Origin: Thermaerobacter subterraneus DSM 13965
GTDB taxonomy: Bacteria > Bacillota > Sulfobacillia > Thermaerobacterales > Thermaerobacteraceae
Direction: 5' to 3'
Length of the DNA stretch: 64,000 nucleotides
Assembly (NCBI RefSeq): GCF_000183545.2
Contig: NZ_JH976535.1
Location: 324,840-388,839, forward strand
The translations under genes and the position numbers were made by a program. This document shows, piece by piece, positions 1 through 64,000 of the stretch (the first letter of the stretch is position 1; each line of letters begins with the position of its first letter). The notes beneath the pieces are model-generated. The model saw only the letters and a list, made by a program, of their open reading frames with translations, had not been told where the DNA came from and did no database searches.

Positions 1-1
1 T

Positions 2-1234
2 CTGGCCGGTGGCGCAGACGATACTGCACTCGGTGCTGCAGGTGGTGCTGCTCCCGGTGGTGGGGACGGCGCCGGCCCTGGTGCTGCGGGCGGCGAGGCC
101 TCCGGCGGGGGCGATTCCGGTGCCCCGGCCGCGGGCGGCAGCGGGGAGGAGCCCGATCTCTGGCAGGCCCTGGGCGAGCGCCTGTGGGGCTGGCGCGCCG
201 TCCTGCGTGCGGTGTGGCCGGGTTCGCCCGCCGGTGAAGGCGAGGGCGCGGGGGATGCCGGCGCGGGTGCGGGCGACGCCGGCCAGCTGGGCCGCCGCTT
301 GGCTTACCTGCTGGTCGAGAAGGCCAGCGGCGTCCGGCTGGACGAGCCCCTTACCCTGGTGGCCGCCCAGTTCCCCGGAGAGCACCATCTGGAACTCTTC
401 GAGGAAGAGGGCGGGCCGGTGGTCGGCCGGCTGGCGCCCCCCGACGTGCTGGCCGGCGGCCTGCCCCGCTTCCGCCCGCCGGCGCCGGCCCAGGACGGCG
501 GGGAGGTGGCAGTCACCGGCGACCGGCCGCGGGTGCTGATCTACCACACCCACACCAGCGAGGCGTACGTGGGCGCCGTACCGGCGGGGGCCGGGTTCGA
601 CCCGGCGGTGGAGGCGTTTACCAGCGACCCCGGGGCCAGCGTGGTGGGGGCCGGGGCGGTGATCCAGCAGGTGCTGGAGGAGCACGGCATCGGCGCGGTC
701 CACCTGCGCCAGGTGTTCGACCGGGACGGCCAGCGGGTGACGCGCATCGGCAATTACCAGCGTTCCCTGGCGGCCCTGGCCGGCAGCAAGGAGGAACCCG
801 GCCTTTTGGACCGCTATCCCACGGTCGACGTGGTGCTGGACGTCCACCGCGACGGGATCCCGCGGGATTCGACCCTGGTGAAGGTGGGCGGGCGGCCGGC
901 CGCCGGCATCCTCTTCGTCGTGGGGACCGACCGCCGGTTGGAGCACCCCCACTGGAAGAAGAACTTCTGCTTCGTGCAGTGGATCGTGGCGGAGCTCAAC
1001 GCCCGCTACCCCGGCCTGGTCAAGGGCGTGCTGTTGTCGGACAACCGCTACAACCAGCATGTCCGGCCCGGTGCGGTGCTGGTGGAGATCGGCGGCTACG
1101 GCAACACGCCCGAGGAAGCGGACCGCAGCGCCCGGATGTTCGCCGAGGCGCTGGCGGCGGTCATCGAAGCGGGCAAGGTGCCCCAGGCGGACCGTCCCTT
1201 TCAGTGCCCGCCGGGGGTGGCGCCGCCCCGCTGA
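2..1234 (+). CDS. spoIIP: Stage II sporulation protein P (SpoIIP), 5' truncated by window edge
   Basis: SpoIIP is the membrane-bound N-acetylmuramoyl-L-alanine amidase/endopeptidase that, with SpoIID and SpoIIM, drives peptidoglycan remodelling during forespore engulfment. The reading frame is open from the first bases, so the membrane anchor lies outside the window. After a Gly/Ala/Glu-rich linker comes the amidase domain. Zinc-ligand and catalytic motifs are IYHTHTSEAY (from about 538), DVHRDG (about 838) and VLVEIGGYGNTPEEA near the C-terminus. SpoIIP normally follows gpr and precedes lepA; here a thioredoxin-fold gene sits between it and lepA. Family assignment is firm; the start cannot be seen. 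Confidence 0.93.
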   Translation: MAGGADDTALGAAGGAAPGGGDGAGPGAAGGEASGGGDSGAPAAGGSGEEPDLWQALGERLWGWRAVLRAVWPGSPAGEGEGAGDAGAGAGDAGQLGRRLAYLLVEKASGVRLDEPLTLVAAQFPGEHHLELFEEEGGPVVGRLAPPDVLAGGLPRFRPPAPAQDGGEVAVTGDRPRVLIYHTHTSEAYVGAVPAGAGFDPAVEAFTSDPGASVVGAGAVIQQVLEEHGIGAVHLRQVFDRDGQRVTRIGNYQRSLAALAGSKEEPGLLDRYPTVDVVLDVHRDGIPRDSTLVKVGGRPAAGILFVVGTDRRLEHPHWKKNFCFVQWIVAELNARYPGLVKGVLLSDNRYNQHVRPGAVLVEIGGYGNTPEEADRSARMFAEALAAVIEAGKVPQADRPFQCPPGVAPPR

Positions 1235-1409
1235 GGTCCGGCTCCGGGGGCCCGGTCCGGCGGGTCGCGGCGGGTCCGGGTGGAGCCCCGGGCGGGCCGG
1301 GCCGCGGGATGCGGGCGGTTCCGGGGGACCCGGGCCCGCCGGGCGGTGCCTCCGGGCCGGGGGTGGCCGGGCTTGTGACGGCGGGCCCTCGCCGGTATCC
1401 TCAACGGTA

Positions 1410-1447
1410 GCGGCAGTTCCCGGCCGGGGGCGGCCGGGAACTGCCGC
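1410..1447. repeat. Perfect 17-bp inverted repeat with 4-base loop
   Basis: GCGGCAGTTCCCGGCCG at 1410-1426 is repeated in exact reverse complement at 1431-1447, separated by GGGG. It ends 6 bases before the GAGGAGG ribosome binding site (1454-1460) of the downstream gene. No T-run follows, so it is not a textbook terminator. It could stabilise the spoIIP 3' end or form a structure just ahead of the next ribosome binding site. Confidence 0.75.
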
Positions 1448-1470
1448 CGGCGTGAGGAGGCGATGGGCCC

Positions 1471-2307
1471 GTGGCGATCCTCGCCGAGTCCCAGAGGCGG
1501 GCGGTGGCCGAGCGGCTGGCGGCGGTCGACGCTCCCGTGGAGCTTGAACTGTTCGTCCGCGATACCCGCCTGATCATCCCCGGCCGGGAGTGCCCGCGCT
1601 GCGAGGAGACGGTGCAGCTGCTGAAAGAGGTCTGTGCCCTCAGCCCCCGGCTGGCGCTTGTCGTGCGCGACCTCGACCGGGAGAGCGAGCGGGCTCGCCA
1701 CCTGGGCGTGGAGCGCACCCCCACCCTGGTGATCCACGGGCGGGCCGGCGGCCGCATCCGCTTCGTGGGGCCGCCCATGGGCTACGAGTTCGCCACCCTG
1801 CTGGAGGCGCTGGTGGAAGCAGGCCGCGGGGACGGCCATGGGGCGGCGCTCGGCGGCCCGGGCGGCGAGGACCGGGGCGGCACGGGCACCGAGGGCCGGG
1901 GCGAGCCGGGCGGCGAGGCCGCGGCTTCGGGCGGAGCCGCGGAGACCCAGGGCCCGGCGGAGGGCGGCCCCGGGGCGGGTTCCTCCGCGGCGGACGGGGT
2001 GCTGGACGCCCACCGCCTCGCCCTCCTGGAACAGGCTGAGGAAACGGTCCACCTGCGGGTGTTCTTCACCCCCACCTGACCCCATTGCCCGCGGGCCGTG
2101 CGCTCCGCCATGCAACTGGCCCTGGCCAGCCCCCGGGTGATCGCCGAGGCGGTGGAGGCCAGCTCGTTCCCGCAGCTGGCGCGCCAGTACCAGGTCTGGG
2201 CCGTACCCAAGACGGTGGTCAACGACCGGGTGGCCCTGGACGGGGCCGTGGGTGACGAGATGCTGTGGTCGGCGATTGCCCAGGCTCTGGGAATCCCGCC
2301 GGCCTGA
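1471..2307 (+). CDS. Two-domain thioredoxin-fold protein disulfide oxidoreductase with in-frame UGA (candidate selenoprotein)
   Basis: This resembles protein disulfide oxidoreductases (PDO, glutaredoxin-like), made of two tandem thioredoxin folds. Domain 1 has C41-P-R-C44 and a Thr-Pro cis-proline site (RTPTLVI). Domain 2 should open with a CxxC after LRVFFTPT; the codon at 2077-2079 is TGA, followed in the same frame by CCC CAT TGC, giving U203-P-H-C206. The frame stays open through the second cis-proline site (AVPKTVV) to TGA at 2305-2307, giving about 278 residues. The domains are joined by an unusually long Gly/Glu-rich linker (about residues 120-185). GTG 1471 is preceded by GAGGAGG at 1454-1460. 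TGA at a redox Cys position suggests selenocysteine; a TGC-to-TGA nonsense mutation is the alternative. SelA/B/C/D are not in this window. Confidence 0.72.
2093..2122 (+). promoter_or_regulatory. Candidate bacterial SECIS-like hairpin downstream of the UGA
   Basis: GGGCC at 2093-2097 pairs with GGCCC at 2118-2122, extended by a G-U pair (2098/2117) and TGC/GCA (2099-2101/2112-2114), leaving a 10-base apical loop. It begins 13 bases after the UGA at 2077-2079, about where bacterial SECIS elements lie. Hairpins are common in DNA this GC-rich, so this is suggestive only. Confidence 0.3.
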
Positions 2308-2431
2308 GCAGGCGGCGGGGTGCCGGGCCCGGGTCAAGGTGGGCGCCCGGGACCGGGCGTCCGGGGCCCGGTGAACGGCCCGGGCATTGCGCGCCATTCC
2401 GATTCCGCAAACGGCGAGGTCTCGGTGCAGG

Positions 2432-4270
2432 ATGAACCAGGCTGCCGGAGGGGGCCTCCAGGCCCGGATCCGCAACTTCTGCATCATCGCCCATATCGAT
2501 CACGGCAAGTCCACCCTGGCCGACCGGTTGCTGGAGCAAACCGGCACCATCAGCGAGCGGGAGCGCCGGGACCAGGTGCTGGACATGCTGGACCTGGAGC
2601 GGGAGCGGGGCATCACCATCAAGGCCCAGGCGGTCCGCATGTTCTACCGCGCCGCCGACGGCCAGGAATACACCCTGCACCTGATCGACACGCCGGGCCA
2701 TGTGGACTTCAGCTACGAGGTCTCCCGCGCCCTGGCGGCCTGCGAGGGCGCCATCCTGCTGGTCGACGCCACCCAGGGGGTGGAGGCCCAGACGGTCGCC
2801 AACCTCTACCTGGCGCTGGACGCCGGCCTGGTGCTGATCCCGGTGATCAACAAGATCGACCTGCCCGCGGCCCGGCCTGACGAGGTGCGCCAGCAGCTGG
2901 CCGACCTGGGCTTCGATCCCGGCGAGGTCCTCCTGGTGTCCGCCAAGGAAGGCACCGGCGTGGAAGCCTTGCTGGAGGCGGTGGTCCGGCGAATCCCGCC
3001 CCCGGCCGGCGATCCCGAGGCGCCCCTGCGGGCCCTGGTCTTCGACAGCCACTACGACCCCTACCGCGGCGTCATCGCCTACGTCCGGGTGCGGGACGGC
3101 CGGTTGCGCCCCGGCGACCGCATCCGCCTGATGGCCACGGGCACGGAGTTTGAAGTCGACCAGCTGGGCACCTTTCGGCCCATGCTGGTTCCCGTGGACG
3201 AGCTGGCCGCCGGGGAGGTGGGCTTCGTCGCCGCGGGCATCAAGAACGTGCGGGACTGCCGCGTGGGCGACACCATCACCCTGGTCGACCGCCCGGCGGC
3301 GGAGCCCCTGCCCGGCTACCAGCCCGCCAAGCCCATGGTCTTCACGGGCCTCTACCCCGTGGACCCCGGCGATTACGACCGGCTGCGGGAAGCGCTGGAG
3401 AAACTGCACCTCAACGACGCGGCACTGGTGTTCGAGCCGGAGACCTCCGAGGCCCTGGGCTTCGGCTTCCGCTGCGGGTTCCTCGGCCTGCTGCACATGG
3501 AGATCGTCCAGGAGCGCCTGGAGCGCGAGTACGACCTGGACCTGATCACCACCGCGCCCAGCGTGGTCTACCGGATCCGCCTGCGGGACGGGAGCGAGGT
3601 CGAGATCCAGAACCCGGCCGACCTGCCGCCCCGCGACCGGATCGAGGCGTTCCTGGAGCCCTACGTGCGGGCCTCCATCTTCACGCCGAAGGACTACGTG
3701 GGCTCCATCATGGAGCTCTGCCAGGAGCGCCGGGGCGAGTTCGTCAACATGGAATACCTGGACCCGCGGCGGGTCCGCCTGGAGTACCTCATGCCCCTGG
3801 CGGAGATCATGTACGACTTCTTCGACCAGATGAAATCGCGCTCCAAGGGCTACGCCACCCTGGACTACCAGCTGGAGGGGTACCGGGAGTCGGACCTGGT
3901 GCGGCTGGACGTGCTGGTGGCGGGGGAACTGGTGGACGCCCTGTCGGTCATCGTCCACCGGGACAAGGCCTACGCCCGCGGCCGCGCCCTGGTGGAGCGG
4001 CTCAAGGAGCTGATCCCGCGCCAGCTCTTCGAGGTACCCATCCAGGCGGCGGTGGGTTCGCGGGTCATCGCCCGGGAGACCATCCGCGCCCTGAAGAAGA
4101 ACGTGCTGGCCAAGTGCTACGGCGGTGACGTGACCCGGAAGCGGAAACTTTTGGAGAAGCAGAAGGAAGGCAAGAAGCGCATGAAGCAGGTGGGCCGGGT
4201 GGAGATCCCCCAGGAGGCCTTCATGGCCGTGCTGCGGGTGGACGAGCCCCGGGGAGGCGGGGGCAGGTGA
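2432..4270 (+). CDS. lepA: Elongation factor 4 (LepA)
   Basis: LepA/EF4 is a translational GTPase that acts on ribosomes during initiation and back-translocation. The G domain starts at once with [17 protein letters not shown] (P-loop AHIDHGKS), then the switch region [20 protein letters not shown] and NKIDLPA. Domain II, an EF-G-like domain III/V pair and the LepA-specific C-terminal domain ending in [17 protein letters not shown] follow. At 612 residues the length is normal. ATG 2432 is chosen because the family starts a few residues before [11 protein letters not shown]; an in-frame start at 2387 would add 15 unlikely residues. The next gene overlaps its stop codon, suggesting co-transcription. 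Confidence 0.96.
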
Positions 4271-5715
4271 TGCGGCCGGTCGCCGCCGGCGACAAGGTCG
4301 GGGCGCCGGCCGGGTCCGCAGGGCCGGTGCCAGGCGTGAGCCAAGGGCCGGCGGCGGGGACCGGCGGCTCGCCTGCGGGGGGCGGCCCTTCAGGCCCTGG
4401 CGGGTCCACCGCCCCCGGCATCCGGACGAACCCGGCCCGCAGCCCGTCCCCGCCGGCCGGTGAGGCCCGGCGCGGGGCCGGTGCTGGCGCCGGGACCCCG
4501 GCCCCCGCGGCCGCCCGCCTGGATCCGGACCCGCCCGGGGCCGGGACCTGGCCCGATTGGGATGCCGGACCCGCCCTCTACATCCACGTCCCCTACTGCC
4601 GCCAGCGGTGCTACTACTGCGATTTCAACACCTACCTGCTCGACCCCGAAGGCAAGCGCCGCTACCTGGCCGCCCTGGAGCGGGAACTCGACCTGCTGGC
4701 GGCCGATCCCGGCCTGACCCGGCCCCTGGTCTCGGTCTTCGTAGGCGGCGGCACGCCGTCCCTCCTGGAGCCCGCCGAACTGGAGCGGCTGCTGGAGGCG
4801 GTGCACCGCCGCTTCGCCCTGGCCCCCGGGGCGGAGATCACCGTGGAGTGCAATCCCGGCACGCTGGACGAAGGCCGGTTGCGGGCCCTGCGCGGGGGCG
4901 GGGTCACCCGGCTGAGCCTGGGGCTGCAGGCGGTGCAGGACGAGCTGCTCCAGGCCATCGGCCGGGACCATACCTGGGCGGATTTTCAGGCCACGTACGA
5001 GCGGGTGCGCCGGGCCGGGTTCGACAACGTGAACGTCGACTTGATCTTCGGCCTGCCCGGGCAAACCCTGGCCCAGTGGGAGGAATCCCTCCGGGCCGTG
5101 GTGGCGCTGGAGCCCGAGCACGTCTCCTGCTACGGCCTGGAGCTGCACCCGGGCACGCCCTTCCACCGCCGGTGGGAGGCCGGCCTTCTGGACCTGCCGG
5201 GGGAGGACGCGGAGCGGGCCATGTTCGACCGGGCGTACGAGGTGCTAGGCGCGGCCGGGTTCGTCCGGTACGAGATCTCGAACTTCGCCCGGCCCGGGCG
5301 GGAGTCGGTCCACAACCGGGTCTACTGGCTGAACGGCTCCTACCTGGGGGCGGGGCCCGGCGCCTGGTCTTGCTGGCAGGGGGAGCGGCGGCGCAACCGG
5401 CTGCACCCCCTGGCCTACGCCGCCAGCCTGGAGCAAGGCGAGCCGGCCGTGGACCTGCGAGAACCCGTCGGCCGGCGCCAGGCGATGGAGGAGACCATGA
5501 TCCTGGGCCTGCGCCTGGCCGAGGGGGTTGAGGAGGCTCGCTTCGCCCGGCGGTTCGGCCTGACCCCGGCGGAAGCCTTCCCGGAGGCGGTGGCCCGGCT
5601 GCTGGCCGGGGGCTGGCTCCTGCGGGAGGCAGGGTACCTGCGCCTCAGCCTTCAAGCGGTGCCCGTGGCCAACAGCGTGCTGGCCGAGTTCGTCGGCGCG
5701 GACCCGTCCCGTTGA
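4270..5715 (+). CDS. hemW: Radical SAM heme chaperone HemW (coproporphyrinogen III oxidase-like)
   Basis: HemW is a cytoplasmic radical-SAM relative of HemN that inserts heme into target proteins. The 4Fe-4S motif C-x3-C-x2-C is in HVPYCRQRCYYCDFN (cysteine codons at 4597, 4609 and 4618), followed by VFVGGGTPSLL, ECNPGTLD, and the family's VDLIFGLPGQT and C-terminal HNRVYWLNGSYLGAGPGA segments. It lacks the extra N-terminal features of true HemN. The first roughly 90 residues are Pro/Gly/Ala-rich and unlike the family, so the true start may lie further in. ATG 4270 overlaps the lepA stop (TGATG), implying translational coupling; GTG 4267 is an alternative. Confidence 0.9.
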   Translation: MRPVAAGDKVGAPAGSAGPVPGVSQGPAAGTGGSPAGGGPSGPGGSTAPGIRTNPARSPSPPAGEARRGAGAGAGTPAPAAARLDPDPPGAGTWPDWDAGPALYIHVPYCRQRCYYCDFNTYLLDPEGKRRYLAALERELDLLAADPGLTRPLVSVFVGGGTPSLLEPAELERLLEAVHRRFALAPGAEITVECNPGTLDEGRLRALRGGGVTRLSLGLQAVQDELLQAIGRDHTWADFQATYERVRRAGFDNVNVDLIFGLPGQTLAQWEESLRAVVALEPEHVSCYGLELHPGTPFHRRWEAGLLDLPGEDAERAMFDRAYEVLGAAGFVRYEISNFARPGRESVHNRVYWLNGSYLGAGPGAWSCWQGERRRNRLHPLAYAASLEQGEPAVDLREPVGRRQAMEETMILGLRLAEGVEEARFARRFGLTPAEAFPEAVARLLAGGWLLREAGYLRLSLQAVPVANSVLAEFVGADPSR

Positions 5716-5740
5716 CGGCCGGCGCCGCCGGTGCTACCTT
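5712..5740 (+). promoter_or_regulatory. Sigma-A-type promoter of the hrcA-grpE-dnaK-dnaJ operon
   Basis: TTGACG (5712-5717) and TACCTT (5735-5740) are separated by exactly 17 bases. The -35 box contains the hemW stop codon TGA (5713-5715), so the heat-shock promoter begins inside the end of the preceding gene. The CIRCE operator lies 13 bases downstream, where HrcA binding would block transcription. The remaining leader, 5781-6074, is about 290 bases of GC-rich noncoding sequence in which I see no further element. Confidence 0.72.
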
Positions 5741-5753
5741 GTTAAGAGGATCA

Positions 5754-5780
5754 TTAGCACTCTCTGATATTGAGTGCTAA
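5754..5780 (+). promoter_or_regulatory. CIRCE operator (HrcA binding site)
   Basis: Exact consensus TTAGCACTC - 9 bases - GAGTGCTAA: left arm 5754-5762, spacer 5763-5771, right arm 5772-5780. HrcA binds CIRCE and represses the hrcA/dnaK operon until heat or misfolded protein diverts GroE. Its AT-rich sequence stands out in the surrounding GC-rich DNA. Confidence 0.98.
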
Positions 5781-6074
5781 CCGGCCCGCATCCGGGCGCC
5801 GGCTCCGGGTCCGTGAGACCGCCGGGCAGGCGGCAGCCGGCTCCGGCAGCGGGCGTCGACTCGGTCTCCGGAGAGGGCCCACCGGGCGGCCCGGGTCGAG
5901 GTCGCCGGTCCGGCCATGGGTGCTGGGCCGTACCGGCCACGGCTGCCGGCCTGCAGCCTGCCGCCCTTTTGGCCCCGGCAAGCCCCGGGCTGGAAGGGTC
6001 CCGGGTCCGCCGGCTTGCGGCAGGTGCAGGTACCCGGTGGGGAAGCGGGGTCCGGAGCCGAGGGGGGAATCACC

Positions 6075-7097
6075 ATGGACCGGCGCAAGCAGCAGGTCCT
6101 CAAAGCGGTGGTGGAAGACTACGTCGACACGGCGGAACCCGTGGGCTCCCGGACCCTGGCCCGCAAGTACGGGCTGGGGGTGAGCCCGGCCACCATCCGC
6201 AACGAGATGGCGGATCTGGAGGAGATGGGTTTCCTCGAGCAACCCCACACCTCGGCCGGGCGCATCCCGTCGGACCGCGGGTACCGCTTCTTCGTCGACA
6301 TGCTGATGGAGGCCGTGGTCCCGCCGCCGGAGCTGGTCGAACGCCTGCGCCGGCTTTACGCCGAGCGGGTCGACCAGGTGGGCCGCCTGCTGCGGCAGAC
6401 GGCCCAGGTCCTCAGCGAGGCCACGGACTGCCTGGCCCTGGTGGAGGCTCCGCGGGTGGAGCCCGTGACCTTCCGGCACCTGCAGGTGCTCCCCCTCAGC
6501 GAGCGGCGCGCGGTGCTGGTCCTGGTGACCGACGAGGGGCTGGTCCAGCAGCGGCTGGTGGAGCTGCCCGAACCCGCCAGCGAGGCGGACCTGCAGCGCA
6601 TCTCGGCGGCCCTGACCCGGCGCCTGGCCGGCCTGACCCTGGACCGGGTGGGGCACACGGTGCTGCGGGAGCTCTACGACGAGCTGGCGGCCTGCGGGGC
6701 GCTGCTGGAGGTGGCGCTGGAGGCCTTGCGGCCTTCGGCCTCGGACGACGACCACCCGGTCTTCGTCATGGGCACGCGCCGCCTGTTCCGCCAGCCGGAG
6801 TTCCAGGACCTGGAGCGGGCCCAGGCCGTGCTGGGTCTGGTGGAGCGGCAGGAGCTGGTTCGGGACCTGCTGGGCCGGCAGGGGAACGACGAGCTGGTCA
6901 TCACCATCGGACACGAGAACCCGTACCCCGATCTGTACGACTGCAGCGTGGTCAGCGCCACGTACCGTCTTGGTGGCGAGGTGGCCGGTCGCATTGCCGT
7001 GCTCGGCCCCAAGCGGATGCACTACCCCCGGATCACCAGCTTGATGGAGCTGCTGGCCCAGCTGCTGACCGAAGCCCTCGAGCGGTCGGTTCGGTGA
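6075..7097 (+). CDS. hrcA: Heat-inducible transcription repressor HrcA
   Basis: HrcA is the dimeric repressor of the CIRCE regulon. The N-terminal winged helix is seen in MDRRKQQVLKAVVEDYVDTA, then VGSRTLARKYGLGVSPATIR, and the hallmark LEEMGFLEQPHTSAGRIPSD. The GAF-like effector domain and C-terminal dimerisation segment (ISYRLGG-like SATYRLGGEVAGRIAVLGP) follow. It is 340 residues, normal for the family. ATG 6075 matches the conserved N-terminus; the open frame extends upstream to 5916, but those residues are not HrcA-like. It is autoregulated through the CIRCE upstream. A terminator-like hairpin follows the gene. Confidence 0.97.
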   Translation: MDRRKQQVLKAVVEDYVDTAEPVGSRTLARKYGLGVSPATIRNEMADLEEMGFLEQPHTSAGRIPSDRGYRFFVDMLMEAVVPPPELVERLRRLYAERVDQVGRLLRQTAQVLSEATDCLALVEAPRVEPVTFRHLQVLPLSERRAVLVLVTDEGLVQQRLVELPEPASEADLQRISAALTRRLAGLTLDRVGHTVLRELYDELAACGALLEVALEALRPSASDDDHPVFVMGTRRLFRQPEFQDLERAQAVLGLVERQELVRDLLGRQGNDELVITIGHENPYPDLYDCSVVSATYRLGGEVAGRIAVLGPKRMHYPRITSLMELLAQLLTEALERSVR

Positions 7098-7127
7098 CCG
7101 GGCCCGCCGCCGGACGGGAAAGCTTGT

Positions 7128-7155
7128 CCCTGCCAGCCGGTGGCGGGGCTTTTTT
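7128..7155 (+). terminator. Rho-independent terminator or attenuator between hrcA and grpE
   Basis: CCCTGCCA (7128-7135) pairs with TGGCGGGG (7141-7148) around a GCCGG loop, including one G-U pair, and is followed by C and six Ts (7150-7155). It lies inside the heat-shock operon, 52 bases ahead of the grpE start, so it probably reduces read-through or stabilises a processed hrcA 3' end. Confidence 0.8.
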
Positions 7156-7206
7156 GTCCGGGAGCCGGGACGGGTGCGGGGCGCTGGGAAGGAGGCAGGG
7201 CCCATC

Positions 7207-7890
7207 GTGACGGGTGAGGCGGTGACGAATACTCCAGGGGGCGCGGTGCCGGAAGGGTCCGGTGAATCCGGCCCCGGCTCCGGGGACGAACCGGCAGGGG
7301 ACCTGGGTGCGGCCCAGGCGGCCCTGGCCGATGCGCGGCGCCAGCTGGATCAGGCCCGGGCGGAAGCCGAGGCGGCGCGGGCCGAGGCCGCTGCCGCCCG
7401 GGCGGAGGCCGAGGCGGCCCGGCGGCAGGCCCAGGAGACCCTGGATCAGCTGCGCCGGCTGCAGGCCGATTTCACCAACTACCGCCGGCGCATGATGGAA
7501 GAGCAGTCCCGGTGGCGGCAGGAGGCGGAGGCCGAGCTGGCCCGCGCGCTGCTGCCGGTGGTCGACAACCTGGAGCGGGCCCTGGCGGCCGCCGGCGAGG
7601 ACGACCACCCGGTGGTGCAGGGGGTCGCCATGGTCCACCGGCAGTTCCTCGAGGTGCTGCGCCAGGCCGGGGTGGAACCCATCGCGGCCCAGGGGCAGCC
7701 CTTCGACCCCTACCGGCACGAGGCGGTGGCGCGGGAGGAAACGGCCGAGCATCCCGACGGGACCGTCATCGAAGTGTTCCAGAAGGGCTACCTGTACCGG
7801 GGACGAACGCTGCGCCCGGCCATGGTGAAGGTGGCCGTGGCGCCGCCGGAGGCCGCCCCGGGCGAGGGGACGGCCGGTTCGTCCGGATGA
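7207..7890 (+). CDS. grpE: Nucleotide exchange factor GrpE
   Basis: GrpE releases ADP from DnaK. After a low-complexity N-terminus comes a long Ala/Glu/Arg coiled coil (about residues 30-95, rich in [20 protein letters not shown]-type repeats). The conserved core follows: [24 protein letters not shown], and [20 protein letters not shown], then [28 protein letters not shown] 7207 is chosen because AAGGAGG at 7189-7195 is correctly spaced for it and would lie inside the coding region if GTG 7174 were used. It belongs to the CIRCE-controlled operon. Confidence 0.95.
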
Positions 7891-7942
7891 ACCGGAGCCG
7901 GCGCACCGGCCGCAGGTTGAGTGCTGGAGGAGGCGACGCGAC

Positions 7943-9889
<1,947 letters not shown>

Positions 9890-10032
9890 GCAGCCGCCGG
9901 GGGTCGCTGCAGCCGGTTCTCGCCCCGGACCATGGAGCCGGCCGGGGGCCGGGCTGGGGTAGGGGCGGTTCGGCCGCCCGGCCGGCCGGGGCACCGGCCC
10001 GGGCGCCTGCCCGGTGAGGGAGGAGGTGCGGC

Positions 10033-11232
10033 GTGGCAAAGGACTACTACGCGATCCTGGGCGTGTCCCGGGACGCCTCCCAGGAAGAGATCAAAAAGGC
10101 CTACCGGCGGCTGGCCCGCCGCTACCACCCGGACGCCAACCCCGGCGACCCCGAGGCAGAGCGCCGGTTCAAGGAGATCAACGAGGCGTACCAGGTCCTG
10201 GGCGACCCCGAGAAGCGAGCGGCCTACGACCGCTTCGGTACCGCCGAGGGGCCGGCGGCCGGCGGCTGGCCGGGCGGCGCCGGCGGCTGGCCGGGCGGCG
10301 CCGGCGGCTTCGGCACCGCCGGCGGCCCGGGCGGCGGCTTCGGTCCCTTCGGCGGCTTCGGCGACTTTGACGGCTTCGGCAACTTCGGCCTCGGCGACCT
10401 GTTCGACGCGGTCTTCGGCGGCGGGCGGTCGGCGCGGCGGGGCGGCCCCGCGCGGGGTGCCGACCTGGAGATGGAGCTGGAACTCACCCTGGAAGAGGCC
10501 GCCCGCGGCGGCCGCCGGGAGATCCGGGTCGAGCGGCCGGAGGAATGTGCCGCCTGCCGCGGTACGGGCGCCGAGGGCGGCCGGCTGGTGAGCTGCCCCC
10601 AGTGCGGCGGCAGCGGGCAGGTGCGTACGGCTCGGACCACGCCCTTCGGCCAGTTCGTCACCGTCCAGACCTGCCCGCGCTGCGGGGGGGCGGGGCGGCT
10701 GGCGGCGGCGGCGTGCCGGGCCTGCGGCGGCCGGGGCGAGGTGCCCCAGCGCCGCACCCTGGAGATCGACATCCCGGCCGGGGTCGACGACGGCATGCGC
10801 CTGCGCCTGCGGGGCCAGGGGCAGCCCGGGCGCCGCGGCGGCCCGCCGGGCGACCTGTACGTGCGCATCCGCATCAAGCCCCATCCCGTCTTTCGGCGGG
10901 AGGGCGACGACATCGTGGCCGAGGTGGCCGTCGGCATGGCGCAGGCCGCCCTGGGCGCCCGGCTGCGGGTCCCCACCCTGGACGGCGAGGAGGAGCTGCT
11001 GGTGCCGCCGGGCACCCAGCCCGGCGAGGTGATCCGGCTCAAGGGCAAGGGCATGCCGCGGCTGAGGGGGAGCGGCCGGGGCGACCAGCTGGTCCGGGTG
11101 CGGGTGGAGATCCCCCGGCGGCTTTCCGACCGGGAGCGGGAGCTCTTGCTGGAACTGGCCCGGCTGCGGGGCGAGACCGTATCGGACGAACGCGGCCTGT
11201 TCCAGCGCATGCGGGACGCCTTCAACCTGTAG
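10033..11232 (+). CDS. dnaJ: Chaperone protein DnaJ (Hsp40)
   Basis: J-domain cochaperone that stimulates DnaK ATPase and delivers substrates. Residues 1-70 form the J domain ([23 protein letters not shown] motif in [10 protein letters not shown]). A Gly/Phe-rich region follows, with tandem GGWPGGAG units near residues 75-95. The zinc domain has four CxxCxGxG motifs: [24 protein letters not shown] and CRACGGRG. Two C-terminal beta domains finish the protein. The start is GTG 10033 behind GGGAGGAGG. It is the last gene of the CIRCE-controlled set, with prmA starting 24 bases after its stop. Confidence 0.97.
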
Positions 11233-11256
11233 GCAGGACCGGACGGGGGGTTGCCG

Positions 11257-12321
11257 GTGCGCTGGCTGGAGATGGTGATCGACGTACCCGCCCAGGCGGC
11301 CGAGGCCGCCGCCGCTGCCCTGGTGGAGATCGCGGGCTCCGGCCTGGTCTGGGAGGATCGCGACGGTGCCGTGCGCCTGCGGGCCTACCTGCCCGAGGAG
11401 GGCTTCGAGGAGCGGTACCGGCAGCTGGGGGAGCGGTGGCGGCGGGTGCGGCAGGTCTTCCCGGCCGTCGGTCCCTGGGCGCCGGCGGTGCGGGCCCGGG
11501 ACGAGGCCGAATGGGCGGAGGCCTGGAAGGCCTACTTCAAGCCTTTGCCCGTGGGCCGGCACCTCCTGGTGGTCCCCGGCTGGCTGCGGGATCAGGTGGA
11601 CCCGGGTCCCCGGCTGCCCCTGGTGCTGGATCCGGGGACGGCTTTCGGCACGGGGCAGCATGCCTCCACCCGCCTGGCCCTGGAGCTTTTGGAGGAGGTG
11701 CTGGTACCGCCGGGGGGAGAGGGGAGCTCGGAAGCCCCCGCCGGTCCGGCGGCCCCGCCCCACGGCGCGGGTGGTGCCGGCGCGCCGGTCGCAGGCCCGG
11801 AGCCCGCCTCCCTCGGGGGTACCGTGCTGGACGTGGGCACGGGGTCGGGCATCCTGGCCATCGCCGCCGCCCGGCTGGGTGCCCCCCGGGTGCTGGCCAT
11901 CGACATCGACCCGGTGGCCGTGCGGGTGGCCGGGGAGAACGCCGCGGCCAACGGGGTCGCGGAGCGGATCGGCCTGGCTTGCGCGACGCCGGCGGGCCTT
12001 CGCCAGGTGCCACCCGCCGGGTGGGCCGGCCACCTGCCCGCCGCCTTGACCGTGGCCAACATCACCGCCGAGGTGCTGTCCGGAATGGTGGCCGACCTGG
12101 ACGCCCTGACCCGGCCGGGCGGCACCATCATCCTTTCGGGGCTGCTGGAGGGCGCGGCCGGCACGGCCGTCCTGGAAGAACGCTGCCACGACCGCGGCTG
12201 GCAGCTGGAGGAGCGGCGCCGGGCCGAGGGCTGGGAGGCCTGGCGGCTGCGGCGGCCCGGCGCCACGGCGCCAGAAAAGATTGCCGGGACGCCGGCCGGT
12301 TCGCCCTCCGGGGCGCAGTAG
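11257..12321 (+). CDS. prmA: Ribosomal protein L11 methyltransferase PrmA
   Basis: PrmA trimethylates ribosomal protein L11 using S-adenosylmethionine. An N-terminal L11-recognition domain (VRWLEMVIDVPAQAAEA) leads to YFKPLPVGRHLLVVPGW, and the class I methyltransferase core follows: LDPGTAFGTGQHASTRL, motif I VLDVGTGSGILAIAAARLGA, DIDPVAVRVAGENAAANG, and TVANITAEVL. An insert rich in Pro/Gly/Ala lies between the AFGTGQHASTR and motif I regions. GTG 11257 is chosen because the family begins M-(K/R)-W-L-E; TTG 11251 is possible. It follows dnaJ as in Bacillus. Confidence 0.93.
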   Translation: MRWLEMVIDVPAQAAEAAAAALVEIAGSGLVWEDRDGAVRLRAYLPEEGFEERYRQLGERWRRVRQVFPAVGPWAPAVRARDEAEWAEAWKAYFKPLPVGRHLLVVPGWLRDQVDPGPRLPLVLDPGTAFGTGQHASTRLALELLEEVLVPPGGEGSSEAPAGPAAPPHGAGGAGAPVAGPEPASLGGTVLDVGTGSGILAIAAARLGAPRVLAIDIDPVAVRVAGENAAANGVAERIGLACATPAGLRQVPPAGWAGHLPAALTVANITAEVLSGMVADLDALTRPGGTIILSGLLEGAAGTAVLEERCHDRGWQLEERRRAEGWEAWRLRRPGATAPEKIAGTPAGSPSGAQ

Positions 12322-12346
12322 GAGCGGGAAGGCGGAAGGAAAGGGC

Positions 12347-13105
12347 ATGTTCGTCCCCCACGTCTTTGTCGACCGCGAGCTGGCCCCTGGTGCCGCGGCG
12401 CCTCTGGCTGCCGACGACGCCCACCACCTGCTGCGCGTCCTGCGCCGCCGTCCCGGCGATCCCGTGGTGGCCGTCACGCCCGCCGGCCGGCGGTGGCTGG
12501 GCCGGCTGGCGCCGGGCTCCCCGCCCCAGCTGGAGGCCCGGGAAGAGCTGCCCTCCAGCGAGCCGCCCGTCGCCGTCACCCTGGGACAGGGCCTGCCCAA
12601 GGGACCCAAAATGGAAGAGGTGATCCGGCACGGCACGGAGGTGGGGGTCGCCCGCTTCGTGCCCGTCCTGGCCGCCCGCTCGGTGAGCCGCCCCGGGGAG
12701 GCAGGCGCCGCCCAGCGGGTCCAGCGCTGGCAGCGCATCGCCCGGGAAGCGGCCCGCCAGTCCCAGCGCTCCGCCGTGCCGCAGGTCGAACCGCCCTGTT
12801 CTCTGGACGGGCTGCTCTCCCGGGGGGAGGCATGGGACCTGATCCTCATGCCCTGGGAGGAAGAGGAGGCCCGGGGCCTGCGGGAGGAGCTCGAGGCCGC
12901 CGCCGCTGCCTGGGGACGCCCGGCCGCCGGCCGGCGGGTGCTGATCCTGGTGGGGCCGGAGGGCGGTTGGGACGCCGGGGAGGTCGAGGCCGCCCGGCGG
13001 GCCGGCGCCCGGGTGGTCACCCTGGGGCCCCGCATCCTGCGCACCGAGACGGCGGGGGTCCTGGTGGCCGGCCTGGTGCTGCACGTGCTGGGTGATCTGG
13101 GTTAG
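12347..13105 (+). CDS. rsmE: 16S rRNA (uracil-1498-N3)-methyltransferase RsmE
   Basis: SPOUT-class methyltransferase that modifies U1498 of 16S rRNA. It contains the PUA-like N-terminal region (FVDRELAPG, then DDAHHLLRVLRRRPGDPVVA) and the trefoil-knot SAM-binding C-terminus: LGQGLPKGPKMEEVIRHGTE, RWQRIAREAARQSQRSAVP, and VGPEGGWDAGEVEAAR with RILRTETAG. It has 252 residues, normal for RsmE. ATG 12347 follows GGAAGGAAAGGG. In Bacillus the methylthiotransferase mtaB/yqeV comes next; here it is absent and ddl follows after about 257 bases. Confidence 0.94.
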   Translation: MFVPHVFVDRELAPGAAAPLAADDAHHLLRVLRRRPGDPVVAVTPAGRRWLGRLAPGSPPQLEAREELPSSEPPVAVTLGQGLPKGPKMEEVIRHGTEVGVARFVPVLAARSVSRPGEAGAAQRVQRWQRIAREAARQSQRSAVPQVEPPCSLDGLLSRGEAWDLILMPWEEEEARGLREELEAAAAAWGRPAAGRRVLILVGPEGGWDAGEVEAARRAGARVVTLGPRILRTETAGVLVAGLVLHVLGDLG

Positions 13106-13362
13106 GCCCGCCGGGCCGCCGAGGGACGGGTCGGCGAAGGCCGCGACGGTCTCCAGGGTGGGACCCCGGCAGGCGATGGCCGGCCCTTTGCTGCATAGAT
13201 ACCATTGAATCGATACCATCGGGCGAGAAGCCGCAGGGCCGGCGACAGGCCGCGGTGCCCGGCTGGCCCCGTACCGTTGGTGCCGCCCGGAAGCCTTCCG
13301 GCCGGAGGCGCCTCTGCCGGACACCGTGCGGCCGCGGCAGGCTGCGGAAAGGCGGGGAAATC

Positions 13363-14643
13363 ATGCAAGAACACGCGGCGGCCCCCCAGGGCGGCGGGCC
13401 CGCACCGGCCCCGCGTCGCCAGGACGGCGGAAGGACCACCGGACCGGCCGCGGCGGGCCCGGGGGCCGCACCCGGGCCGCGCCGGCTGCGGGTGGGCATC
13501 CTGTTCGGCGGCCGGTCGGGGGAGCACGAGGTCTCCCTGATGTCGGCCCGGTCCGTCTTCGAGGCCATGGACCGGCGGCGGTTCGAGCCCGTGCCCATCG
13601 GGATCACCCGGGAGGGGCTCTGGATCCTGCCCCACGATGCGCCGGGCCTGCTGAAGGCAGGGCGGGGGGTCGAACCCGGCGACGGCATCCCCCTGGCTGT
13701 GGTGCCCGGCCCGCAGGGCTCCCGCCTGCTGCTGCTGGAGGCCGGCGGCGGAGCCGGTTCGTCCGCAGCCGGAGGGGCCGGGGAGGACGGGGCGCCCGTG
13801 CAGGGGCGCCGGCTCGAGCCGCTGGACGTGGTCTTCCCCGTGCTGCACGGCACCTTCGGCGAAGACGGCACCGTCCAGGGGCTTCTGGAGCTGGCCGGCA
13901 TCCCCTACGTGGGGGCCGGCGTCATGGCCTCGGCCGTCGGCATGGACAAGGCGGTCATGAAGGAGCTTTTCCGGGCTCGGGGCCTGCCCGTGGTGCCTTT
14001 CCTGGTGGTAACGGCCGCCCGCTGGCGGCGGGAGCCGGCGGCGGTGCTGGACGCCATCGAGCAGTCCCTGGGCTACCCCTGCTTCACCAAGCCCGCCAAC
14101 CTGGGGTCCAGCGTAGGCATCACCCGCTGTCCCGACCGGGTCGCCCTGGAGGCCGGCCTGGCCGAGGCCTTCGCCTACGACCGCAAGGTGGTGGTCGAGC
14201 GGGGCGTCGACGCCCGGGAACTGGAGATCAGCGTGCTGGGCAACGACGACCCCGTGGCCTCGGTGCCGGGCGAGATCCGGCCCCGGGACGCGTTCTACAC
14301 CTACCGGGCCAAGTACACCGAGGGCGGATCGGAGCTCATCGTACCGGCCCCGCTTCCGCCCCGGGTGGTGGAGGAGATGCAGCGGCTGGCCATCGCGGCC
14401 TTCCAGGCCATCGACGCCGCCGGCCTGGCCCGGGTGGACTTCTTCCTCGAGCGGGCCACGGGACGGCTGCTGGTCAACGAGATCAACACCATTCCCGGCT
14501 TCACCGTCCTGAGCATGTACCCCAAGCTGTGGGAGGCGGCGGGCCTTCCCTATCGCGACCTGATCACCCGCCTCATCGAACTGGCGCTGGAGCGGCATGG
14601 TGAACGAGCCCGCCTCCGGACAACCTATGGAGACGGGGAATGA
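13363..14643 (+). CDS. ddl: D-alanine-D-alanine ligase
   Basis: ATP-grasp enzyme that makes the D-Ala-D-Ala dipeptide for peptidoglycan precursors. Seen in order: RVGILFGGRSGEHEVSLMSA, VFPVLHGTFGEDGTVQGLLE, GAGVMASAVGMDKAVMKELF, the ATP-binding CFTKPANLGSSVGITR, then EIRPRDAFYTYRAKYTEGGS and LVNEINTIPGFTVLSMYPK with metal-binding Glu/Asn. The first 40 residues are low-complexity. ATG 13363 follows GGCGGGG; the frame is open upstream to 13255 without family similarity. An AT-richer patch at 13190-13220, containing GATACCAT twice, may hold its own promoter. ddl is not normally in this operon, so it looks inserted between rsmE and the HIT gene. Confidence 0.94.
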   Translation: MQEHAAAPQGGGPAPAPRRQDGGRTTGPAAAGPGAAPGPRRLRVGILFGGRSGEHEVSLMSARSVFEAMDRRRFEPVPIGITREGLWILPHDAPGLLKAGRGVEPGDGIPLAVVPGPQGSRLLLLEAGGGAGSSAAGGAGEDGAPVQGRRLEPLDVVFPVLHGTFGEDGTVQGLLELAGIPYVGAGVMASAVGMDKAVMKELFRARGLPVVPFLVVTAARWRREPAAVLDAIEQSLGYPCFTKPANLGSSVGITRCPDRVALEAGLAEAFAYDRKVVVERGVDARELEISVLGNDDPVASVPGEIRPRDAFYTYRAKYTEGGSELIVPAPLPPRVVEEMQRLAIAAFQAIDAAGLARVDFFLERATGRLLVNEINTIPGFTVLSMYPKLWEAAGLPYRDLITRLIELALERHGERARLRTTYGDGE

Positions 14644-14769
14644 GGTGCCCCGCGAGAGGGGCAGGGGGCGCCCGGGAGGCTCCGCCAGGCAGCTGAAGGA
14701 CCCGGGCCCCCGTGTGGCGAAACTGGCTTTGATCCCGCCGGCGGGAGCAAGGACAGGGAGGTGAAGCCC

Positions 14770-15114
14770 GTGGCGGATTGCCTGTTCTGCCGGATCGTCG
14801 AGGGGCAGTTGCCCGCCGACAAGGTCTACGAAGACGAGCACGTCCTCGCCTTCCGGGACATCAACCCCCAGGCGCCGCAACACGTCCTGGTGATCCCCAA
14901 GCGGCACATCGCCTCCCTGAACGAGGCGGGGGACGACGACGTCCCCGTGCTCGGGCACCTGCAGCGGGTGATCCCCGAGGTGGCCCGCCGGGTGGGCGTG
15001 GCCGAGAGCGGGTACCGGGTGGTGGTGAACACCGGGCGCGATGCCCTGCAGACCGTCTTCCACGTGCACTACCACGTGCTGGGCGGTCGCACCTTGCAGT
15101 GGCCACCCGGCTGA
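14770..15114 (+). CDS. HIT-family nucleotide-binding protein (HinT-like)
   Basis: Small histidine-triad hydrolase of purine nucleoside phosphoramidates or related nucleotides. It begins [10 protein letters not shown] with paired cysteines, then [20 protein letters not shown] and VLVIPKRHI, and ends with the catalytic triad HVHYHVLGG. It has 114 residues. GTG 14770 is preferred: GGGAGGTG at 14756-14763 fits it, while the alternative GTG 14761 overlaps that site. It sits directly before rpsU, its usual neighbour in Firmicutes. Confidence 0.93.
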
Positions 15115-15172
15115 TGGCTCCCTGCGGCCACCCCGGTGGCCGGAGGTCGTGGCTGGGAAGGAGGGATCCGGG

Positions 15173-15352
15173 GTGGCCGAGATCAAGCGCCGGGAAAACG
15201 AAACCCTGGACGACGCCCTGCGCCGGTTCCGCCAGGCTTTGCGCAAGGCCGGCATTCTCGGCGAGGTGCGCCGGCGCGAGCACTACGACAAGCCCAGCGT
15301 CCGCAGGAAGAAGAAGAGCGATGCCGCCCGCCGCCGCCGGCGGAGCCGCTAG
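15173..15352 (+). CDS. rpsU: 30S ribosomal protein S21
   Basis: Small basic ribosomal protein near the anti-Shine-Dalgarno region of 16S rRNA. The 59-residue product starts [20 protein letters not shown] and ends in an Arg/Lys-rich tail ([16 protein letters not shown]), as in Firmicute S21. GTG 15173 is preceded by AAGGAGGG at 15159-15166 and matches the family N-terminus; the open frame extends upstream but is not S21-like. The 173-base gap to the next gene holds a near-direct repeat of CGCCGTGACGG. Confidence 0.95.
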
Positions 15353-15525
15353 GGCCGCCCAGCGCCCGGAGGCTCCGCCCGGGACCGCCGTGACGGCCCG
15401 ATCGCGCCGTGACGGTCGGGTCTTCCAAGACCGGTGCAAGACCGGCGGTTCCTCGGGAGGCGACGCCGCGGTGAGGAGCCCGGGGCGGGCACCCGGGGCG
15501 GCGGGACGGCGGGGGAGGTCTTCCC

Positions 15526-15984
15526 ATGTCCCTGAAGGAGCGCCTGGAACAGGACATGAAGGAGGCCATGAAGGCGCGGGAGGCGGGCAAGACCCGCCTC
15601 TCGGTCATTCGCATGGCCCGGGCTGCCATCAAGAACGAGGAGATCGAGCGGGGACATCCCCTCAGCGATGACGAGGTGCTGCAGGTCCTGGCGCGGGAGA
15701 AGCGCCAGCGCCAGGAGGCCCTGGAGGAGTACCGCCGGGCCGGCCGGCAGGACCTGGTCGAGCAGATGGAGGAAGAGATCCAGGTCCTGGCGTCCTACCT
15801 GCCCGAGCCGCTGACCGAGGCCGAGCTCGCCCTGCTGGCGGAAGAGGTCATCGCCCAGGTGGGCGCCCGGGGGCCGCAGGACATGGGCAAGGTCATGGGT
15901 CAGCTGATGCCCCGCATCCGCGGCCGGGCCGAGGGCAGCGAGGCCAGCCGGATCGTGCGGGAGCTGCTGAGCCGGATGAACTAG
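15526..15984 (+). CDS. yqeY: YqeY/GatB-YqeY domain protein
   Basis: A 152-residue helical protein of the YqeY family, related to the tRNA-binding tail of GatB. It is believed to act in tRNA or aminoacyl-tRNA-linked processes, but its biochemical role is not settled. Family motifs seen: LKERLEQDMKEAMKAREAGK, RLSVIRMARAAIKNEEIERG, AREKRQRQEALEEYRRAGR, and the C-terminal GKVMGQLMPRIRGRAEGSEA. It always follows rpsU in Bacillus and relatives, as here. Confidence 0.93.
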   Translation: MSLKERLEQDMKEAMKAREAGKTRLSVIRMARAAIKNEEIERGHPLSDDEVLQVLAREKRQRQEALEEYRRAGRQDLVEQMEEEIQVLASYLPEPLTEAELALLAEEVIAQVGARGPQDMGKVMGQLMPRIRGRAEGSEASRIVRELLSRMN

Positions 15985-16096
15985 CTGGGTGCGGTGTGCC
16001 GGTCGCCACGCCCCAGACCCGCCGGCAGGCACCCGCCGGGCCGGCAGGGCGCGGCCGGTCGCACCGCATGGGGGAGCCCGGGGGAGGCAGGCTCAG

Positions 16097-17593
16097 GTGG
16101 TGAACCCGAACCGGTTCCGAACGGTCCTCTTGCGGGTGGCCGGCCTGCTGGCCCTGCTGGCCGCCCTGGCGGCCCACGGGCTGGGCGGCGGCCCGCCAGC
16201 GGCAGCCCAGCAGGCGCCGCCCGCCAGCGGCCCGCCCCAGCGGGTGCTGGTCATCCCCGTGCGCGGCAACATCGAACCCGGCCTGGCCCGCTTTGTCCGC
16301 CGGGGGCTGGAACAAGCCCGCCGCAGCGGGGCGGCGGTCCTGCTGGAGATCAGCACCTTCGGCGGCCGGGTGGACGGGGCCACCGAGATCCGCGATGCCG
16401 TGAACGCCGCCGCCGCGGCCGGGGTGCCCGTGGCCGCCTGGGTTCCCGACCGCGCCATCTCCGCCGGAGCGCTGATCGCCATCGCCGCTCCCTCCCTCTA
16501 CATGGCGCCCGACGCCACTCTGGGCGCCGCCGAGCCGCGTCCCGCCGACGAGAAGACCGTCTCCTACGTCCGCGCCGAATTCGAAGCCGCCGCCCGCAGC
16601 CGCGGCCGCGATCCCCAGGTGGCCGCCGCCATGGTGGACAAGGACGTGGCCGTCCCCGGCCTGGTGGAGCGTGGCCACATCCTCACCCTCACCGGCGAGC
16701 GGGCGCGGGAGATCGGCTTCATCGAGGGATTGGCGGCAAGCCGCCAGGCCGCCCTGGAGGCTGCAGGGTGGGGCGGCCTGCCCGTGGACGAACTGGTCCC
16801 CACCGCGGCCGAGCGGGTGGCCCGGTTCGTCACCGATCCCGTGGTGGCGCCGATCCTGCTCTCCCTCGGCATGGCGGGCCTGGTGGCCGAGTTCTACGTC
16901 CCCGGTTTCGGCTTCCCCGGCATCGTGGGCCTGTTGAGCCTGGCCCTTTTCTTCGGCGGCCACCTGCTGGCCGGCATCGCCGGGTGGGAAATCCTCCTGC
17001 TCTTCCTCGTGGGCGTGCTGCTGCTGGCGGTGGAGCTGCTGGTGCCGGGCTTCGGCGTGTTCGGGGTGGCCGGTCTGCTGGCCATGGGCGCGGCCATCGT
17101 GCTGGTGACCGGGGACCCCGTGCGGGGGTTGCAATCCCTTTTGATCGGCCTTGCCGTGACCACCGGTGTGCTGGTCGTCCTGGCGCGGGTGGCCGGCCGC
17201 AGGGGCCTCTGGCGCCGGCTGGCCCTGCCCACCCGCCTGGGGGAGGCCGAGGGCTTTCGCGCCACGGCGGAAGACGCGGCGCTGGTGGGGATGGCAGGAA
17301 CGGCCCTCACCCCGCTGCGACCGGCGGGGACGGCGGCCATCGCCGGGCGGCGCGTGGATGTGGTGACGGAAGGGGAGTACCTGGCCGCCGGGACGCGGGT
17401 GGAGGTGATCCGGGTGGAAGGGCGCCGGGTGGTGGTGCGGGCGGCCGGACCCGACACCGGTCCGGGGGGTTCCGGGGAGGGGGGGTCCGGGGAGGCGGCC
17501 CCTGGCGCCGCGGGCGGTTCCGGTCCCGTCGCCGGTTCCGGTGGCAGCACCGCTGCCGGCTCGGAGGCCGGAGAGGCGTCCCATGGGGACTAG
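16097..17593 (+). CDS. nfeD: NfeD-like membrane serine protease (YqeZ type)
   Basis: Long-form NfeD/YqeZ proteins carry a ClpP-like serine protease domain, several membrane helices and a C-terminal OB fold, and work with flotillins encoded next door. Here: an N-terminal signal/membrane segment (VLLRVAGLLALLAALAAHG), protease domain (VLVIPVRGNIEPGLARFVRR, then ISAGALIAIAA holding the catalytic Ser, and a lysine in VDKDVAVPGL). Four to five hydrophobic helices (about residues 250-365) and an OB-fold region (GTALTPLRPAGTAAIAGRRV) follow, then a Gly/Ser tail. Start is GTG 16097 or 16100 behind GGGGAGG. Confidence 0.9.
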   Translation: MVNPNRFRTVLLRVAGLLALLAALAAHGLGGGPPAAAQQAPPASGPPQRVLVIPVRGNIEPGLARFVRRGLEQARRSGAAVLLEISTFGGRVDGATEIRDAVNAAAAAGVPVAAWVPDRAISAGALIAIAAPSLYMAPDATLGAAEPRPADEKTVSYVRAEFEAAARSRGRDPQVAAAMVDKDVAVPGLVERGHILTLTGERAREIGFIEGLAASRQAALEAAGWGGLPVDELVPTAAERVARFVTDPVVAPILLSLGMAGLVAEFYVPGFGFPGIVGLLSLALFFGGHLLAGIAGWEILLLFLVGVLLLAVELLVPGFGVFGVAGLLAMGAAIVLVTGDPVRGLQSLLIGLAVTTGVLVVLARVAGRRGLWRRLALPTRLGEAEGFRATAEDAALVGMAGTALTPLRPAGTAAIAGRRVDVVTEGEYLAAGTRVEVIRVEGRRVVVRAAGPDTGPGGSGEGGSGEAAPGAAGGSGPVAGSGGSTAAGSEAGEASHGD

Positions 17594-17827
17594 GGTGCCG
17601 CGATCCCGGGCGGTGCCGCTGCAGGCTCTGGCGGCGGGCAGGGCGCCCCGGGGCAAGCAGCTTTTGCGCCGGTACCCGGGCCGTCGCCTAGGGCCGGCCC
17701 CCGGCCGGGGGCCTGGCCAGCGGCAGCGGGCAGCCGGTGAGGGCGGGAGACCGGCGGCCACGGCCGCCGGTGCGAGGAACCCAGCCGCCGGGCGGCGGCA
17801 AGGGCGAGGCAAGGGGAGGGGACGACC

Positions 17828-18829
17828 ATGGATCTTTCCTGGCCGGTTCTTCTGGTGAGCATCGGCCTCATCCTGGTGGGCCTGACGGTCCTGTTCAGCT
17901 TCATTCCCGTAGGGCTCTGGATCTCGGCCCTGGCGGCAGGGGTGCGGGTGCCCATCATCACCCTGATCGGAATGCGGCTGCGCCGCGTTCCACCCCACCG
18001 GATCATCAACCCGCTGATCAAGGCGGACAAGGCCGGCATCGACGTCAGCCTGGACAAGCTGGAGGCCCACTATCTGGCCGGCGGCAACGTGGACCGGGTG
18101 GTCGACGCCCTGATCGCCGCCCAGCGGGCGGAGATCCCGCTGACCTTCGAGCGGGCCGCGGCCATCGACCTGGCCGGGCGTGACGTGCTGCAGGCGGTGC
18201 AGGTCAGCGTCAACCCGCGGGTGGTGGAGACGCCCGTGGTGGCCGCCGTGGCCAAGGACGGCATCGAGCTGCGGGTCAAGGCCCGGGTCACCGTGAGGGC
18301 CAACATCGACCGGCTGGTGGGCGGCGCCGGCGAGGAGACCATCATCGCCCGGGTGGGAGAGGGCATCGTCACCACCGTGGGCTCCGCGGAAGATCACAAG
18401 GCGGTGCTGGAGAACCCGGATTCCATCTCCCGGGTGGTGCTCAACAAGGGGCTGGACGCAGGCACGGCCTTCGAGATCCTGTCCATCGACATCGCCGACG
18501 TGGACGTGGGCCGCAACATCGGCGCCCAGCTGCAGATGGACCGGGCGGAGGCCGACAAGAACATCGCCCAGGCCAAGGCGGAGGAACGCCGCGCCATGGC
18601 GGTGGCCGCGGAGCAGGAGATGCGGGCCAGGGTCCAGGAAATGCGGGCCAAGGTGGTCGAGGCCGAGGCCCAGATTCCCCTGGCCATCGCCGAGGCTTTC
18701 CGGCAGGGCCGCCTGGGCGTGTTCGACTACTACAACCTGCGCAACCTCCAGGCCGATACCGAGATGCGCGCCTCCCTGGCGGGCGGTCCGGGCCAGGACG
18801 AAGGGGTGCCGCCGCGGCAGGATACGTGA
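17828..18829 (+). CDS. floA: Flotillin-like protein FloA
   Basis: FloA is a scaffold of functional membrane microdomains. A single N-terminal hydrophobic hairpin (residues 4-45) is followed by an SPFH/PHB-like domain ([60 protein letters not shown]). A coiled-coil region with EA repeats comes next ([20 protein letters not shown]), and then the conserved end [19 protein letters not shown]. It has 333 residues. ATG 17828 follows AGGGGAGGGG. The 234-base gap to nfeD is noncoding and GC-rich. Together with nfeD it forms the conserved pair. Confidence 0.96.
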
Positions 18830-18940
18830 GCCGGGCGGCTGCCCGGGCGCCGGCGGCCTTTTTGGCGTCCGGGGCTGCCGCTTCCGGCAGGGCGCGACGC
18901 CGCGCCGGTTCCTCCGGGTTCGGGCGCCGGGAGGTGGGCG

Positions 18941-20008
18941 GTGGTGAACGGCTGGTTGGAGTGGCTGCTGGAATCGGGAATCAATCTGGCCATCCTGCTC
19001 GCGGTCCTGGCCAGCGTGGCCCGGGGTCTGGCCGACTTTTACCGGAAACGGCCGGGTCAAGGGACCGGGCCGGCACCGGACCGCCCCGCGGCCGGACGGC
19101 GGGAGCCCCCGGCGCACCAGGAGCCCGGGAGAGACCTGGCGCCGCCCGGGCCGCAGCCGTCGCCGCCCCGCGGGCTGGGGGAGCCGGGCCGGGCGGAAAG
19201 CCCAGGATTCCCGGCTGCCCGGGGCCGAGGGGACGGCCCGGACGGTGGGCCTCCGGGGCACCGTCCCCCCGCTGCAGCAGGGGCCCCGCCACCGCGGGCC
19301 GGCCGCCCGCAGGTGCCGGCCCAAGGGCCCCGGACCGGTCCCCGGCGGGGCCCCTGGGGCGACCTCTGGGGTGACCTCTGGGGTGACCTCCTGTCCCAGC
19401 TGGAAGACCTGCTCCGGGAAACCGACGTCGCGCTGCCCCAGGACGAACCCGGGCGGGCCCGGCCGCCGGCCCGCAGCCGCCCGGAGGGGGGCGAGGCGGC
19501 GCAGGAACACCGGCCGGCAACCGGCCGGGCGGGCACCGGCGGCAGAGGTTCGGAGCGGGCGGGCGGTGAAGGACGGGCCGGCCGGGAGGGGGTGCCCGGC
19601 GGTGAGGGCCTCTGGGGCGGCGAGGGCAGCCCCGGCAGGGAGGGCCTGCCCGGCGGCGAGGGAAGCCCCGGCGGGGAGAGCGGGCCCGGTCGCGAGGGCC
19701 GGCTCACCCGGGAGGGGCTTGCCGGAAGGCACGCGACGGCCGCCCGGCCGGCCATCCGGGCCGGCACCGGGACCTCGGCCGCCCCGGGCGGTCCGGCGGC
19801 CGCCGCCACGGGGGATGGGGGTGCCGCGCCGGGCCCGGCCGCTTCCGGCCGGCAGGGACCCCTGCCGCCGGCGGCCGCGGTCGCGTTGATGGCGCCGGCG
19901 GCCCGCCGGGAAGCCTTGCGCACCGCCTGGATCTGGACGGAGGTGCTGGGCCGGCCCCGCGCCCTGCGCCCGTGGACGCCGGAACCCCCTCTTCGCCGCA
20001 AGCGGTGA
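18941..20008 (+). CDS. Hypothetical protein: one membrane helix, long Gly/Pro/Arg-rich region, conserved-looking C-terminus
   Basis: No family recognised. The product begins with one membrane helix (INLAILLAVLASVARGLADF), followed by about 260 low-complexity residues including collagen-like units such as GREGLPGGEGSPGGE (roughly residues 205-260). It ends with an ordered segment, ALMAPAARREALRTAWIWTE then VLGRPRALRPW. That tail resembles a short LGxPRALR motif I associate with small Firmicute proteins of unknown function; this is from memory and unverified. GTG 18941 or 18944 follows GGGAGGTGGG. It sits between floA and the sporulation gene yqfC. The low-complexity region makes the exact frame less certain. 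Confidence 0.55.
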   Translation: MVNGWLEWLLESGINLAILLAVLASVARGLADFYRKRPGQGTGPAPDRPAAGRREPPAHQEPGRDLAPPGPQPSPPRGLGEPGRAESPGFPAARGRGDGPDGGPPGHRPPAAAGAPPPRAGRPQVPAQGPRTGPRRGPWGDLWGDLWGDLLSQLEDLLRETDVALPQDEPGRARPPARSRPEGGEAAQEHRPATGRAGTGGRGSERAGGEGRAGREGVPGGEGLWGGEGSPGREGLPGGEGSPGGESGPGREGRLTREGLAGRHATAARPAIRAGTGTSAAPGGPAAAATGDGGAAPGPAASGRQGPLPPAAAVALMAPAARREALRTAWIWTEVLGRPRALRPWTPEPPLRRKR

Positions 20009-20204
20009 CGCCCGAACTTCCGCGAACGACTCAGGTCCGGCAGGGGCCGCGGTGACGCCGCGGCCCCTGCCGCGTTGCCCGGGGAGAGCCGGTGGCCGCC
20101 GGCAAGGCCCCCGACCCCGGTGCGGGGCCGTGACCTGCCCATCATATCGCTCCGTCCCCCGCCGTAACCTTCACCGGAGGCTTGTGCACGAAGGAGGCAG
20201 CGCC

Positions 20205-20636
20205 TTGGCGCGGGACGGGCGCGGGGGCGGAGCAGGCGGAGGGGTCGCCGGTGGGGAGGGGTGGCGCCAGTGGCTGGCGGGCCTGGAGGACTCCCTTGCC
20301 GGTGCCCTGGAACTGCCGCGGGATGCGGTGCGCAACCTTCCCCGCATCACCTTGCTGGGCGGGCTCGAGCTGGTGGTTGAGAATCACCGGGGAGTCCTCT
20401 TGTTCGGTCCGGGCCGGGTGCTGGTGGCCGTGCCCGGCGGCCGCCTGGAGGTCACGGGCCGGGAGCTGGCCATCGGCCGGATCGACCGGGAACAGCTGTG
20501 CCTGCAGGGCCAGGTGGAACAGCTGCGCTTCCTGCCGGTGTCCGGCGGCGGGGAAGAAAGCGGCAGGGCCGGGCCCCGCAGGACGGGCGGCTTCTCCGGC
20601 AGAGGCGCCTCCCGTCCGGGAGGGAAGGCCCGGTGA
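20205..20636 (+). CDS. yqfC: Sporulation protein YqfC
   Basis: YqfC-family proteins (about 90-100 residues of beta-rich sequence) are sporulation-associated and always precede yqfD. Here the family core is LPRDAVRNLPRITLLGGLEL, VVENHRGVLLFGPGRVLVAV and GGRLEVTGRELAIGRIDREQ. TTG 20205 is chosen since AAGGAGG at 20191-20197 fits it. An N-terminal Gly-rich extension and a C-terminal Arg/Gly tail make it longer than usual (143 residues). The 14-base string ending in this ribosome binding site (20184-20197) is identical to that upstream of phoH (22025-22038). Its stop overlaps the yqfD start by four bases. Confidence 0.87.
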   Translation: MARDGRGGGAGGGVAGGEGWRQWLAGLEDSLAGALELPRDAVRNLPRITLLGGLELVVENHRGVLLFGPGRVLVAVPGGRLEVTGRELAIGRIDREQLCLQGQVEQLRFLPVSGGGEESGRAGPRRTGGFSGRGASRPGGKAR

Positions 20637-21952
20637 CCCGAGGGCTGTGGCAGTTTTTGCTGGGTGCGGTGGAGGTGACCGTCAGCCCCTCGCCTCGGGG
20701 CCGCCGGTTCGTCCCCCTGTCCAAGCGCCGGCCGGGGGATCCCGCCCCGGCACCGGGTGACGATCCCGGCCTGCCCCGAGCCGGGCCCGAGGCCTTTCTC
20801 AACCTGGCGGCCGCCCGGGGGCTGGTCCTCTGGCGAGTGCGCCGGCGGGAAGACGGGTCCCTGCGGGGCTGGGTGGCCGCCGGCCAGGTGGGTGGCCTGC
20901 GGCCGGTGGCCCGGGCCGCCCGCTGCCGGGTGCGCTTCGGCCGGCGGGTGGGCTGGCCCTTCCTGTGGCGACGCCTCCAGCGGCGAAGGGTGCTGCTGGG
21001 AGGCGCCCTGGCGACGGCGCTGCTGGTCTATTACCTGTCCGGTGCCATCTGGTTCATCGAGATCCGGGGCCTGGAACACCTGCCGGAGGCCGTGCTGCGG
21101 CAGGAGCTGGCCCGGGCCGGGCTGCGCCCCGGGGTGCGCCAGGCTGCCATCGACCTCCGCCAGCTGGCCGAGCGGCTGCCCCTCGAGGTGCCGGGGGTGG
21201 CCTGGGTGGGCATCACCCGTTACGGCGTCAAGGTCGTGCTGGATGTGGTGGAAAAGGATCCCCCGCCGGCCGTGCCCGCCGACCGCCCGGCCCACGTGGT
21301 CGCCCGCCGGCCGGGCGTCGTCGTCCAGATCATGGCCTTGCGGGGTGAGCCGGTGGTCCAGCCCGGCCAGGTGGTGAAGGCCGGGCAGATCCTGATCCGC
21401 GGCGCCTACCTGCCGCCGCCTCCCGCCGATGCCGCCCGCGGCGGCCGCCCGTCCCCGTCCCCCAGCCAGGGCAAGCCGGTGGCCGCCCTGGGCCGGGTGC
21501 TGGCCCGGACCTGGTACAGCGAGTACCGCGAGGTGCCCCTCGAGCAGACCCGGCCCGTGCGCACGGGACGCGCGTCGACCCGAATCGTCCTGCGTATCGG
21601 ATCCTGGCGCCTGCCGGTATACTGGCAGCGGGGGGATCCCGGCCGCTACGAGGTCGAGCGCCGGGTCCTGGTGGCCATCCCCGGGTGGAGGGATGGCCCG
21701 CCGCCTGTCGAACTGCTCAGGGAAACGCGCCACCAGGTGGTGCTGGCCCGGCATGTGCTGACCCTGCAGCAGGCGGTGCGGCTGGTGGAGCGGCAGGTGG
21801 TGGCCCGGGTGACCGCCGGCCTGCCGCCGGGAAGCCGGGTGGTGGCGGTGCGCAGCCAGGTGGTGCAGCAGGGCGCCGGGTTCGCCGGGGTCCGCACCAC
21901 CGTCGAGGTGATCGAGGATATCGGCGTCCAGCGCCCCTTTCAGCCGCGGTAG
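20633..21952 (+). CDS. yqfD: Sporulation protein YqfD
   Basis: YqfD is a membrane protein needed for efficient sporulation in Bacillus. It has a cytoplasmic N-terminal part, one central membrane helix (VLLGGALATALLVYYLSGAI), then WFIEIRGLEHLPEAVLRQEL (a POTRA-like region) and a large extracytoplasmic domain with PGVAWVGITRYGVKVVLDVV and ARRPGVVVQIMALRGEPVVQ. It ends GVRTTVEVIEDIGVQRPF. GTG 20633 overlaps the yqfC stop (GTGA), indicating translational coupling. It has 439 residues including an internal Pro/Gly-rich insert. Confidence 0.9.
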   Translation: MTRGLWQFLLGAVEVTVSPSPRGRRFVPLSKRRPGDPAPAPGDDPGLPRAGPEAFLNLAAARGLVLWRVRRREDGSLRGWVAAGQVGGLRPVARAARCRVRFGRRVGWPFLWRRLQRRRVLLGGALATALLVYYLSGAIWFIEIRGLEHLPEAVLRQELARAGLRPGVRQAAIDLRQLAERLPLEVPGVAWVGITRYGVKVVLDVVEKDPPPAVPADRPAHVVARRPGVVVQIMALRGEPVVQPGQVVKAGQILIRGAYLPPPPADAARGGRPSPSPSQGKPVAALGRVLARTWYSEYREVPLEQTRPVRTGRASTRIVLRIGSWRLPVYWQRGDPGRYEVERRVLVAIPGWRDGPPPVELLRETRHQVVLARHVLTLQQAVRLVERQVVARVTAGLPPGSRVVAVRSQVVQQGAGFAGVRTTVEVIEDIGVQRPFQPR

Positions 21953-22041
21953 GCGGTGCGCCCCGGGCGGGATGGGCCGCGGGGCTGAGCCTGCCGGGCG
22001 CGGGGCGCGGGAGGACCTCACCCGGTGCACGAAGGAGGGCG

Positions 22042-23211
22042 ATGGGCTCATTGCCCGATGCGCGGCAGCCCAACGGTGCGGCGCCGCCGGCCGCCGAAGG
22101 CCACGTGGCCGTGATCGACCTGGCGGACCACAGCGAAGCGCTGCAGCTCTTCGGGCGCGGGGACCAGAACCTGCGCCTGATCCAGGACAGCTTTCCCGTG
22201 CAGATCGTGTCCCGGGGTGATCACATCCGCCTGCGCGGCCGCCCCGAGGAGGTGCGGCAGGTCGCCACGCTGTTCGAGGGCCTTCTGCAGCAGGTGCGGC
22301 GCGGGGTGGCCCTGGGGCCCGAAGACGTGCGGTACGCCATCCAGCTGGCGCGGGAGGGGCGGGCCGAACGCATCCCCGAAGTGACCGACGACGTCATCGT
22401 GACCACGGCCCGGGGTAAGCCGATCCGCCCCAAAACCCTGGGCCAGCGCCGTTACGTCGAGGCCATCCGCGAGAACGGCATCGTCTTCGGCATCGGTCCC
22501 GCGGGGACGGGCAAGACCTACCTGGCCATGGCCGTGGCCATCGCCAGCCTTAAAGCCCACCAGGTGGCCCGCATCATCCTGACCCGGCCTGCCGTAGAGG
22601 CCGGTGAGAAGCTGGGCTTCCTCCCGGGCGATCTCCAGGACAAGGTCGACCCTTACCTGCGGCCCCTGTACGATGCGCTGTGGGACATGCTGGGCGTCGA
22701 GACCTTCCAGAAGTACATGAACCGGGGCCTGATCGAGGTGGCTCCCCTGGCCTACATGCGCGGGCGTACCCTGGACGATTCGTTCATCATCCTGGACGAG
22801 GCGCAGAACACGACCCCCGAGCAGATGAAGATGTTCCTCACCCGCCTGGGCTTCGGCTCCAAGGCGGTGGTGACGGGCGACGTGACCCAGGTCGACCTGC
22901 CCCGGGGGCGCCACTCGGGCCTGGCCCACGTCCAGCAGGTCCTCAAGGGCATCGAGGGCATCCAGTTCGTCTACCTGACGGAGCGGGACGTGGTGCGCCA
23001 CCCCCTGGTGCAGCAGATCATCCTCGCGTACGAGGCGTACGAACGCCAGGAAGAACAGGCTGCAGCCGGCCGCGACGGGACGCACCGGGAGGGGGGAGCG
23101 GCGCCGCCGGCGGGTGCCCCTGGGGAAGGGCGCCCCAACGGTGGGCAGGGTGCGGGCGAGGCGGCCGGCCGTCCTGGCGCCGGGATGCCGGCCCAGCAAG
23201 CCGGGCGGTGA
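22042..23211 (+). CDS. phoH: PhoH-like ATPase/RNA helicase
   Basis: PhoH-family proteins couple an ATPase core to RNA binding and are implicated in RNA metabolism. An N-terminal KH-like region (LFGRGDQNLRLIQDSFPVQI, VSRGDHIRLRGRPEEVRQVA) leads to the P-loop GIGPAGTGKTYLAMAVAIAS. Walker B FIILDEAQNTTPEQMKMFLT and VVTGDVTQVDLPRGRHSGL follow. ATG 22042 is preceded by GAAGGAGG at 22031-22038. It sits in the standard yqfD-phoH-pgpH-ybeY order. The final 50 residues are low-complexity. Confidence 0.95.
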   Translation: MGSLPDARQPNGAAPPAAEGHVAVIDLADHSEALQLFGRGDQNLRLIQDSFPVQIVSRGDHIRLRGRPEEVRQVATLFEGLLQQVRRGVALGPEDVRYAIQLAREGRAERIPEVTDDVIVTTARGKPIRPKTLGQRRYVEAIRENGIVFGIGPAGTGKTYLAMAVAIASLKAHQVARIILTRPAVEAGEKLGFLPGDLQDKVDPYLRPLYDALWDMLGVETFQKYMNRGLIEVAPLAYMRGRTLDDSFIILDEAQNTTPEQMKMFLTRLGFGSKAVVTGDVTQVDLPRGRHSGLAHVQQVLKGIEGIQFVYLTERDVVRHPLVQQIILAYEAYERQEEQAAAGRDGTHREGGAAPPAGAPGEGRPNGGQGAGEAAGRPGAGMPAQQAGR

Positions 23212-23259
23212 GCTACCGCCCGTCCACCGCGAGCGACGCCTGTGCCGGGAGTGGACAAG

Positions 23260-25560
23260 ATGGACGGAGGTTTTGCCGGCCTGGGGCGGTGGCTTGATCG
23301 CCACCTGGGCGAGCAGTGGCGGGAGCCCCAGGTGCGGCGCTTCATGTGGAGTGGCCTGTTCTTCCTGTGTTTCACGCTGCTGCTGGCCACGGCGGTGGCG
23401 CCGGCCCAGGTGCGGGTGCGGCCCGGCCAGGCGGCTCCCCGGGATCTGGTGGCGCCCAAGCAGCTCATCGACCGCCCGGCGACGGAACGCCTCCGCCAGG
23501 AGGCGGCCCGGGCCGTCCCCGACCAGTACCAGGAGGACGATTCGGCCGCCGAGCAGGCCCGGCGGGACCTGGAGGCCGCCTTTGCCGCCGTGGCGGCCGT
23601 GCAGGACGCCATGGCCCGGCGGGACCAGACAGACGGCCAGGGTGCGCCGGCGGAGGCCGCCCCTACGGCTGCGGATCGCACCCGGCTGGAAGAGCGGCTG
23701 GGCTTTTCTCTACCGGCGGAGGTGGCGGACGCCGTCCTGGCGGCCGGCAAGGGCACGCTGGAGGCCATGCGCCGCGACCTGTGGACGCTGGTGCGGCGGG
23801 AGCTGGACCAGGGGATCAAGGAAGACCAGCTGGCCGCCACCCGGCTGCGGCTGGGCGAGGAGATCGAGAACCTGGACTACCCCCAGCCCCTGCGGCAGTT
23901 CATGCGCCAGGTGGGCAGCCGCGTGCTGCGGCCCAACCTGATCTTCGACCGGGAAGGCACCGAAGAGGCCCGGCGCAGGGCCATGGAACAGGTCGATCCG
24001 GTGGTCATCGTCCCCGGCGAGGTCATCGTGGAAGCCGGGGAAAAGGTGACGGAAGAGGACATGGTCCGCCTGCGGGACGCGGGCCTGCTGCAGGAAGATC
24101 CCTGGGACCTGGCGGGCATCTGGGCGGGCACGGGCCTGCTGGTGCTGCTGGGCATGGCGGCCGGGGGCGCGTACCTGGCCACCTTTGATCGCCGGGTTTA
24201 CGAGGACGAACCGCGGTTCGTCCTGTTCGGCCTGGTGCCGGTGATCACCCTGGTCTTCGCCCGCCTGCTCCAGCCCGTGTCGCCCTACCTGATGCCGGTG
24301 GCCACGGGACCCATGCTACTGGCGGTCTTGCTGAACCCTCGTACGGCCCTGGTGGCCGCCATGCTGCTCTCCGTGGCGGTGGGGGTGATGGCCGGCGACG
24401 GCCTGCGGTTCGGCATCGTGACCTTCCTCGGAGGGGCGGCGGCAGCCTTTTCCGTCTCCCGCCTGGGGCACCGGTCCGACTTCATCCGCGCCGGGGCCAT
24501 CATCGCGGGCGTCAACGTGGCGTCGACCCTGGCCCTGGCCCTGATGTTCGGCAGCCCGCCCCTCACCGGGCTCGAGGTCTGGAAGCAGGTGGGCTGGTCG
24601 GCCTTCGGCGGGCTGCTGGCGGCCATTCTCACCATCGGCCTGCTGCCCTTCCTGGAGAGCTTTTTCGGCCTTGTCACGCCGGTCCGCCTGATCGAACTGG
24701 CGAACCCCAACCAGCCGCTGCTGCGCCGCCTGCTGGTGGAGGCGCCCGGCACCTACCACCACAGCCTGATGGTGGCCAACCTGGCCGAGGCGGCGGTGGA
24801 GGAGATCGGCGGGAACTCCCTGCTGGCGCGGGTGGGAGCCTACTACCACGACGTGGGCAAGATCCGGCGCCCCTACTTCTTCATCGAGAACCAGTTCGGG
24901 GGCGAGAACCCCCATGACAAGCTGTCGCCTAACCTCAGCGCCCTGATCATCACCGCCCACGTCAAGGACGGCGTCGAGCTGGCACGGCAGCACGGCCTGC
25001 CGGAAGAGATCATCCGGTTCATCCGGGAGCACCACGGGACCACCAGGGTGGAATACTTCCTGCGGCGCGCGCAGGAGATGGGTGAACCGGACCAGGTGCT
25101 CGAGGGCAACTTCCGCTACGACGGCCCGCCCCCCACCACCCGCGAGACGGCGGTGGTGATGCTGGCCGACGGGGTGGAGGCGACGGTCCGGTCCCTGGGA
25201 CACCTGACCCCGGGCCGCATCGAGCAGGTGGTGCGCAAGATCATCAAGGACCGCCTCAACGACGGCCAGCTGGACCGGGCCGACCTCACCTTCCGCGACC
25301 TGGACCGGATCGCCAGCACCTTCGTCCGGGTCCTGACGGGGATCTTCCATCACCGCATCGAGTACCCCGAGGTGGTGCTCAAGGAGATGGAGCGGGCCCG
25401 GCGCAAGGAAGGGCCGCCCTCCCGGACCGCGTCCCGGCCACCCCAGACCCCGGAGCCGGCCGCGCCGGAGCGGGCCGCGACGGGAGCGGATGACCCGCCG
25501 GGACCGGCCGCGGGAGCCGGCGGTCCCGGCGGCTCCCGCCCCCCGGACGGCGGCGACTGA
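23260..25560 (+). CDS. pgpH: Cyclic-di-AMP phosphodiesterase PgpH (7TM-HD receptor)
   Basis: PgpH hydrolyses the second messenger c-di-AMP. Architecture: one N-terminal helix (FMWSGLFFLCFTLLLATAVA), a large extracytoplasmic region including ARAVPDQYQEDDSAAEQARR, then a cluster of about seven membrane helices (24100-24680). The cytoplasmic HD domain contains APGTYHHSLMVANLAEAAVE, ARVGAYYHDVGKIRRPYFFI, and FIREHHGTTRVEYF. The C-terminal tail is Pro/Ala-rich. ATG 23260, with GGGAG 9 bases upstream, is preferred; GTG 23242 is possible. It is the usual neighbour of phoH and ybeY. Confidence 0.93.
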   Translation: MDGGFAGLGRWLDRHLGEQWREPQVRRFMWSGLFFLCFTLLLATAVAPAQVRVRPGQAAPRDLVAPKQLIDRPATERLRQEAARAVPDQYQEDDSAAEQARRDLEAAFAAVAAVQDAMARRDQTDGQGAPAEAAPTAADRTRLEERLGFSLPAEVADAVLAAGKGTLEAMRRDLWTLVRRELDQGIKEDQLAATRLRLGEEIENLDYPQPLRQFMRQVGSRVLRPNLIFDREGTEEARRRAMEQVDPVVIVPGEVIVEAGEKVTEEDMVRLRDAGLLQEDPWDLAGIWAGTGLLVLLGMAAGGAYLATFDRRVYEDEPRFVLFGLVPVITLVFARLLQPVSPYLMPVATGPMLLAVLLNPRTALVAAMLLSVAVGVMAGDGLRFGIVTFLGGAAAAFSVSRLGHRSDFIRAGAIIAGVNVASTLALALMFGSPPLTGLEVWKQVGWSAFGGLLAAILTIGLLPFLESFFGLVTPVRLIELANPNQPLLRRLLVEAPGTYHHSLMVANLAEAAVEEIGGNSLLARVGAYYHDVGKIRRPYFFIENQFGGENPHDKLSPNLSALIITAHVKDGVELARQHGLPEEIIRFIREHHGTTRVEYFLRRAQEMGEPDQVLEGNFRYDGPPPTTRETAVVMLADGVEATVRSLGHLTPGRIEQVVRKIIKDRLNDGQLDRADLTFRDLDRIASTFVRVLTGIFHHRIEYPEVVLKEMERARRKEGPPSRTASRPPQTPEPAAPERAATGADDPPGPAAGAGGPGGSRPPDGGD

Positions 25561-25645
25561 GGCCGGGCAGCTGAGATCGCAGGAGAGGGGCGTCCGGCCG
25601 GCCTGGGGCGGCCCGGCCGGAGGCAACGAAGCAGGAGGGAACGGG

Positions 25646-26179
25646 ATGCACCAGGATGGCGGCGCCGTGCCGTCCCAGCCCGTGCTGGCGATGGACAACC
25701 ACCAGGACCGGCTGGCCGTGCCACCCCACTGGGATCGCCTCCTGCCGGCGGTGGTGGGCCGCCTGCTGGCGGCCGAGGGCCTTGGGGTCCCCGTGGAGAT
25801 CTCCCTCACCTTCGTCGACGACGTGGCCATCCAGGAACTCAACCGGCGTTACCGGGGCAAGGACGCGCCCACCGACGTGCTCTCCTTCCCGCAGCTGGAA
25901 CCGGACGAGGTGGCCGCGCTGGTGCGGGCGCCGGCCGTCCCCGCCCAGGTGGCGCCCGGGCCGGAGCCGGTGCCCCTAGGTGACGTGGTGATCTCCCTGG
26001 AGCGGGCGGCGGCCCAGGCCCGGGACTACGGCCACTCCCTGGACCGGGAGGTGGGCTACCTGCTGGCCCACGGTGTGCTTCACCTGCTGGGCTACGACCA
26101 CCCCGACGCGGAGCGCGAGCGGCGCATGCACGAGAAGGCGGAAGCGGCGCTGGCCGACTGCGGGCTGAGCCGGCCATGA
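25646..26179 (+). CDS. ybeY: Endoribonuclease YbeY (rRNA maturation factor)
   Basis: Zinc-dependent endoribonuclease involved in 16S rRNA 3'-end maturation and ribosome quality control. The family pattern is clear: VEISLTFVDDVAIQELNRRY, RGKDAPTDVLSFPQ, LGDVVISLERAAAQARDYGH, and the zinc motif HGVLHLLGYDHPDAERERRM, with three His ligands. A short Pro/Ala insert separates the two halves. ATG 25646 follows CAGGAGGGA. The stop overlaps the next start (ATGA). Confidence 0.95.
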   Translation: MHQDGGAVPSQPVLAMDNHQDRLAVPPHWDRLLPAVVGRLLAAEGLGVPVEISLTFVDDVAIQELNRRYRGKDAPTDVLSFPQLEPDEVAALVRAPAVPAQVAPGPEPVPLGDVVISLERAAAQARDYGHSLDREVGYLLAHGVLHLLGYDHPDAERERRMHEKAEAALADCGLSRP

Positions 26180-26736
26180 CAGGCGGCCGGCGGCCCAGCT
26201 TCGGCCGGGCCGGCACCCTGGCCGAGTCCTTCCGCTACGCGTGGGCCGGCTTCCGCTGGATCTGGGCCACCGAGGCCAACATGCGCCTGCACTTCGCCGC
26301 CGCCACGCTGCTCTTCACCGCCGCCTGGTGGCTCGGGGCCGCGTCCTGGCAGTGGGCCGTCCTGATCCTGGCGGCCGGGATGGTCATCCTGCTGGAGTGG
26401 CTCAACACGGCCATCGAAGGGGCGGTGGACCTGGCCACGGAGGAGTTCCGGCCCCTGGCCGGCCGGGTCAAGGATGTGGCCGCGGGGGCCGTGCTGGCGG
26501 CCGCCCTGCTAGCCACCCTGACGGGGGTGGTGGTGCTGGGTGAGGGGCTGCTGCAGCTCCCCGGCCTGTTCCTGGCCCACGCCCGGGAAGCGCCCTGGCG
26601 GCTCTGGCCCCTTCTCCCTGCGCTGTATTTCGCCGTGAGCTCCCTGGGCGTCCGCCGGGCGACCCGGGACGAGCCGGTTCCCCGCCCCCCTGCGCGGGAC
26701 CGGCGGCGGGCAGCGGCCCGCCGGCCGGCCCGGTAG
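26176..26736 (+). CDS. dgkA: Diacylglycerol/undecaprenol kinase (DgkA family)
   Basis: Integral-membrane kinase; Gram-positive members phosphorylate undecaprenol for cell-wall lipid carrier recycling. The N-terminal amphipathic region (LAESFRYAWAGFRWIWATEANMRLH) leads into three helices with the active-site signature VILLEWLNTAIEGAVDLAT. A fourth helix and Arg-rich tail (PLLPALYFAVSSLGVRRATR) extend beyond the usual 120-130 residues, making 186. It overlaps ybeY by four bases. In Bacillus cdd usually follows; here a lipoprotein gene follows instead. Confidence 0.9.
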   Translation: MTGGRRPSFGRAGTLAESFRYAWAGFRWIWATEANMRLHFAAATLLFTAAWWLGAASWQWAVLILAAGMVILLEWLNTAIEGAVDLATEEFRPLAGRVKDVAAGAVLAAALLATLTGVVVLGEGLLQLPGLFLAHAREAPWRLWPLLPALYFAVSSLGVRRATRDEPVPRPPARDRRRAAARRPAR

Positions 26737-26877
26737 GCTGGCCCTGCCGGGCCGGCCCCCGCCGCTCGCCGGTTGCCGCCAGGACCTGCCTGGGACCACC
26801 GCGGGTGCCAGGGGGGCCGCGCCGGCGGAGCCGCAAGCGGCCATCCCATTCCAGCCTGACGGGAGGAGGAGACACCC

Positions 26878-28095
26878 TTGCCGCCGTCACCGCGCGAGCC
26901 ATCCCTGCCGCCGTCGCCGGAGCGGCCCGGTCGCCGGCCCGCCGTACCGCCCCTTCACCCCGGCCGGCGGCTCGTCCCGGGCCCGGTCCTGGCCCTGGCC
27001 CTGATGGTCCTGGCCGGCGTGGCACTGGTCGCGTGCAGCCGGCCGCAACCGGCCACGGTCCCGACCTCGCCACCACCCCCCGGACCGGCCGAACCCGCCC
27101 CAACGCCGCCCGCGGCGGTGAACCCGCTGACGGGCCTGCCGCTGGACGATCCGGCCCTCCTGGAGCAGCGCCCGATCCTGGCCAGCATCGACAACCATCC
27201 TGACGCCCGCCCCCAGGCGGGACTGGCGGCGGCCGATCTGGTGTATGAGGTGCCGGCGGAAGGCGGCATCACCCGCCTGCTGGCCCTGTTCGTCACCCAG
27301 CGGCCGGAGCGGGTGGGGCCCGTGCGCAGCTCGCGCCACTACTTCCTGGACCTGGCGGCCGAATGGGACGCCCTGTACGTCCACGCCGGGGGCAGCCCCC
27401 AGCACTATGCCCGCATCGGGGCCAGCGGCCTGGATGACCTGGACGGCGTCCGTTCCGATCCCCGGGGCGGGGGGCGGCGGGTCTTCACCCGGGACAACCG
27501 CCGGGCGATGCCCCATAATCTTTATGCATCCTTGCCGGTGGCCGTGGCGGCTGCGGAAGAACGCGGCTGGGCCGTCACGGCGCAGCCGCCGGCCGCCCCC
27601 TTCACCTTCCTGGACCCCGGAGCCCGTCCGGCGGGCCAGGAGGTAGAGGAACTGGTCGTCCACTGGCCCGGCTGGCGCCAGGGGTGGGTGCGCTACCGGT
27701 GGACGGGGCAAGGCTTCCGGCGGGAGACCGCCTTCGGCCCCCATGCCGCGGAGGAGACCGGGCAGCCCCTGGCGCCGGCGAGCCTGCTGATCCAGTTCGT
27801 GCCGTCCCGGCCCATCGCCGGCGATGCGGCCGGGCGGCTGGACGTGGACGTGACGGGTTCCGGGCGCCTGCTCATCGCCACCGGCGGGCGGTGGCGGGAG
27901 GGGCGCTGGGAGAAGCCGTCGGCCGCCGCACCCACCCGCTGGCTGGAGGCCGGCGGCCAGCCCGTGACCCTGGTGCCCGGTCCGGTCTGGGTCCACCTGG
28001 TTCCCACGTCCACCCGGGTGGAGATCCAGGGGCCGGACCAGGGGCCGGACGCCGCCGGCGAAACGGACAACCGCCAGGCGCCGGCGGGCAACTAG
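26878..28095 (+). CDS. DUF3048-domain lipoprotein (YerB-like)
   Basis: The precursor has an Arg/Pro-rich N-terminus, a hydrophobic signal (VLALALMVLAGVALVACSRP) and a lipobox LVAC, so it is predicted to be a lipid-anchored extracytoplasmic protein. The mature domain is DUF3048: VNPLTGLPLDDPALLEQRPI, LASIDNHPDARPQAGLAAAD, LVYEVPAEGGITRLLALFVT, and RVGPVRSSRHYFLDLAAEW. The C-terminal half (FTRDNRRAMPHNLYAS and onward) matches the second domain of YerB-like proteins. The molecular role is unknown. TTG 26878 follows GGGAGGAGGA at 26861-26870. Confidence 0.85.
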   Translation: MPPSPREPSLPPSPERPGRRPAVPPLHPGRRLVPGPVLALALMVLAGVALVACSRPQPATVPTSPPPPGPAEPAPTPPAAVNPLTGLPLDDPALLEQRPILASIDNHPDARPQAGLAAADLVYEVPAEGGITRLLALFVTQRPERVGPVRSSRHYFLDLAAEWDALYVHAGGSPQHYARIGASGLDDLDGVRSDPRGGGRRVFTRDNRRAMPHNLYASLPVAVAAAEERGWAVTAQPPAAPFTFLDPGARPAGQEVEELVVHWPGWRQGWVRYRWTGQGFRRETAFGPHAAEETGQPLAPASLLIQFVPSRPIAGDAAGRLDVDVTGSGRLLIATGGRWREGRWEKPSAAAPTRWLEAGGQPVTLVPGPVWVHLVPTSTRVEIQGPDQGPDAAGETDNRQAPAGN

Positions 28096-28120
28096 CCCGG
28101 GCAGAGAGGAGGGATGGCGC

Positions 28121-29158
28121 ATGACAACCGGTGGACCGGGGCAGGAGTCGCCGGCCCCTGGCCGGGCCGGAGCCGCCGAGTCGCCCCGCGAGCCCCACGA
28201 GCGCCGGCCGGACCTGCCCGGCGCCCCGGGCGGGCCGGGCGCCCATCCCGCCCCGGGCGCCCGCGCCCAGGGTTTCCGTTCGGGCTTCGTCGCCCTGATC
28301 GGCCGGCCCAACGTGGGCAAGTCGACCCTGCTCAACCAGCTGATCGGGCGGAAGATCGCCATCATGTCCGACAAGCCCCAGACCACCCGGACCCGGATCC
28401 TGGGGGTGCTCAACCGGCCCGGGGCCCAGCTGGTCTTCGTCGACACGCCGGGCATCCACAAGCCCCAGCACCTGCTGGGCGAGCACATGGTCCAGATCGC
28501 CCGCCGCACCCTCCAGGAGGTGGAGGCCGTCTGCTGGCTGGTGGAGGCTCCCGACCGGGAGCCGGGGCCGGGTGACCGGTTCATCGCCGAGCAGCTGGCC
28601 GGTCTCAAGACGCCGCGGGTCCTGGTGGTCAACAAGATCGACCAGGTGGCCCCGGGGGAGGTGCCGGCCATCGCCGCCCGCTTTGCGGAGCTGGGCACTT
28701 TCGCCGCGGTCCACCCCGTCTCCGCCCTGCACGGGGTCGGCGTCGCCGAGCTGGTCGGGACCCTGGAGGGCCTGCTGCCGGAGGGGCCCCGGTTCTTCCC
28801 CGAGGATATGGTGACCGACCAGCCCGAGGCCCAGATCATGGCGGAGCTCATCCGGGAGCAGATCCTCCACCTGACCCGGGAAGAGGTGCCCCACGCGGTG
28901 GCGGTGCAGATCGAAAAGGTGGAACGCCGGCCCAACGGGGTGGTCTACGTGCCCGCCACCATCTACGTGGAGCGGGAGGGGCAGAAGCGCATCCTGATCG
29001 GGGAGCAGGGCCGCATGCTGAAGGAGATCGGGCGCCTGGCGCGGCTCGAGATCGAGGCCCTGCTGGGCTCCCGGATCTACCTGGACCTGTGGGTCAAGGT
29101 CAAGCCCGACTGGAGGAACAAGCAGGGCGCCCTGAGCAATTTCGGCTTCCACCAGTGA
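28121..29158 (+). CDS. era: GTPase Era
   Basis: Era binds 16S rRNA and assists 30S assembly. A 45-residue Pro/Gly-rich N-terminal extension precedes the G domain: G1 GRPNVGKSTLLNQLIG (about residue 61), DTPGIHKPQHLLGE (about 108), NKID (about 171), and SALHGVGVAEL. The C-terminal KH domain follows: REQILHLTREEVPHAVAVQI, QKRILIGEQGRMLKEIGRLA, and LDLWVKVKPDWRNKQ. ATG 28121 follows GAGAGGAGGG. It is in the standard position upstream of recO, though mgtE intervenes. Confidence 0.96.
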   Translation: MTTGGPGQESPAPGRAGAAESPREPHERRPDLPGAPGGPGAHPAPGARAQGFRSGFVALIGRPNVGKSTLLNQLIGRKIAIMSDKPQTTRTRILGVLNRPGAQLVFVDTPGIHKPQHLLGEHMVQIARRTLQEVEAVCWLVEAPDREPGPGDRFIAEQLAGLKTPRVLVVNKIDQVAPGEVPAIAARFAELGTFAAVHPVSALHGVGVAELVGTLEGLLPEGPRFFPEDMVTDQPEAQIMAELIREQILHLTREEVPHAVAVQIEKVERRPNGVVYVPATIYVEREGQKRILIGEQGRMLKEIGRLARLEIEALLGSRIYLDLWVKVKPDWRNKQGALSNFGFHQ

Positions 29159-29167
29159 GGTGGTCCG

Positions 29168-30616
29168 GTGGCGCAGTCGGAAGGGAACGGGCAGCAGAGA
29201 CACCGGAACGCACCGGCCGCCCCCGCCCAGCAGGGGCGGCGGAATCCACCGGCCCGCCCCGCCACCGCCGGCGCGGCAGCTCCCTGGCAGGAGCAGCTGG
29301 CCCGGGCCGTACAGGACGGCGATGGGGCGGCGGCGGGGCGGCTGGCCGGCGAGCTGCACCCGGCGGACCTGGCCGAGTTCGTCCTGAGCCAGGAGCCGGC
29401 CCTCCGGGCCCGGCTGCTGGGGTGGCTTCCGCCGGAGCAGGCCGCCCTGGTGGTGGAGGAGCTGCCGGCGCCGGTCCAGTCGGAGATCCTGGCGGTCCTG
29501 GACCGCCAGCGGGCCGGGGCCGTCCTGGAGGAGATGTCCAGCGACGAGGTGGCGGACCTGCTGGGCGAACTGCCGCCCCAGCGGGCGGTCGACCTGCTGA
29601 GGCTGCTGCGCGACCGGGAAGCGGCGGACGTGCGGTCCCTGCTGGCCTACCTGGACGACACCGCCGGCGGCCTGATGACCACCGAGTTCGTCGCCCTGCA
29701 GGACGACCTTACCGCCGCCGAGGCCATCGACGCCCTGCGCCGGCTGGCGCCCGACGCGGAAACGATCTATTACGTCTACGTGGTGGACCGGGAGGAGCGG
29801 CTGCAGGGAGTCCTCTCCCTGCGGGAGCTCATCGTGGCGCCGCCCGACACCCCCATCCGCCGCATCATGCGCACCCGCGTGGTGACGGTGCCGCCGGACA
29901 TGGACCAGGAAGAGGTCGCCCGGGTGGTGGCCAAGTACGACCTGCTGGCGGTGCCGGTGGTCGATGCCGAGGGGCGGATCCTGGGCATCGTCACCGTGGA
30001 CGACGTGGTCGACGTGCTGGAGGAGGAGGCCAGCGAGGACATCTACCGGCTGACCGCCACGCCCGAGGGGGCGGCGGCCGGCACCTCCTGGCTGCGGGCC
30101 CGCCTGCGCCTGCCCTGGCTGGTCGGCCTCTTGCTGGGCGAGCTGGTGGTGGCGAAGGTGATCCAGGGGTTCGAGGGCACCCTGGAGCGGGTGGCGGAGC
30201 TGGCCTACTTCATCCCCCTGCTGGCGGCCACCGCGGGCAACGTGGGCACCCAGTCCCTGGCCACGGCGGTGCGGGGGCTGGCCACGGGGGAGATCGAGCG
30301 CGGCGAGGCGCTGGGGGTGCTGGGGCGGGAGCTGCAGGTGGGGTTGCTCCTGGCGCTGGTGCTGGCGCTGACCAGCACCGGCCTGGTCTACGCGGTGCTG
30401 GGGAACGGCGCGGTGGCGGTGACGGTGGGGACGGCCATGGGGCTCAACACCCTGGTGGCGGCGGCCATCGGCGTGGTGGTGCCCCTGGCCCTGCACGGGT
30501 TGCGGGTCGACCCGGCCGTGGCATCGGGCCCCTTCGTCACCACCACCCTGGACGTGGTGGGCACCCTGGTGTACTTTCTCACCGCCACGTGGCTGCTGTT
30601 CCGCGTCGCGGGCTGA
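29168..30616 (+). CDS. mgtE: Magnesium transporter MgtE
   Basis: Magnesium-selective channel. After about 35 low-complexity residues comes the N-domain (LHPADLAEFVLSQEPALRAR, EEMSSDEVADLLGELPPQRA). Two CBS domains follow (residues about 175-285, with LMTTEFVALQDDLTAAEAID and GRILGIVTVDDVVDVLEEEA). Five C-terminal membrane helices include FIPLLAATAGNVGTQSLATA, with the magnesium-pore region, and TVGTAMGLNTLVAAAIGVVV. GTG 29168 follows GAGGTGG and begins 9 bases after the era stop, so they are probably co-transcribed. mgtE at this position is not the usual order. A riboswitch is not evident. Confidence 0.95.
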   Translation: MAQSEGNGQQRHRNAPAAPAQQGRRNPPARPATAGAAAPWQEQLARAVQDGDGAAAGRLAGELHPADLAEFVLSQEPALRARLLGWLPPEQAALVVEELPAPVQSEILAVLDRQRAGAVLEEMSSDEVADLLGELPPQRAVDLLRLLRDREAADVRSLLAYLDDTAGGLMTTEFVALQDDLTAAEAIDALRRLAPDAETIYYVYVVDREERLQGVLSLRELIVAPPDTPIRRIMRTRVVTVPPDMDQEEVARVVAKYDLLAVPVVDAEGRILGIVTVDDVVDVLEEEASEDIYRLTATPEGAAAGTSWLRARLRLPWLVGLLLGELVVAKVIQGFEGTLERVAELAYFIPLLAATAGNVGTQSLATAVRGLATGEIERGEALGVLGRELQVGLLLALVLALTSTGLVYAVLGNGAVAVTVGTAMGLNTLVAAAIGVVVPLALHGLRVDPAVASGPFVTTTLDVVGTLVYFLTATWLLFRVAG

Positions 30617-30708
30617 TGGCGGGCCGGGCGACCCGGCGCGGAGCGGCCCTCGTGGTGCCATCCCAACCGGGCCCCACGCAGCCCGCCCGGGGCGGGGAGG
30701 TGGGCGGC

Positions 30709-31575
30709 ATGCCCCTCTACAGCGTGGAAGGGATCGTGCTCAGGACCCGGGAGTACGGCGAGCGGGACCGGCTGGTCACCCTGGTGGACCGGGACGGGAC
30801 CCGCCGCACCGTGCTGGCCAAGGGGGTGCGCCGCCCGCGCAGTTCCTTGGCGGCCGGGGTGCAGCCCTACACCTACAGCCGGTTCCTCCTGTGGAAAGGG
30901 CGCTCCCTGGACGGGGTAAGCCAGGTCCAGGTGCTGGACGCCCACGCCGGCCTGCGGGGGAGCCTGGAGGCCCTGGCGGCCGCCGCCTACGTGGCCGAGC
31001 TGGCCGAGGCGTTCACCCACGAAGGGGCACCGAGCCCCGGGGTCTTCCCCGTACTGCTGGCGGTGCTGCGGGGGCTGGCGGCGGCCCCTGCCGACCGCGT
31101 GGCCCAGGGGCTCTGGCTGCGCCATGCGGAGCTCCGGCTGCTCGATCTGGCCGGCCTGGGCATCCAGCTGGAGGCCTGCCAGGACTGCGGGCGGCCCCTG
31201 GTGCTGCCGCAGGGGCGCGGCGCGGGGGGTGGCCCGCCCGCCCCCGCGCCCGGGGAGGGGGCCCTGCCCGCGGGTTACAGCGCCGAGATGGGCGGCGCCC
31301 TCTGCCGGAGGTGCCGGCCGGGCCGGCCGGCGGCCCTGTCCCTGGACCCCGCCACCTGGCAGGTGCTGCGCCTGGCCGGGCGGCTGAACCCCCAGCTGGC
31401 GGCCCGGCTGCGGCCGGCGCCGGCGACCCTGGCCCGGGCGGCGGAGGTGACCCAGACCCACCTGGTCTACCACCTGGGCCGGCCCTTTCGATCGGCCGGC
31501 ATTTTGGCAATACTGGATGAAGCAGCGATGCCGCCGGCGGGGCCGCCGGCACCCGGGGCGAGCGCAGGCCGCTAG
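30709..31575 (+). CDS. recO: DNA repair protein RecO
   Basis: RecO loads RecA with RecR and anneals single strands. The N-terminal OB fold starts MPLYSVEGIVLRTREYGERD and continues VTLVDRDGTRRTVLAKGVRR. The helical domain (LEALAAAAYVAELAEAF) and zinc module (CQDCGRPL ... LCRRCRPG, four cysteines) follow, then LNPQLAARLRPAPATLARAA and VYHLGRPFRSAGIL. It has 288 residues. ATG 30709 follows GGGGAGGTGGG. It is at its usual place between era and glyQ. Confidence 0.93.
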   Translation: MPLYSVEGIVLRTREYGERDRLVTLVDRDGTRRTVLAKGVRRPRSSLAAGVQPYTYSRFLLWKGRSLDGVSQVQVLDAHAGLRGSLEALAAAAYVAELAEAFTHEGAPSPGVFPVLLAVLRGLAAAPADRVAQGLWLRHAELRLLDLAGLGIQLEACQDCGRPLVLPQGRGAGGGPPAPAPGEGALPAGYSAEMGGALCRRCRPGRPAALSLDPATWQVLRLAGRLNPQLAARLRPAPATLARAAEVTQTHLVYHLGRPFRSAGILAILDEAAMPPAGPPAPGASAGR

Positions 31576-31603
31576 CCGGTCGTGACCCAAGGGGGTGGAG
31601 CGG

Positions 31604-32191
31604 GTGAGCGAGCTGGAGAAGATCGATATCCTGAGGGAGCGGGCCGGGGTCAGCTACCGCCGGGCCAAGGAGCTTCTGGACCAGTGCGGCGGGGACGTGG
31701 TGGAGGCCCTGATCCGCCTGGAGGAGGAGTCCCGCCGCAACACCTGGCAGGAGCGGATCCAGGTCCAGGGGGCCGAGCTGGTTGACCGGGTGCGGCAGCT
31801 GATCAACGAGGGTAACGTGCGCCGCATCGTCATCCGCAACCAGGACGGGCAGACCCTGGTGGAGCTGCCCGTCACCGTGGGCGCCCTGGGGGCGCTGCTG
31901 GCGCCCATGCTGGCGGTGGTGGGCGTCATCGCGGCCCTGGTCACCCGGGCGACCATCGTGGTGGAACGCCGCAACGACGGCACCGCCGGAGCCGGCCAGG
32001 GAACGGGCGGCACCGGGGGTGCGGGCCCGGCGGGGGCCGGCGGCTGGGGCGAGACCGGCACGGGCCCGGGTGCGGCCGGCGGCCCGGCGGGCGGCTATGG
32101 TGAGGGCGGCACCTACGGGGGCAGCGGCGGCTGGGATTCCCCGGGCGACGGGGCGGCGGGCGGGACCCAGGATCCGGGACCCCGCCATTGA
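31604..32191 (+). CDS. DUF4342-domain protein with UBA/NAC-like N-terminus
   Basis: The first roughly 40 residues resemble a UBA-like three-helix fold (LEKIDILRERAGVSYRRAKE, LLDQCGGDVVEALIRLEEES). A DUF4342-type core follows (RVRQLINEGNVRRIVIRNQD, GQTLVELPVTVGALGALLAP) with a hydrophobic, probably membrane-associated helix (PMLAVVGVIAALVTRATIVV) and a Gly-rich tail. Function unknown. GTG 31604 is preferred, with AAGGGGGT at 31589-31596; the first in-frame start at 31595 overlaps that site. It stands just upstream of the glycine T-box. Confidence 0.72.
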   Translation: MSELEKIDILRERAGVSYRRAKELLDQCGGDVVEALIRLEEESRRNTWQERIQVQGAELVDRVRQLINEGNVRRIVIRNQDGQTLVELPVTVGALGALLAPMLAVVGVIAALVTRATIVVERRNDGTAGAGQGTGGTGGAGPAGAGGWGETGTGPGAAGGPAGGYGEGGTYGGSGGWDSPGDGAAGGTQDPGPRH

Positions 32192-32398
32192 TGGGCGCGC
32201 CGGCCGGAGCGGGCCCCACCGCCGGGAGGATTCCACCCGGCGCCGCCGAATGGGGCCCTTCCGGGCGGCATCTGCAGGCGGAATGCCTGTTTTGCCGATA
32301 TCGACGGAATATACGCAATCGACGACATTCACCTTGACCGTCCAGCCGGCGGGCGGGCCGGCAGCCAGGCTGCCGGCGGCCGGCCGGTCGTTGTCAGG
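32192..32398 (+). other. Intergenic region upstream of the T-box leader, possible promoter patch
   Basis: Positions 32285-32335 are markedly AT-richer than the surroundings and contain TTGCCG, TATACG and TTGACC, but no -35/-10 pair has ideal spacing. A near-perfect GCCGGCAGCC/GGCTGCCGGC inverted repeat lies at 32358-32378, just before the T-box Stem I. The glyQS promoter must be in this stretch, but I cannot pin it. Confidence 0.4.
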
Positions 32399-32815
32399 CG
32401 ATGAAGGGGAGGAGTACCCCGGTCCTTCCGGTGGCAGCGAGCCGGCGAGGGTGGAAGGCCGGCCCGGACCCCGGGGGAAGGCGCCCCTGAGCCCGCGGGA
32501 GGAAAGGCGGAGGCGGCGCAGGAGAGCAGCATCCCGGAGGCGGAGCAAGATGATGGGGATCATGGCGGCGCCCCGGGGCTGCGGAGGCCGTCCTCTGCCG
32601 AGTAAAGCCCGCACGGAGTGAGGTGGGTTTGCCGGGCTGCTCGCCTGCGGGGCGGGAAGCGGCGGCCGGTGCGGTGCCCGTCGAGGGGCGTGGCGGGCCC
32701 GGGGCCGGGTTCGCCCGCGGCCGCCGCCGGCGGGGGGTGCCGGTGGACCAATCAGGGTGGAACCGCGGGGGCCAGGGGCCGCCCGTCCCTGAGGGGGCGG
32801 GCGGCCTTCGATTTT
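32399..32815 (+). promoter_or_regulatory. T-box riboswitch (glycine, GGC specifier) with terminator, leader of glyQS
   Basis: Stem I has the conserved AGTA (32413-32416), the AG-bulge segment CAGCGAG (32435-32441), and the GGGTGGAA apical loop (32449-32456). On the 3' strand, opposite AGTA, lies GGGGGAAGGCGCCCC, placing a GGC specifier codon at 32480-32482, which reads glycine. The T-box itself is AGGGTGGAACCGCG at 32754-32767. The terminator stem GGCCGCCCG (32777-32785) pairs with 32798-32806 and extends through a CCC/GGG helix, followed by TTCGATTTT (32807-32815). Uncharged tRNA-Gly would pair with both sites and allow glyQS read-through. Specifier and downstream genes agree. Confidence 0.93.
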
Positions 32816-32856
32816 CGTGCCCCATTCGACCTTTGTGCCGCAGGAGGGATGTCCCG

Positions 32857-33786
<930 letters not shown>

Positions 33787-33841
33787 TCCGGGCGGGTACC
33801 GGGGTTGACAGCGAAACTCGTCGGGGGAAGGAGCCAGGACC

Positions 33842-36064
33842 ATGGAGCAGCGTGAGATGGACCAGTCCGAGATGGACCAGCGGCTCGATCTTCTGGTCGA
33901 GGTGGGGTGCGAGGAGATCCCTGCCGGCGACTGCGGGGAGGCTCGCCGCCAGCTGGCGGAGCGGGCCGGCACGGCCTTGGCGGAGGCGGGCCTGACGTAT
34001 GAGGTGGTGCGGTCCCTGGGAACCCCGCGCCGGCTCACCCTGGTGGTGCAGGGGCTGTCACCGCGGCAGGAAGCCCGGGAGGAGTGGGTCCGGGGGCCGT
34101 CCCGGGCCGCGGCCTTCGGTCCGGGCGGCGAGCCGGCGCCGGCGGCCCTGGGCTTCGCCCGCAGCCAGGGGGTCGAGGTGAGCCAGCTGGTGGTGCGCCA
34201 GACCCCCCAGGGCGAGTACGTCTTCGCCCGCAAGGTCCACCAGGGGCGGCCTGCGGCGGAGGTGCTGGCGGAGTTGCTGCCGGCCGTCCTGGGCGGCCTT
34301 GAGTTCCGCCGCACCATGCGCTGGGGGGCCGGCGAGCACCGGTTCATCCGCCCCGTCCACTGGCTGGTGGCCCTGCTGGGCGAGGAGGTGCTGCCGGTCT
34401 CCTTCGCCGGGGTGCGGGCCGGGCGGGTGAGTTACGGTCACCGGTTCCTCCATCCGGAGGCGGTGGAACTGGCCTCGGCGGCGGAAGACGAGTACCGCCG
34501 CCGGCTGGCGGAGGCGTATGTGGTGGTCGACCCCGAGGAGCGCCGGCAGCGCATCGTGGAGCAGGCCCGGGCCGTGGCCGCCGCCGTGGGGGGCGAGGCG
34601 GAGATCGACCCCGAGCTCCTGGACGAGGTGGTCGACCTGGTGGAGTACCCCACGGCCTTCACCGGCTCCTTCGCCCCCGAGATGCTGGAGCTGCCCCGGG
34701 ACGTGCTGGTCACCACGATGAAGGTCCACCAGCGCTACTTCCCCGTGCGGCAGCCGGGGGAGAGCCGCCTGATGCCCTACTTCATCGCCGTCCGCAACGG
34801 CGACGAGCGGCACCTTCAGACGGTGCGGCAGGGGAACGAGCGGGTGATCCGCGCCCGGCTGGCCGATGCCCGGTTCTTCTTCCAGCAGGACCGGCAGCGG
34901 CGGCTGGCGGACCGGGTGGCGGACCTGGAGCGGGTCTCCTTCCTGCCGGGGCTGGGCACCCTGCTCGACAAGACGCGGCGGCTGGAGCGGCTGGTGGGCT
35001 GGCTGGCGGAGGAGCTGGGGCTGCCGGCCGAAGAGCGGCAGCAGGCGGCCCGGGCGGCCCGCCTGGCCAAGGCCGACCTGGTGACCGCCCTGGTCTACGA
35101 GTTCACCGAGCTGGCAGGCCGCATGGGGAGGGAGTACGCCCTGCTGGACGGCGAGCCGCCGGCGGTGGCCCAGGCCCTGGCCGAGCAGTACCTGCCGCGG
35201 GGCGGGGACGACGGCGAGCTGCCGTCCACCTGGCCGGGCCTGCTGCTGGCCATCGCCGACCGGGCCGACACCCTGGCGGGTTGCTTTGCCGCAGGCCTGG
35301 AACCCACGGGCTCCCAGGACCCCTACGGCCTGCGCCGGGCGGGGGTGGGCCTGCTGCGCCTGCTGGCCGGGCCCGCGGCGCAAGGGCCGGCGGGCCGGGC
35401 GGAAGGCGGCGGCGCGCCGGCCGGCGCGGGCGCAGCCGGATCGGGCCACCCGGCCCTGCCCCCCCTGGATGCCCTGCTGGATCAGGCCCTGGCCGGCTAC
35501 CTGCCGCCCGTGGCCTCGCCGGCGGTGGAGGTACGGTTCGACCCGGACGAGGTCAGGGCCAGGCTGATGGACTTCCTGGCAGCGCGGCTGCGCGGGCTGC
35601 TGGCCGAGGCGGGTTACGCCCACGACGTCATTCAGGCGGTGCTGGCGGTCGACGCCCGCGACGTGCCCGGGGTCTGGGCCCGGGCCCGGGCGGTGGCGGA
35701 ACTGGTGGCCTCGCCCCTGGCTGCCGACGTGCTGACCGTCCACCGGCGGGCGGCCAACCTGGCCGGGCGGGCGGAGGCGGACGCCGTCGACCCGGCCCTG
35801 TTCCGGGAGGCCGAGGAGCAGGCGCTCTACGCCGCGGTGGAGGCAGCCGCCGGGGTGGTGCAGGAGGCCCTGGCCGTCCGGGATTACGGCGCCTACTTCC
35901 GGGCCATCGCCGGGCTGCGGCCCGCCGTCGACGCCTTCCTCGACCGGGTGCTGGTGATGGCGGAAGATCCGGCCCTCCGGGCCAACCGCCTCGCCTTGCT
36001 CAAGCGGGTGGCCGGCCTGGCCGGCCGGGTGGCGGCCCTCGGGGAGCTGGCGGCCGGCGTCTAG
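33842..36064 (+). CDS. glyS: Glycyl-tRNA synthetase beta subunit
   Basis: The beta subunit binds tRNA-Gly through its HD-like and anticodon-binding domains. It opens LLVEVGCEEIPAGDCGEARR and continues WVRGPSRAAAFGPGGEPAPA, MRWGAGEHRFIRPVHWLVAL, and HQRYFPVRQPGESRLMPYFI. GNERVIRARLADARFFFQQD, FTELAGRMGREYALLDGEPP, and GSQDPYGLRRAGVGLLRLLA follow. The C-terminus has NRLALLKRVAGLAGRVAALG. At 740 residues it is slightly longer than usual because of Pro/Gly/Ala inserts. ATG 33842 follows GGGGAAGGAG. Confidence 0.96.
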   Translation: MEQREMDQSEMDQRLDLLVEVGCEEIPAGDCGEARRQLAERAGTALAEAGLTYEVVRSLGTPRRLTLVVQGLSPRQEAREEWVRGPSRAAAFGPGGEPAPAALGFARSQGVEVSQLVVRQTPQGEYVFARKVHQGRPAAEVLAELLPAVLGGLEFRRTMRWGAGEHRFIRPVHWLVALLGEEVLPVSFAGVRAGRVSYGHRFLHPEAVELASAAEDEYRRRLAEAYVVVDPEERRQRIVEQARAVAAAVGGEAEIDPELLDEVVDLVEYPTAFTGSFAPEMLELPRDVLVTTMKVHQRYFPVRQPGESRLMPYFIAVRNGDERHLQTVRQGNERVIRARLADARFFFQQDRQRRLADRVADLERVSFLPGLGTLLDKTRRLERLVGWLAEELGLPAEERQQAARAARLAKADLVTALVYEFTELAGRMGREYALLDGEPPAVAQALAEQYLPRGGDDGELPSTWPGLLLAIADRADTLAGCFAAGLEPTGSQDPYGLRRAGVGLLRLLAGPAAQGPAGRAEGGGAPAGAGAAGSGHPALPPLDALLDQALAGYLPPVASPAVEVRFDPDEVRARLMDFLAARLRGLLAEAGYAHDVIQAVLAVDARDVPGVWARARAVAELVASPLAADVLTVHRRAANLAGRAEADAVDPALFREAEEQALYAAVEAAAGVVQEALAVRDYGAYFRAIAGLRPAVDAFLDRVLVMAEDPALRANRLALLKRVAGLAGRVAALGELAAGV

Positions 36065-36161
36065 CCCGGCCGCCGGCCGCTGAAGCCCGGGCCGCCGGCA
36101 CCAGGGATTGGCGCCAGGATGTCCAATCCTGACACCCGATGGCCGGGGGAGGGGGAACCTG

Positions 36162-36972
36162 GTGGCAGAACCGGTGGTGTTCATCGTCTCCGATTCCCTG
36201 GGCGAGACCGCCGAGCTGGTGGCCCGGGCGGCCGCCAGCCAGTTCAACGGTCATCGTGCGACCTTCTACCGCTTCCCCTACGTCGATCGCATGGAGACCG
36301 TCGACGAGATCGTGGCGCGGGCCCGTCGCGAGCAGCGCAGCCTGATCGTCCACACCCTGATCCTGGAGGACTTGCGCCGGGCACTGAACGAGAAGGCCCA
36401 GGCGGCCGGCATCCCCGTGGTCGACATCATGGGGCCGATGATGGCGGCCTGGATGCGGGTGGCGGAGCGCCCGCCGCGGCTGCAGCCCGGCCTGCGCCAC
36501 CGCCTGGACGAGGAGTACTTCCGGCGGGTGGAAGCCGTGGAGTTCGCCGTCAAGTACGACGACGGCAAGGATCCCCGCGGCCTGCTCCAGGCGGACATCG
36601 TGCTGCTGGGCGTCTCCCGCACCTCCAAGACGCCGGTCAGCATGTACCTGGCCCACCGCATGTACAAGGTGGCCAACGTGCCCCTGGTCCCGGAGGTGGA
36701 GCCGCCTCCCGAATTGTATAAGGTACCGCGGAACCGGCTGGTGGGCCTGATCATCCGCCCCGACGCCCTGCAGCGGATCCGGCGGGAGCGGCTCAAGGCC
36801 ATCGGCCTCGGTGAGGACTCCAGCTACGGCAGCATGCAGCGCATCCAGGAAGAACTGGCCTACGCCCAGCGCATCTTCCGGGAACTGGGCTGCCCCGTCA
36901 TCGACGTCACCAACAAGGCCGTGGAGGAGACGGCCAACACGGTGCTGCAGATCCTGGCGAAGGGGGAGCTCC

Positions 36973-36992
<20 letters not shown>
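36162..36992 (+). CDS. ppsR: Pyruvate, phosphate dikinase regulatory protein (PpsR/DUF299, bifunctional kinase-pyrophosphorylase)
   Basis: These enzymes reversibly phosphorylate the active-site threonine of PPDK using ADP and remove it with phosphate. The sequence runs VVFIVSDSLGETAELVARAA, the P-loop-like LLGVSRTSKTPVSMYLAHRM (about residue 150), YKVANVPLVPEV, and the C-terminal ELGCPVIDVTNKAVEETAN. GTG 36162 follows a GGGGGAGGGGG stretch. Its 3' end overlaps the ppdK start by 20 bases. The direct linkage to ppdK supports PPDK rather than PEP synthase as the substrate. Confidence 0.95.
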
Positions 36993-39684
<2,692 letters not shown>

Positions 39685-39738
39685 GGCAGCCCCCATCGTC
39701 ACCCAGGGCGAGGCAGCCCGGGTGGCCGTCCGGTTGGA

Positions 39739-41226
39739 TCAGGTGACCTCCGATGCCGGTGCGGGCGGCGGGGGTGCGCCGTCTCCGGCTGGGGGCCGGC
39801 CCGTTCCACCCCTCGGGCCGGGTTCGGTGCCCGCCAGCAGAGCGATCACCGGCTCCACGTCCCGCTCCTGTACGAGAACGTACAGGTGGTCCCCGGGATG
39901 GAGCACCGTCCGGCCCCGGGGCGGGATCACCCGGCCGTCCCGCACCAGCATGGTGACCGTCGCCCCTCCGGGCAGGTTGACCTGGGAGAGGCTGCGCCCC
40001 GCCGCCGAGGCATGTTCGGAGACCTGCACGTGGATCAGGCCCACGGCGGGCCGGCCCACCGGCGCCAGCTCCAGCCGGGGCTCCGCAGGTCCCGCCCCCG
40101 GCGCGGCCAGCCCCAGCCAGCGGGCCAGGGGAGCCAGCGTGGTGCCCTGGACGGCCACCGACGCCAGGACGACGAAGAACACCACGTGGAACAGGTACCA
40201 GCTGTCTTCCAGCCCGGCGGCCAGCGGGACCGTGGCCAGCACGATGGGCACCGCGCCCCGCAGGCCCGCCCAGCCGAGGAACAGGCGCTCGCGCCAGTCG
40301 AAGTCCCAGGGCAGCGTGCAGATCCAGGTGGCCAGGGGCCGGGCGACCAGCATGAGGGCGCCGGTGATCACCAGGGCCCCGCCGGCAACCTCCGGCAACT
40401 GGCTGGGAAAGACCAGCAGCCCGAGGAGGACGAACATGCCCACCTGGGCCACCCAGCTCAGGCCCTCGTGGAACCGCACCACCGTGAGCCGGTACACCGG
40501 CGCGTAGCGGCTCATCATGAGCCCGGCCAGATAGACCGCCAAAAAGCCGCTGCCGCCCACCACCGCCGCCGCGCCGTAGGCCGTCAGGGCGACGCCCGTG
40601 CTCAACAGCATGTACGGGTAGCTGGATTCCGCGGCCAGGCGGTTCATGGCGACGGCTCCTGCCCGCCCGGCCGCCCATCCCGCCACGGCGCCGAACCCGA
40701 CCTGCCGGACCAGCAGCGCCAGGCCTTCCAGGGGGGCGACCGGTTCGATCGCCATGCGGACGAACAGGTCGGTGAGAAAGATGGCCACCGGATCGTTGGT
40801 CCCTGACTCCAGCTCAAGGGTGGCGGCCAGCTTGCGGGGGAGCGGCGTGCGGCGCAGGATGGCAAAGACGGCGGCGGCGTCGGTGGAACCGACGATGGCG
40901 CCGATGAGCAGCCCATGGGTCCAGTCCAGACCGGGCAGCCAGGCAGCCGCCGCTCCCACCAGCGCGGCGGAGATGGCGACGCCGGCCGTGGCCAGGACCA
41001 GCCCCGGAGCCAGGACGGGGCGCAGCTCGCTCCACCGTGAGGCCAGCCCGCCTTCGAACAGGATGAGCGCCAGGGCGACGGTGGCCACCTGGTGGGCAAG
41101 GCGGGCGTTGTCAAAGTAGACCCAGCCCAGGACGTCGCTGCCGGCCAGCATGCCCAGGCCGAGGAACAGCACCAGGGCGGGGAAGGCGACCCGATCGGCC
41201 AGCCAGGTCAGCGCCACCCCCAGCAA
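39739..41226 (-). CDS. K+ or Na+/proton antiporter (CPA1, NhaP2/CvrA type) with RCK-C domain
   Basis: About twelve membrane helices, including FLGLGMLAGSDVLGWVYFDN, ALALILFEGGLASRWSELRP, the ion-site GAIVGSTDAAAVFAIL and ATLELESGTNDPVAIFLTDL, and LGWAGLRGAVPIVLATVPL. A cytoplasmic RCK-C (TrkA-C-like) domain follows: IHVQVSEHASAAGRSLSQVN and PPRGRTVLHPGDHLYVLVQE. The TTG start at 41226 seems too far in: an in-frame hydrophobic stretch (IDVLTLLLLGLGIALLLGVA), expected as the first helix, precedes it up to about 41271. It has no ATG/GTG/TTG in a sensible place. The true start may be non-canonical or a base may be in error. It converges with ppdK. Confidence 0.87.
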   Translation of the reverse strand: MLGVALTWLADRVAFPALVLFLGLGMLAGSDVLGWVYFDNARLAHQVATVALALILFEGGLASRWSELRPVLAPGLVLATAGVAISAALVGAAAAWLPGLDWTHGLLIGAIVGSTDAAAVFAILRRTPLPRKLAATLELESGTNDPVAIFLTDLFVRMAIEPVAPLEGLALLVRQVGFGAVAGWAAGRAGAVAMNRLAAESSYPYMLLSTGVALTAYGAAAVVGGSGFLAVYLAGLMMSRYAPVYRLTVVRFHEGLSWVAQVGMFVLLGLLVFPSQLPEVAGGALVITGALMLVARPLATWICTLPWDFDWRERLFLGWAGLRGAVPIVLATVPLAAGLEDSWYLFHVVFFVVLASVAVQGTTLAPLARWLGLAAPGAGPAEPRLELAPVGRPAVGLIHVQVSEHASAAGRSLSQVNLPGGATVTMLVRDGRVIPPRGRTVLHPGDHLYVLVQERDVEPVIALLAGTEPGPRGGTGRPPAGDGAPPPPAPASEVT

Positions 41227-41348
41227 CAGCGCAATGCCCAGTCCCAGCAGCAGCAGGGTCAGGACGTCGATGGTTCCACCCCCTGGCGAGAATTCCCCCT
41301 GCCTTCCCGCAGGCGGGTACAGGCATAGGCCTGGCGGCCGGGCCTTGT

Positions 41349-41465
41349 GACCGGTCCCTGCGGCAGGGCTCCGTGCTCGGGTGTCGCGGCCGGTCTGTGC
41401 GGCCGAGCTCCGTGCTCGAGCCTCGTGACCCGTCCCTGCGGCCGGGTCCCTCGCACGGGCTCCGC
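41349..41465. repeat. Three imperfect 39-bp tandem repeats between the antiporter genes
   Basis: Units 41349-41387, 41388-41426 and 41427-41465 share the pattern G(A/G)CC(G/C)GTC...TGCGGC..G and a CTCCGTGCTCG core, with a fourth partial unit from 41466. The 39-base period equals 13 codons, so each translated frame shows a 13-residue repeat. On the minus strand this reads GTRPQGRVTRLEH, then GARPHRPAATPEH. The 295-base gap holds no convincing gene; the repeat is the only structure I see. Confidence 0.7.
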
Positions 41466-41521
41466 GCCCGGTCCTAGGGCCCCGGCCCCATGCCCGGTTC
41501 CGCTGCCGCCTGCCCGTCCCC

Positions 41522-42778
41522 TTATCTTGTGGCTCGCGTCGCGGATCGTGCCGTGCCCGCGCTCAGCACGGCCAGGCCGGCGATACCGGCCACCGCCGAT
41601 GCGGTCAGGACGCCGATCTTCGCCTGATCGAGGTAAGGGGTGCCGTCGAACGCCAGGCCCGCTATGAAGAGGGACATGGTGAAGCCAATCCCTGCCAGCA
41701 GGCCGGCACCGGCCATGGCGCTCCAGCCCGTGCCGGCCGGCAGGGAGGCCCAGCCGGCGCGGACAGCGAGCCAGCTGGCGCTCAGGAGGCCGGCGGGCTT
41801 GCCCAGGAGCAGGCCAAGGAACGCGCCCATGGTGACACGGCTCGGGGAGGCGGCCTCCAGCGATACTCCCGCCGTCAACAGCGCGAACAAGGGCAGGATG
41901 GCATAGGTCACCCAGGGGCTCAGCATGTGTTCAAGGCGGTGCAGGGGACCGGCCGCCGCGTGGGCCGGCGTGGTCCCACTGCCGGCCGGGCCGCCGGTGC
42001 CGCGGGCCGGCCCGGCGCCCTCTGTGGCCTCCATGGGGACGGTCAAGGCCAGGAGGACGGCGGCGACGGAGGGACTGATCCCCCCCTGGAGCGAGCCGTA
42101 CCATGCCAGGAGACCGAAGAGCAGATACACCGCCAGGTGCTGGCCGCGGGCCAGGCGGCCGTAAGCGAGGGCCCCTGCCAGCGCCACCGCCATGAGCAGC
42201 AGGGGACCGGGCTGGAGACCCCCGCTGTAGAACAAGGCAATGACCAGTACGGCCCCCAGGTCGTCAACGATGGCCACCGCGGTGAGGAAGACCTTGAGCC
42301 CAACGGGCACCCGCGGGCCGAGCAGGCTGAGGACCCCGAGGGCGAAGGCGATGTCGGTGGCCATCGGGATACCCCACCCCGGTGCGCCGGGCCCGCCGGC
42401 ATTCACCACGCTGTAGATCGCCGCCGGAACCACCATCCCGCCCACTGCCGCGATGACGGCCAGGGCGGCCCGGCGCGGATCGGCCAGCTCTCCGGCCAGC
42501 AGTTCCCGCTTGATCTCGAGACCGACCGCGAGGAAGAAGATCGACATCAGCCCGTGCTTCACCCACTCGGCCAGGGTCATGTCCAGCTCCATAGACCCGA
42601 GCCGCAGCGCCACCGGGAGTTCCTTCAGGGCCCGATAGGCTTCATATGCCGGCGAGTTGGCCCAGATCATGGCGATGACGGCACAGGCGATGAGGAGGAT
42701 CCCGGCCCCCGCCTCGCTGGCCAGAAACTCCTGCCATGCGCCTGGCGCCGGCCGGACGCGGCCCTTGCCTCCCGCCAC
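41522..42778 (-). CDS. nhaA: Na+/H+ antiporter NhaA
   Basis: Sodium/proton antiporter of the NhaA family. It opens FLASEAGAGILLIACAVIAM, then EWVKHGLMSIFFLAVGLEIK, RELLAGELADPRRAALAVIA and GWGIPMATDIAFALGVLSLL. The ion-binding Asp pair is in FLTAVAIVDDLGAVLVIALF. C-terminal LFALLTAGVSLEAASPSRVT and GIGFTMSLFIAGLAFDGTPY complete the fold. A Pro/Gly/Ala insert lies in the central loop. GTG 42778 is preceded on its strand by AGGAGGTGG. A promoter candidate lies about 140 bases upstream. Next to another cation/proton antiporter, it suggests a pH/sodium module. Confidence 0.94.
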   Translation of the reverse strand: MAGGKGRVRPAPGAWQEFLASEAGAGILLIACAVIAMIWANSPAYEAYRALKELPVALRLGSMELDMTLAEWVKHGLMSIFFLAVGLEIKRELLAGELADPRRAALAVIAAVGGMVVPAAIYSVVNAGGPGAPGWGIPMATDIAFALGVLSLLGPRVPVGLKVFLTAVAIVDDLGAVLVIALFYSGGLQPGPLLLMAVALAGALAYGRLARGQHLAVYLLFGLLAWYGSLQGGISPSVAAVLLALTVPMEATEGAGPARGTGGPAGSGTTPAHAAAGPLHRLEHMLSPWVTYAILPLFALLTAGVSLEAASPSRVTMGAFLGLLLGKPAGLLSASWLAVRAGWASLPAGTGWSAMAGAGLLAGIGFTMSLFIAGLAFDGTPYLDQAKIGVLTASAVAGIAGLAVLSAGTARSATRATR

Positions 42779-42914
42779 CGGCTACCACCTCCTGACGATT
42801 CGCTCCCACCGCTTCGTCATGGACCGGAGAAAGGACGTCACGAGAGACGCGCGAGCCAGGCCCTCTCGCCGGGGACCAGCCTGGGCATGGAAGCGCCGTG
42901 AGGAACCACACCAT

Positions 42915-42944
42915 AAGATACCGGAAAGACACCGTTGTGGCCAA
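42915..42944 (-). promoter_or_regulatory. Candidate nhaA promoter
   Basis: On the minus strand TTGGCC (complement of 42939-42944) and TATCTT (complement of 42915-42920) are 18 bases apart. This is in an AT-richer patch upstream of nhaA and leaves a leader of about 130 bases. The rest of 42779-43138 shows no gene; I see no convincing riboswitch in the leader. Confidence 0.45.
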
Positions 42945-43138
42945 CCTGGCCATGTGGACGGTGGCGAAGCGCAAAAGTCCTCGCCAATAACGCTTCATCA
43001 CACGATATCACCGTCAATCTCGCTCGCGCTCTGCGGAAGCACTGCCGGGCAGCTCCAGGGCCGGGGGCGGCGCGAAGGGACGGCCGCCCATCACCCCCCA
43101 GCCCGCCGCAGCATGTATGGGTTGGGGAGGGAGGCACC

Positions 43139-43627
43139 GTGTTCGTCCATCTCGGCAGTCTTGCCCAGATTGCAGGTGCGGATTGGGTGCGGCGGGGCCT
43201 GGAGCTGGTTCCGCCCGCCGACGCCAGGATCCTGGCGCGGCGGTGGGGCCTGGACGGGGGGACGCCCCGGTCCATTGCCGAACTGGCCCGGGAAGAAGGG
43301 GTGCCCCCCATCGCCATGGTGAGGCGGCTGCAGGAAGCGGAGCGGCGCCTTCTCCGGGCCATGGCGGCAGCCCGGCCGGCGGCGGCGCCGGGCAGCGGTC
43401 AAGGTTCTTCGCCCGGGGTGGAGACGCCCGGAGCCTCCCCGGGTTCGCGGGCCACGGCACGGCCCCCCGCCCCGGCAGCCCGCGGCGCGGCGGGGACCGG
43501 CCCGGGACCGGGCGGCCGCCCGGGACCCGGACAGCCGGGACCCGGGCAGCCGGGTCCTCAGCCCCGCCGGAAGGCCGCCACGGGATCGGCGACCGGCACC
43601 GCGTCGGCCAGGAACGCCTCGCCGTAA
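43139..43627 (+). CDS. Small protein with sigma-70 region-4-like helix-turn-helix
   Basis: The ordered part is about 75 residues: FVHLGSLAQIAGADWVRRGL, then ARILARRWGLDGGTPRSIAE and LAREEGVPPIAMVRRLQEAE. The spacing of LxxRxGLDGGxPRSxxELA and the following recognition helix closely resembles sigma-70 region 4, but there is no region 2, so it is not a full sigma factor. The rest is a Pro/Gly-rich tail with PGPGQPG units that overlaps the convergent deacetylase gene by about 70 bases. GTG 43139 follows GGGGAGGGAGG. It may be a DNA-binding regulator or orphan sigma fragment; the target is unknown. Confidence 0.6.
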   Translation: MFVHLGSLAQIAGADWVRRGLELVPPADARILARRWGLDGGTPRSIAELAREEGVPPIAMVRRLQEAERRLLRAMAAARPAAAPGSGQGSSPGVETPGASPGSRATARPPAPAARGAAGTGPGPGGRPGPGQPGPGQPGPQPRRKAATGSATGTASARNASP

Positions 43628-44499
43628 CGCACGCCGATGCGCAGGCCGTAGTGCCGGGCACGGACGGTGGCCGCCTCGAGGTAGTCCTCGACCCCGAAGT
43701 ACTTGTGGTCGATGGGGGCCGTGGGCTCGACGAACTGGCTGGCGAAGGCCCGCATGGCCTGCAGCTTCCCCTCGAAGGTGTCCGTGATATCGACGACGAA
43801 GCTGGGTTCGACCCACTCGTTGACGGGGAAGAAGAGCAGGGCGTCCACCAGGTGGTACGGCTCGCCCAGATCCAGGTTGCGCAGGGCCGCCTGGAACACG
43901 GCCCGCCGCACCAGGGCCCACGCCCCCCGGTGGTCGGGGTGGCGGTCGTCGCCATGGTGGGTGAAGACCAGCCGCGGCCGGCAGCGGCGGATCAGGGCGG
44001 CCAGCTTGCGGCCCAGGGCGGGGGAGTCTTCCACCCGGTTGTCGCCCAGGTGGAGATTGAGGCGGAAACGGGCGCCGTACACCCGGGCGGCGGCCGCCGC
44101 CTCCTGGGCCCGCCGTTCCGGGGTGCCCTTGCTGCCCAGCTCCCCCCGGGTCAGGTCGATCAGGCCGATGCGGTAGCCGAGCCGGTGCAGCTTGACCAGG
44201 GTGCCGCCCATGCCGATCTCGGCGTCGTCCGGGTGGGCGCCGATGACCAGCACGTCAACGGGCTCAGGCTCGGCGGCCGGGGCCGGCGCCGCAACCTGGG
44301 CCTTGACCTCCGGCTCGGCCCGGGGTTCGGCATGGGGGTTGGCCTGGGGGCCAGTCGGGCCGGCCGGTGCCGCTCCCGTTCCCGGAGTCCCGGTGCCGGC
44401 AGTTCCCTGGGATCCGGGTTCCGCGGCTGCACTGCCCGCCGGTTCGTCTTGTGCGTCTTGGGTGCCGTGGACACCTCGTCCAGGCGCGAAATCTGCCAC
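43558..44499 (-). CDS. bshB1: PIG-L/LmbE deacetylase, bacillithiol biosynthesis BshB1 type
   Basis: Zinc-dependent deacetylase; BshB1 removes acetyl from GlcNAc-malate in bacillithiol synthesis. Zinc motif VLVIGAHPDDAEIGMGGTLV, then IDLTRGELGSKGTPERRAQE, RLNLHLGDNRVEDSPALGRK, and FTHHGDDRHPDHRGAWALVR. The C-terminal FASQFVEPTAPIDHKYFGVE and VRYGEAFLADAVPVADPV are typical of BshB1. About 80 Pro/Gly/Ala residues precede the domain, so the true start may be internal. bshA and bshC are not in the window, so the pathway assignment rests on family similarity alone. Confidence 0.85.
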   Translation of the reverse strand: MADFAPGRGVHGTQDAQDEPAGSAAAEPGSQGTAGTGTPGTGAAPAGPTGPQANPHAEPRAEPEVKAQVAAPAPAAEPEPVDVLVIGAHPDDAEIGMGGTLVKLHRLGYRIGLIDLTRGELGSKGTPERRAQEAAAAARVYGARFRLNLHLGDNRVEDSPALGRKLAALIRRCRPRLVFTHHGDDRHPDHRGAWALVRRAVFQAALRNLDLGEPYHLVDALLFFPVNEWVEPSFVVDITDTFEGKLQAMRAFASQFVEPTAPIDHKYFGVEDYLEAATVRARHYGLRIGVRYGEAFLADAVPVADPVAAFRRG

Positions 44500-44541
44500 A
44501 GCCCTCTCCTCCCGTTCCGATGCCTGGAATCGTTCCGGCGT

Positions 44542-47364
44542 CTAATGTGCGGAATCCCCTGACCCGGTGCCCATCCCGGGTGCTTCCCGGGCACTCCTGC
44601 CGTCTGGTTCTTCCAGGGCGAGTCGTTCCAGGGTGGCCAGCGCGGCCCAGGTGACGAACCCGGCGCAGGTGGCGAAGGCAGGGCCGGTGCGGACCTGCCC
44701 CGTCGCCGCGTCCACGGTCTCGCAGGCGAAGCCGCTGTCCATGGGGGCCCGGGCCAGCCATCCCAGGTACTCCCGCCGCCCGGCCAGCAAGCCGGCGGCT
44801 ACGCTGAGCAGCCAGGGATGGCGGGCGTGGGGGCAGGTGGGGGTGGCGAAGGGTCCCGCCGGCGGCCCGTAGGGATTGTGCGCCGAGTAGATCCACCGCA
44901 CCGTGTTGGCGAGCACCGCCGCCACGTCCAGCGGGTCGTCCGGCCGGCGGCGGGCGAAGCCGTATGGGCCCAGAAGCTCCAGCGTGCCCGGCGGCTCGTC
45001 GTACAGCACGGCGCCCGCGCCGCCGGGTCCGGCCACGGCCCAGGCAAGCTGGGGGCCCCACGGCCCGGGCACCACGCAGTGGGCCAGCACGGCCCGACGG
45101 GTCTGCGCAGCCCGCCCGGCCAGCCAGGCGGGATCCGGGCTGCCGCCCGGATGGCGGGTGGTCCGGGTGCCCGCGGGTCCGGTGCCGGCGGGTGGGGCCA
45201 CTCCGGGCCGAGAGGAAGCCAGGGCGCTGAAGGCAGAACCGGCGGTGGAGGCGGGCGGGATGTTCGGGGCGGCACCGGCGCCCGGGGTGTGGTCAGCCGC
45301 CGAGGCGCGGCCGGCGCTGCCGGCGGCGAGGGTGGGGCGCCAGGGCACCTCTGGCCCCACGGCCACCGGGAGTACGGCCACCGCGGAGGCATCCCCATGG
45401 CCTGGTGCGGCGGGCCGGTCCCGGCGGGCCTGGGTCCGGGCCGATGCCCGGGCCAGGTCCTCCAGCGCCTGGGCGTAGAGGGCGTTGTCGTAGGTCACGA
45501 AGGGCGCCTGGGCCGGGTCGTCCGACGGCAGCAGGAAGGTGGCGACGAGCCCCGTGGCCTCATCCCGCCGGGCCTCGGCCGCGGCCAGGACGGCGGCCAG
45601 CCCGGCGGCGACGGCCGGTTCGTCGAGGATGGAGGCGTCGCTCGTGGCCTCCAGGTACCGGGCCAGGGTCAGGGGCCAGGCCGCAGCCTGGTCCAGCTCC
45701 CAGCCCGGATAGAGGACCGTGCCGTCCAGGTACTGGCTGTGCTCCCCCGGGTAGCGGGTGTAACGTGCGAAGGCGGCCACCAGGATCTCTCGGGCCAGGT
45801 CCGGGTCGGTGGATAGCAGGGCGGGAAAGGCCCAGAGCAGGCTGTCCCGTGTCCAGTGGGCGCCGCTCACGTAGTAGCGCGGGCTGCGCGAGGTGAGCAG
45901 GACCCAGTCGTCCCCGTCCAGGGTCCGGCCGTGGGCGTAGAACAAGCTGAACCAGAGGTTGCACCGGAGGCGGTCTTCCAGAGCACGGGCTTCCGGCGGG
46001 CTGAGCAGGCCCAGGGCGACGGCCCGGTCCAGGCCGGCCCGGCGCAAGGCGGCCCGGCGCCAGGGAGACAGGGCGGGTTCGGGCGCCGGTGCCACCCGCT
46101 GGCGGTCCCCGTGAGGTTCGACCGGGTCCTGCTCGCCTGCCGCCTGCGGCCGGTTCCTGTCCCGCTGGGGCCGAAAGGGATCCCGGGCTGCCAGCCACTG
46201 CAGGGTGGCGTCCAGCAGCCGCTGCCATCCCACCCGGGCCAGGTGGACCGCCGTGGTGGCGGCACCGTCGGCTTCGGGCGCCACCCCGCCGTACACGATG
46301 AGCTCCCCGGTGCCGGGGGGTGACCAGAACGCCCAGCCATCCCCACCCGTCTCCCGCTCGGGGGGATCGCCTGCGGCCGAGCGCAGGGCCAGGGCGGCCA
46401 CCGGCACCGTGCCGGGAGCCTCCCAGGCCAGGGCCTTGGTCCAGCGGTAGGGGAAGGGGCCGCCGTCACCGGCCAGGGGTCGCCGGTGGTAGACCGTGCG
46501 GTACACGGTCCCCGGACGAACCAGCAGTCCCAGGCGCACCCCCGCGGGCAGCGGGGGCCGCTCGCCGGAACCGGCCGCCGGGAAGAGGCGCAGGGCGACG
46601 GCAAAGCCCCGCTGGCCGGCCGGGGCCAGCCAGGTGACCTCCAGGCGCCAGTCCGGCAGGCCGGGGAGGTCGATCTGCCACTGGGGCACCCAGCCCTCCA
46701 GGTAGTGCAGCTCGGGGCTGGCCGGGGACGGGAGTTGCTGGGGGGCACCCCCGATGGTCTCGGGGCTTTCGGAACCAGGAAGGCGACCGGCAGGGCGGTC
46801 GCCCGCCGTTGCGGCCGCAGGCACCCTTGGGCCGGGCGTGACCGGGCCGTCGCCGGCTCCCGCCGCGGTCGCCCTTGCGGCGGTGGTGGCGGGGCGGTCG
46901 CAGGCCCCCACCGCCGCAGGCGCCCCCGAAGCGGTCGTCGCCGGGCCGGCGGTGGCCGTCCGGCCACCTTCCGGCGCCGGCGGCCACAGGCGCCGGCCGT
47001 CCTGCTCGACCACGGGCATGAGCAGGGGACCGGGCGCCTCACCGGTCCCGGGCCCCTCCGCCGGGCCGTGGCCGTCCCCGTGCCCGGGCTGCCGCCCCAC
47101 CGGGGCTCCGGTGAACTCGATCAGGGCCCGGGCGACGCCGCTCAGCACGCCCACGGACCGCGCTGCCGCGGTGGCCGGGTCGAGGTCCGGCAGGGACACC
47201 CAGAAGTTCCCCGTCACCGCCACGGGCTCCACCGCTGCCAGCTCTTCCGGCACGGTGAGGATGGGGGAGCCGGGCAAGAGCGGCTCGCTGGCACCGTCCC
47301 GTGGCCGCTTCTCCGTACCCGGCCGCGATCGCCCTGCGGGCTGTGGTCGTCCTGTGCCTTGCAA
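44542..47364 (-). CDS. Large (alpha/alpha)6-barrel glycosidase-like protein
   Basis: A 940-residue protein with two ordered parts broken by Pro/Gly/Ala-rich inserts. The N-terminal part (PEELAAVEPVAVTGNFWVSL; LEGWVPQWQIDLPGLPDWRL; TWLAPAGQRGFAVALRLFPA) looks like a beta-rich domain. The C-terminal part (RCNLWFSLFYAHGRTLDGDD, SGAHWTRDSLLWAFPALLST, YTRYPGEHSQYLDGTVLYPG) resembles barrel glycosidases such as GH125/GH15 types. No exact family or catalytic residues can be named by eye. It has no clear signal peptide. It sits beside a truncated sugar-ABC permease, suggesting remains of a carbohydrate-use locus. The 202 bases upstream show only GGATCCTCCG-type direct repeats. Confidence 0.6.
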   Translation of the reverse strand: MQGTGRPQPAGRSRPGTEKRPRDGASEPLLPGSPILTVPEELAAVEPVAVTGNFWVSLPDLDPATAAARSVGVLSGVARALIEFTGAPVGRQPGHGDGHGPAEGPGTGEAPGPLLMPVVEQDGRRLWPPAPEGGRTATAGPATTASGAPAAVGACDRPATTAARATAAGAGDGPVTPGPRVPAAATAGDRPAGRLPGSESPETIGGAPQQLPSPASPELHYLEGWVPQWQIDLPGLPDWRLEVTWLAPAGQRGFAVALRLFPAAGSGERPPLPAGVRLGLLVRPGTVYRTVYHRRPLAGDGGPFPYRWTKALAWEAPGTVPVAALALRSAAGDPPERETGGDGWAFWSPPGTGELIVYGGVAPEADGAATTAVHLARVGWQRLLDATLQWLAARDPFRPQRDRNRPQAAGEQDPVEPHGDRQRVAPAPEPALSPWRRAALRRAGLDRAVALGLLSPPEARALEDRLRCNLWFSLFYAHGRTLDGDDWVLLTSRSPRYYVSGAHWTRDSLLWAFPALLSTDPDLAREILVAAFARYTRYPGEHSQYLDGTVLYPGWELDQAAAWPLTLARYLEATSDASILDEPAVAAGLAAVLAAAEARRDEATGLVATFLLPSDDPAQAPFVTYDNALYAQALEDLARASARTQARRDRPAAPGHGDASAVAVLPVAVGPEVPWRPTLAAGSAGRASAADHTPGAGAAPNIPPASTAGSAFSALASSRPGVAPPAGTGPAGTRTTRHPGGSPDPAWLAGRAAQTRRAVLAHCVVPGPWGPQLAWAVAGPGGAGAVLYDEPPGTLELLGPYGFARRRPDDPLDVAAVLANTVRWIYSAHNPYGPPAGPFATPTCPHARHPWLLSVAAGLLAGRREYLGWLARAPMDSGFACETVDAATGQVRTGPAFATCAGFVTWAALATLERLALEEPDGRSAREAPGMGTGSGDSAH

Positions 47365-47566
47365 TGGCGGCCCTCCCCCGCCCCTGCCCCGGTCATGTCC
47401 CGGCGGCCACGGGGCTCCTGGCGCTCAGTGACGCAATGGCGGGACGGAACCCGCCCGGCAGCCTTTCGCCGGGGGCCGGCGGGGATCCTCCGCCGGGACC
47501 CGGTGGGGATCCTCCGGCCGGGGCCCTGTGGGGTGCCTCCGGTCCGCACCCGCTTGACCCCGGGAG

Positions 47567-47707
47567 TCACCCCTTGGTCCCACTAACCTTGATCCCACTC
47601 AAGGTATGTCCCTCCGCGAACTCCCGCTGCAACAGGAAGAAGAGCACCAGGGACAGCACGAGGGACGGGAGCACCACCAGGGTGGCCGCCGCCATCTGAT
47701 CCATGTC
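47567..47707 (-). pseudogene. C-terminal remnant of a carbohydrate ABC transporter permease (MalG-type)
   Basis: Only about 45 codons remain: QLPVDMDQMAAATLVVLPSL, then VLSLVLFFLLQREFAEGHTL, ending GIKVSGTKG. This is the final helix and the EG..GAVKG-type tail of CUT1 permeases. Upstream on this strand the sequence changes at once to the antisense of the DUF5946 gene, so the rest of the permease has been lost by deletion or rearrangement. It points to a former sugar-uptake locus with the adjacent glycosidase-like gene. Confidence 0.7.
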
Positions 47708-48211
47708 GACGGGCAGTTGGACTCGATGCCCGGAATGTGGTCTCGAGGTCGCGGATCGGCACTTGCCGGTGGCCGGTCCTTCCATGCGAGCGGGGAATGC
47801 CTGGAGCTCTACCATCGCTTGGTCGCCGAAAACCCGGGGCGCCCCGATCCGGCCTTGGTGCACCAGCACTGCGTGGATGCCTATGCTGCGCAACACGTGG
47901 GGGAGCGTACCAAGCCGATCACCGCCGTGTTTGCCCTTGCCGGCTTGTACCTGGCGGTCGAACGCGGGTTCACGGGACGGCAGGTGCAGAAGGCACACGT
48001 GGAACTGGCCAGGCGCGCCGGACGGCGGATCGCTTGGTCGCGACTTGATCCCCGGCCCGGCCCATGGGCCCTGACGGTCCTGGATGTGCTGCAGGCCGGG
48101 GCGGGCAAGGCCCGGACCCTTGCGATCAAGCGCTGGGCGCAAACCGCTTGGGAGGGCTGGGCGCACGAGCACCAGCGTATCCGCGACAGGTGGCGTCGAT
48201 GGATCCTCTAA
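47703..48211 (+). pseudogene. DUF5946-like gene with apparent frameshift
   Basis: The start in one frame gives TRCPECGLEVADRHLPVAGP, a zinc-ribbon-like N-terminus typical of DUF5946. The body continues in a different frame as ASGECLELYHRLVAENPGRP, CVDAYAAQHVGERTKPITAV, and FALAGLYLAVERGFTGRQVQ. The switch falls near 47780-47800, before GGGGAATGCCTGG. Either a single-base indel has broken the gene or the base call is wrong. The function of the family is unknown. Its 5' end abuts the broken permease. Confidence 0.68.
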
Positions 48212-48340
48212 GGGCCCCGCGGGGATGACCCGCCGATGGTAACCGCCCGCAATGCGGGTCACATGGAGCCGCGCCCAGGAACCCCCTGCCGCCCCGCCGA
48301 AACCTCCGGAAAGGCGCACCAGTCCGCGAGAGGGGGATGG

Positions 48341-48652
48341 ATGGTGGTCAAGCTGGTGGCCCTATATCAGCATCCCGACGACCCGGAGGCTTTCGACCGG
48401 CACTACCGGGAGGTGCACCTGCCCCTGGCCCAGCGTATGCCGGGCCTGCGCCGCGTCGAGATCGCCCGGGTGACCGGCTCGCCGGGGGGCTCGTCGCCCT
48501 ACTACCTGATGGCCGAAATGTACTTCGACGACGCCGCCAGCCTGCAGGCGGCGCTGCAATCGGCCGAGGGGCGGGCGGCCGGCAAGGATCTCATGGGCTT
48601 TGCCGGGAAGATCGTCAGCCTTCATATCGCCGAGGTGATCCAGCAAGACTAA
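48341..48652 (+). CDS. EthD-family small protein
   Basis: A 103-residue dimeric ferredoxin-like (alpha+beta barrel) protein. Family pattern: VKLVALYQHPDDPEAFDRHY, REVHLPLAQRMPGLRRVEIA, YYLMAEMYFDDAASLQAALQ, and KDLMGFAGKIVSLHIAEV. EthD proteins are linked to ether degradation or, more broadly, to small-molecule isomerase or monooxygenase accessory roles; the substrate here is unknown. ATG 48341 follows GAGAGGGGGA. Confidence 0.85.
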   Translation: MVVKLVALYQHPDDPEAFDRHYREVHLPLAQRMPGLRRVEIARVTGSPGGSSPYYLMAEMYFDDAASLQAALQSAEGRAAGKDLMGFAGKIVSLHIAEVIQQD

Positions 48653-48786
48653 ACGGGTGTGCCGGCGGGGCGGGTATGGGGTGGGGTGAGTCTGCAGGCC
48701 GCGTGGGCCCGGGCGGGCGTGCCAGCACGGCGCCGGGGATCGGCGGGTGGCAGGGCGGGTCCGGCCAGGCGGCGGCCGGCGGGTCT

Positions 48787-48880
48787 CGCTGCCGAGGGCT
48801 GGGCTGGCACGGCGGTGTGGGAGGGCTGGCGCTGCCGAGGGCTGGGCAGGCAAAGCGGTGCCGGAGAGCTGGCGCTGCCA
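48787..48880. repeat. Imperfect 43-bp tandem repeat upstream of corA
   Basis: Copies at 48787-48829 and 48830-48872 both start CGCTGCCGAGGGCTGGG and end AG(G/A)GCTGG; a third copy starts at 48873 (CGCTGCCA) and breaks off. The region 48653-48953 is otherwise a G-rich noncoding gap with an AAGGAGGG at 48883-48890 that has no well-placed in-frame start. Confidence 0.65.
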
Positions 48881-48953
48881 AGAAGGAGGGGCACCGGCCT
48901 GGAGGTGGGCATGCGGCTTGATCCGGGCGTGGGAGTGGTCGGAGCGGGGCCTG

Positions 48954-50321
48954 GTGGAAGGCAGGGTGCCCGGCGACGGGCAGGCTCCAGGCCAGGGACC
49001 GGGAGGCGCGGAGGCTCCCGGGGCCCCGGGCCGCGACCCTGAGGCCGGAGCGGCTCGCGTCGAGGCACCAGGTGACGGCCGCGCCGAGCCTGCAACACGT
49101 GGCACTACGGGCCGTGCCGGCGGCCACCGGGTAGTGGTCTGGCTCGATGTACGGGACCCCACCCCGGCCGACTGGGGCCTGCTGCGCCGGCGCCGCGCCC
49201 TGGCTCCCTTCCTCTGGAGCCGGCTGGAGTCGGGCACGGCACCCTACGGGGTCGAAGCCGCCGGTGGGACCCTGGTCTTTCAGATCCTGCTGCCGGCCGG
49301 CCGTCCTTGCCTGGTCATCCTGGCCCCCGGCGAAGTGACCACCGTCTGCGACGGGGGAGCCGACCCGTGGGAGCGGCTGCGGGAGCGGCTGGCCACCGGC
49401 CCGGCCTCCGTGCCCCGCACGGCGCCGTGGCTCCTCTACTTCTTGCTGGAAGACGTCCTGCACAGCTACGGCGACCACGTCCAGCGCCTTGAGGACCGCC
49501 TGGAGCCGGTGGAGGCCCACTTCCTCCGGGACGAACCCGGCCCCGGGGGCGCGCCTGCCGGCCAGGGCGACGCGGCCCGCACGGGCAACACGATCACGGT
49601 CACGGGCGCCCCGGGCCGGACGGGCCCTGCACCGGACGAAACCGCCCCCGCCCCGGCGGATCCCGCCGGCGGCCGAACCGGTAGGGCCCCGGCAGGCCCC
49701 GCCGCCGGCCAAACCGGCAAGGCCCCGGCGGGTGCCGCCTCTGACCGGACCCGACAGCCGCCGGCGGGCGAGCCCCGCTGGAGGCGGGTGCGGGGACCGC
49801 GGCCCGCGGCGGTCAATGGATCCAGGCACCCCGCCCCCGGGCGGTGGCGGGATGCCGGCGGCGTGTCGTTCCTCAGTACCTTGCACCGGCGGGCCGGCCA
49901 GCTGCACCGGCGGCTGAACAGCCTGAGCGAGGTACTCGACCGGCTTCTGGAGAGCAGCTACAACGGCTACGAAGGCCGGGGCGAGGGACTGGGCGACCGC
50001 CAGCTGCGTCCCTACCTGCGCGCCCTGCGGGACCACGCGGGGCGGCTGAGCGGCCGGCTCGAGAACGCCCGGGAGCTGGTCGTCACCCTGATGAACCTGC
50101 GGCTCGCCCTGGCGGCCGAGCGCACCAACCGCCTCATCCTGAGGCTCACGGTGCTCTCGACCATCTTCCTGCCCCTGACCTTCCTCACGGGCATCTACGG
50201 CATGAACTTCAAGTACATGCCCGAGCTGGACCTGCCCTGGGCGTATCCGGCCCTGCTGGCCTTCATGCTGGCGCTGGGCGTGGGCCTGTGGTGGTTCTTC
50301 AAGCGGGAGTACGAGTGGTGA
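48954..50321 (+). CDS. corA: CorA-family magnesium/divalent cation transporter
   Basis: CorA channels form pentamers with a large cytoplasmic domain and two C-terminal helices. Seen: VVVWLDVRDPTPADWGLLRR, LVFQILLPAGRPCLVILAPG, LYFLLEDVLHSYGDHVQRLE, and a long helix (LHRRLNSLSEVLDRLLESSY, ARELVVTLMNLRLALAAERT). TM1 and the signature are in FLPLTFLTGIYGMNFKYMPE, with the GMN motif, and TM2 in LAFMLALGVGLWWFFKREY. A long Pro/Gly insert (49540-49860) is atypical. The start is uncertain: GTG 48954 is a guess; the frame is open from 48747 and recognisable homology begins near 49126. MgtE at 29168 gives a second magnesium route. Confidence 0.85.
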   Translation: MEGRVPGDGQAPGQGPGGAEAPGAPGRDPEAGAARVEAPGDGRAEPATRGTTGRAGGHRVVVWLDVRDPTPADWGLLRRRRALAPFLWSRLESGTAPYGVEAAGGTLVFQILLPAGRPCLVILAPGEVTTVCDGGADPWERLRERLATGPASVPRTAPWLLYFLLEDVLHSYGDHVQRLEDRLEPVEAHFLRDEPGPGGAPAGQGDAARTGNTITVTGAPGRTGPAPDETAPAPADPAGGRTGRAPAGPAAGQTGKAPAGAASDRTRQPPAGEPRWRRVRGPRPAAVNGSRHPAPGRWRDAGGVSFLSTLHRRAGQLHRRLNSLSEVLDRLLESSYNGYEGRGEGLGDRQLRPYLRALRDHAGRLSGRLENARELVVTLMNLRLALAAERTNRLILRLTVLSTIFLPLTFLTGIYGMNFKYMPELDLPWAYPALLAFMLALGVGLWWFFKREYEW

Positions 50322-50390
50322 CGGGAGGGGACGAGTGGTGACGGGGGTAGGGGCTGAAGCGCGGGTGCGGTGAGCGCGGCTCAAAAGGCG

Positions 50391-50423
50391 GGCGCCCGCG
50401 GCCCAGGTCAGGCCGCGGGCGCC
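50391..50423 (-). terminator. Terminator of ilvE
   Basis: A perfect 13-bp stem, GGCGCCCGCGGCC (50391-50403) against 50411-50423, with a 7-base loop. On the minus strand it is followed by CGCCTTTT, a short U-run, and lies 34 bases past the ilvE stop. It may also help stop corA transcription from the other side, though no T-run follows on the plus strand. Confidence 0.72.
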
Positions 50424-50456
50424 GGGCTTGCCTCCCGCCTTCCGGGACGTTCCTCC

Positions 50457-51359
50457 TCAGGCGCCGGCTGCCGCCTGGGCGGCCGGTTCGTCCCAGATGG
50501 GGGTGCCGTGGCTGCGGGCGTACTCGCGGAAATCGGCCATCAGCTGGCGGGTGATGGGACCCGGCCGGCCGTCCCCCAGCCTGCGGCCGTCGACCTCGAT
50601 CACCGGGCAGACCTCGGCGGCGGTACCGGTGATGAAGCATTCCTCCGCCACGTACACGTCGTGCCGGGTGAAGACGGCCTCCTCCACGGGGATGCCCCGC
50701 CGCCGGGCCAGCTCCATCACCGTGTCCCGGGTGATCCCCTGCAGGATGCCCAGGTGGGGCGGCGGCGTCAGAAGCCGCCCATGGCGGACGATGAAGATGT
50801 TGTCGCCCGTGCATTCGGCCACGTACCCTTCCTCATTGAGCATGATGACTTCCGCAAAACCGGCCAGATTGGCCTCCAGCCGGGCCAGGATGTTATTCAG
50901 GTAGTTGAGGGACTTGACCCGCGGGTTCAGGGCGGCCGGCGAGGTGCGGCGGGTGGCGACGGTCATCACCCGCATGCCCTGCTCGTAAAGCTCGGCGGGG
51001 TATAGGGCCAGCCGGTCGGCGATGATGACCACCGTGGCCCGGGGGCACTTGCGCGGGTCGATGCCCAGGTCCCCCGGGCCCCGGGAGACCACCACCCGGA
51101 TGTAGGCTTCCGCCAGATCGTTGCGACGGCAGGTTTCCACCACGGCGGCGGCCATCTCCTCGGGAGGGATGGGGATCTCCAGCAGGATGGCCCGGGCCGA
51201 TTCATAAAGCCGCTGGATGTGTTCGTCCAGTTTGAAGACCCGGCCGTTGTATGCCCGGATGCCCTCGAACACCCCGTCGCCGTAGAGAAAGCCGTGGTCG
51301 AAAACGGACACGGTCGCCTCCTCCTTGGGGACGAAGCGACCGTTCACGTACACCAGCAT
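50457..51359 (-). CDS. ilvE: Branched-chain amino acid aminotransferase
   Basis: PLP-dependent class IV aminotransferase that transfers amino groups between glutamate and branched-chain keto acids. Motifs: VYVNGRFVPKEEATVSVFDH, GFLYGDGVFEGIRAYNGRVF, the PLP lysine in ALNPRVKSLNYLNNILARLE, EGYVAECTGDNIFIVRHGRL, and GITRDTVMELARRRGIPVEE. It has 300 residues. ATG 51359 follows GGAGGGGGT on its strand; the frame is open to 51419, but that part lies in the promoter. D-amino acid transaminase is the closest alternative, but LNYLNNILA favours IlvE. Confidence 0.92.
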   Translation of the reverse strand: MLVYVNGRFVPKEEATVSVFDHGFLYGDGVFEGIRAYNGRVFKLDEHIQRLYESARAILLEIPIPPEEMAAAVVETCRRNDLAEAYIRVVVSRGPGDLGIDPRKCPRATVVIIADRLALYPAELYEQGMRVMTVATRRTSPAALNPRVKSLNYLNNILARLEANLAGFAEVIMLNEEGYVAECTGDNIFIVRHGRLLTPPPHLGILQGITRDTVMELARRRGIPVEEAVFTRHDVYVAEECFITGTAAEVCPVIEVDGRRLGDGRPGPITRQLMADFREYARSHGTPIWDEPAAQAAAGA

Positions 51360-51409
51360 ACCGTTCGGACCCCCTCCATACCGCGGGCGCCTCGAATATG
51401 TTAACGTCG

Positions 51410-51438
51410 AAAATACCATCTGGCTGTGACGGGGTCAA
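51410..51438 (-). promoter_or_regulatory. Sigma-A-type promoter of ilvE
   Basis: On the minus strand TTGACC (complement of 51433-51438) and TATTTT (complement of 51410-51415) are spaced by exactly 17 bases in an AT-rich patch. The expected start of transcription is near 51403, about 45 bases ahead of the ATG. The TGTGA-N6-TCACA box lies 18 bases upstream of the -35. Confidence 0.75.
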
Positions 51439-51455
51439 GAAAGAACTGGCCGATT

Positions 51456-51471
51456 TGTGACGAACTTCACA
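51456..51471. promoter_or_regulatory. CRP/FNR-family operator between ilvE and lytS-like gene
   Basis: TGTGACGAACTTCACA matches the symmetric TGTGA-N6-TCACA consensus of Crp-type regulators exactly. It lies in the 184-base divergent region, 18 bases upstream of the ilvE -35 box and about 75 bases before the kinase start, so it could affect either gene. No Crp/Fnr gene is in the window. Confidence 0.55.
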
Positions 51472-51543
51472 TAGGCACAGGTCTCAGGGTGCAGCCGGTA
51501 CGGGTGCCGCACGACGGGGTACCGGGTGCGGGGTGGATGCACT

Positions 51544-52683
51544 GTGACGGCCGAATGGACCTTCCTCGACCACACCTTCCGCATCGGCGAGGAGACCCTG
51601 CCCTACGTGCGGCAGGGGCTGAACGAGGAAACGGCCCAGAAGATCTGCGAGATCATCCGCGACATCGCCGAGGTCGACGCCGTGGCCATCACGGACCGGC
51701 AGACCATCCTGGGCTACGCCGGCCTGGGCTGCCCCTTCATGGTGCGGCACCAGCCCATCCTCACCCGGGCCACGCGCAACGTGCTGGCGACGGGCCGGCT
51801 GCGGCTGGTGGCCTCCAAGGCGGATTTCGAATGTCCCATCGCCGGTTGCCCCTGCCCCCTGCAGGCGGCGGTCATCGCACCCCTCAAGGTCCGGGACCAG
51901 GTGGTGGGGACGCTGAAGCTGTATCGCACCCACCGCAACGACATCCCCGGCATGGTCCACCGCCTGGGGGCGGGGATCGCCCAGCTGCTCAGCCTGCAGA
52001 TGGAGCTGGCCGAGGCCGAGCGGCTGCGGGAACTGGCAGCCCGGGCGCGGCTCGAGGCCCTGCAGGCCCAGATCCGCCCGCACTTTCTGTTCAACACCCT
52101 GAACACGGTCCTGATGTTCAGCCGCACCGACCCCGACCGGGCCCGCGACCTGCTGGTGAAGCTGGCGGTGTTCCTCCGCCGGGCCCTGACGGTACGGGAC
52201 GAGTTCATCCGCCTGGAAGACGAGATGGAGTACGTGCAGATGTACCTGGAGATCGAGCAGGCGCGGTTCGGCGACAACCTGCGCTTCCGCGTGCGGATCG
52301 ACCCCCGGGCCTTCGGTTGCCTGGTGCCGGTGCTGACCATCCAGCCCCTGGTGGAGAACGCGGTGGTCCATGGGCTGGCACCCCGGGAAGGCGGCGGGCG
52401 CCTGACGGTGGCGGCCCGGGTGCGCGGCGGCCACTTGCACGTGGTGGTGGCCGATTCAGGGGTCGGCATCCCCCCGGAACTGCGCCAGGAGATCTTCCGG
52501 CCCGGGGTCGGCAAGGGCATGGGGCTGGGTCTTTCCAACGTCAACCAGCGGCTGGTGGGCTTGTACGGGGAGGCGTACGGGCTCAAGGTGCGGAGCCGCC
52601 CGGGGCGGGGAACCCTGGTGCGCCTGGTGGTCCCCTTGCGGCGCCAGGCCGTGCAGCCGGCCAGGGAGGAACCGGCGCGATAA
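51544..52683 (+). CDS. LytS-like sensor histidine kinase, cytoplasmic, with Cys-containing GAF-like domain
   Basis: No membrane helices are visible, unlike full-length LytS. A GAF-like N-terminal domain (residues about 25-155) contains ILGYAGLGCPFMVRHQPILT and the cysteine cluster ECPIAGCPCPLQAAVIAPLK. The His_kinase domain follows: the phospho-acceptor His in QAQIRPHFLFNTLNTVLMFS, then VLTIQPLVENAVVHGLAPRE and the ATP-lid GVGKGMGLGLSNVNQRLVGL. It is paired with the LytTR regulator directly downstream. GTG 51544 follows GGGGTGGA. The gene is divergent from ilvE. The signal is unknown; the cysteines could sense redox or metal. Confidence 0.87.
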   Translation: MTAEWTFLDHTFRIGEETLPYVRQGLNEETAQKICEIIRDIAEVDAVAITDRQTILGYAGLGCPFMVRHQPILTRATRNVLATGRLRLVASKADFECPIAGCPCPLQAAVIAPLKVRDQVVGTLKLYRTHRNDIPGMVHRLGAGIAQLLSLQMELAEAERLRELAARARLEALQAQIRPHFLFNTLNTVLMFSRTDPDRARDLLVKLAVFLRRALTVRDEFIRLEDEMEYVQMYLEIEQARFGDNLRFRVRIDPRAFGCLVPVLTIQPLVENAVVHGLAPREGGGRLTVAARVRGGHLHVVVADSGVGIPPELRQEIFRPGVGKGMGLGLSNVNQRLVGLYGEAYGLKVRSRPGRGTLVRLVVPLRRQAVQPAREEPAR

Positions 52684-52698
52684 GGAGGAACCGGCGCC

Positions 52699-53958
52699 AT
52701 GATGGTGCCTGCCGAGCGACAGCCAGAGTTGGAACGGCCGGACGAACAGGAACGGGCGGGACGGCAGCGGCCGGAACGGGAAGGGCCTGACGGGCTTGAG
52801 CGGCCGCAGGGGTACGAGCGCCGGCCCCGATCCGAGCGGCAGCCGGAAGGGCGGCCAGAAGAAGACCGGGGTGCGGACGCAGCCGCAGGACCGCTGCCCG
52901 CCACCGGGACCGGGAGGGGTCCGTCGCCCGCGGGGGAGCCGGGCCGCGGCGGGGCCGCGTTCGACCCGAACGGCGACCCCGAATGGGAGTGGGATCTGGA
53001 CGGCCCGCCGCCAGGGGACCGGCCCATCCGGGCCCTGATCGTCGACGACGAGTACCCCGCCCGGGCGGAGCTGCGCTACCGGCTGAGCCGGGAACCGGGG
53101 GTCGAGATCACCGGCGAGGCGGCCACTGCCCGGGAAGCCCTGCGGCTGATCGGCGCCCTGGACTACGATGTGGTCTTCCTGGATATCGCCATGCCGGGAA
53201 TTTCCGGTCTGGAACTGGCCGAGCGGCTCAAGCAGCAGCCCGGCGCTCCGTACGTGATCTTCACCACGGCCTACGACGAGTACGCCGTCAAGGCCTTCGA
53301 GGCCCGGGCCCTGGATTACCTCCTCAAGCCTTACAGCGACGACCGGCTGCGGGAGGCCTTGAGCCGGGTCCGGGAGCGGCTGGCCTTGCGGGGGGGTGCA
53401 GGGCCGGCGAGAACTCCGGCGACGCCGGTGGCGGGATCCACGGCCGCAGGAGCCGGAGCGCAGGCGGGTTCGCCGCCGCCAGGTGGGGTACCGGCGCAGA
53501 CGGGGCGGCCAGGGGCGGCAGCGGCGGCCGACCATGCGGCTGCACCGGGCGCCGCGGAGGGAGCGGGGGGCGGGCCGGCTGCGACAGGCGGTGGCCGTGG
53601 GCGGCCCCGGCCGCGCTGGGTGATGGGGGTCCGGGACGAGGCCGCGGTGCCCATCCCCGTGGAAGAAGTGGTCTACGCCGAAGCGGAGAACGACCAGGTC
53701 TTCGTGTACACGGCGACCCACCGCCTCCCGACCCGTTACACCTTGCGGGAGCTGGAGGACCTGCTCCCGCCGGACCGGTTCTTCCGCTGCCACCGGGGCT
53801 ACATCGTCAACCTGCGCAAGGTGCGGGAGATCAGCCCGTTCTTCAACGGGACCTACAACCTGACCGTGGTCCACGCCGGCCAGCCGGTGACGATTCCGGT
53901 GGCTCGCAGCCGCGTGCCCGAGCTGAAGCGGCACTTCTGGCCCGAGCAGGCCAGTTGA
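52699..53958 (+). CDS. LytT/LytR-type response regulator (receiver plus LytTR DNA-binding domain)
   Basis: A 105-residue Arg/Glu/Pro-rich N-terminal extension precedes the receiver: ALIVDDEYPARAELRYRLSR, the phospho-Asp in VVFLDIAMPGISGLELAERL, and TTAYDEYAVKAFEARALDYL with LKPYSD. After a Gly/Ala linker the LytTR domain follows: IPVEEVVYAEAENDQVFVYT, LRELEDLLPPDRFFRCHRGY, and VNLRKVREISPFFNGTYNLT. ATG 52699 follows AAGGAGGA at 52682-52689, 15 bases after the kinase stop, so they are co-transcribed. LytTR regulators bind direct repeats upstream of targets; ABC exporters are common targets, and one lies downstream. Confidence 0.92.
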   Translation: MMVPAERQPELERPDEQERAGRQRPEREGPDGLERPQGYERRPRSERQPEGRPEEDRGADAAAGPLPATGTGRGPSPAGEPGRGGAAFDPNGDPEWEWDLDGPPPGDRPIRALIVDDEYPARAELRYRLSREPGVEITGEAATAREALRLIGALDYDVVFLDIAMPGISGLELAERLKQQPGAPYVIFTTAYDEYAVKAFEARALDYLLKPYSDDRLREALSRVRERLALRGGAGPARTPATPVAGSTAAGAGAQAGSPPPGGVPAQTGRPGAAAAADHAAAPGAAEGAGGGPAATGGGRGRPRPRWVMGVRDEAAVPIPVEEVVYAEAENDQVFVYTATHRLPTRYTLRELEDLLPPDRFFRCHRGYIVNLRKVREISPFFNGTYNLTVVHAGQPVTIPVARSRVPELKRHFWPEQAS

Positions 53959-54036
53959 TGGCGGGCCCGTGGTGTTGAAAACGGCGCTCACAGGCGGCCA
54001 GGTTCGGCTAGGCTTTGGGAGACGGTCACGGGTATC

Positions 54037-54801
54037 ATGGGGTTAGGCACCTACCCATCCGGTGCGGACGCACTTGGCGTTCCGGCACACCCAACGCCCG
54101 GCCGGAACATCATCGCCGAACCATCACCAAGCATCAAGTTCAAGAACCATGACGCCACAATCCATGCAGGGAAGGCGGGAGCCACCATCGACCCCGTATT
54201 TGTCATCGCCGCGACCAACGCCACCCTCAACGCCATCAGCGCCGTGGTGATCGCCCGGGCGTACCGGCGGATCCGTGCGGGTGACGTGGCGGGGCATCGC
54301 CGGGGCATGCTGCTGGCGGCCGGGTTGCAGGCGGTGTTCCTCATCCTGTACCTGACCAAGAGCGTCCTCTACGGGACGACGCCGTTCGAAGGCCAGGCCG
54401 CCATTCGGCTGATCTACCTGGTGATCCTGGGCGCCCACAGCCTGGCGGCCAGCGTGACGGCCCCCCTGGTGCTGGTGGCGCTGGTCCTGGGTCTGCGCGG
54501 CCGCTACGACCGCCACCGCCGGGTGGCCCGCTGGGCCTATCCCATCTGGTTCTTCACGTCGGTCACGGGGCCGTTGACCTTCCTCTTGCTCTACGGATTC
54601 GGCCGGCCCGGCTATGGGGTCCAGGCCCTGGCCGCTCTGGTGCAGGGACTGCCGGGGGCTGTGGCCGCCATCGGCACCACCTGGGGCCCCTTCGCAGGGG
54701 CCGGAGGGATCTGGACGGACCCTGGGCTTTTCCTGACCCAGGTCCTTGCAGGGATGGGTCCGACTCTGGCCGCTCTTGTACGGATGGTGACCTGGGCGTG
54801 A
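54037..54801 (+). CDS. DUF420-family membrane protein (CtaM-like)
   Basis: After an N-terminal extension of about 48 residues that looks unstructured, four to five membrane helices follow: DPVFVIAATNATLNAISAVV, GHRRGMLLAAGLQAVFLILY, AIRLIYLVILGAHSLAASVT, and RRVARWAYPIWFFTSVTGPL. The conserved histidines (GHRRGM, GAHSLAAS, RHRRVARW) are typical of DUF420/CtaM proteins involved in cytochrome oxidase assembly. The family usually sits near cta genes, which are absent here. ATG 54037 lacks a strong ribosome binding site and the true start may be internal. The stop overlaps the ABC gene start. Confidence 0.78.
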   Translation: MGLGTYPSGADALGVPAHPTPGRNIIAEPSPSIKFKNHDATIHAGKAGATIDPVFVIAATNATLNAISAVVIARAYRRIRAGDVAGHRRGMLLAAGLQAVFLILYLTKSVLYGTTPFEGQAAIRLIYLVILGAHSLAASVTAPLVLVALVLGLRGRYDRHRRVARWAYPIWFFTSVTGPLTFLLLYGFGRPGYGVQALAALVQGLPGAVAAIGTTWGPFAGAGGIWTDPGLFLTQVLAGMGPTLAALVRMVTWA

Positions 54802-55844
54802 CAGGGGCGGCGGGGCGGACCTTGGCGGCGGCGGGTGGCGGTCCGGGTCCAACGCGGGTACCGGCGATCGAGGTGGAGCACCTGTCCCGGCGTTTCGGCG
54901 CCATTGAAGCCGTCCGCGACGTCAGCTTCCGTGTCGAGCAAGGGGAGATCTTCGGCCTGCTGGGCCCCAACGGAGCCGGCAAGACGACCACCATCAAGGT
55001 GCTGCTTTCATTGCTCAAACCATCCAGCGGCCGGGTCCGGATTCTCGGGATCGACGTGGCGGAGCAACCCGCGCGGGCCAGGCGCTATGTCGGGTGGGTT
55101 CCTCAGGAAACGGCCGTGGATCCCCTGTTGACCGGCCGGGAGAACTTGCTGCTGGTGGCCGGCATGTACCATCTTCCCCCTGCCGATGCAGCCCGGCGGG
55201 CGGAGGAGCTCTTGCAGCTGGTCGACCTGTCCGACGCCGCGGACCGGGTCGTCCGAGACTACTCCGGCGGGATGCGGAAGCGGCTCGACCTGGCCATGGG
55301 GCTGGTACACCGGCCTGCCGTGCTGGTTCTGGACGAACCCACCCTGGGCCTCGACATCCAGACCCGGCGGCGGCTGTGGCAGTACATCCGCACGTTCCGG
55401 GACCGGGGAACCACCATTCTGCTCACCACCCACTACCTGGAGGAAGCAGACTGGCTCTGTGACCGGGTGGCCATCATCGACGGGGGCCGGTGCCTTGCCC
55501 TGGATGCCCCGGCGCGGCTCAAGGCCCGCTATGGCAGCGAGTATCTGGAGTTGCGGGTGGCGGCAGGCCAACCGGCCGAACAGGTGCGGCAGCTGGCCCG
55601 GCAGCTCGAGGTCCTGGAACCGGTCATGGAGGTGGAGGTGGACTGGCCCGGTTCCAGCTCCGGGCTTGCCGTTCGCATCGGATTGCGGGTGCGGGATTCC
55701 CTTGCCGCCCTGGAACCGGTCCTGGCCACCTGCCGGGCGGCGGGGATCGCTCTTGAGGGGGTGGCGGCTCGGCCGGCCACCCTGGACGACGTGTTCCTCC
55801 ACTTGACCGGGCGAGCCTTGCGGGATGGGGAGACGGCAGGCTAG
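54798..55844 (+). CDS. ABC transporter ATP-binding protein (ABC-2 exporter, DrrA-like)
   Basis: Nucleotide-binding subunit of an exporter. Walker A LLGPNGAGKTTTIKVLLSLL, the Q-loop GWVPQETAVDPLLTGRENLL, ABC signature YSGGMRKRLDLAMGLVH, and Walker B VLVLDEPTLGLDIQTRRRLW, with the H-loop in LLTTHYLEEADWLCDRVAII. The C-terminal region (about residues 235-345) is of the DrrA/NatA type. GTG 54798 overlaps the DUF420 stop (GTGA). The permease follows. Likely substrates are a drug, lipid or cation; the sequence does not say which. Confidence 0.93.
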   Translation: MTGAAGRTLAAAGGGPGPTRVPAIEVEHLSRRFGAIEAVRDVSFRVEQGEIFGLLGPNGAGKTTTIKVLLSLLKPSSGRVRILGIDVAEQPARARRYVGWVPQETAVDPLLTGRENLLLVAGMYHLPPADAARRAEELLQLVDLSDAADRVVRDYSGGMRKRLDLAMGLVHRPAVLVLDEPTLGLDIQTRRRLWQYIRTFRDRGTTILLTTHYLEEADWLCDRVAIIDGGRCLALDAPARLKARYGSEYLELRVAAGQPAEQVRQLARQLEVLEPVMEVEVDWPGSSSGLAVRIGLRVRDSLAALEPVLATCRAAGIALEGVAARPATLDDVFLHLTGRALRDGETAG

Positions 55845-55977
55845 GTTACCCTGGCAAGGGCTGGGTGTGAGCTGGCGGGGACTAGGTCGGAACTCGCGGA
55901 AGCTGGGTCTAAGCTGCCGAAGGTCGGATCCAATCCAAGCGGGACGGTACGGCGAGCGCTGCTGGAGGGGGCGGAGG

Positions 55978-56745
55978 ATGGGCGAATTCTGGCTGGAAAA
56001 CCGTGTGATGCTCCAGCGGTGGTGGTTCCGCTTGCGCCGGGAGCCCTTGACGTGGTTGTCGACGTTGAGCCAGCCGGTGCTCTGGCTGTTGCTTTTCGGT
56101 CACCTGCTGGCCCGCATGGCGGCGGGCGATGTGCCGGGGCACAACTACCTGGCCTTCATGAGCGCCGGGGCCATGGTGATGACGGTGTTCAACGGGGCCA
56201 TAAACGGTGGGGTTGAGCTCCTTTTCGACCGGGAGACCGGGTTTCTGCAGCGCCTTCTGGCCGCGCCCATCCAGCGGCTGTCCATCGTCACCAGCCGGTT
56301 CGTCTACATCATGGCGGTGACCGCCGTACAGAACTTGCTTATCATCCTGACAGCCTACGGGCTAGGGGTTCGATTTGCCACCGGCCTGGGCGGGATCGTG
56401 GCGGCCCTTGGCATCGGTGCCCTTTATGGGGCGGGGGTCGCCACCTTGTCGATTGCCCTCGCCTTCGCTGTTCGCCGGCATCCCGAGTTCTTTACCATCA
56501 CGGCGTTCCTGAGCCTGCCCCTGCTCTTTTTGAGTACCGCTCTGGCCCCCCTCGACCTCATGCCGGGATGGATGCAGGTCCTGGCCCGGTCCAATCCCAT
56601 GACCTACGCCATCGAGGCCACCCGCGCGCTGGTCCTCAACGGCTGGGATACGCAGCTGGTTTTCTCTATGGTGGGAATCCTCCTGGCCTTCGATGCGGTG
56701 GCACTGGCCGTTGCGGCGCGGGTGTTACGGCGCGGCCTAGCGTAA
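55978..56745 (+). CDS. ABC-2 type transporter permease
   Basis: A 255-residue, six-helix permease of the ABC-2 family: NRVMLQRWWFRLRREPLTWL, LSQPVLWLLLFGHLLARMAA, YLAFMSAGAMVMTVFNGAIN, the family's LLFDRETGFLQRLLAAPIQR, and FLSLPLLFLSTALAPLDLMP followed by RSNPMTYAIEATRALVLNGW. ATG 55978 follows GGAGGGGGCGGAGG. It forms an exporter with the ATP-binding protein just upstream. The 133-base gap between them has repeated GCTGGG strings but no recognised signal. Confidence 0.92.
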   Translation: MGEFWLENRVMLQRWWFRLRREPLTWLSTLSQPVLWLLLFGHLLARMAAGDVPGHNYLAFMSAGAMVMTVFNGAINGGVELLFDRETGFLQRLLAAPIQRLSIVTSRFVYIMAVTAVQNLLIILTAYGLGVRFATGLGGIVAALGIGALYGAGVATLSIALAFAVRRHPEFFTITAFLSLPLLFLSTALAPLDLMPGWMQVLARSNPMTYAIEATRALVLNGWDTQLVFSMVGILLAFDAVALAVAARVLRRGLA

Positions 56746-57090
56746 TAGCGTAATCTGGCGTAAGTAGAGCAGGGCGGCTTGGTGTTATGCCGGTGATTTT
56801 GGGTGTGGCGCCTGGTGCTGCGCCGTGGTCAACCTTGGACATGGTTTGCTTTTTGGTCCCCGTGGGCGATTGGACGAGTTGTCGCGGAGTAGGACGAATT
56901 CACCTTCCTCAAGAAGAGATAACGTTCCTCTTTGGCAACCTCCAAAACCAACCGGGTCATTCCAGGCACCCTACTCGGGTTTGAGACAAAAGAGGCCGTC
57001 GAGGAAGCCGGTTACGAGGTGGCCTGACGCGGAAAGGCGGGGCAGGGCCCGGCACTCCGGCCGGGTCCTCCTGCCCCTTCATCGATGCCT
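56746..57090. other. Intergenic gap with possible gene remnants
   Basis: About 345 bases, AT-richer than the core. A TTG-started frame at about 56936 encodes a 31-residue peptide ending VIPGTLLGFETKEAVEEAGY, then EVA and stop at 57027; I do not recognise it. Nothing else looks like a gene. A hairpin near the right edge is listed separately. Confidence 0.35.
57039..57077 (-). terminator. Hairpin terminator candidate downstream of the metal ATPase
   Basis: GGGGCAGG (57039-57046) pairs with CCTGCCCC (57070-57077), and an inner GCCCGGC/GCCGGGT helix (57047-57053/57060-57066) extends it with a small bulge. It starts 14 bases past the ATPase stop on the minus strand and is followed there by GCCTTTCC, a weak U-run. 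Confidence 0.55.
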
Positions 57091-59058
57091 CTAACGGGCA
57101 CGAAGGCCGTTGGCGACGGCCAGCAGCTCACTCACCTCGTGAGCGGTAACGGCCAGCGAGACGCCAACCCAGCCTGTCAGCGCGCCCGGGATCAAGATCG
57201 CCAGAACGGCTAGCGAGAAGATGATGTTTTGGCGGCTGATGGCGCGGGCCCGGCGCCCCAGGCGAACAGCGTAAGCCACTTTTCTCAGATCGTCGGCCAT
57301 CAGGGCGACGTCAGCCGCCTCAATAGCGGCGTCGGTTCCCGCGGTGCCCATGGCCATCCCGACCGTGGCAGCGGCTAGGGCCGGCGCGTCGTTGATGCCG
57401 TCGCCGACCATGATCACACCGCCATACTCTTCAGCCAGCGCCTTCACGATCCTCGCCTTATCGTCCGGCTTCAGTTCCGCCCGGACATCGTCGATGCCAA
57501 GTTCCCGGGCGATGGCGTTCGCCGTCCGCTGATTGTCGCCGGTTAGCATGATGAAGTGCTCGACACCCGCTTCGCGCAATGCCTGTAGAGCGTCTTTTGC
57601 CTCGGGCCGGATCTCATCGCGGATGGCCAGCAGCCCCTTCACTTCCTCATCGGTGCCCACGAAGACGACCGTATGCCCGCCGTCCCGCAGCTCGTCGATC
57701 TTGTCCGACAGCTCCGCGGGGACCCGGGCTCCCAGCTGTTGAAAGAGAGCGGGGCTCCCAACATATAGGCTCACCTCGCCGACCACCGCCCTGGCCCCGG
57801 CTCCGGGTAGAGCCTGAAAGTCCCCGGCCTCGGGTACCTCGATCCCTTCATTCTGGGCCTTGGCCATGACGGCTCGGGCCAGGGGGTGCTCAGAGAAACG
57901 CTCAATCGCGGCGGCTCGCGCCAGCACTTCCCGCTCCGTCCATCCGGGCGCTGCGACAATGGTAGTCACCACGGGCTCTCCGCGCGTCAGCGTTCCGGTC
58001 TTGTCGAGGGCCACTGCGCGGACCGTGCCGAGGTTCTCAAGATGGATGCCCCCCTTGATGAGCACGCCGTTCTTGCCGGCTGTACCGATGGCGGAAGCCA
58101 TGGCCACGGGCGTCGACATGACAAGGGCGCAAGGTGCCGCTGCTACCAGGAGGACCACAGCGCGGGTGGCCCAGGTCGACCAGTCGAGACCGATCAGGGG
58201 CGGGAGCAAGACCAAGGCCACGGCTGCAAGCAGGACAACAGGGCTGTAACGCCTACCAAACCGCTCGATGAAGCGCTGAGCCCGCCCTTTTTCTGATTGA
58301 GCCTGTTCGACCAGGCGGATGATCTTGGACAGGGTATTGTCCTCGAAAGTAGCCGTGGCCTCCAGAACAAGGGCGCCCTCACCGTTCACTGTGCCGGCAA
58401 AGACCCGGTCGCCTGGGCCCTTTGCCACAGGCACCGACTCGCCTGTGACCGCAGCTTCGTTAATGCTCGACCGCCCTTCACGAATGATGGCGTCGGTGGC
58501 GATGGATTCGCCCGGCCGCACGAGGAACCGATCGCCCGGTTTCAGGGAGCTCGCCGGCACCATGCGCTCCCGGCCGTTCTCGAGGAGCCGCGCCTCCTTG
58601 GGGGCCAAATCGAGCAACGCCTTGATGGCGGAGCGGGTGCGAGCGAAGGTGTACTCCTCCAGGCCTTCTGCCAGCCCGTAGAGAAAGACAAGGAAGGCGG
58701 CCTCAAACCACTGGCCGAGAAGGACGGCTCCCAACGTGGCGAAGGCCATGAGAGCTTCGATGCCTACTTCCCGCTCTTCAATGAACTCTTCCCAACCCTC
58801 GCGTACCCAGAAGTAGCCCCCGAGGGCAATGGCAACGACGTACAAGGGGATCTGGACCGCGGGGCCAAGGCCTAGCTTCCCGGCTAACCAGCCCAAGCCC
58901 AACACGATGCCTCCGAGGCCAGCATTACGGATGGGGGGGAAGCGGTACCAGGGACCTTCGAAGCCTTCTTCCTCTTCAGCGTCCTCATCTTCTCGGCTCG
59001 AGGAATGGCGTTCCGCCTCTTCGGCGACGGCGCGCGTGGTAAGGCTCTTTTCGTCCAT
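57091..59058 (-). CDS. P1B-type heavy-metal-translocating ATPase with atypical metal-site motifs
   Basis: Domains in order: an acidic N-terminus (SSREDEDAEEEEGFEGPWYR) with no HMA domain; membrane helices; the actuator loop with INEAAVTGESVPVAKGPG; phosphorylation site in VRAVALDKTGTLTRGEPVVT (Asp about residue 352); the HP motif in FSEHPLARAV; MVGDGINDAPALAAATVGMA. The TM6 motif is VAAAPCALVMSTPVA, that is APC rather than CPC or SPC (about residues 308-310), and near the C-terminus AHEVSELLAVANGLR replaces the usual HEG(S/G)TLLVV-type motif. Metal specificity therefore cannot be assigned; Zn/Cd/Co-like is likely from the overall scaffold. ATG 59058 follows AAGGAGG, 18 bases after the ArsR stop. 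Confidence 0.9.
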   Translation of the reverse strand: MDEKSLTTRAVAEEAERHSSSREDEDAEEEEGFEGPWYRFPPIRNAGLGGIVLGLGWLAGKLGLGPAVQIPLYVVAIALGGYFWVREGWEEFIEEREVGIEALMAFATLGAVLLGQWFEAAFLVFLYGLAEGLEEYTFARTRSAIKALLDLAPKEARLLENGRERMVPASSLKPGDRFLVRPGESIATDAIIREGRSSINEAAVTGESVPVAKGPGDRVFAGTVNGEGALVLEATATFEDNTLSKIIRLVEQAQSEKGRAQRFIERFGRRYSPVVLLAAVALVLLPPLIGLDWSTWATRAVVLLVAAAPCALVMSTPVAMASAIGTAGKNGVLIKGGIHLENLGTVRAVALDKTGTLTRGEPVVTTIVAAPGWTEREVLARAAAIERFSEHPLARAVMAKAQNEGIEVPEAGDFQALPGAGARAVVGEVSLYVGSPALFQQLGARVPAELSDKIDELRDGGHTVVFVGTDEEVKGLLAIRDEIRPEAKDALQALREAGVEHFIMLTGDNQRTANAIARELGIDDVRAELKPDDKARIVKALAEEYGGVIMVGDGINDAPALAAATVGMAMGTAGTDAAIEAADVALMADDLRKVAYAVRLGRRARAISRQNIIFSLAVLAILIPGALTGWVGVSLAVTAHEVSELLAVANGLRAR

Positions 59059-59076
59059 GACAATTCCTCCTTCGCA

Positions 59077-59484
59077 CTACTTCCGAACACGGACGTTGGG
59101 GGCCAGGTGCTTCTTCTGAATCCCCGCGCGGCAGCGGCCGCCGACGCGCAAGGTCATCTGTTGCTCGAAGTTTTTCTGGTCTTCACGGAATAAGTCGGCA
59201 GGGAGCCGCCTGACGACCTCTGCCAGCTCCTTCACGACCGGGTCCGTGAGATCGAGCGAATAGTAGACCCACCGGCCGTCTCGTCGTGCCCGCAGTAGCC
59301 TGGCGTTGCGGAGCTCTTTCAAGTGCCGTGACACGTGGTATTGGGGTACCTCAAGGGAGTCGACGAGTTCGCAGACACACACCTCCTCATCATTCGCGGC
59401 CATGAGCCGGACGATCCGGAGGCGCGTAGGATCTGACAGCGCCTTGAAGGCATCCGTAATCCGCGAGAGTTCCGTCTCGGTCAC
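59077..59484 (-). CDS. ArsR/SmtB-family metal-responsive repressor
   Basis: A 135-residue winged-helix repressor: ELSRITDAFKALSDPTRLRI, then VRLMAANDEEVCVCELVDSL (C36-V-C38, the ArsR alpha3-type metal site), the recognition helix VPQYHVSRHLKELRNARLLR and RRDGRWVYYSLDL. The tail has a third cysteine (GGRCRAG). GTG 59484 is preferred. An open frame extends to an ATG at 59580, but that codon lies inside the promoter/operator, so it cannot be translated from that promoter. It is cotranscribed with the ATPase and probably autoregulated by metal. Which metal is not shown by sequence. Confidence 0.9.
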   Translation of the reverse strand: MTETELSRITDAFKALSDPTRLRIVRLMAANDEEVCVCELVDSLEVPQYHVSRHLKELRNARLLRARRDGRWVYYSLDLTDPVVKELAEVVRRLPADLFREDQKNFEQQMTLRVGGRCRAGIQKKHLAPNVRVRK

Positions 59485-59557
59485 CCCCCCCCCTGCTTCC
59501 CGCCCGTTCTGGTTCTCCAGTACTACCGGCGCATGGCCGGGCCCCGCCGCTTTAAGA

Positions 59558-59587
59558 AGTATATATGTGCATATGCGCATATTTCAA
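59558..59587 (-). promoter_or_regulatory. Promoter and palindromic ArsR-type operator
   Basis: On the minus strand TTGAAA (complement of 59582-59587) and TATACT (complement of 59558-59563) are 18 bases apart. The spacer is filled by the dyad ATATGTGCAT-ATGCGCATAT (59563-59582), which is palindromic but for one base pair. Repressor binding would block RNA polymerase directly. It is AT-rich in a GC-rich genome. Confidence 0.85.
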
Positions 59588-59649
59588 GGCGGGGGCGCAG
59601 TCCTTTCACGCTTTCCTTTCCCATGCACCTTGGTGAGTAGTCGGCGCCC

Positions 59650-59775
59650 GTGAGGAACCGTCTGCCCGCGGACCATTCCTTCCGGGACATCGACCGGGCC
59701 GTCGATTTTGCGTTCGTCGAAGAAGAGACGGCCGATCTGTACAGCGCCGATCAAGGCCGGCCTTGTGAACGCTAA
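59650..59775 (+). pseudogene. N-terminal fragment of an IS1182-type transposase
   Basis: The 41-residue frame reads NRLPADHSFRDIDRAVDFAF, then VEEETADLYSADQGRP before CER and stop. This matches the N-terminal LPxDHxxRxIDxxVDFSFxxxxxADLYSxDNGRP block of IS1182-type transposases as I recall it. The rest of the element is absent, so it is a remnant. The next 210 bases (59776-59988) before the first IS110 element contain no gene I can support. Confidence 0.6.
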
Positions 59776-60080
59776 TCGAAAAGTTACCTGTATCAGTTTC
59801 GGTAGGGGGTGCCCCTACTCCCGGCCAAGAGACGTCTTAGCCGGAGGGTTGGCGGGACCAAAGTGATCGGGCTTTGGCCCAGTAAGTGGGATTGCTGACC
59901 TCCGGGAGTGGCGAGACGACCTGGTTGGGGAAATAGGGTGCCCCCTCTTCCATTTGGTGCCGACCCGCATGAACCACAGGTGTCGGCATGATCGGAGTGC
60001 AAGCCCCCAGCGGGCAGCAGGACAAGCTCGGCCGCCAGGGTAAGGTTCTTCCCAGACTCGTGGGCGGCCGTTTGGCGGGG

Positions 60081-60170
60081 CACAGGCAGGAGGGACGGCC
60101 GACGGTGGTGTGGGCTTCGAGCTCGTAAAGTTGTCTGGTCGGCCCCCTCCTGCGAACCGCCTACATGGGC
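60081..60170 (+). ncRNA. Candidate bridge RNA core of IS110 element 1
   Basis: GCAGGAGGG (60086-60094) pairs perfectly with CCCTCCTGC (60145-60153), and an inner GGCCGAC/GTCGGCC helix (60097-60103/60138-60144) closes a 34-base loop. The flanks CACAGGCAGGAGGG and CCTCCTGCGAACCGCCTACA are shared with element 2, but the loop differs. This lies in the noncoding end upstream of the transposase, where IS110-group elements encode the bridge RNA that pairs with target and donor. Transcription is inferred. Confidence 0.6.
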
Positions 60171-60255
60171 GCGGCTTGGGCCGACAGCCCGGATAGGTGA
60201 GTGCGCTGCGATCTCCGTCTCCGCCCCAAGAGCCCGGGAGAGGGGGGGCAACGCC

Positions 60256-61380
60256 GTGCCACGGTATTTCGGGCTCGACCTCCATAAACGGTACGTCCAC
60301 GGCTGCGAATGGCAGGTGGACGTGCAAAAGGGAAGGCATTTCCGGTTCCCCAATACCGATGCAGGGTGGGCGACCTTCGTTGAGCAGCTGCGTGCGGATG
60401 ACGAGATCGCCCTCGAGGTCACCGGAAACGCCTTCAACGTGCACGACTTGCTTTCGGCGTACGCCGGCAAGGTCCTGCTGGCCAATCCCCTGGAGCTGAA
60501 GCGCTTGGGTGCCGGTCGGCACACGGATCGCGTGGAGGCCGAACGGCTGGCCAAGATGCTGGCCCTGGGGATGGTACCGGCCGTGTGGGTGCCACCGCGG
60601 GAGGTCCGCGACGTCCGGTGCCTTTTGCAATACCGGGACCGGTTGGTCCGGAACCGGCGGCGGTACCTGACCCAGGCCAAGTCCGTGTTCCAGCGACACG
60701 GGCTGCCCATCCCGCGGAAGGTGGACCCCCGGCAGTGGCTGGACCGAGAAGCCCTGACCCCGTTGCCGCAAGCCGAACGCGTCATCCTCCTCAGCGCCCT
60801 CCGGCAGTTGGAGGCGGTGGACATAGAAATTCAGGCCATTGAAGCGGAGATCGCGCGACAGGTGGCCGACCAGCCGGCCGTTCAGTTGCTGACGATCACC
60901 GGGGTGGGCCTCATCACCGCGGTCACGATCTGGGCGTATCTGGGGGATCCGAGCCGCTTCCGAACCGCCAAGCAGGTGACGCGGTACGCCGGCCTGGACG
61001 CGTCGGTCCACCAATCCGGCGAGCAGGACCACCGGGGACGGATCAGCCGGAATGGATGCAAACTTTTGCGCACCACCCTCGTTGAGGCCGCTCTCGCGGT
61101 GGCGCGTCACGACCAGGGCCCCTTGGGGGCGTTCTTCCACCGGAAACAGCGGCAAATCGGACATCAGAAGGCCGTCGTGGCCTTGGCCCGCAAGCTCCTC
61201 ATCGTCGCCTGGCGTATGCTCCTTACGGGCCAGCCCTACCGGGCGGCCAAGCCGTTGCTCGTGCAGCGGAAGCAACGCCGCCTGCTGAATGTAGCGCAGG
61301 CTGCTGTTGATTGGGATGCGGTGACCAAGGCCCTTTGGCCTGAGGACATCAAGACCCACCGTCGGCGAAAAGTCGCTTGA
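60256..61380 (+). CDS. IS110-family transposase (DEDD recombinase), element 1
   Basis: Two-domain recombinase. The RuvC-like DEDD domain starts RYFGLDLHKRYVHGCEWQVD and continues IALEVTGNAFNVHDLLSAYA, LANPLELKRLGAGRHTDRVE, and AERLAKMLALGMVPAVWVPP. The C-terminal Transposase_20 domain has LLTITGVGLITAVTIWAYLG, FRTAKQVTRYAGLDASVHQS, and RISRNGCKLLRTTLVEAALA, with its conserved Ser-containing region and HHDQGPL-like segment. It has 374 residues and looks intact. GTG 60256 follows GGGAGAGGGGGGG. It is clearly related to, but not the same as, the transposase of element 2, so these are two separate elements rather than a recent duplication. Confidence 0.93.
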   Translation: MPRYFGLDLHKRYVHGCEWQVDVQKGRHFRFPNTDAGWATFVEQLRADDEIALEVTGNAFNVHDLLSAYAGKVLLANPLELKRLGAGRHTDRVEAERLAKMLALGMVPAVWVPPREVRDVRCLLQYRDRLVRNRRRYLTQAKSVFQRHGLPIPRKVDPRQWLDREALTPLPQAERVILLSALRQLEAVDIEIQAIEAEIARQVADQPAVQLLTITGVGLITAVTIWAYLGDPSRFRTAKQVTRYAGLDASVHQSGEQDHRGRISRNGCKLLRTTLVEAALAVARHDQGPLGAFFHRKQRQIGHQKAVVALARKLLIVAWRMLLTGQPYRAAKPLLVQRKQRRLLNVAQAAVDWDAVTKALWPEDIKTHRRRKVA

Positions 61381-61419
61381 TCGCTGGGTGCTTGACTTCG
61401 AACACACTTGTGATTGAGG

Positions 61420-62571
61420 TCAAGCCGGAACCTCTGTTTGGTATCCTTTCATTCTAGACTGGCGGGCCCGTTCTTGGGGCTTTGCCAGGACGGTGACCAT
61501 CACATCCTCCCAATTCCGTTGATGACGTCGGAGCCCCCGAAGCTGGGACATCTTGTTCTGCACGGTTTTGGGGCGCTGATACCGGTAGGACTCCCCGGTC
61601 AGGAGCATCCGCCACGCGACGATCAGGAGCTTCCGCGCCAAGGCGACGACGGCCCGCTTATGGCCGAGCTGCCGGCGCTTCCGGTGATAGAACTGACCGA
61701 GGGGCCCGTTATCGAATCGTGCAAGAATGTGGGCCGCTTCGATCAAGTACGTGCGCAGGAGGGGATTGCCGTTCTTACTGATCTTGCCGTGGAAGTAGGT
61801 CTCGCCGGATTGGTAGGCCGATGGATCGAGGCCGGCATAGCGAGCGACCTGCTTGGGGGTCCGAAACCGGCGGGGATCGCCCAGGGCGGCCCAGATGGCG
61901 GCGGCCGTGATGGGCCCCACCCCCGTCATGGTGAGCAGGACTTGCGCTTCGGGTGTCCGGGCCAGGTGTTCGGCAATCTCGGCTTCGATGGCGGTGCACT
62001 CCTCCTGCGTGCACTGCAGTTGCCGAAGGGCGCTGACCACGATGGCCCGATCGCCGCTTGCGAAGGCGCCCAAACGCTCCGGCGTCAGAAACGCACCGAG
62101 GTCGACGCCCCGCGGTGGCTGTTCACCATACCGACGCAGCACGGCACGGATCTGATTTCGCCATCGCGTGGCGACGTTGAGGAGGCGTTCACGGTACCGT
62201 AGCAACCGCCGCAACTCGTGCACGGGTTGCGGTGGCACCCAGACCGTGGGCAACGTGCCCACCGCGAGCATCTTGGCCAGCCGGGCTGCATCGACGCGGT
62301 CGGTGTGGCGGCCCGACCCGAGCCGCCGTAACTCGACCGGGTTGGCCAGGAGGACCTGGGCGACATGCGGCGAAAGCCAATCGTACACTTCGAACGCATT
62401 CCCGGTGACCTCAAGGGCCACCCGGTCGTCGGGGCTGAGCCTTTGGAGGAAACGCGCCCATCCGTCCGGGGTGTTGGGGAACCGGGAATGCTTCTCTTTT
62501 TGGGTTTCAGGTCGCCACTCGCAGACGTGCACGTACTGGGCGTGCAAGTCAAGCCCCCAATACCGTGGCAT
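61420..62571 (-). CDS. IS110-family transposase (DEDD recombinase), element 2
   Basis: A 383-residue recombinase. The RuvC-like part has RYWGLDLHAQYVHVCEWRPE, VALEVTGNAFEVYDWLSPHV, LANPVELRRLGSGRHTDRVD, and AARLAKMLAVGTLPTVWVPP. The C-terminal Transposase_20 domain has LTMTGVGPITAAAIWAALGD, FRTPKQVARYAGLDPSAYQS, and KISKNGNPLLRTYLIEAAHI. ATG 62571 is chosen because it gives the family N-terminus (MPRYWGLDLH); the frame is open to 62628. It is homologous along its length to the element 1 transposase, with many substitutions. It looks intact. Confidence 0.94.
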   Translation of the reverse strand: MPRYWGLDLHAQYVHVCEWRPETQKEKHSRFPNTPDGWARFLQRLSPDDRVALEVTGNAFEVYDWLSPHVAQVLLANPVELRRLGSGRHTDRVDAARLAKMLAVGTLPTVWVPPQPVHELRRLLRYRERLLNVATRWRNQIRAVLRRYGEQPPRGVDLGAFLTPERLGAFASGDRAIVVSALRQLQCTQEECTAIEAEIAEHLARTPEAQVLLTMTGVGPITAAAIWAALGDPRRFRTPKQVARYAGLDPSAYQSGETYFHGKISKNGNPLLRTYLIEAAHILARFDNGPLGQFYHRKRRQLGHKRAVVALARKLLIVAWRMLLTGESYRYQRPKTVQNKMSQLRGLRRHQRNWEDVMVTVLAKPQERARQSRMKGYQTEVPA

Positions 62572-62666
62572 CGACCTTCCCTCCTCAGGCCATCGAGCGC
62601 AGGGGCGGCGAAATGGGACAGCGTGCACGCATACACTTGTCCGGGCTCACGGGCACACATGCCCAG

Positions 62667-62759
62667 GCCCATGTGGGCGGTGCGCAGGAGGGGGCCACTC
62701 CACACACCACTGCGGGCTTGGTTGCCCATGTAAAATGGCGGCGCACCCTCCTGCCTGCG
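62667..62759 (-). ncRNA. Candidate bridge RNA core of IS110 element 2
   Basis: On the minus strand CGCAGGCAGGAGGG (complement of 62746-62759) pairs with CCCTCCTGC (complement of 62684-62692), followed by GCGCACCGCCCACATGGGC. The same arms flank the loop in element 1 but the loop itself differs. An outer hairpin GGAATCGG/CCGATTCC (62782-62789/62813-62820) lies upstream on that strand, like the 5' stem-loop of known bridge RNAs. Expression is inferred. Confidence 0.6.
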
Positions 62760-62896
62760 CTCCGCTGCCGCCTCCGCCCACGGAATCGGCACAAGGTTAT
62801 CCCTTGAAGGTACCGATTCCTGCGCCGGGGGCTTGACCTCAATCATGCACACACCTTTTGAGGGTACCTCGCTGGCGCCCCCTTCGGCCGATCCAG

Positions 62897-64000
62897 GTTT
62901 CGATTCCTCATAGGCACCCTACAAACGCGACAGCTGGAAGACATTATCTGGGCGGCCGCCGATCGTTTCGATTCCTCATAGGCACCCTACAAACGCCATG
63001 CCGTGCATGCCACGGTCGGGTTCGCACCGAGCGTTTCGATTCCTCATAGGCACCCTACAAACGTATTGCTGGCATGGGTCACCGTGAAAGTCGTTTCGAC
63101 GTTTCGATTCCTCATAGGAACCCTACAAACTGGACCCCTTGGGCCTTCCGGGCCTCCGCTTCGGGGGTTTCGATTCCTCATAGGCACCCTACAAACCGCC
63201 CGGCATAGCCGTTTCCCTGATGACGTGGTAAGTTTCGATTCCTCATAGGCACCCTACAAACTCGCGCCTGGCGCTCCATGACCGCCACGTATTTCCGGTT
63301 TCGATTCCTCATAGGCACCCTACAAACCGGGTTCCGCAGTCGTGCTTCGGCGGTGGATGGGGGGTTTCGATTCCTCATAGGCACCCTACAAACCTCTGGG
63401 CGTCTCTTGAGAGACGACCCACTGCCCGAGTTTCGATTCCTCATAGGCACCCTACAAACTCTGTGTGCATGGTAGCATCCGCCGTGCTTTCCGGGTTTCG
63501 ATTCCTCATAGGCACCCTACAAACTTATCTGCTCCAGCACCCTTTCTTCCCCGAGTGTCGCGTTTCGATTCCTCATAGGCACCCTACAAACAGCCCTGGC
63601 GCTTTTCTTGGCGGTGGTGAAGCTGGGGTTTCGATTCCTCATAGGCACCCTACAAACGCGTCGAGGGCCCTAAACGGCGCCCCCGCGATCGTGTTTCGAT
63701 TCCTCATAGGCACCCTACAAACAGGGCCGCTGGAAGAGCTGGGCCAAGCTGCTGGAAGTTTCGATTCCTCATAGGCACCCTACAAACGCCGCTGTCGGGG
63801 CGGCCGTCGCCGCGCATCCAGCCGTTTCGATTCCTCATAGGCACCCTACAAACTTTGGCGCGCCGAGCGAGCTCTTTGATGATCGTATGTTTCGATTCCT
63901 CATAGGCACCCTACAAACGCACGACCGCGAACACAGCGACCGCAATCGGTGCCAGTTTCGATTCCTCATAGGCACCCTACAAACAAGGCTGGTGGAGACG
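62897..64000 (-). CRISPR. CRISPR array, 17 repeats in window, continuing beyond the right edge
   Basis: Thirty-base repeats start GTTTCGATTCCTC and end CACCCTACAAAC. They begin at 62897, 62965, 63033, 63101, 63167, 63232, 63298, 63364, 63430, 63495, 63562, 63628, 63693, 63758, 63824, 63889 and 63955. Spacers are 35-38 bases (the first three are 38), and a partial spacer starts at 63985. All repeats look identical except the fourth, which has A for C at repeat position 19. The reverse complement ends ATCGAAAC, close to the ATTGAAAC handle of type I/III crRNAs, so transcription is inferred on the minus strand with the leader beyond 64000. No cas gene is in the window. Confidence 0.97.

Follow-up and report, generated by a model that had tools for sequence, protein, structure and literature searches.

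An in-frame UGA in a gene of Thermaerobacter subterraneus DSM 13965 looks like a stop codon but, judging from comparison with its relatives, is almost certainly read as selenocysteine (Sec). The gene lies in the window (i.e., the whole 64,000-nucleotide stretch of DNA analyzed here) and can with high confidence be assigned to a cytosolic-type protein disulfide oxidoreductase (PDO) with two thioredoxin folds, whose UGA would be decoded as Sec by tRNA-Sec and SelB at a downstream hairpin (Table 1). This is a secure selenoprotein prediction for a gene that the table-11 gene call cuts in two.

Table 1. Features of the Sec-PDO gene (window coordinates) and its paralogues in the genome (locus coordinates, with genome coordinates in brackets)
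Feature	Coordinates	Strand	Description and basis
Probable ribosome-binding site GAGGAG	1454..1459	+	11 nt before GTG; inferred from direct reading
Sec-PDO gene	1471..2307	+	Starts at GTG; 278 codons, with UGA 2077-2079 read as Sec, then UGA 2305-2307 as terminator
Thioredoxin-fold domain 1 (residues 1-120)	1471..1830	+	AlphaFold2 model, pLDDT mostly >90
CPRC site of domain 1 (residues 41-44)	1591..1602	+	Translation and alignment
Gly/Ala-rich interdomain linker (~residues 121-176)	1831..1998	+	Predicted disordered, pLDDT ~43-58; composition and length; variable in genus
Thioredoxin-fold domain 2 (residues 177-278)	1999..2304	+	AlphaFold2 model, structure matches
UGA codon for Sec203, residue 1 of UPHC site	2077..2079	+	Alignment, codon counts
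bSECIS-like hairpin GCGGGC-CGUGC-GC(U)CCGC	2091..2108	+	6 bp, one bulged U, 5-nt loop, G at loop place 2, 17 nt from UGA to loop; rules from PMC13188914
Sec-PDO paralogue	L050:2244-3014 (G000:C1:1043243-1044013)
Sec-PDO paralogue	L051:1929-2588 (G000:C1:2365428-2366087)

Frame and context of the gene

If the internal TGA encodes an amino acid, translation yields a full-length product of 278 residues with Sec at position 203 and a calculated mass of ~29.1 kDa, lower than the 31 kDa given in the original prediction. Past the TGA the GC content at codon positions 1, 2 and 3 is 0.76, 0.52 and 0.91 respectively, the pattern typical of coding sequence in this genome. The split into two false genes that was expected of standard gene callers does appear under translation table 11 (1471-2079 and 2098-2307), with the second ORF starting at 2098 instead of at about 2110. 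The active sites are CPRC in domain 1 (41-44) and UPHC in domain 2 (203-206), and on alignment the TGA coincides exactly with the leading Cys of CPxC in the Cys homologues, confirming the earlier reading that domain 1 keeps its CPRC and that in the second CxxC the TGA replaces the first Cys. Calling this the first Cys of the "resolving" pair was a misnomer: in a CxxC it is normally the first Cys that attacks.

The gene is flanked by a SpoIIP gene on one side and lepA on the other, and the order SpoIIP - PDO - LepA is shared by the other three genomes from the genus and by one from the same family. A promoter and terminator scan returned no match, an Rfam search of 1900-2400 gave nothing but microRNA hits scoring far under the gathering threshold, which were put down to chance, and a plasmid search found only weak partial relatives.

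Protein family, fold and linker

The whole protein scored 190 bits against NCBIfam TIGR02187 (named PDO_seleno_TRX, protein disulfide oxidoreductase, by NCBI in version TIGR02187.2), which is only just over the curated cut-off of 185 (margin 5 bits); in a direct genome scan, where each of its domains was scored apart, neither passed. The AlphaFold2 model (mean pLDDT 84.5) comprises two thioredoxin folds, at ~1-120 and at 177-278, with a disordered linker between them; each fold has an active site (CPRC and UPHC), as in a PDO. Among solved structures, Foldseek ranked the PDOs 2ywm (Aquifex) and 1a8l (Pyrococcus) best, followed by AhpF N-terminal domains; together with the family score, this upheld the PDO assignment of the original prediction. 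The PDOs of Pyrococcus furiosus (1a8l) and Aquifex aeolicus (2ywm and 2ayt) share the two thioredoxin folds (E ~1e-18, TM by target 0.83-0.86), but carry Cys in the C-terminal site and lack the long linker. The AhpF N-terminal domain likewise has tandem thioredoxin folds with an active CxxC in the second, but AhpF carries a fused C-terminal flavin/NADH reductase module, whereas the 278-residue protein contains thioredoxin domains only.

In 2006 the Sec form was listed, from Symbiobacterium thermophilum and Carboxydothermus hydrogenoformans, as a "homolog of AhpF, amino-terminal domain" (PMC1794560), and reviews link that selenoprotein family (Grx-like domain protein) to TIGR02187 with UxxC (PMC13188914). 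The window protein resembles this listed family in its HMM family, UxxC and tandem thioredoxin folds, and differs in the spacing between the GYEF motif and Sec, which is 99 residues (91-99 across the genus and 63-65 for the nearest paralogue group) versus ~45 in nearly all other relatives. A literature search on selenoproteins in Thermaerobacter found nothing relevant. The Sec-PDO of TIGR02187 is an already known family, and what is less expected is the long linker together with three Sec copies in a genome where no Cys copy was found.

A mixed pair of sites, one with Cys and one with Sec, had been thought unusual, but by our counts is common in the PDO family: among collected members, domain 1 has CxxC in 35 of 73 Sec forms (about half) and in 36 of 49 Cys forms. 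The linker part of the same claim stood, as the long disordered linker is specific to the genus and unusual in the family. Its sequence is variable even inside the genus; linker length may count more than its letters, or the linker may not matter at all. Many Sec-PDOs (L017, L024, L027 and similar loci) keep UxxC in domain 2 but have no CxxC in domain 1.

The domain layout bears on a further reading, in which the UGA, on top of Sec decoding, serves as a regulated switch, with the 202-residue domain 1 product playing a role of its own when selenium is lacking. According to the model, termination would free a complete thioredoxin fold with CPRC; however, the short form would still carry domain 2's first strand as well as a disordered tail, and the sequence bears no sign of selection for it. 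We consider such a switch very unlikely.

Conservation of the TGA codon among relatives

The codon in the Sec203 column was TGA at 41, TGC at 25 and TGT at 14 of 80 loci, and nothing else (these were the best 80 loci from named genomes, searched with only the post-TGA part as query to avoid bias). Homologues were present in 31 of the 61 relatives covered by genome search. TGA copies of the family were seen in Bacillota, Chloroflexota and Acidobacteriota, and the PDO selenoprotein family is broader than early lists suggest. On a rough tree of 115 rows, 21 switches between Sec and Cys were counted; in the sequences of this family, Sec and Cys swap places repeatedly. Within the genus, an orthologue with a single TGA, located in domain 2, was found in all four members; past the TGA, dN/dS was 0.09-0.14 and the first ten codons had zero amino acid changes. 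By these measures the sequence past the TGA is under purifying selection.

Could the TGA be a true stop, created by a nonsense mutation or sequencing error which left a domain 1 pseudogene and a separate ORF after it? The split frame under table 11 fits such a history; however, TGA occupies the same codon throughout the genus, as well as in two paralogues and in members of other phyla, purifying selection goes on past it, and the PHCPR motif, which lies ahead of the first possible restart, is conserved. Since only TGA, TGC and TGT occur in the column and dN/dS past the TGA is low, neither nonsense mutation nor sequencing error can explain the TGA; we give the pseudogene reading almost no credence and reject it, as TGA conservation rules it out. 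The codon counts bear out the argument that a chance nonsense mutation at precisely this codon is unlikely, and the Cys homologues do have Cys at position 203, where the original prediction had proposed to look for it. Against the sequencing error it had allowed for, three further species of the genus, independently assembled, also have the TGA.

Divergent homologues with UxxC, an in-frame TGA and a short or missing N-terminal match were also found in genomes of the same class (L060, L064 and L065).

Selenocysteine machinery

Searching the genome for selA, selB, selD and tRNA-Sec, as had been proposed, recovered all four: SelA (577 bits), SelB (313 bits), SelD (401 bits) and tRNA-Sec (82.8 bits, anticodon UCA), i.e., the full set expected of a bacterium with selenoproteins. 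A lack of Sec machinery, which would have refuted the original prediction, is thereby excluded. Moreover, SelA was over the cut-off in 23 of 23 relatives with TGA in the PDO gene versus 21 of 38 others (Fisher p = 7e-5 over 61 relatives, relatedness not corrected for). One TGA genome (G004), assembled in 580 pieces, gave no strong tRNA-Sec match.

Read-through in which a suppressor or near-cognate tRNA inserts an ordinary amino acid (Cys or Trp) at the UGA would agree with the Cys that fills this column in half of the relatives, but was rejected as wholly improbable because the 46 ordinary tRNAs found (gathered with a general tRNA model, anticodons read with ARAGORN) all bear anticodons other than UCA, that of tRNA-Trp being CCA, and because the full Sec system is present and tracks TGA among relatives.

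SelD itself (L066; G000:C1:1627908-1628843) has an in-frame TGA and is probably also a selenoprotein. The tRNA-Sec gene adjoins a Bcp-type thioredoxin-dependent peroxidase (L040:1736-2197) and, on its other side, a site-specific integrase-like ORF.

The bSECIS-like hairpin

Bacterial SECIS elements are described by a loop of 3-9 nt, a stem of 4-16 bp, a G in the first two loop places and 16-37 nt from UGA to loop (PMC13188914). The check for such an element past 2079 was positive in geometry, as the hairpin at 2091..2108 satisfies all of these rules with a loop starting 17 nt past the UGA, and in conservation, as a hairpin (most often CCGGGC-GGUNC-GCCUGG) occurs at the same place in relatives: over 27 distinct Sec sequences, 81% of cells paired in register, versus 27-59% on sliding the register and 55% among Cys homologues. 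Its shape is thus conserved across aligned Sec relatives. The single-sequence folding test was uninformative, as the energy showed no excess over shuffled versions of this GC-rich sequence (z -0.19), and the stem needs a bulge; covariation was modest, and a register shift of -1 scored similarly. The hairpin evidence is therefore supporting and not decisive, and the copy in the window alone is no proof of a SECIS element.

Paralogues and a proposed redox role

Two further Sec-PDO paralogues are present in the genome (Table 1), each with UGA at residue 1 of its C-terminal site; the window copy has the lowest TIGR02187 score of the three. A Cys PDO copy was not found in the genome, so that all three PDO copies found are Sec forms, which makes the genome useful for asking what selenium buys in thiol-disulfide exchange.

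With Sec inserted, as we infer, Sec203 would make the attack in the C-terminal UPHC site and Cys206 would resolve it, and the N-terminal CPRC would form a second thiol-disulfide site; Sec would confer faster exchange and resistance to overoxidation. Electrons would most likely flow from NADPH via thioredoxin reductase to the Sec-PDO, and from there to protein disulfides and peroxiredoxins. In Sulfolobus, Bcp peroxiredoxins receive electrons from PDO, which itself obtains them from NADPH via thioredoxin reductase; thiol transfer by this PDO relies mainly on the C-terminal site (PMC7465337). Because the Sec of the window protein is placed in that same site, and because genes for thioredoxin reductase and a thioredoxin-dependent peroxidase are present in the host genome, an NADPH-to-peroxiredoxin relay through the Sec-PDO is plausible by analogy, with the partners guessed from characterized archaeal PDOs. 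A more speculative idea, which we think rather unlikely, is a two-body redox relay in the genus, where the CPRC domain and the UPHC domain, uncoupled by the linker, would dock separately on partners or on one another, and the three Sec-PDOs would do all of the cell's PDO work.

A CoA-disulfide-reductase-like FAD enzyme (L051:355-1734) and a DUF302 protein precede the third Sec-PDO, and nearby ORFs in L052, named by eye, resemble an ArsR regulator, a rhodanese and a rhodanese/metallo-beta-lactamase (persulfide dioxygenase-like) protein. This neighborhood suggests a link to persulfide metabolism.
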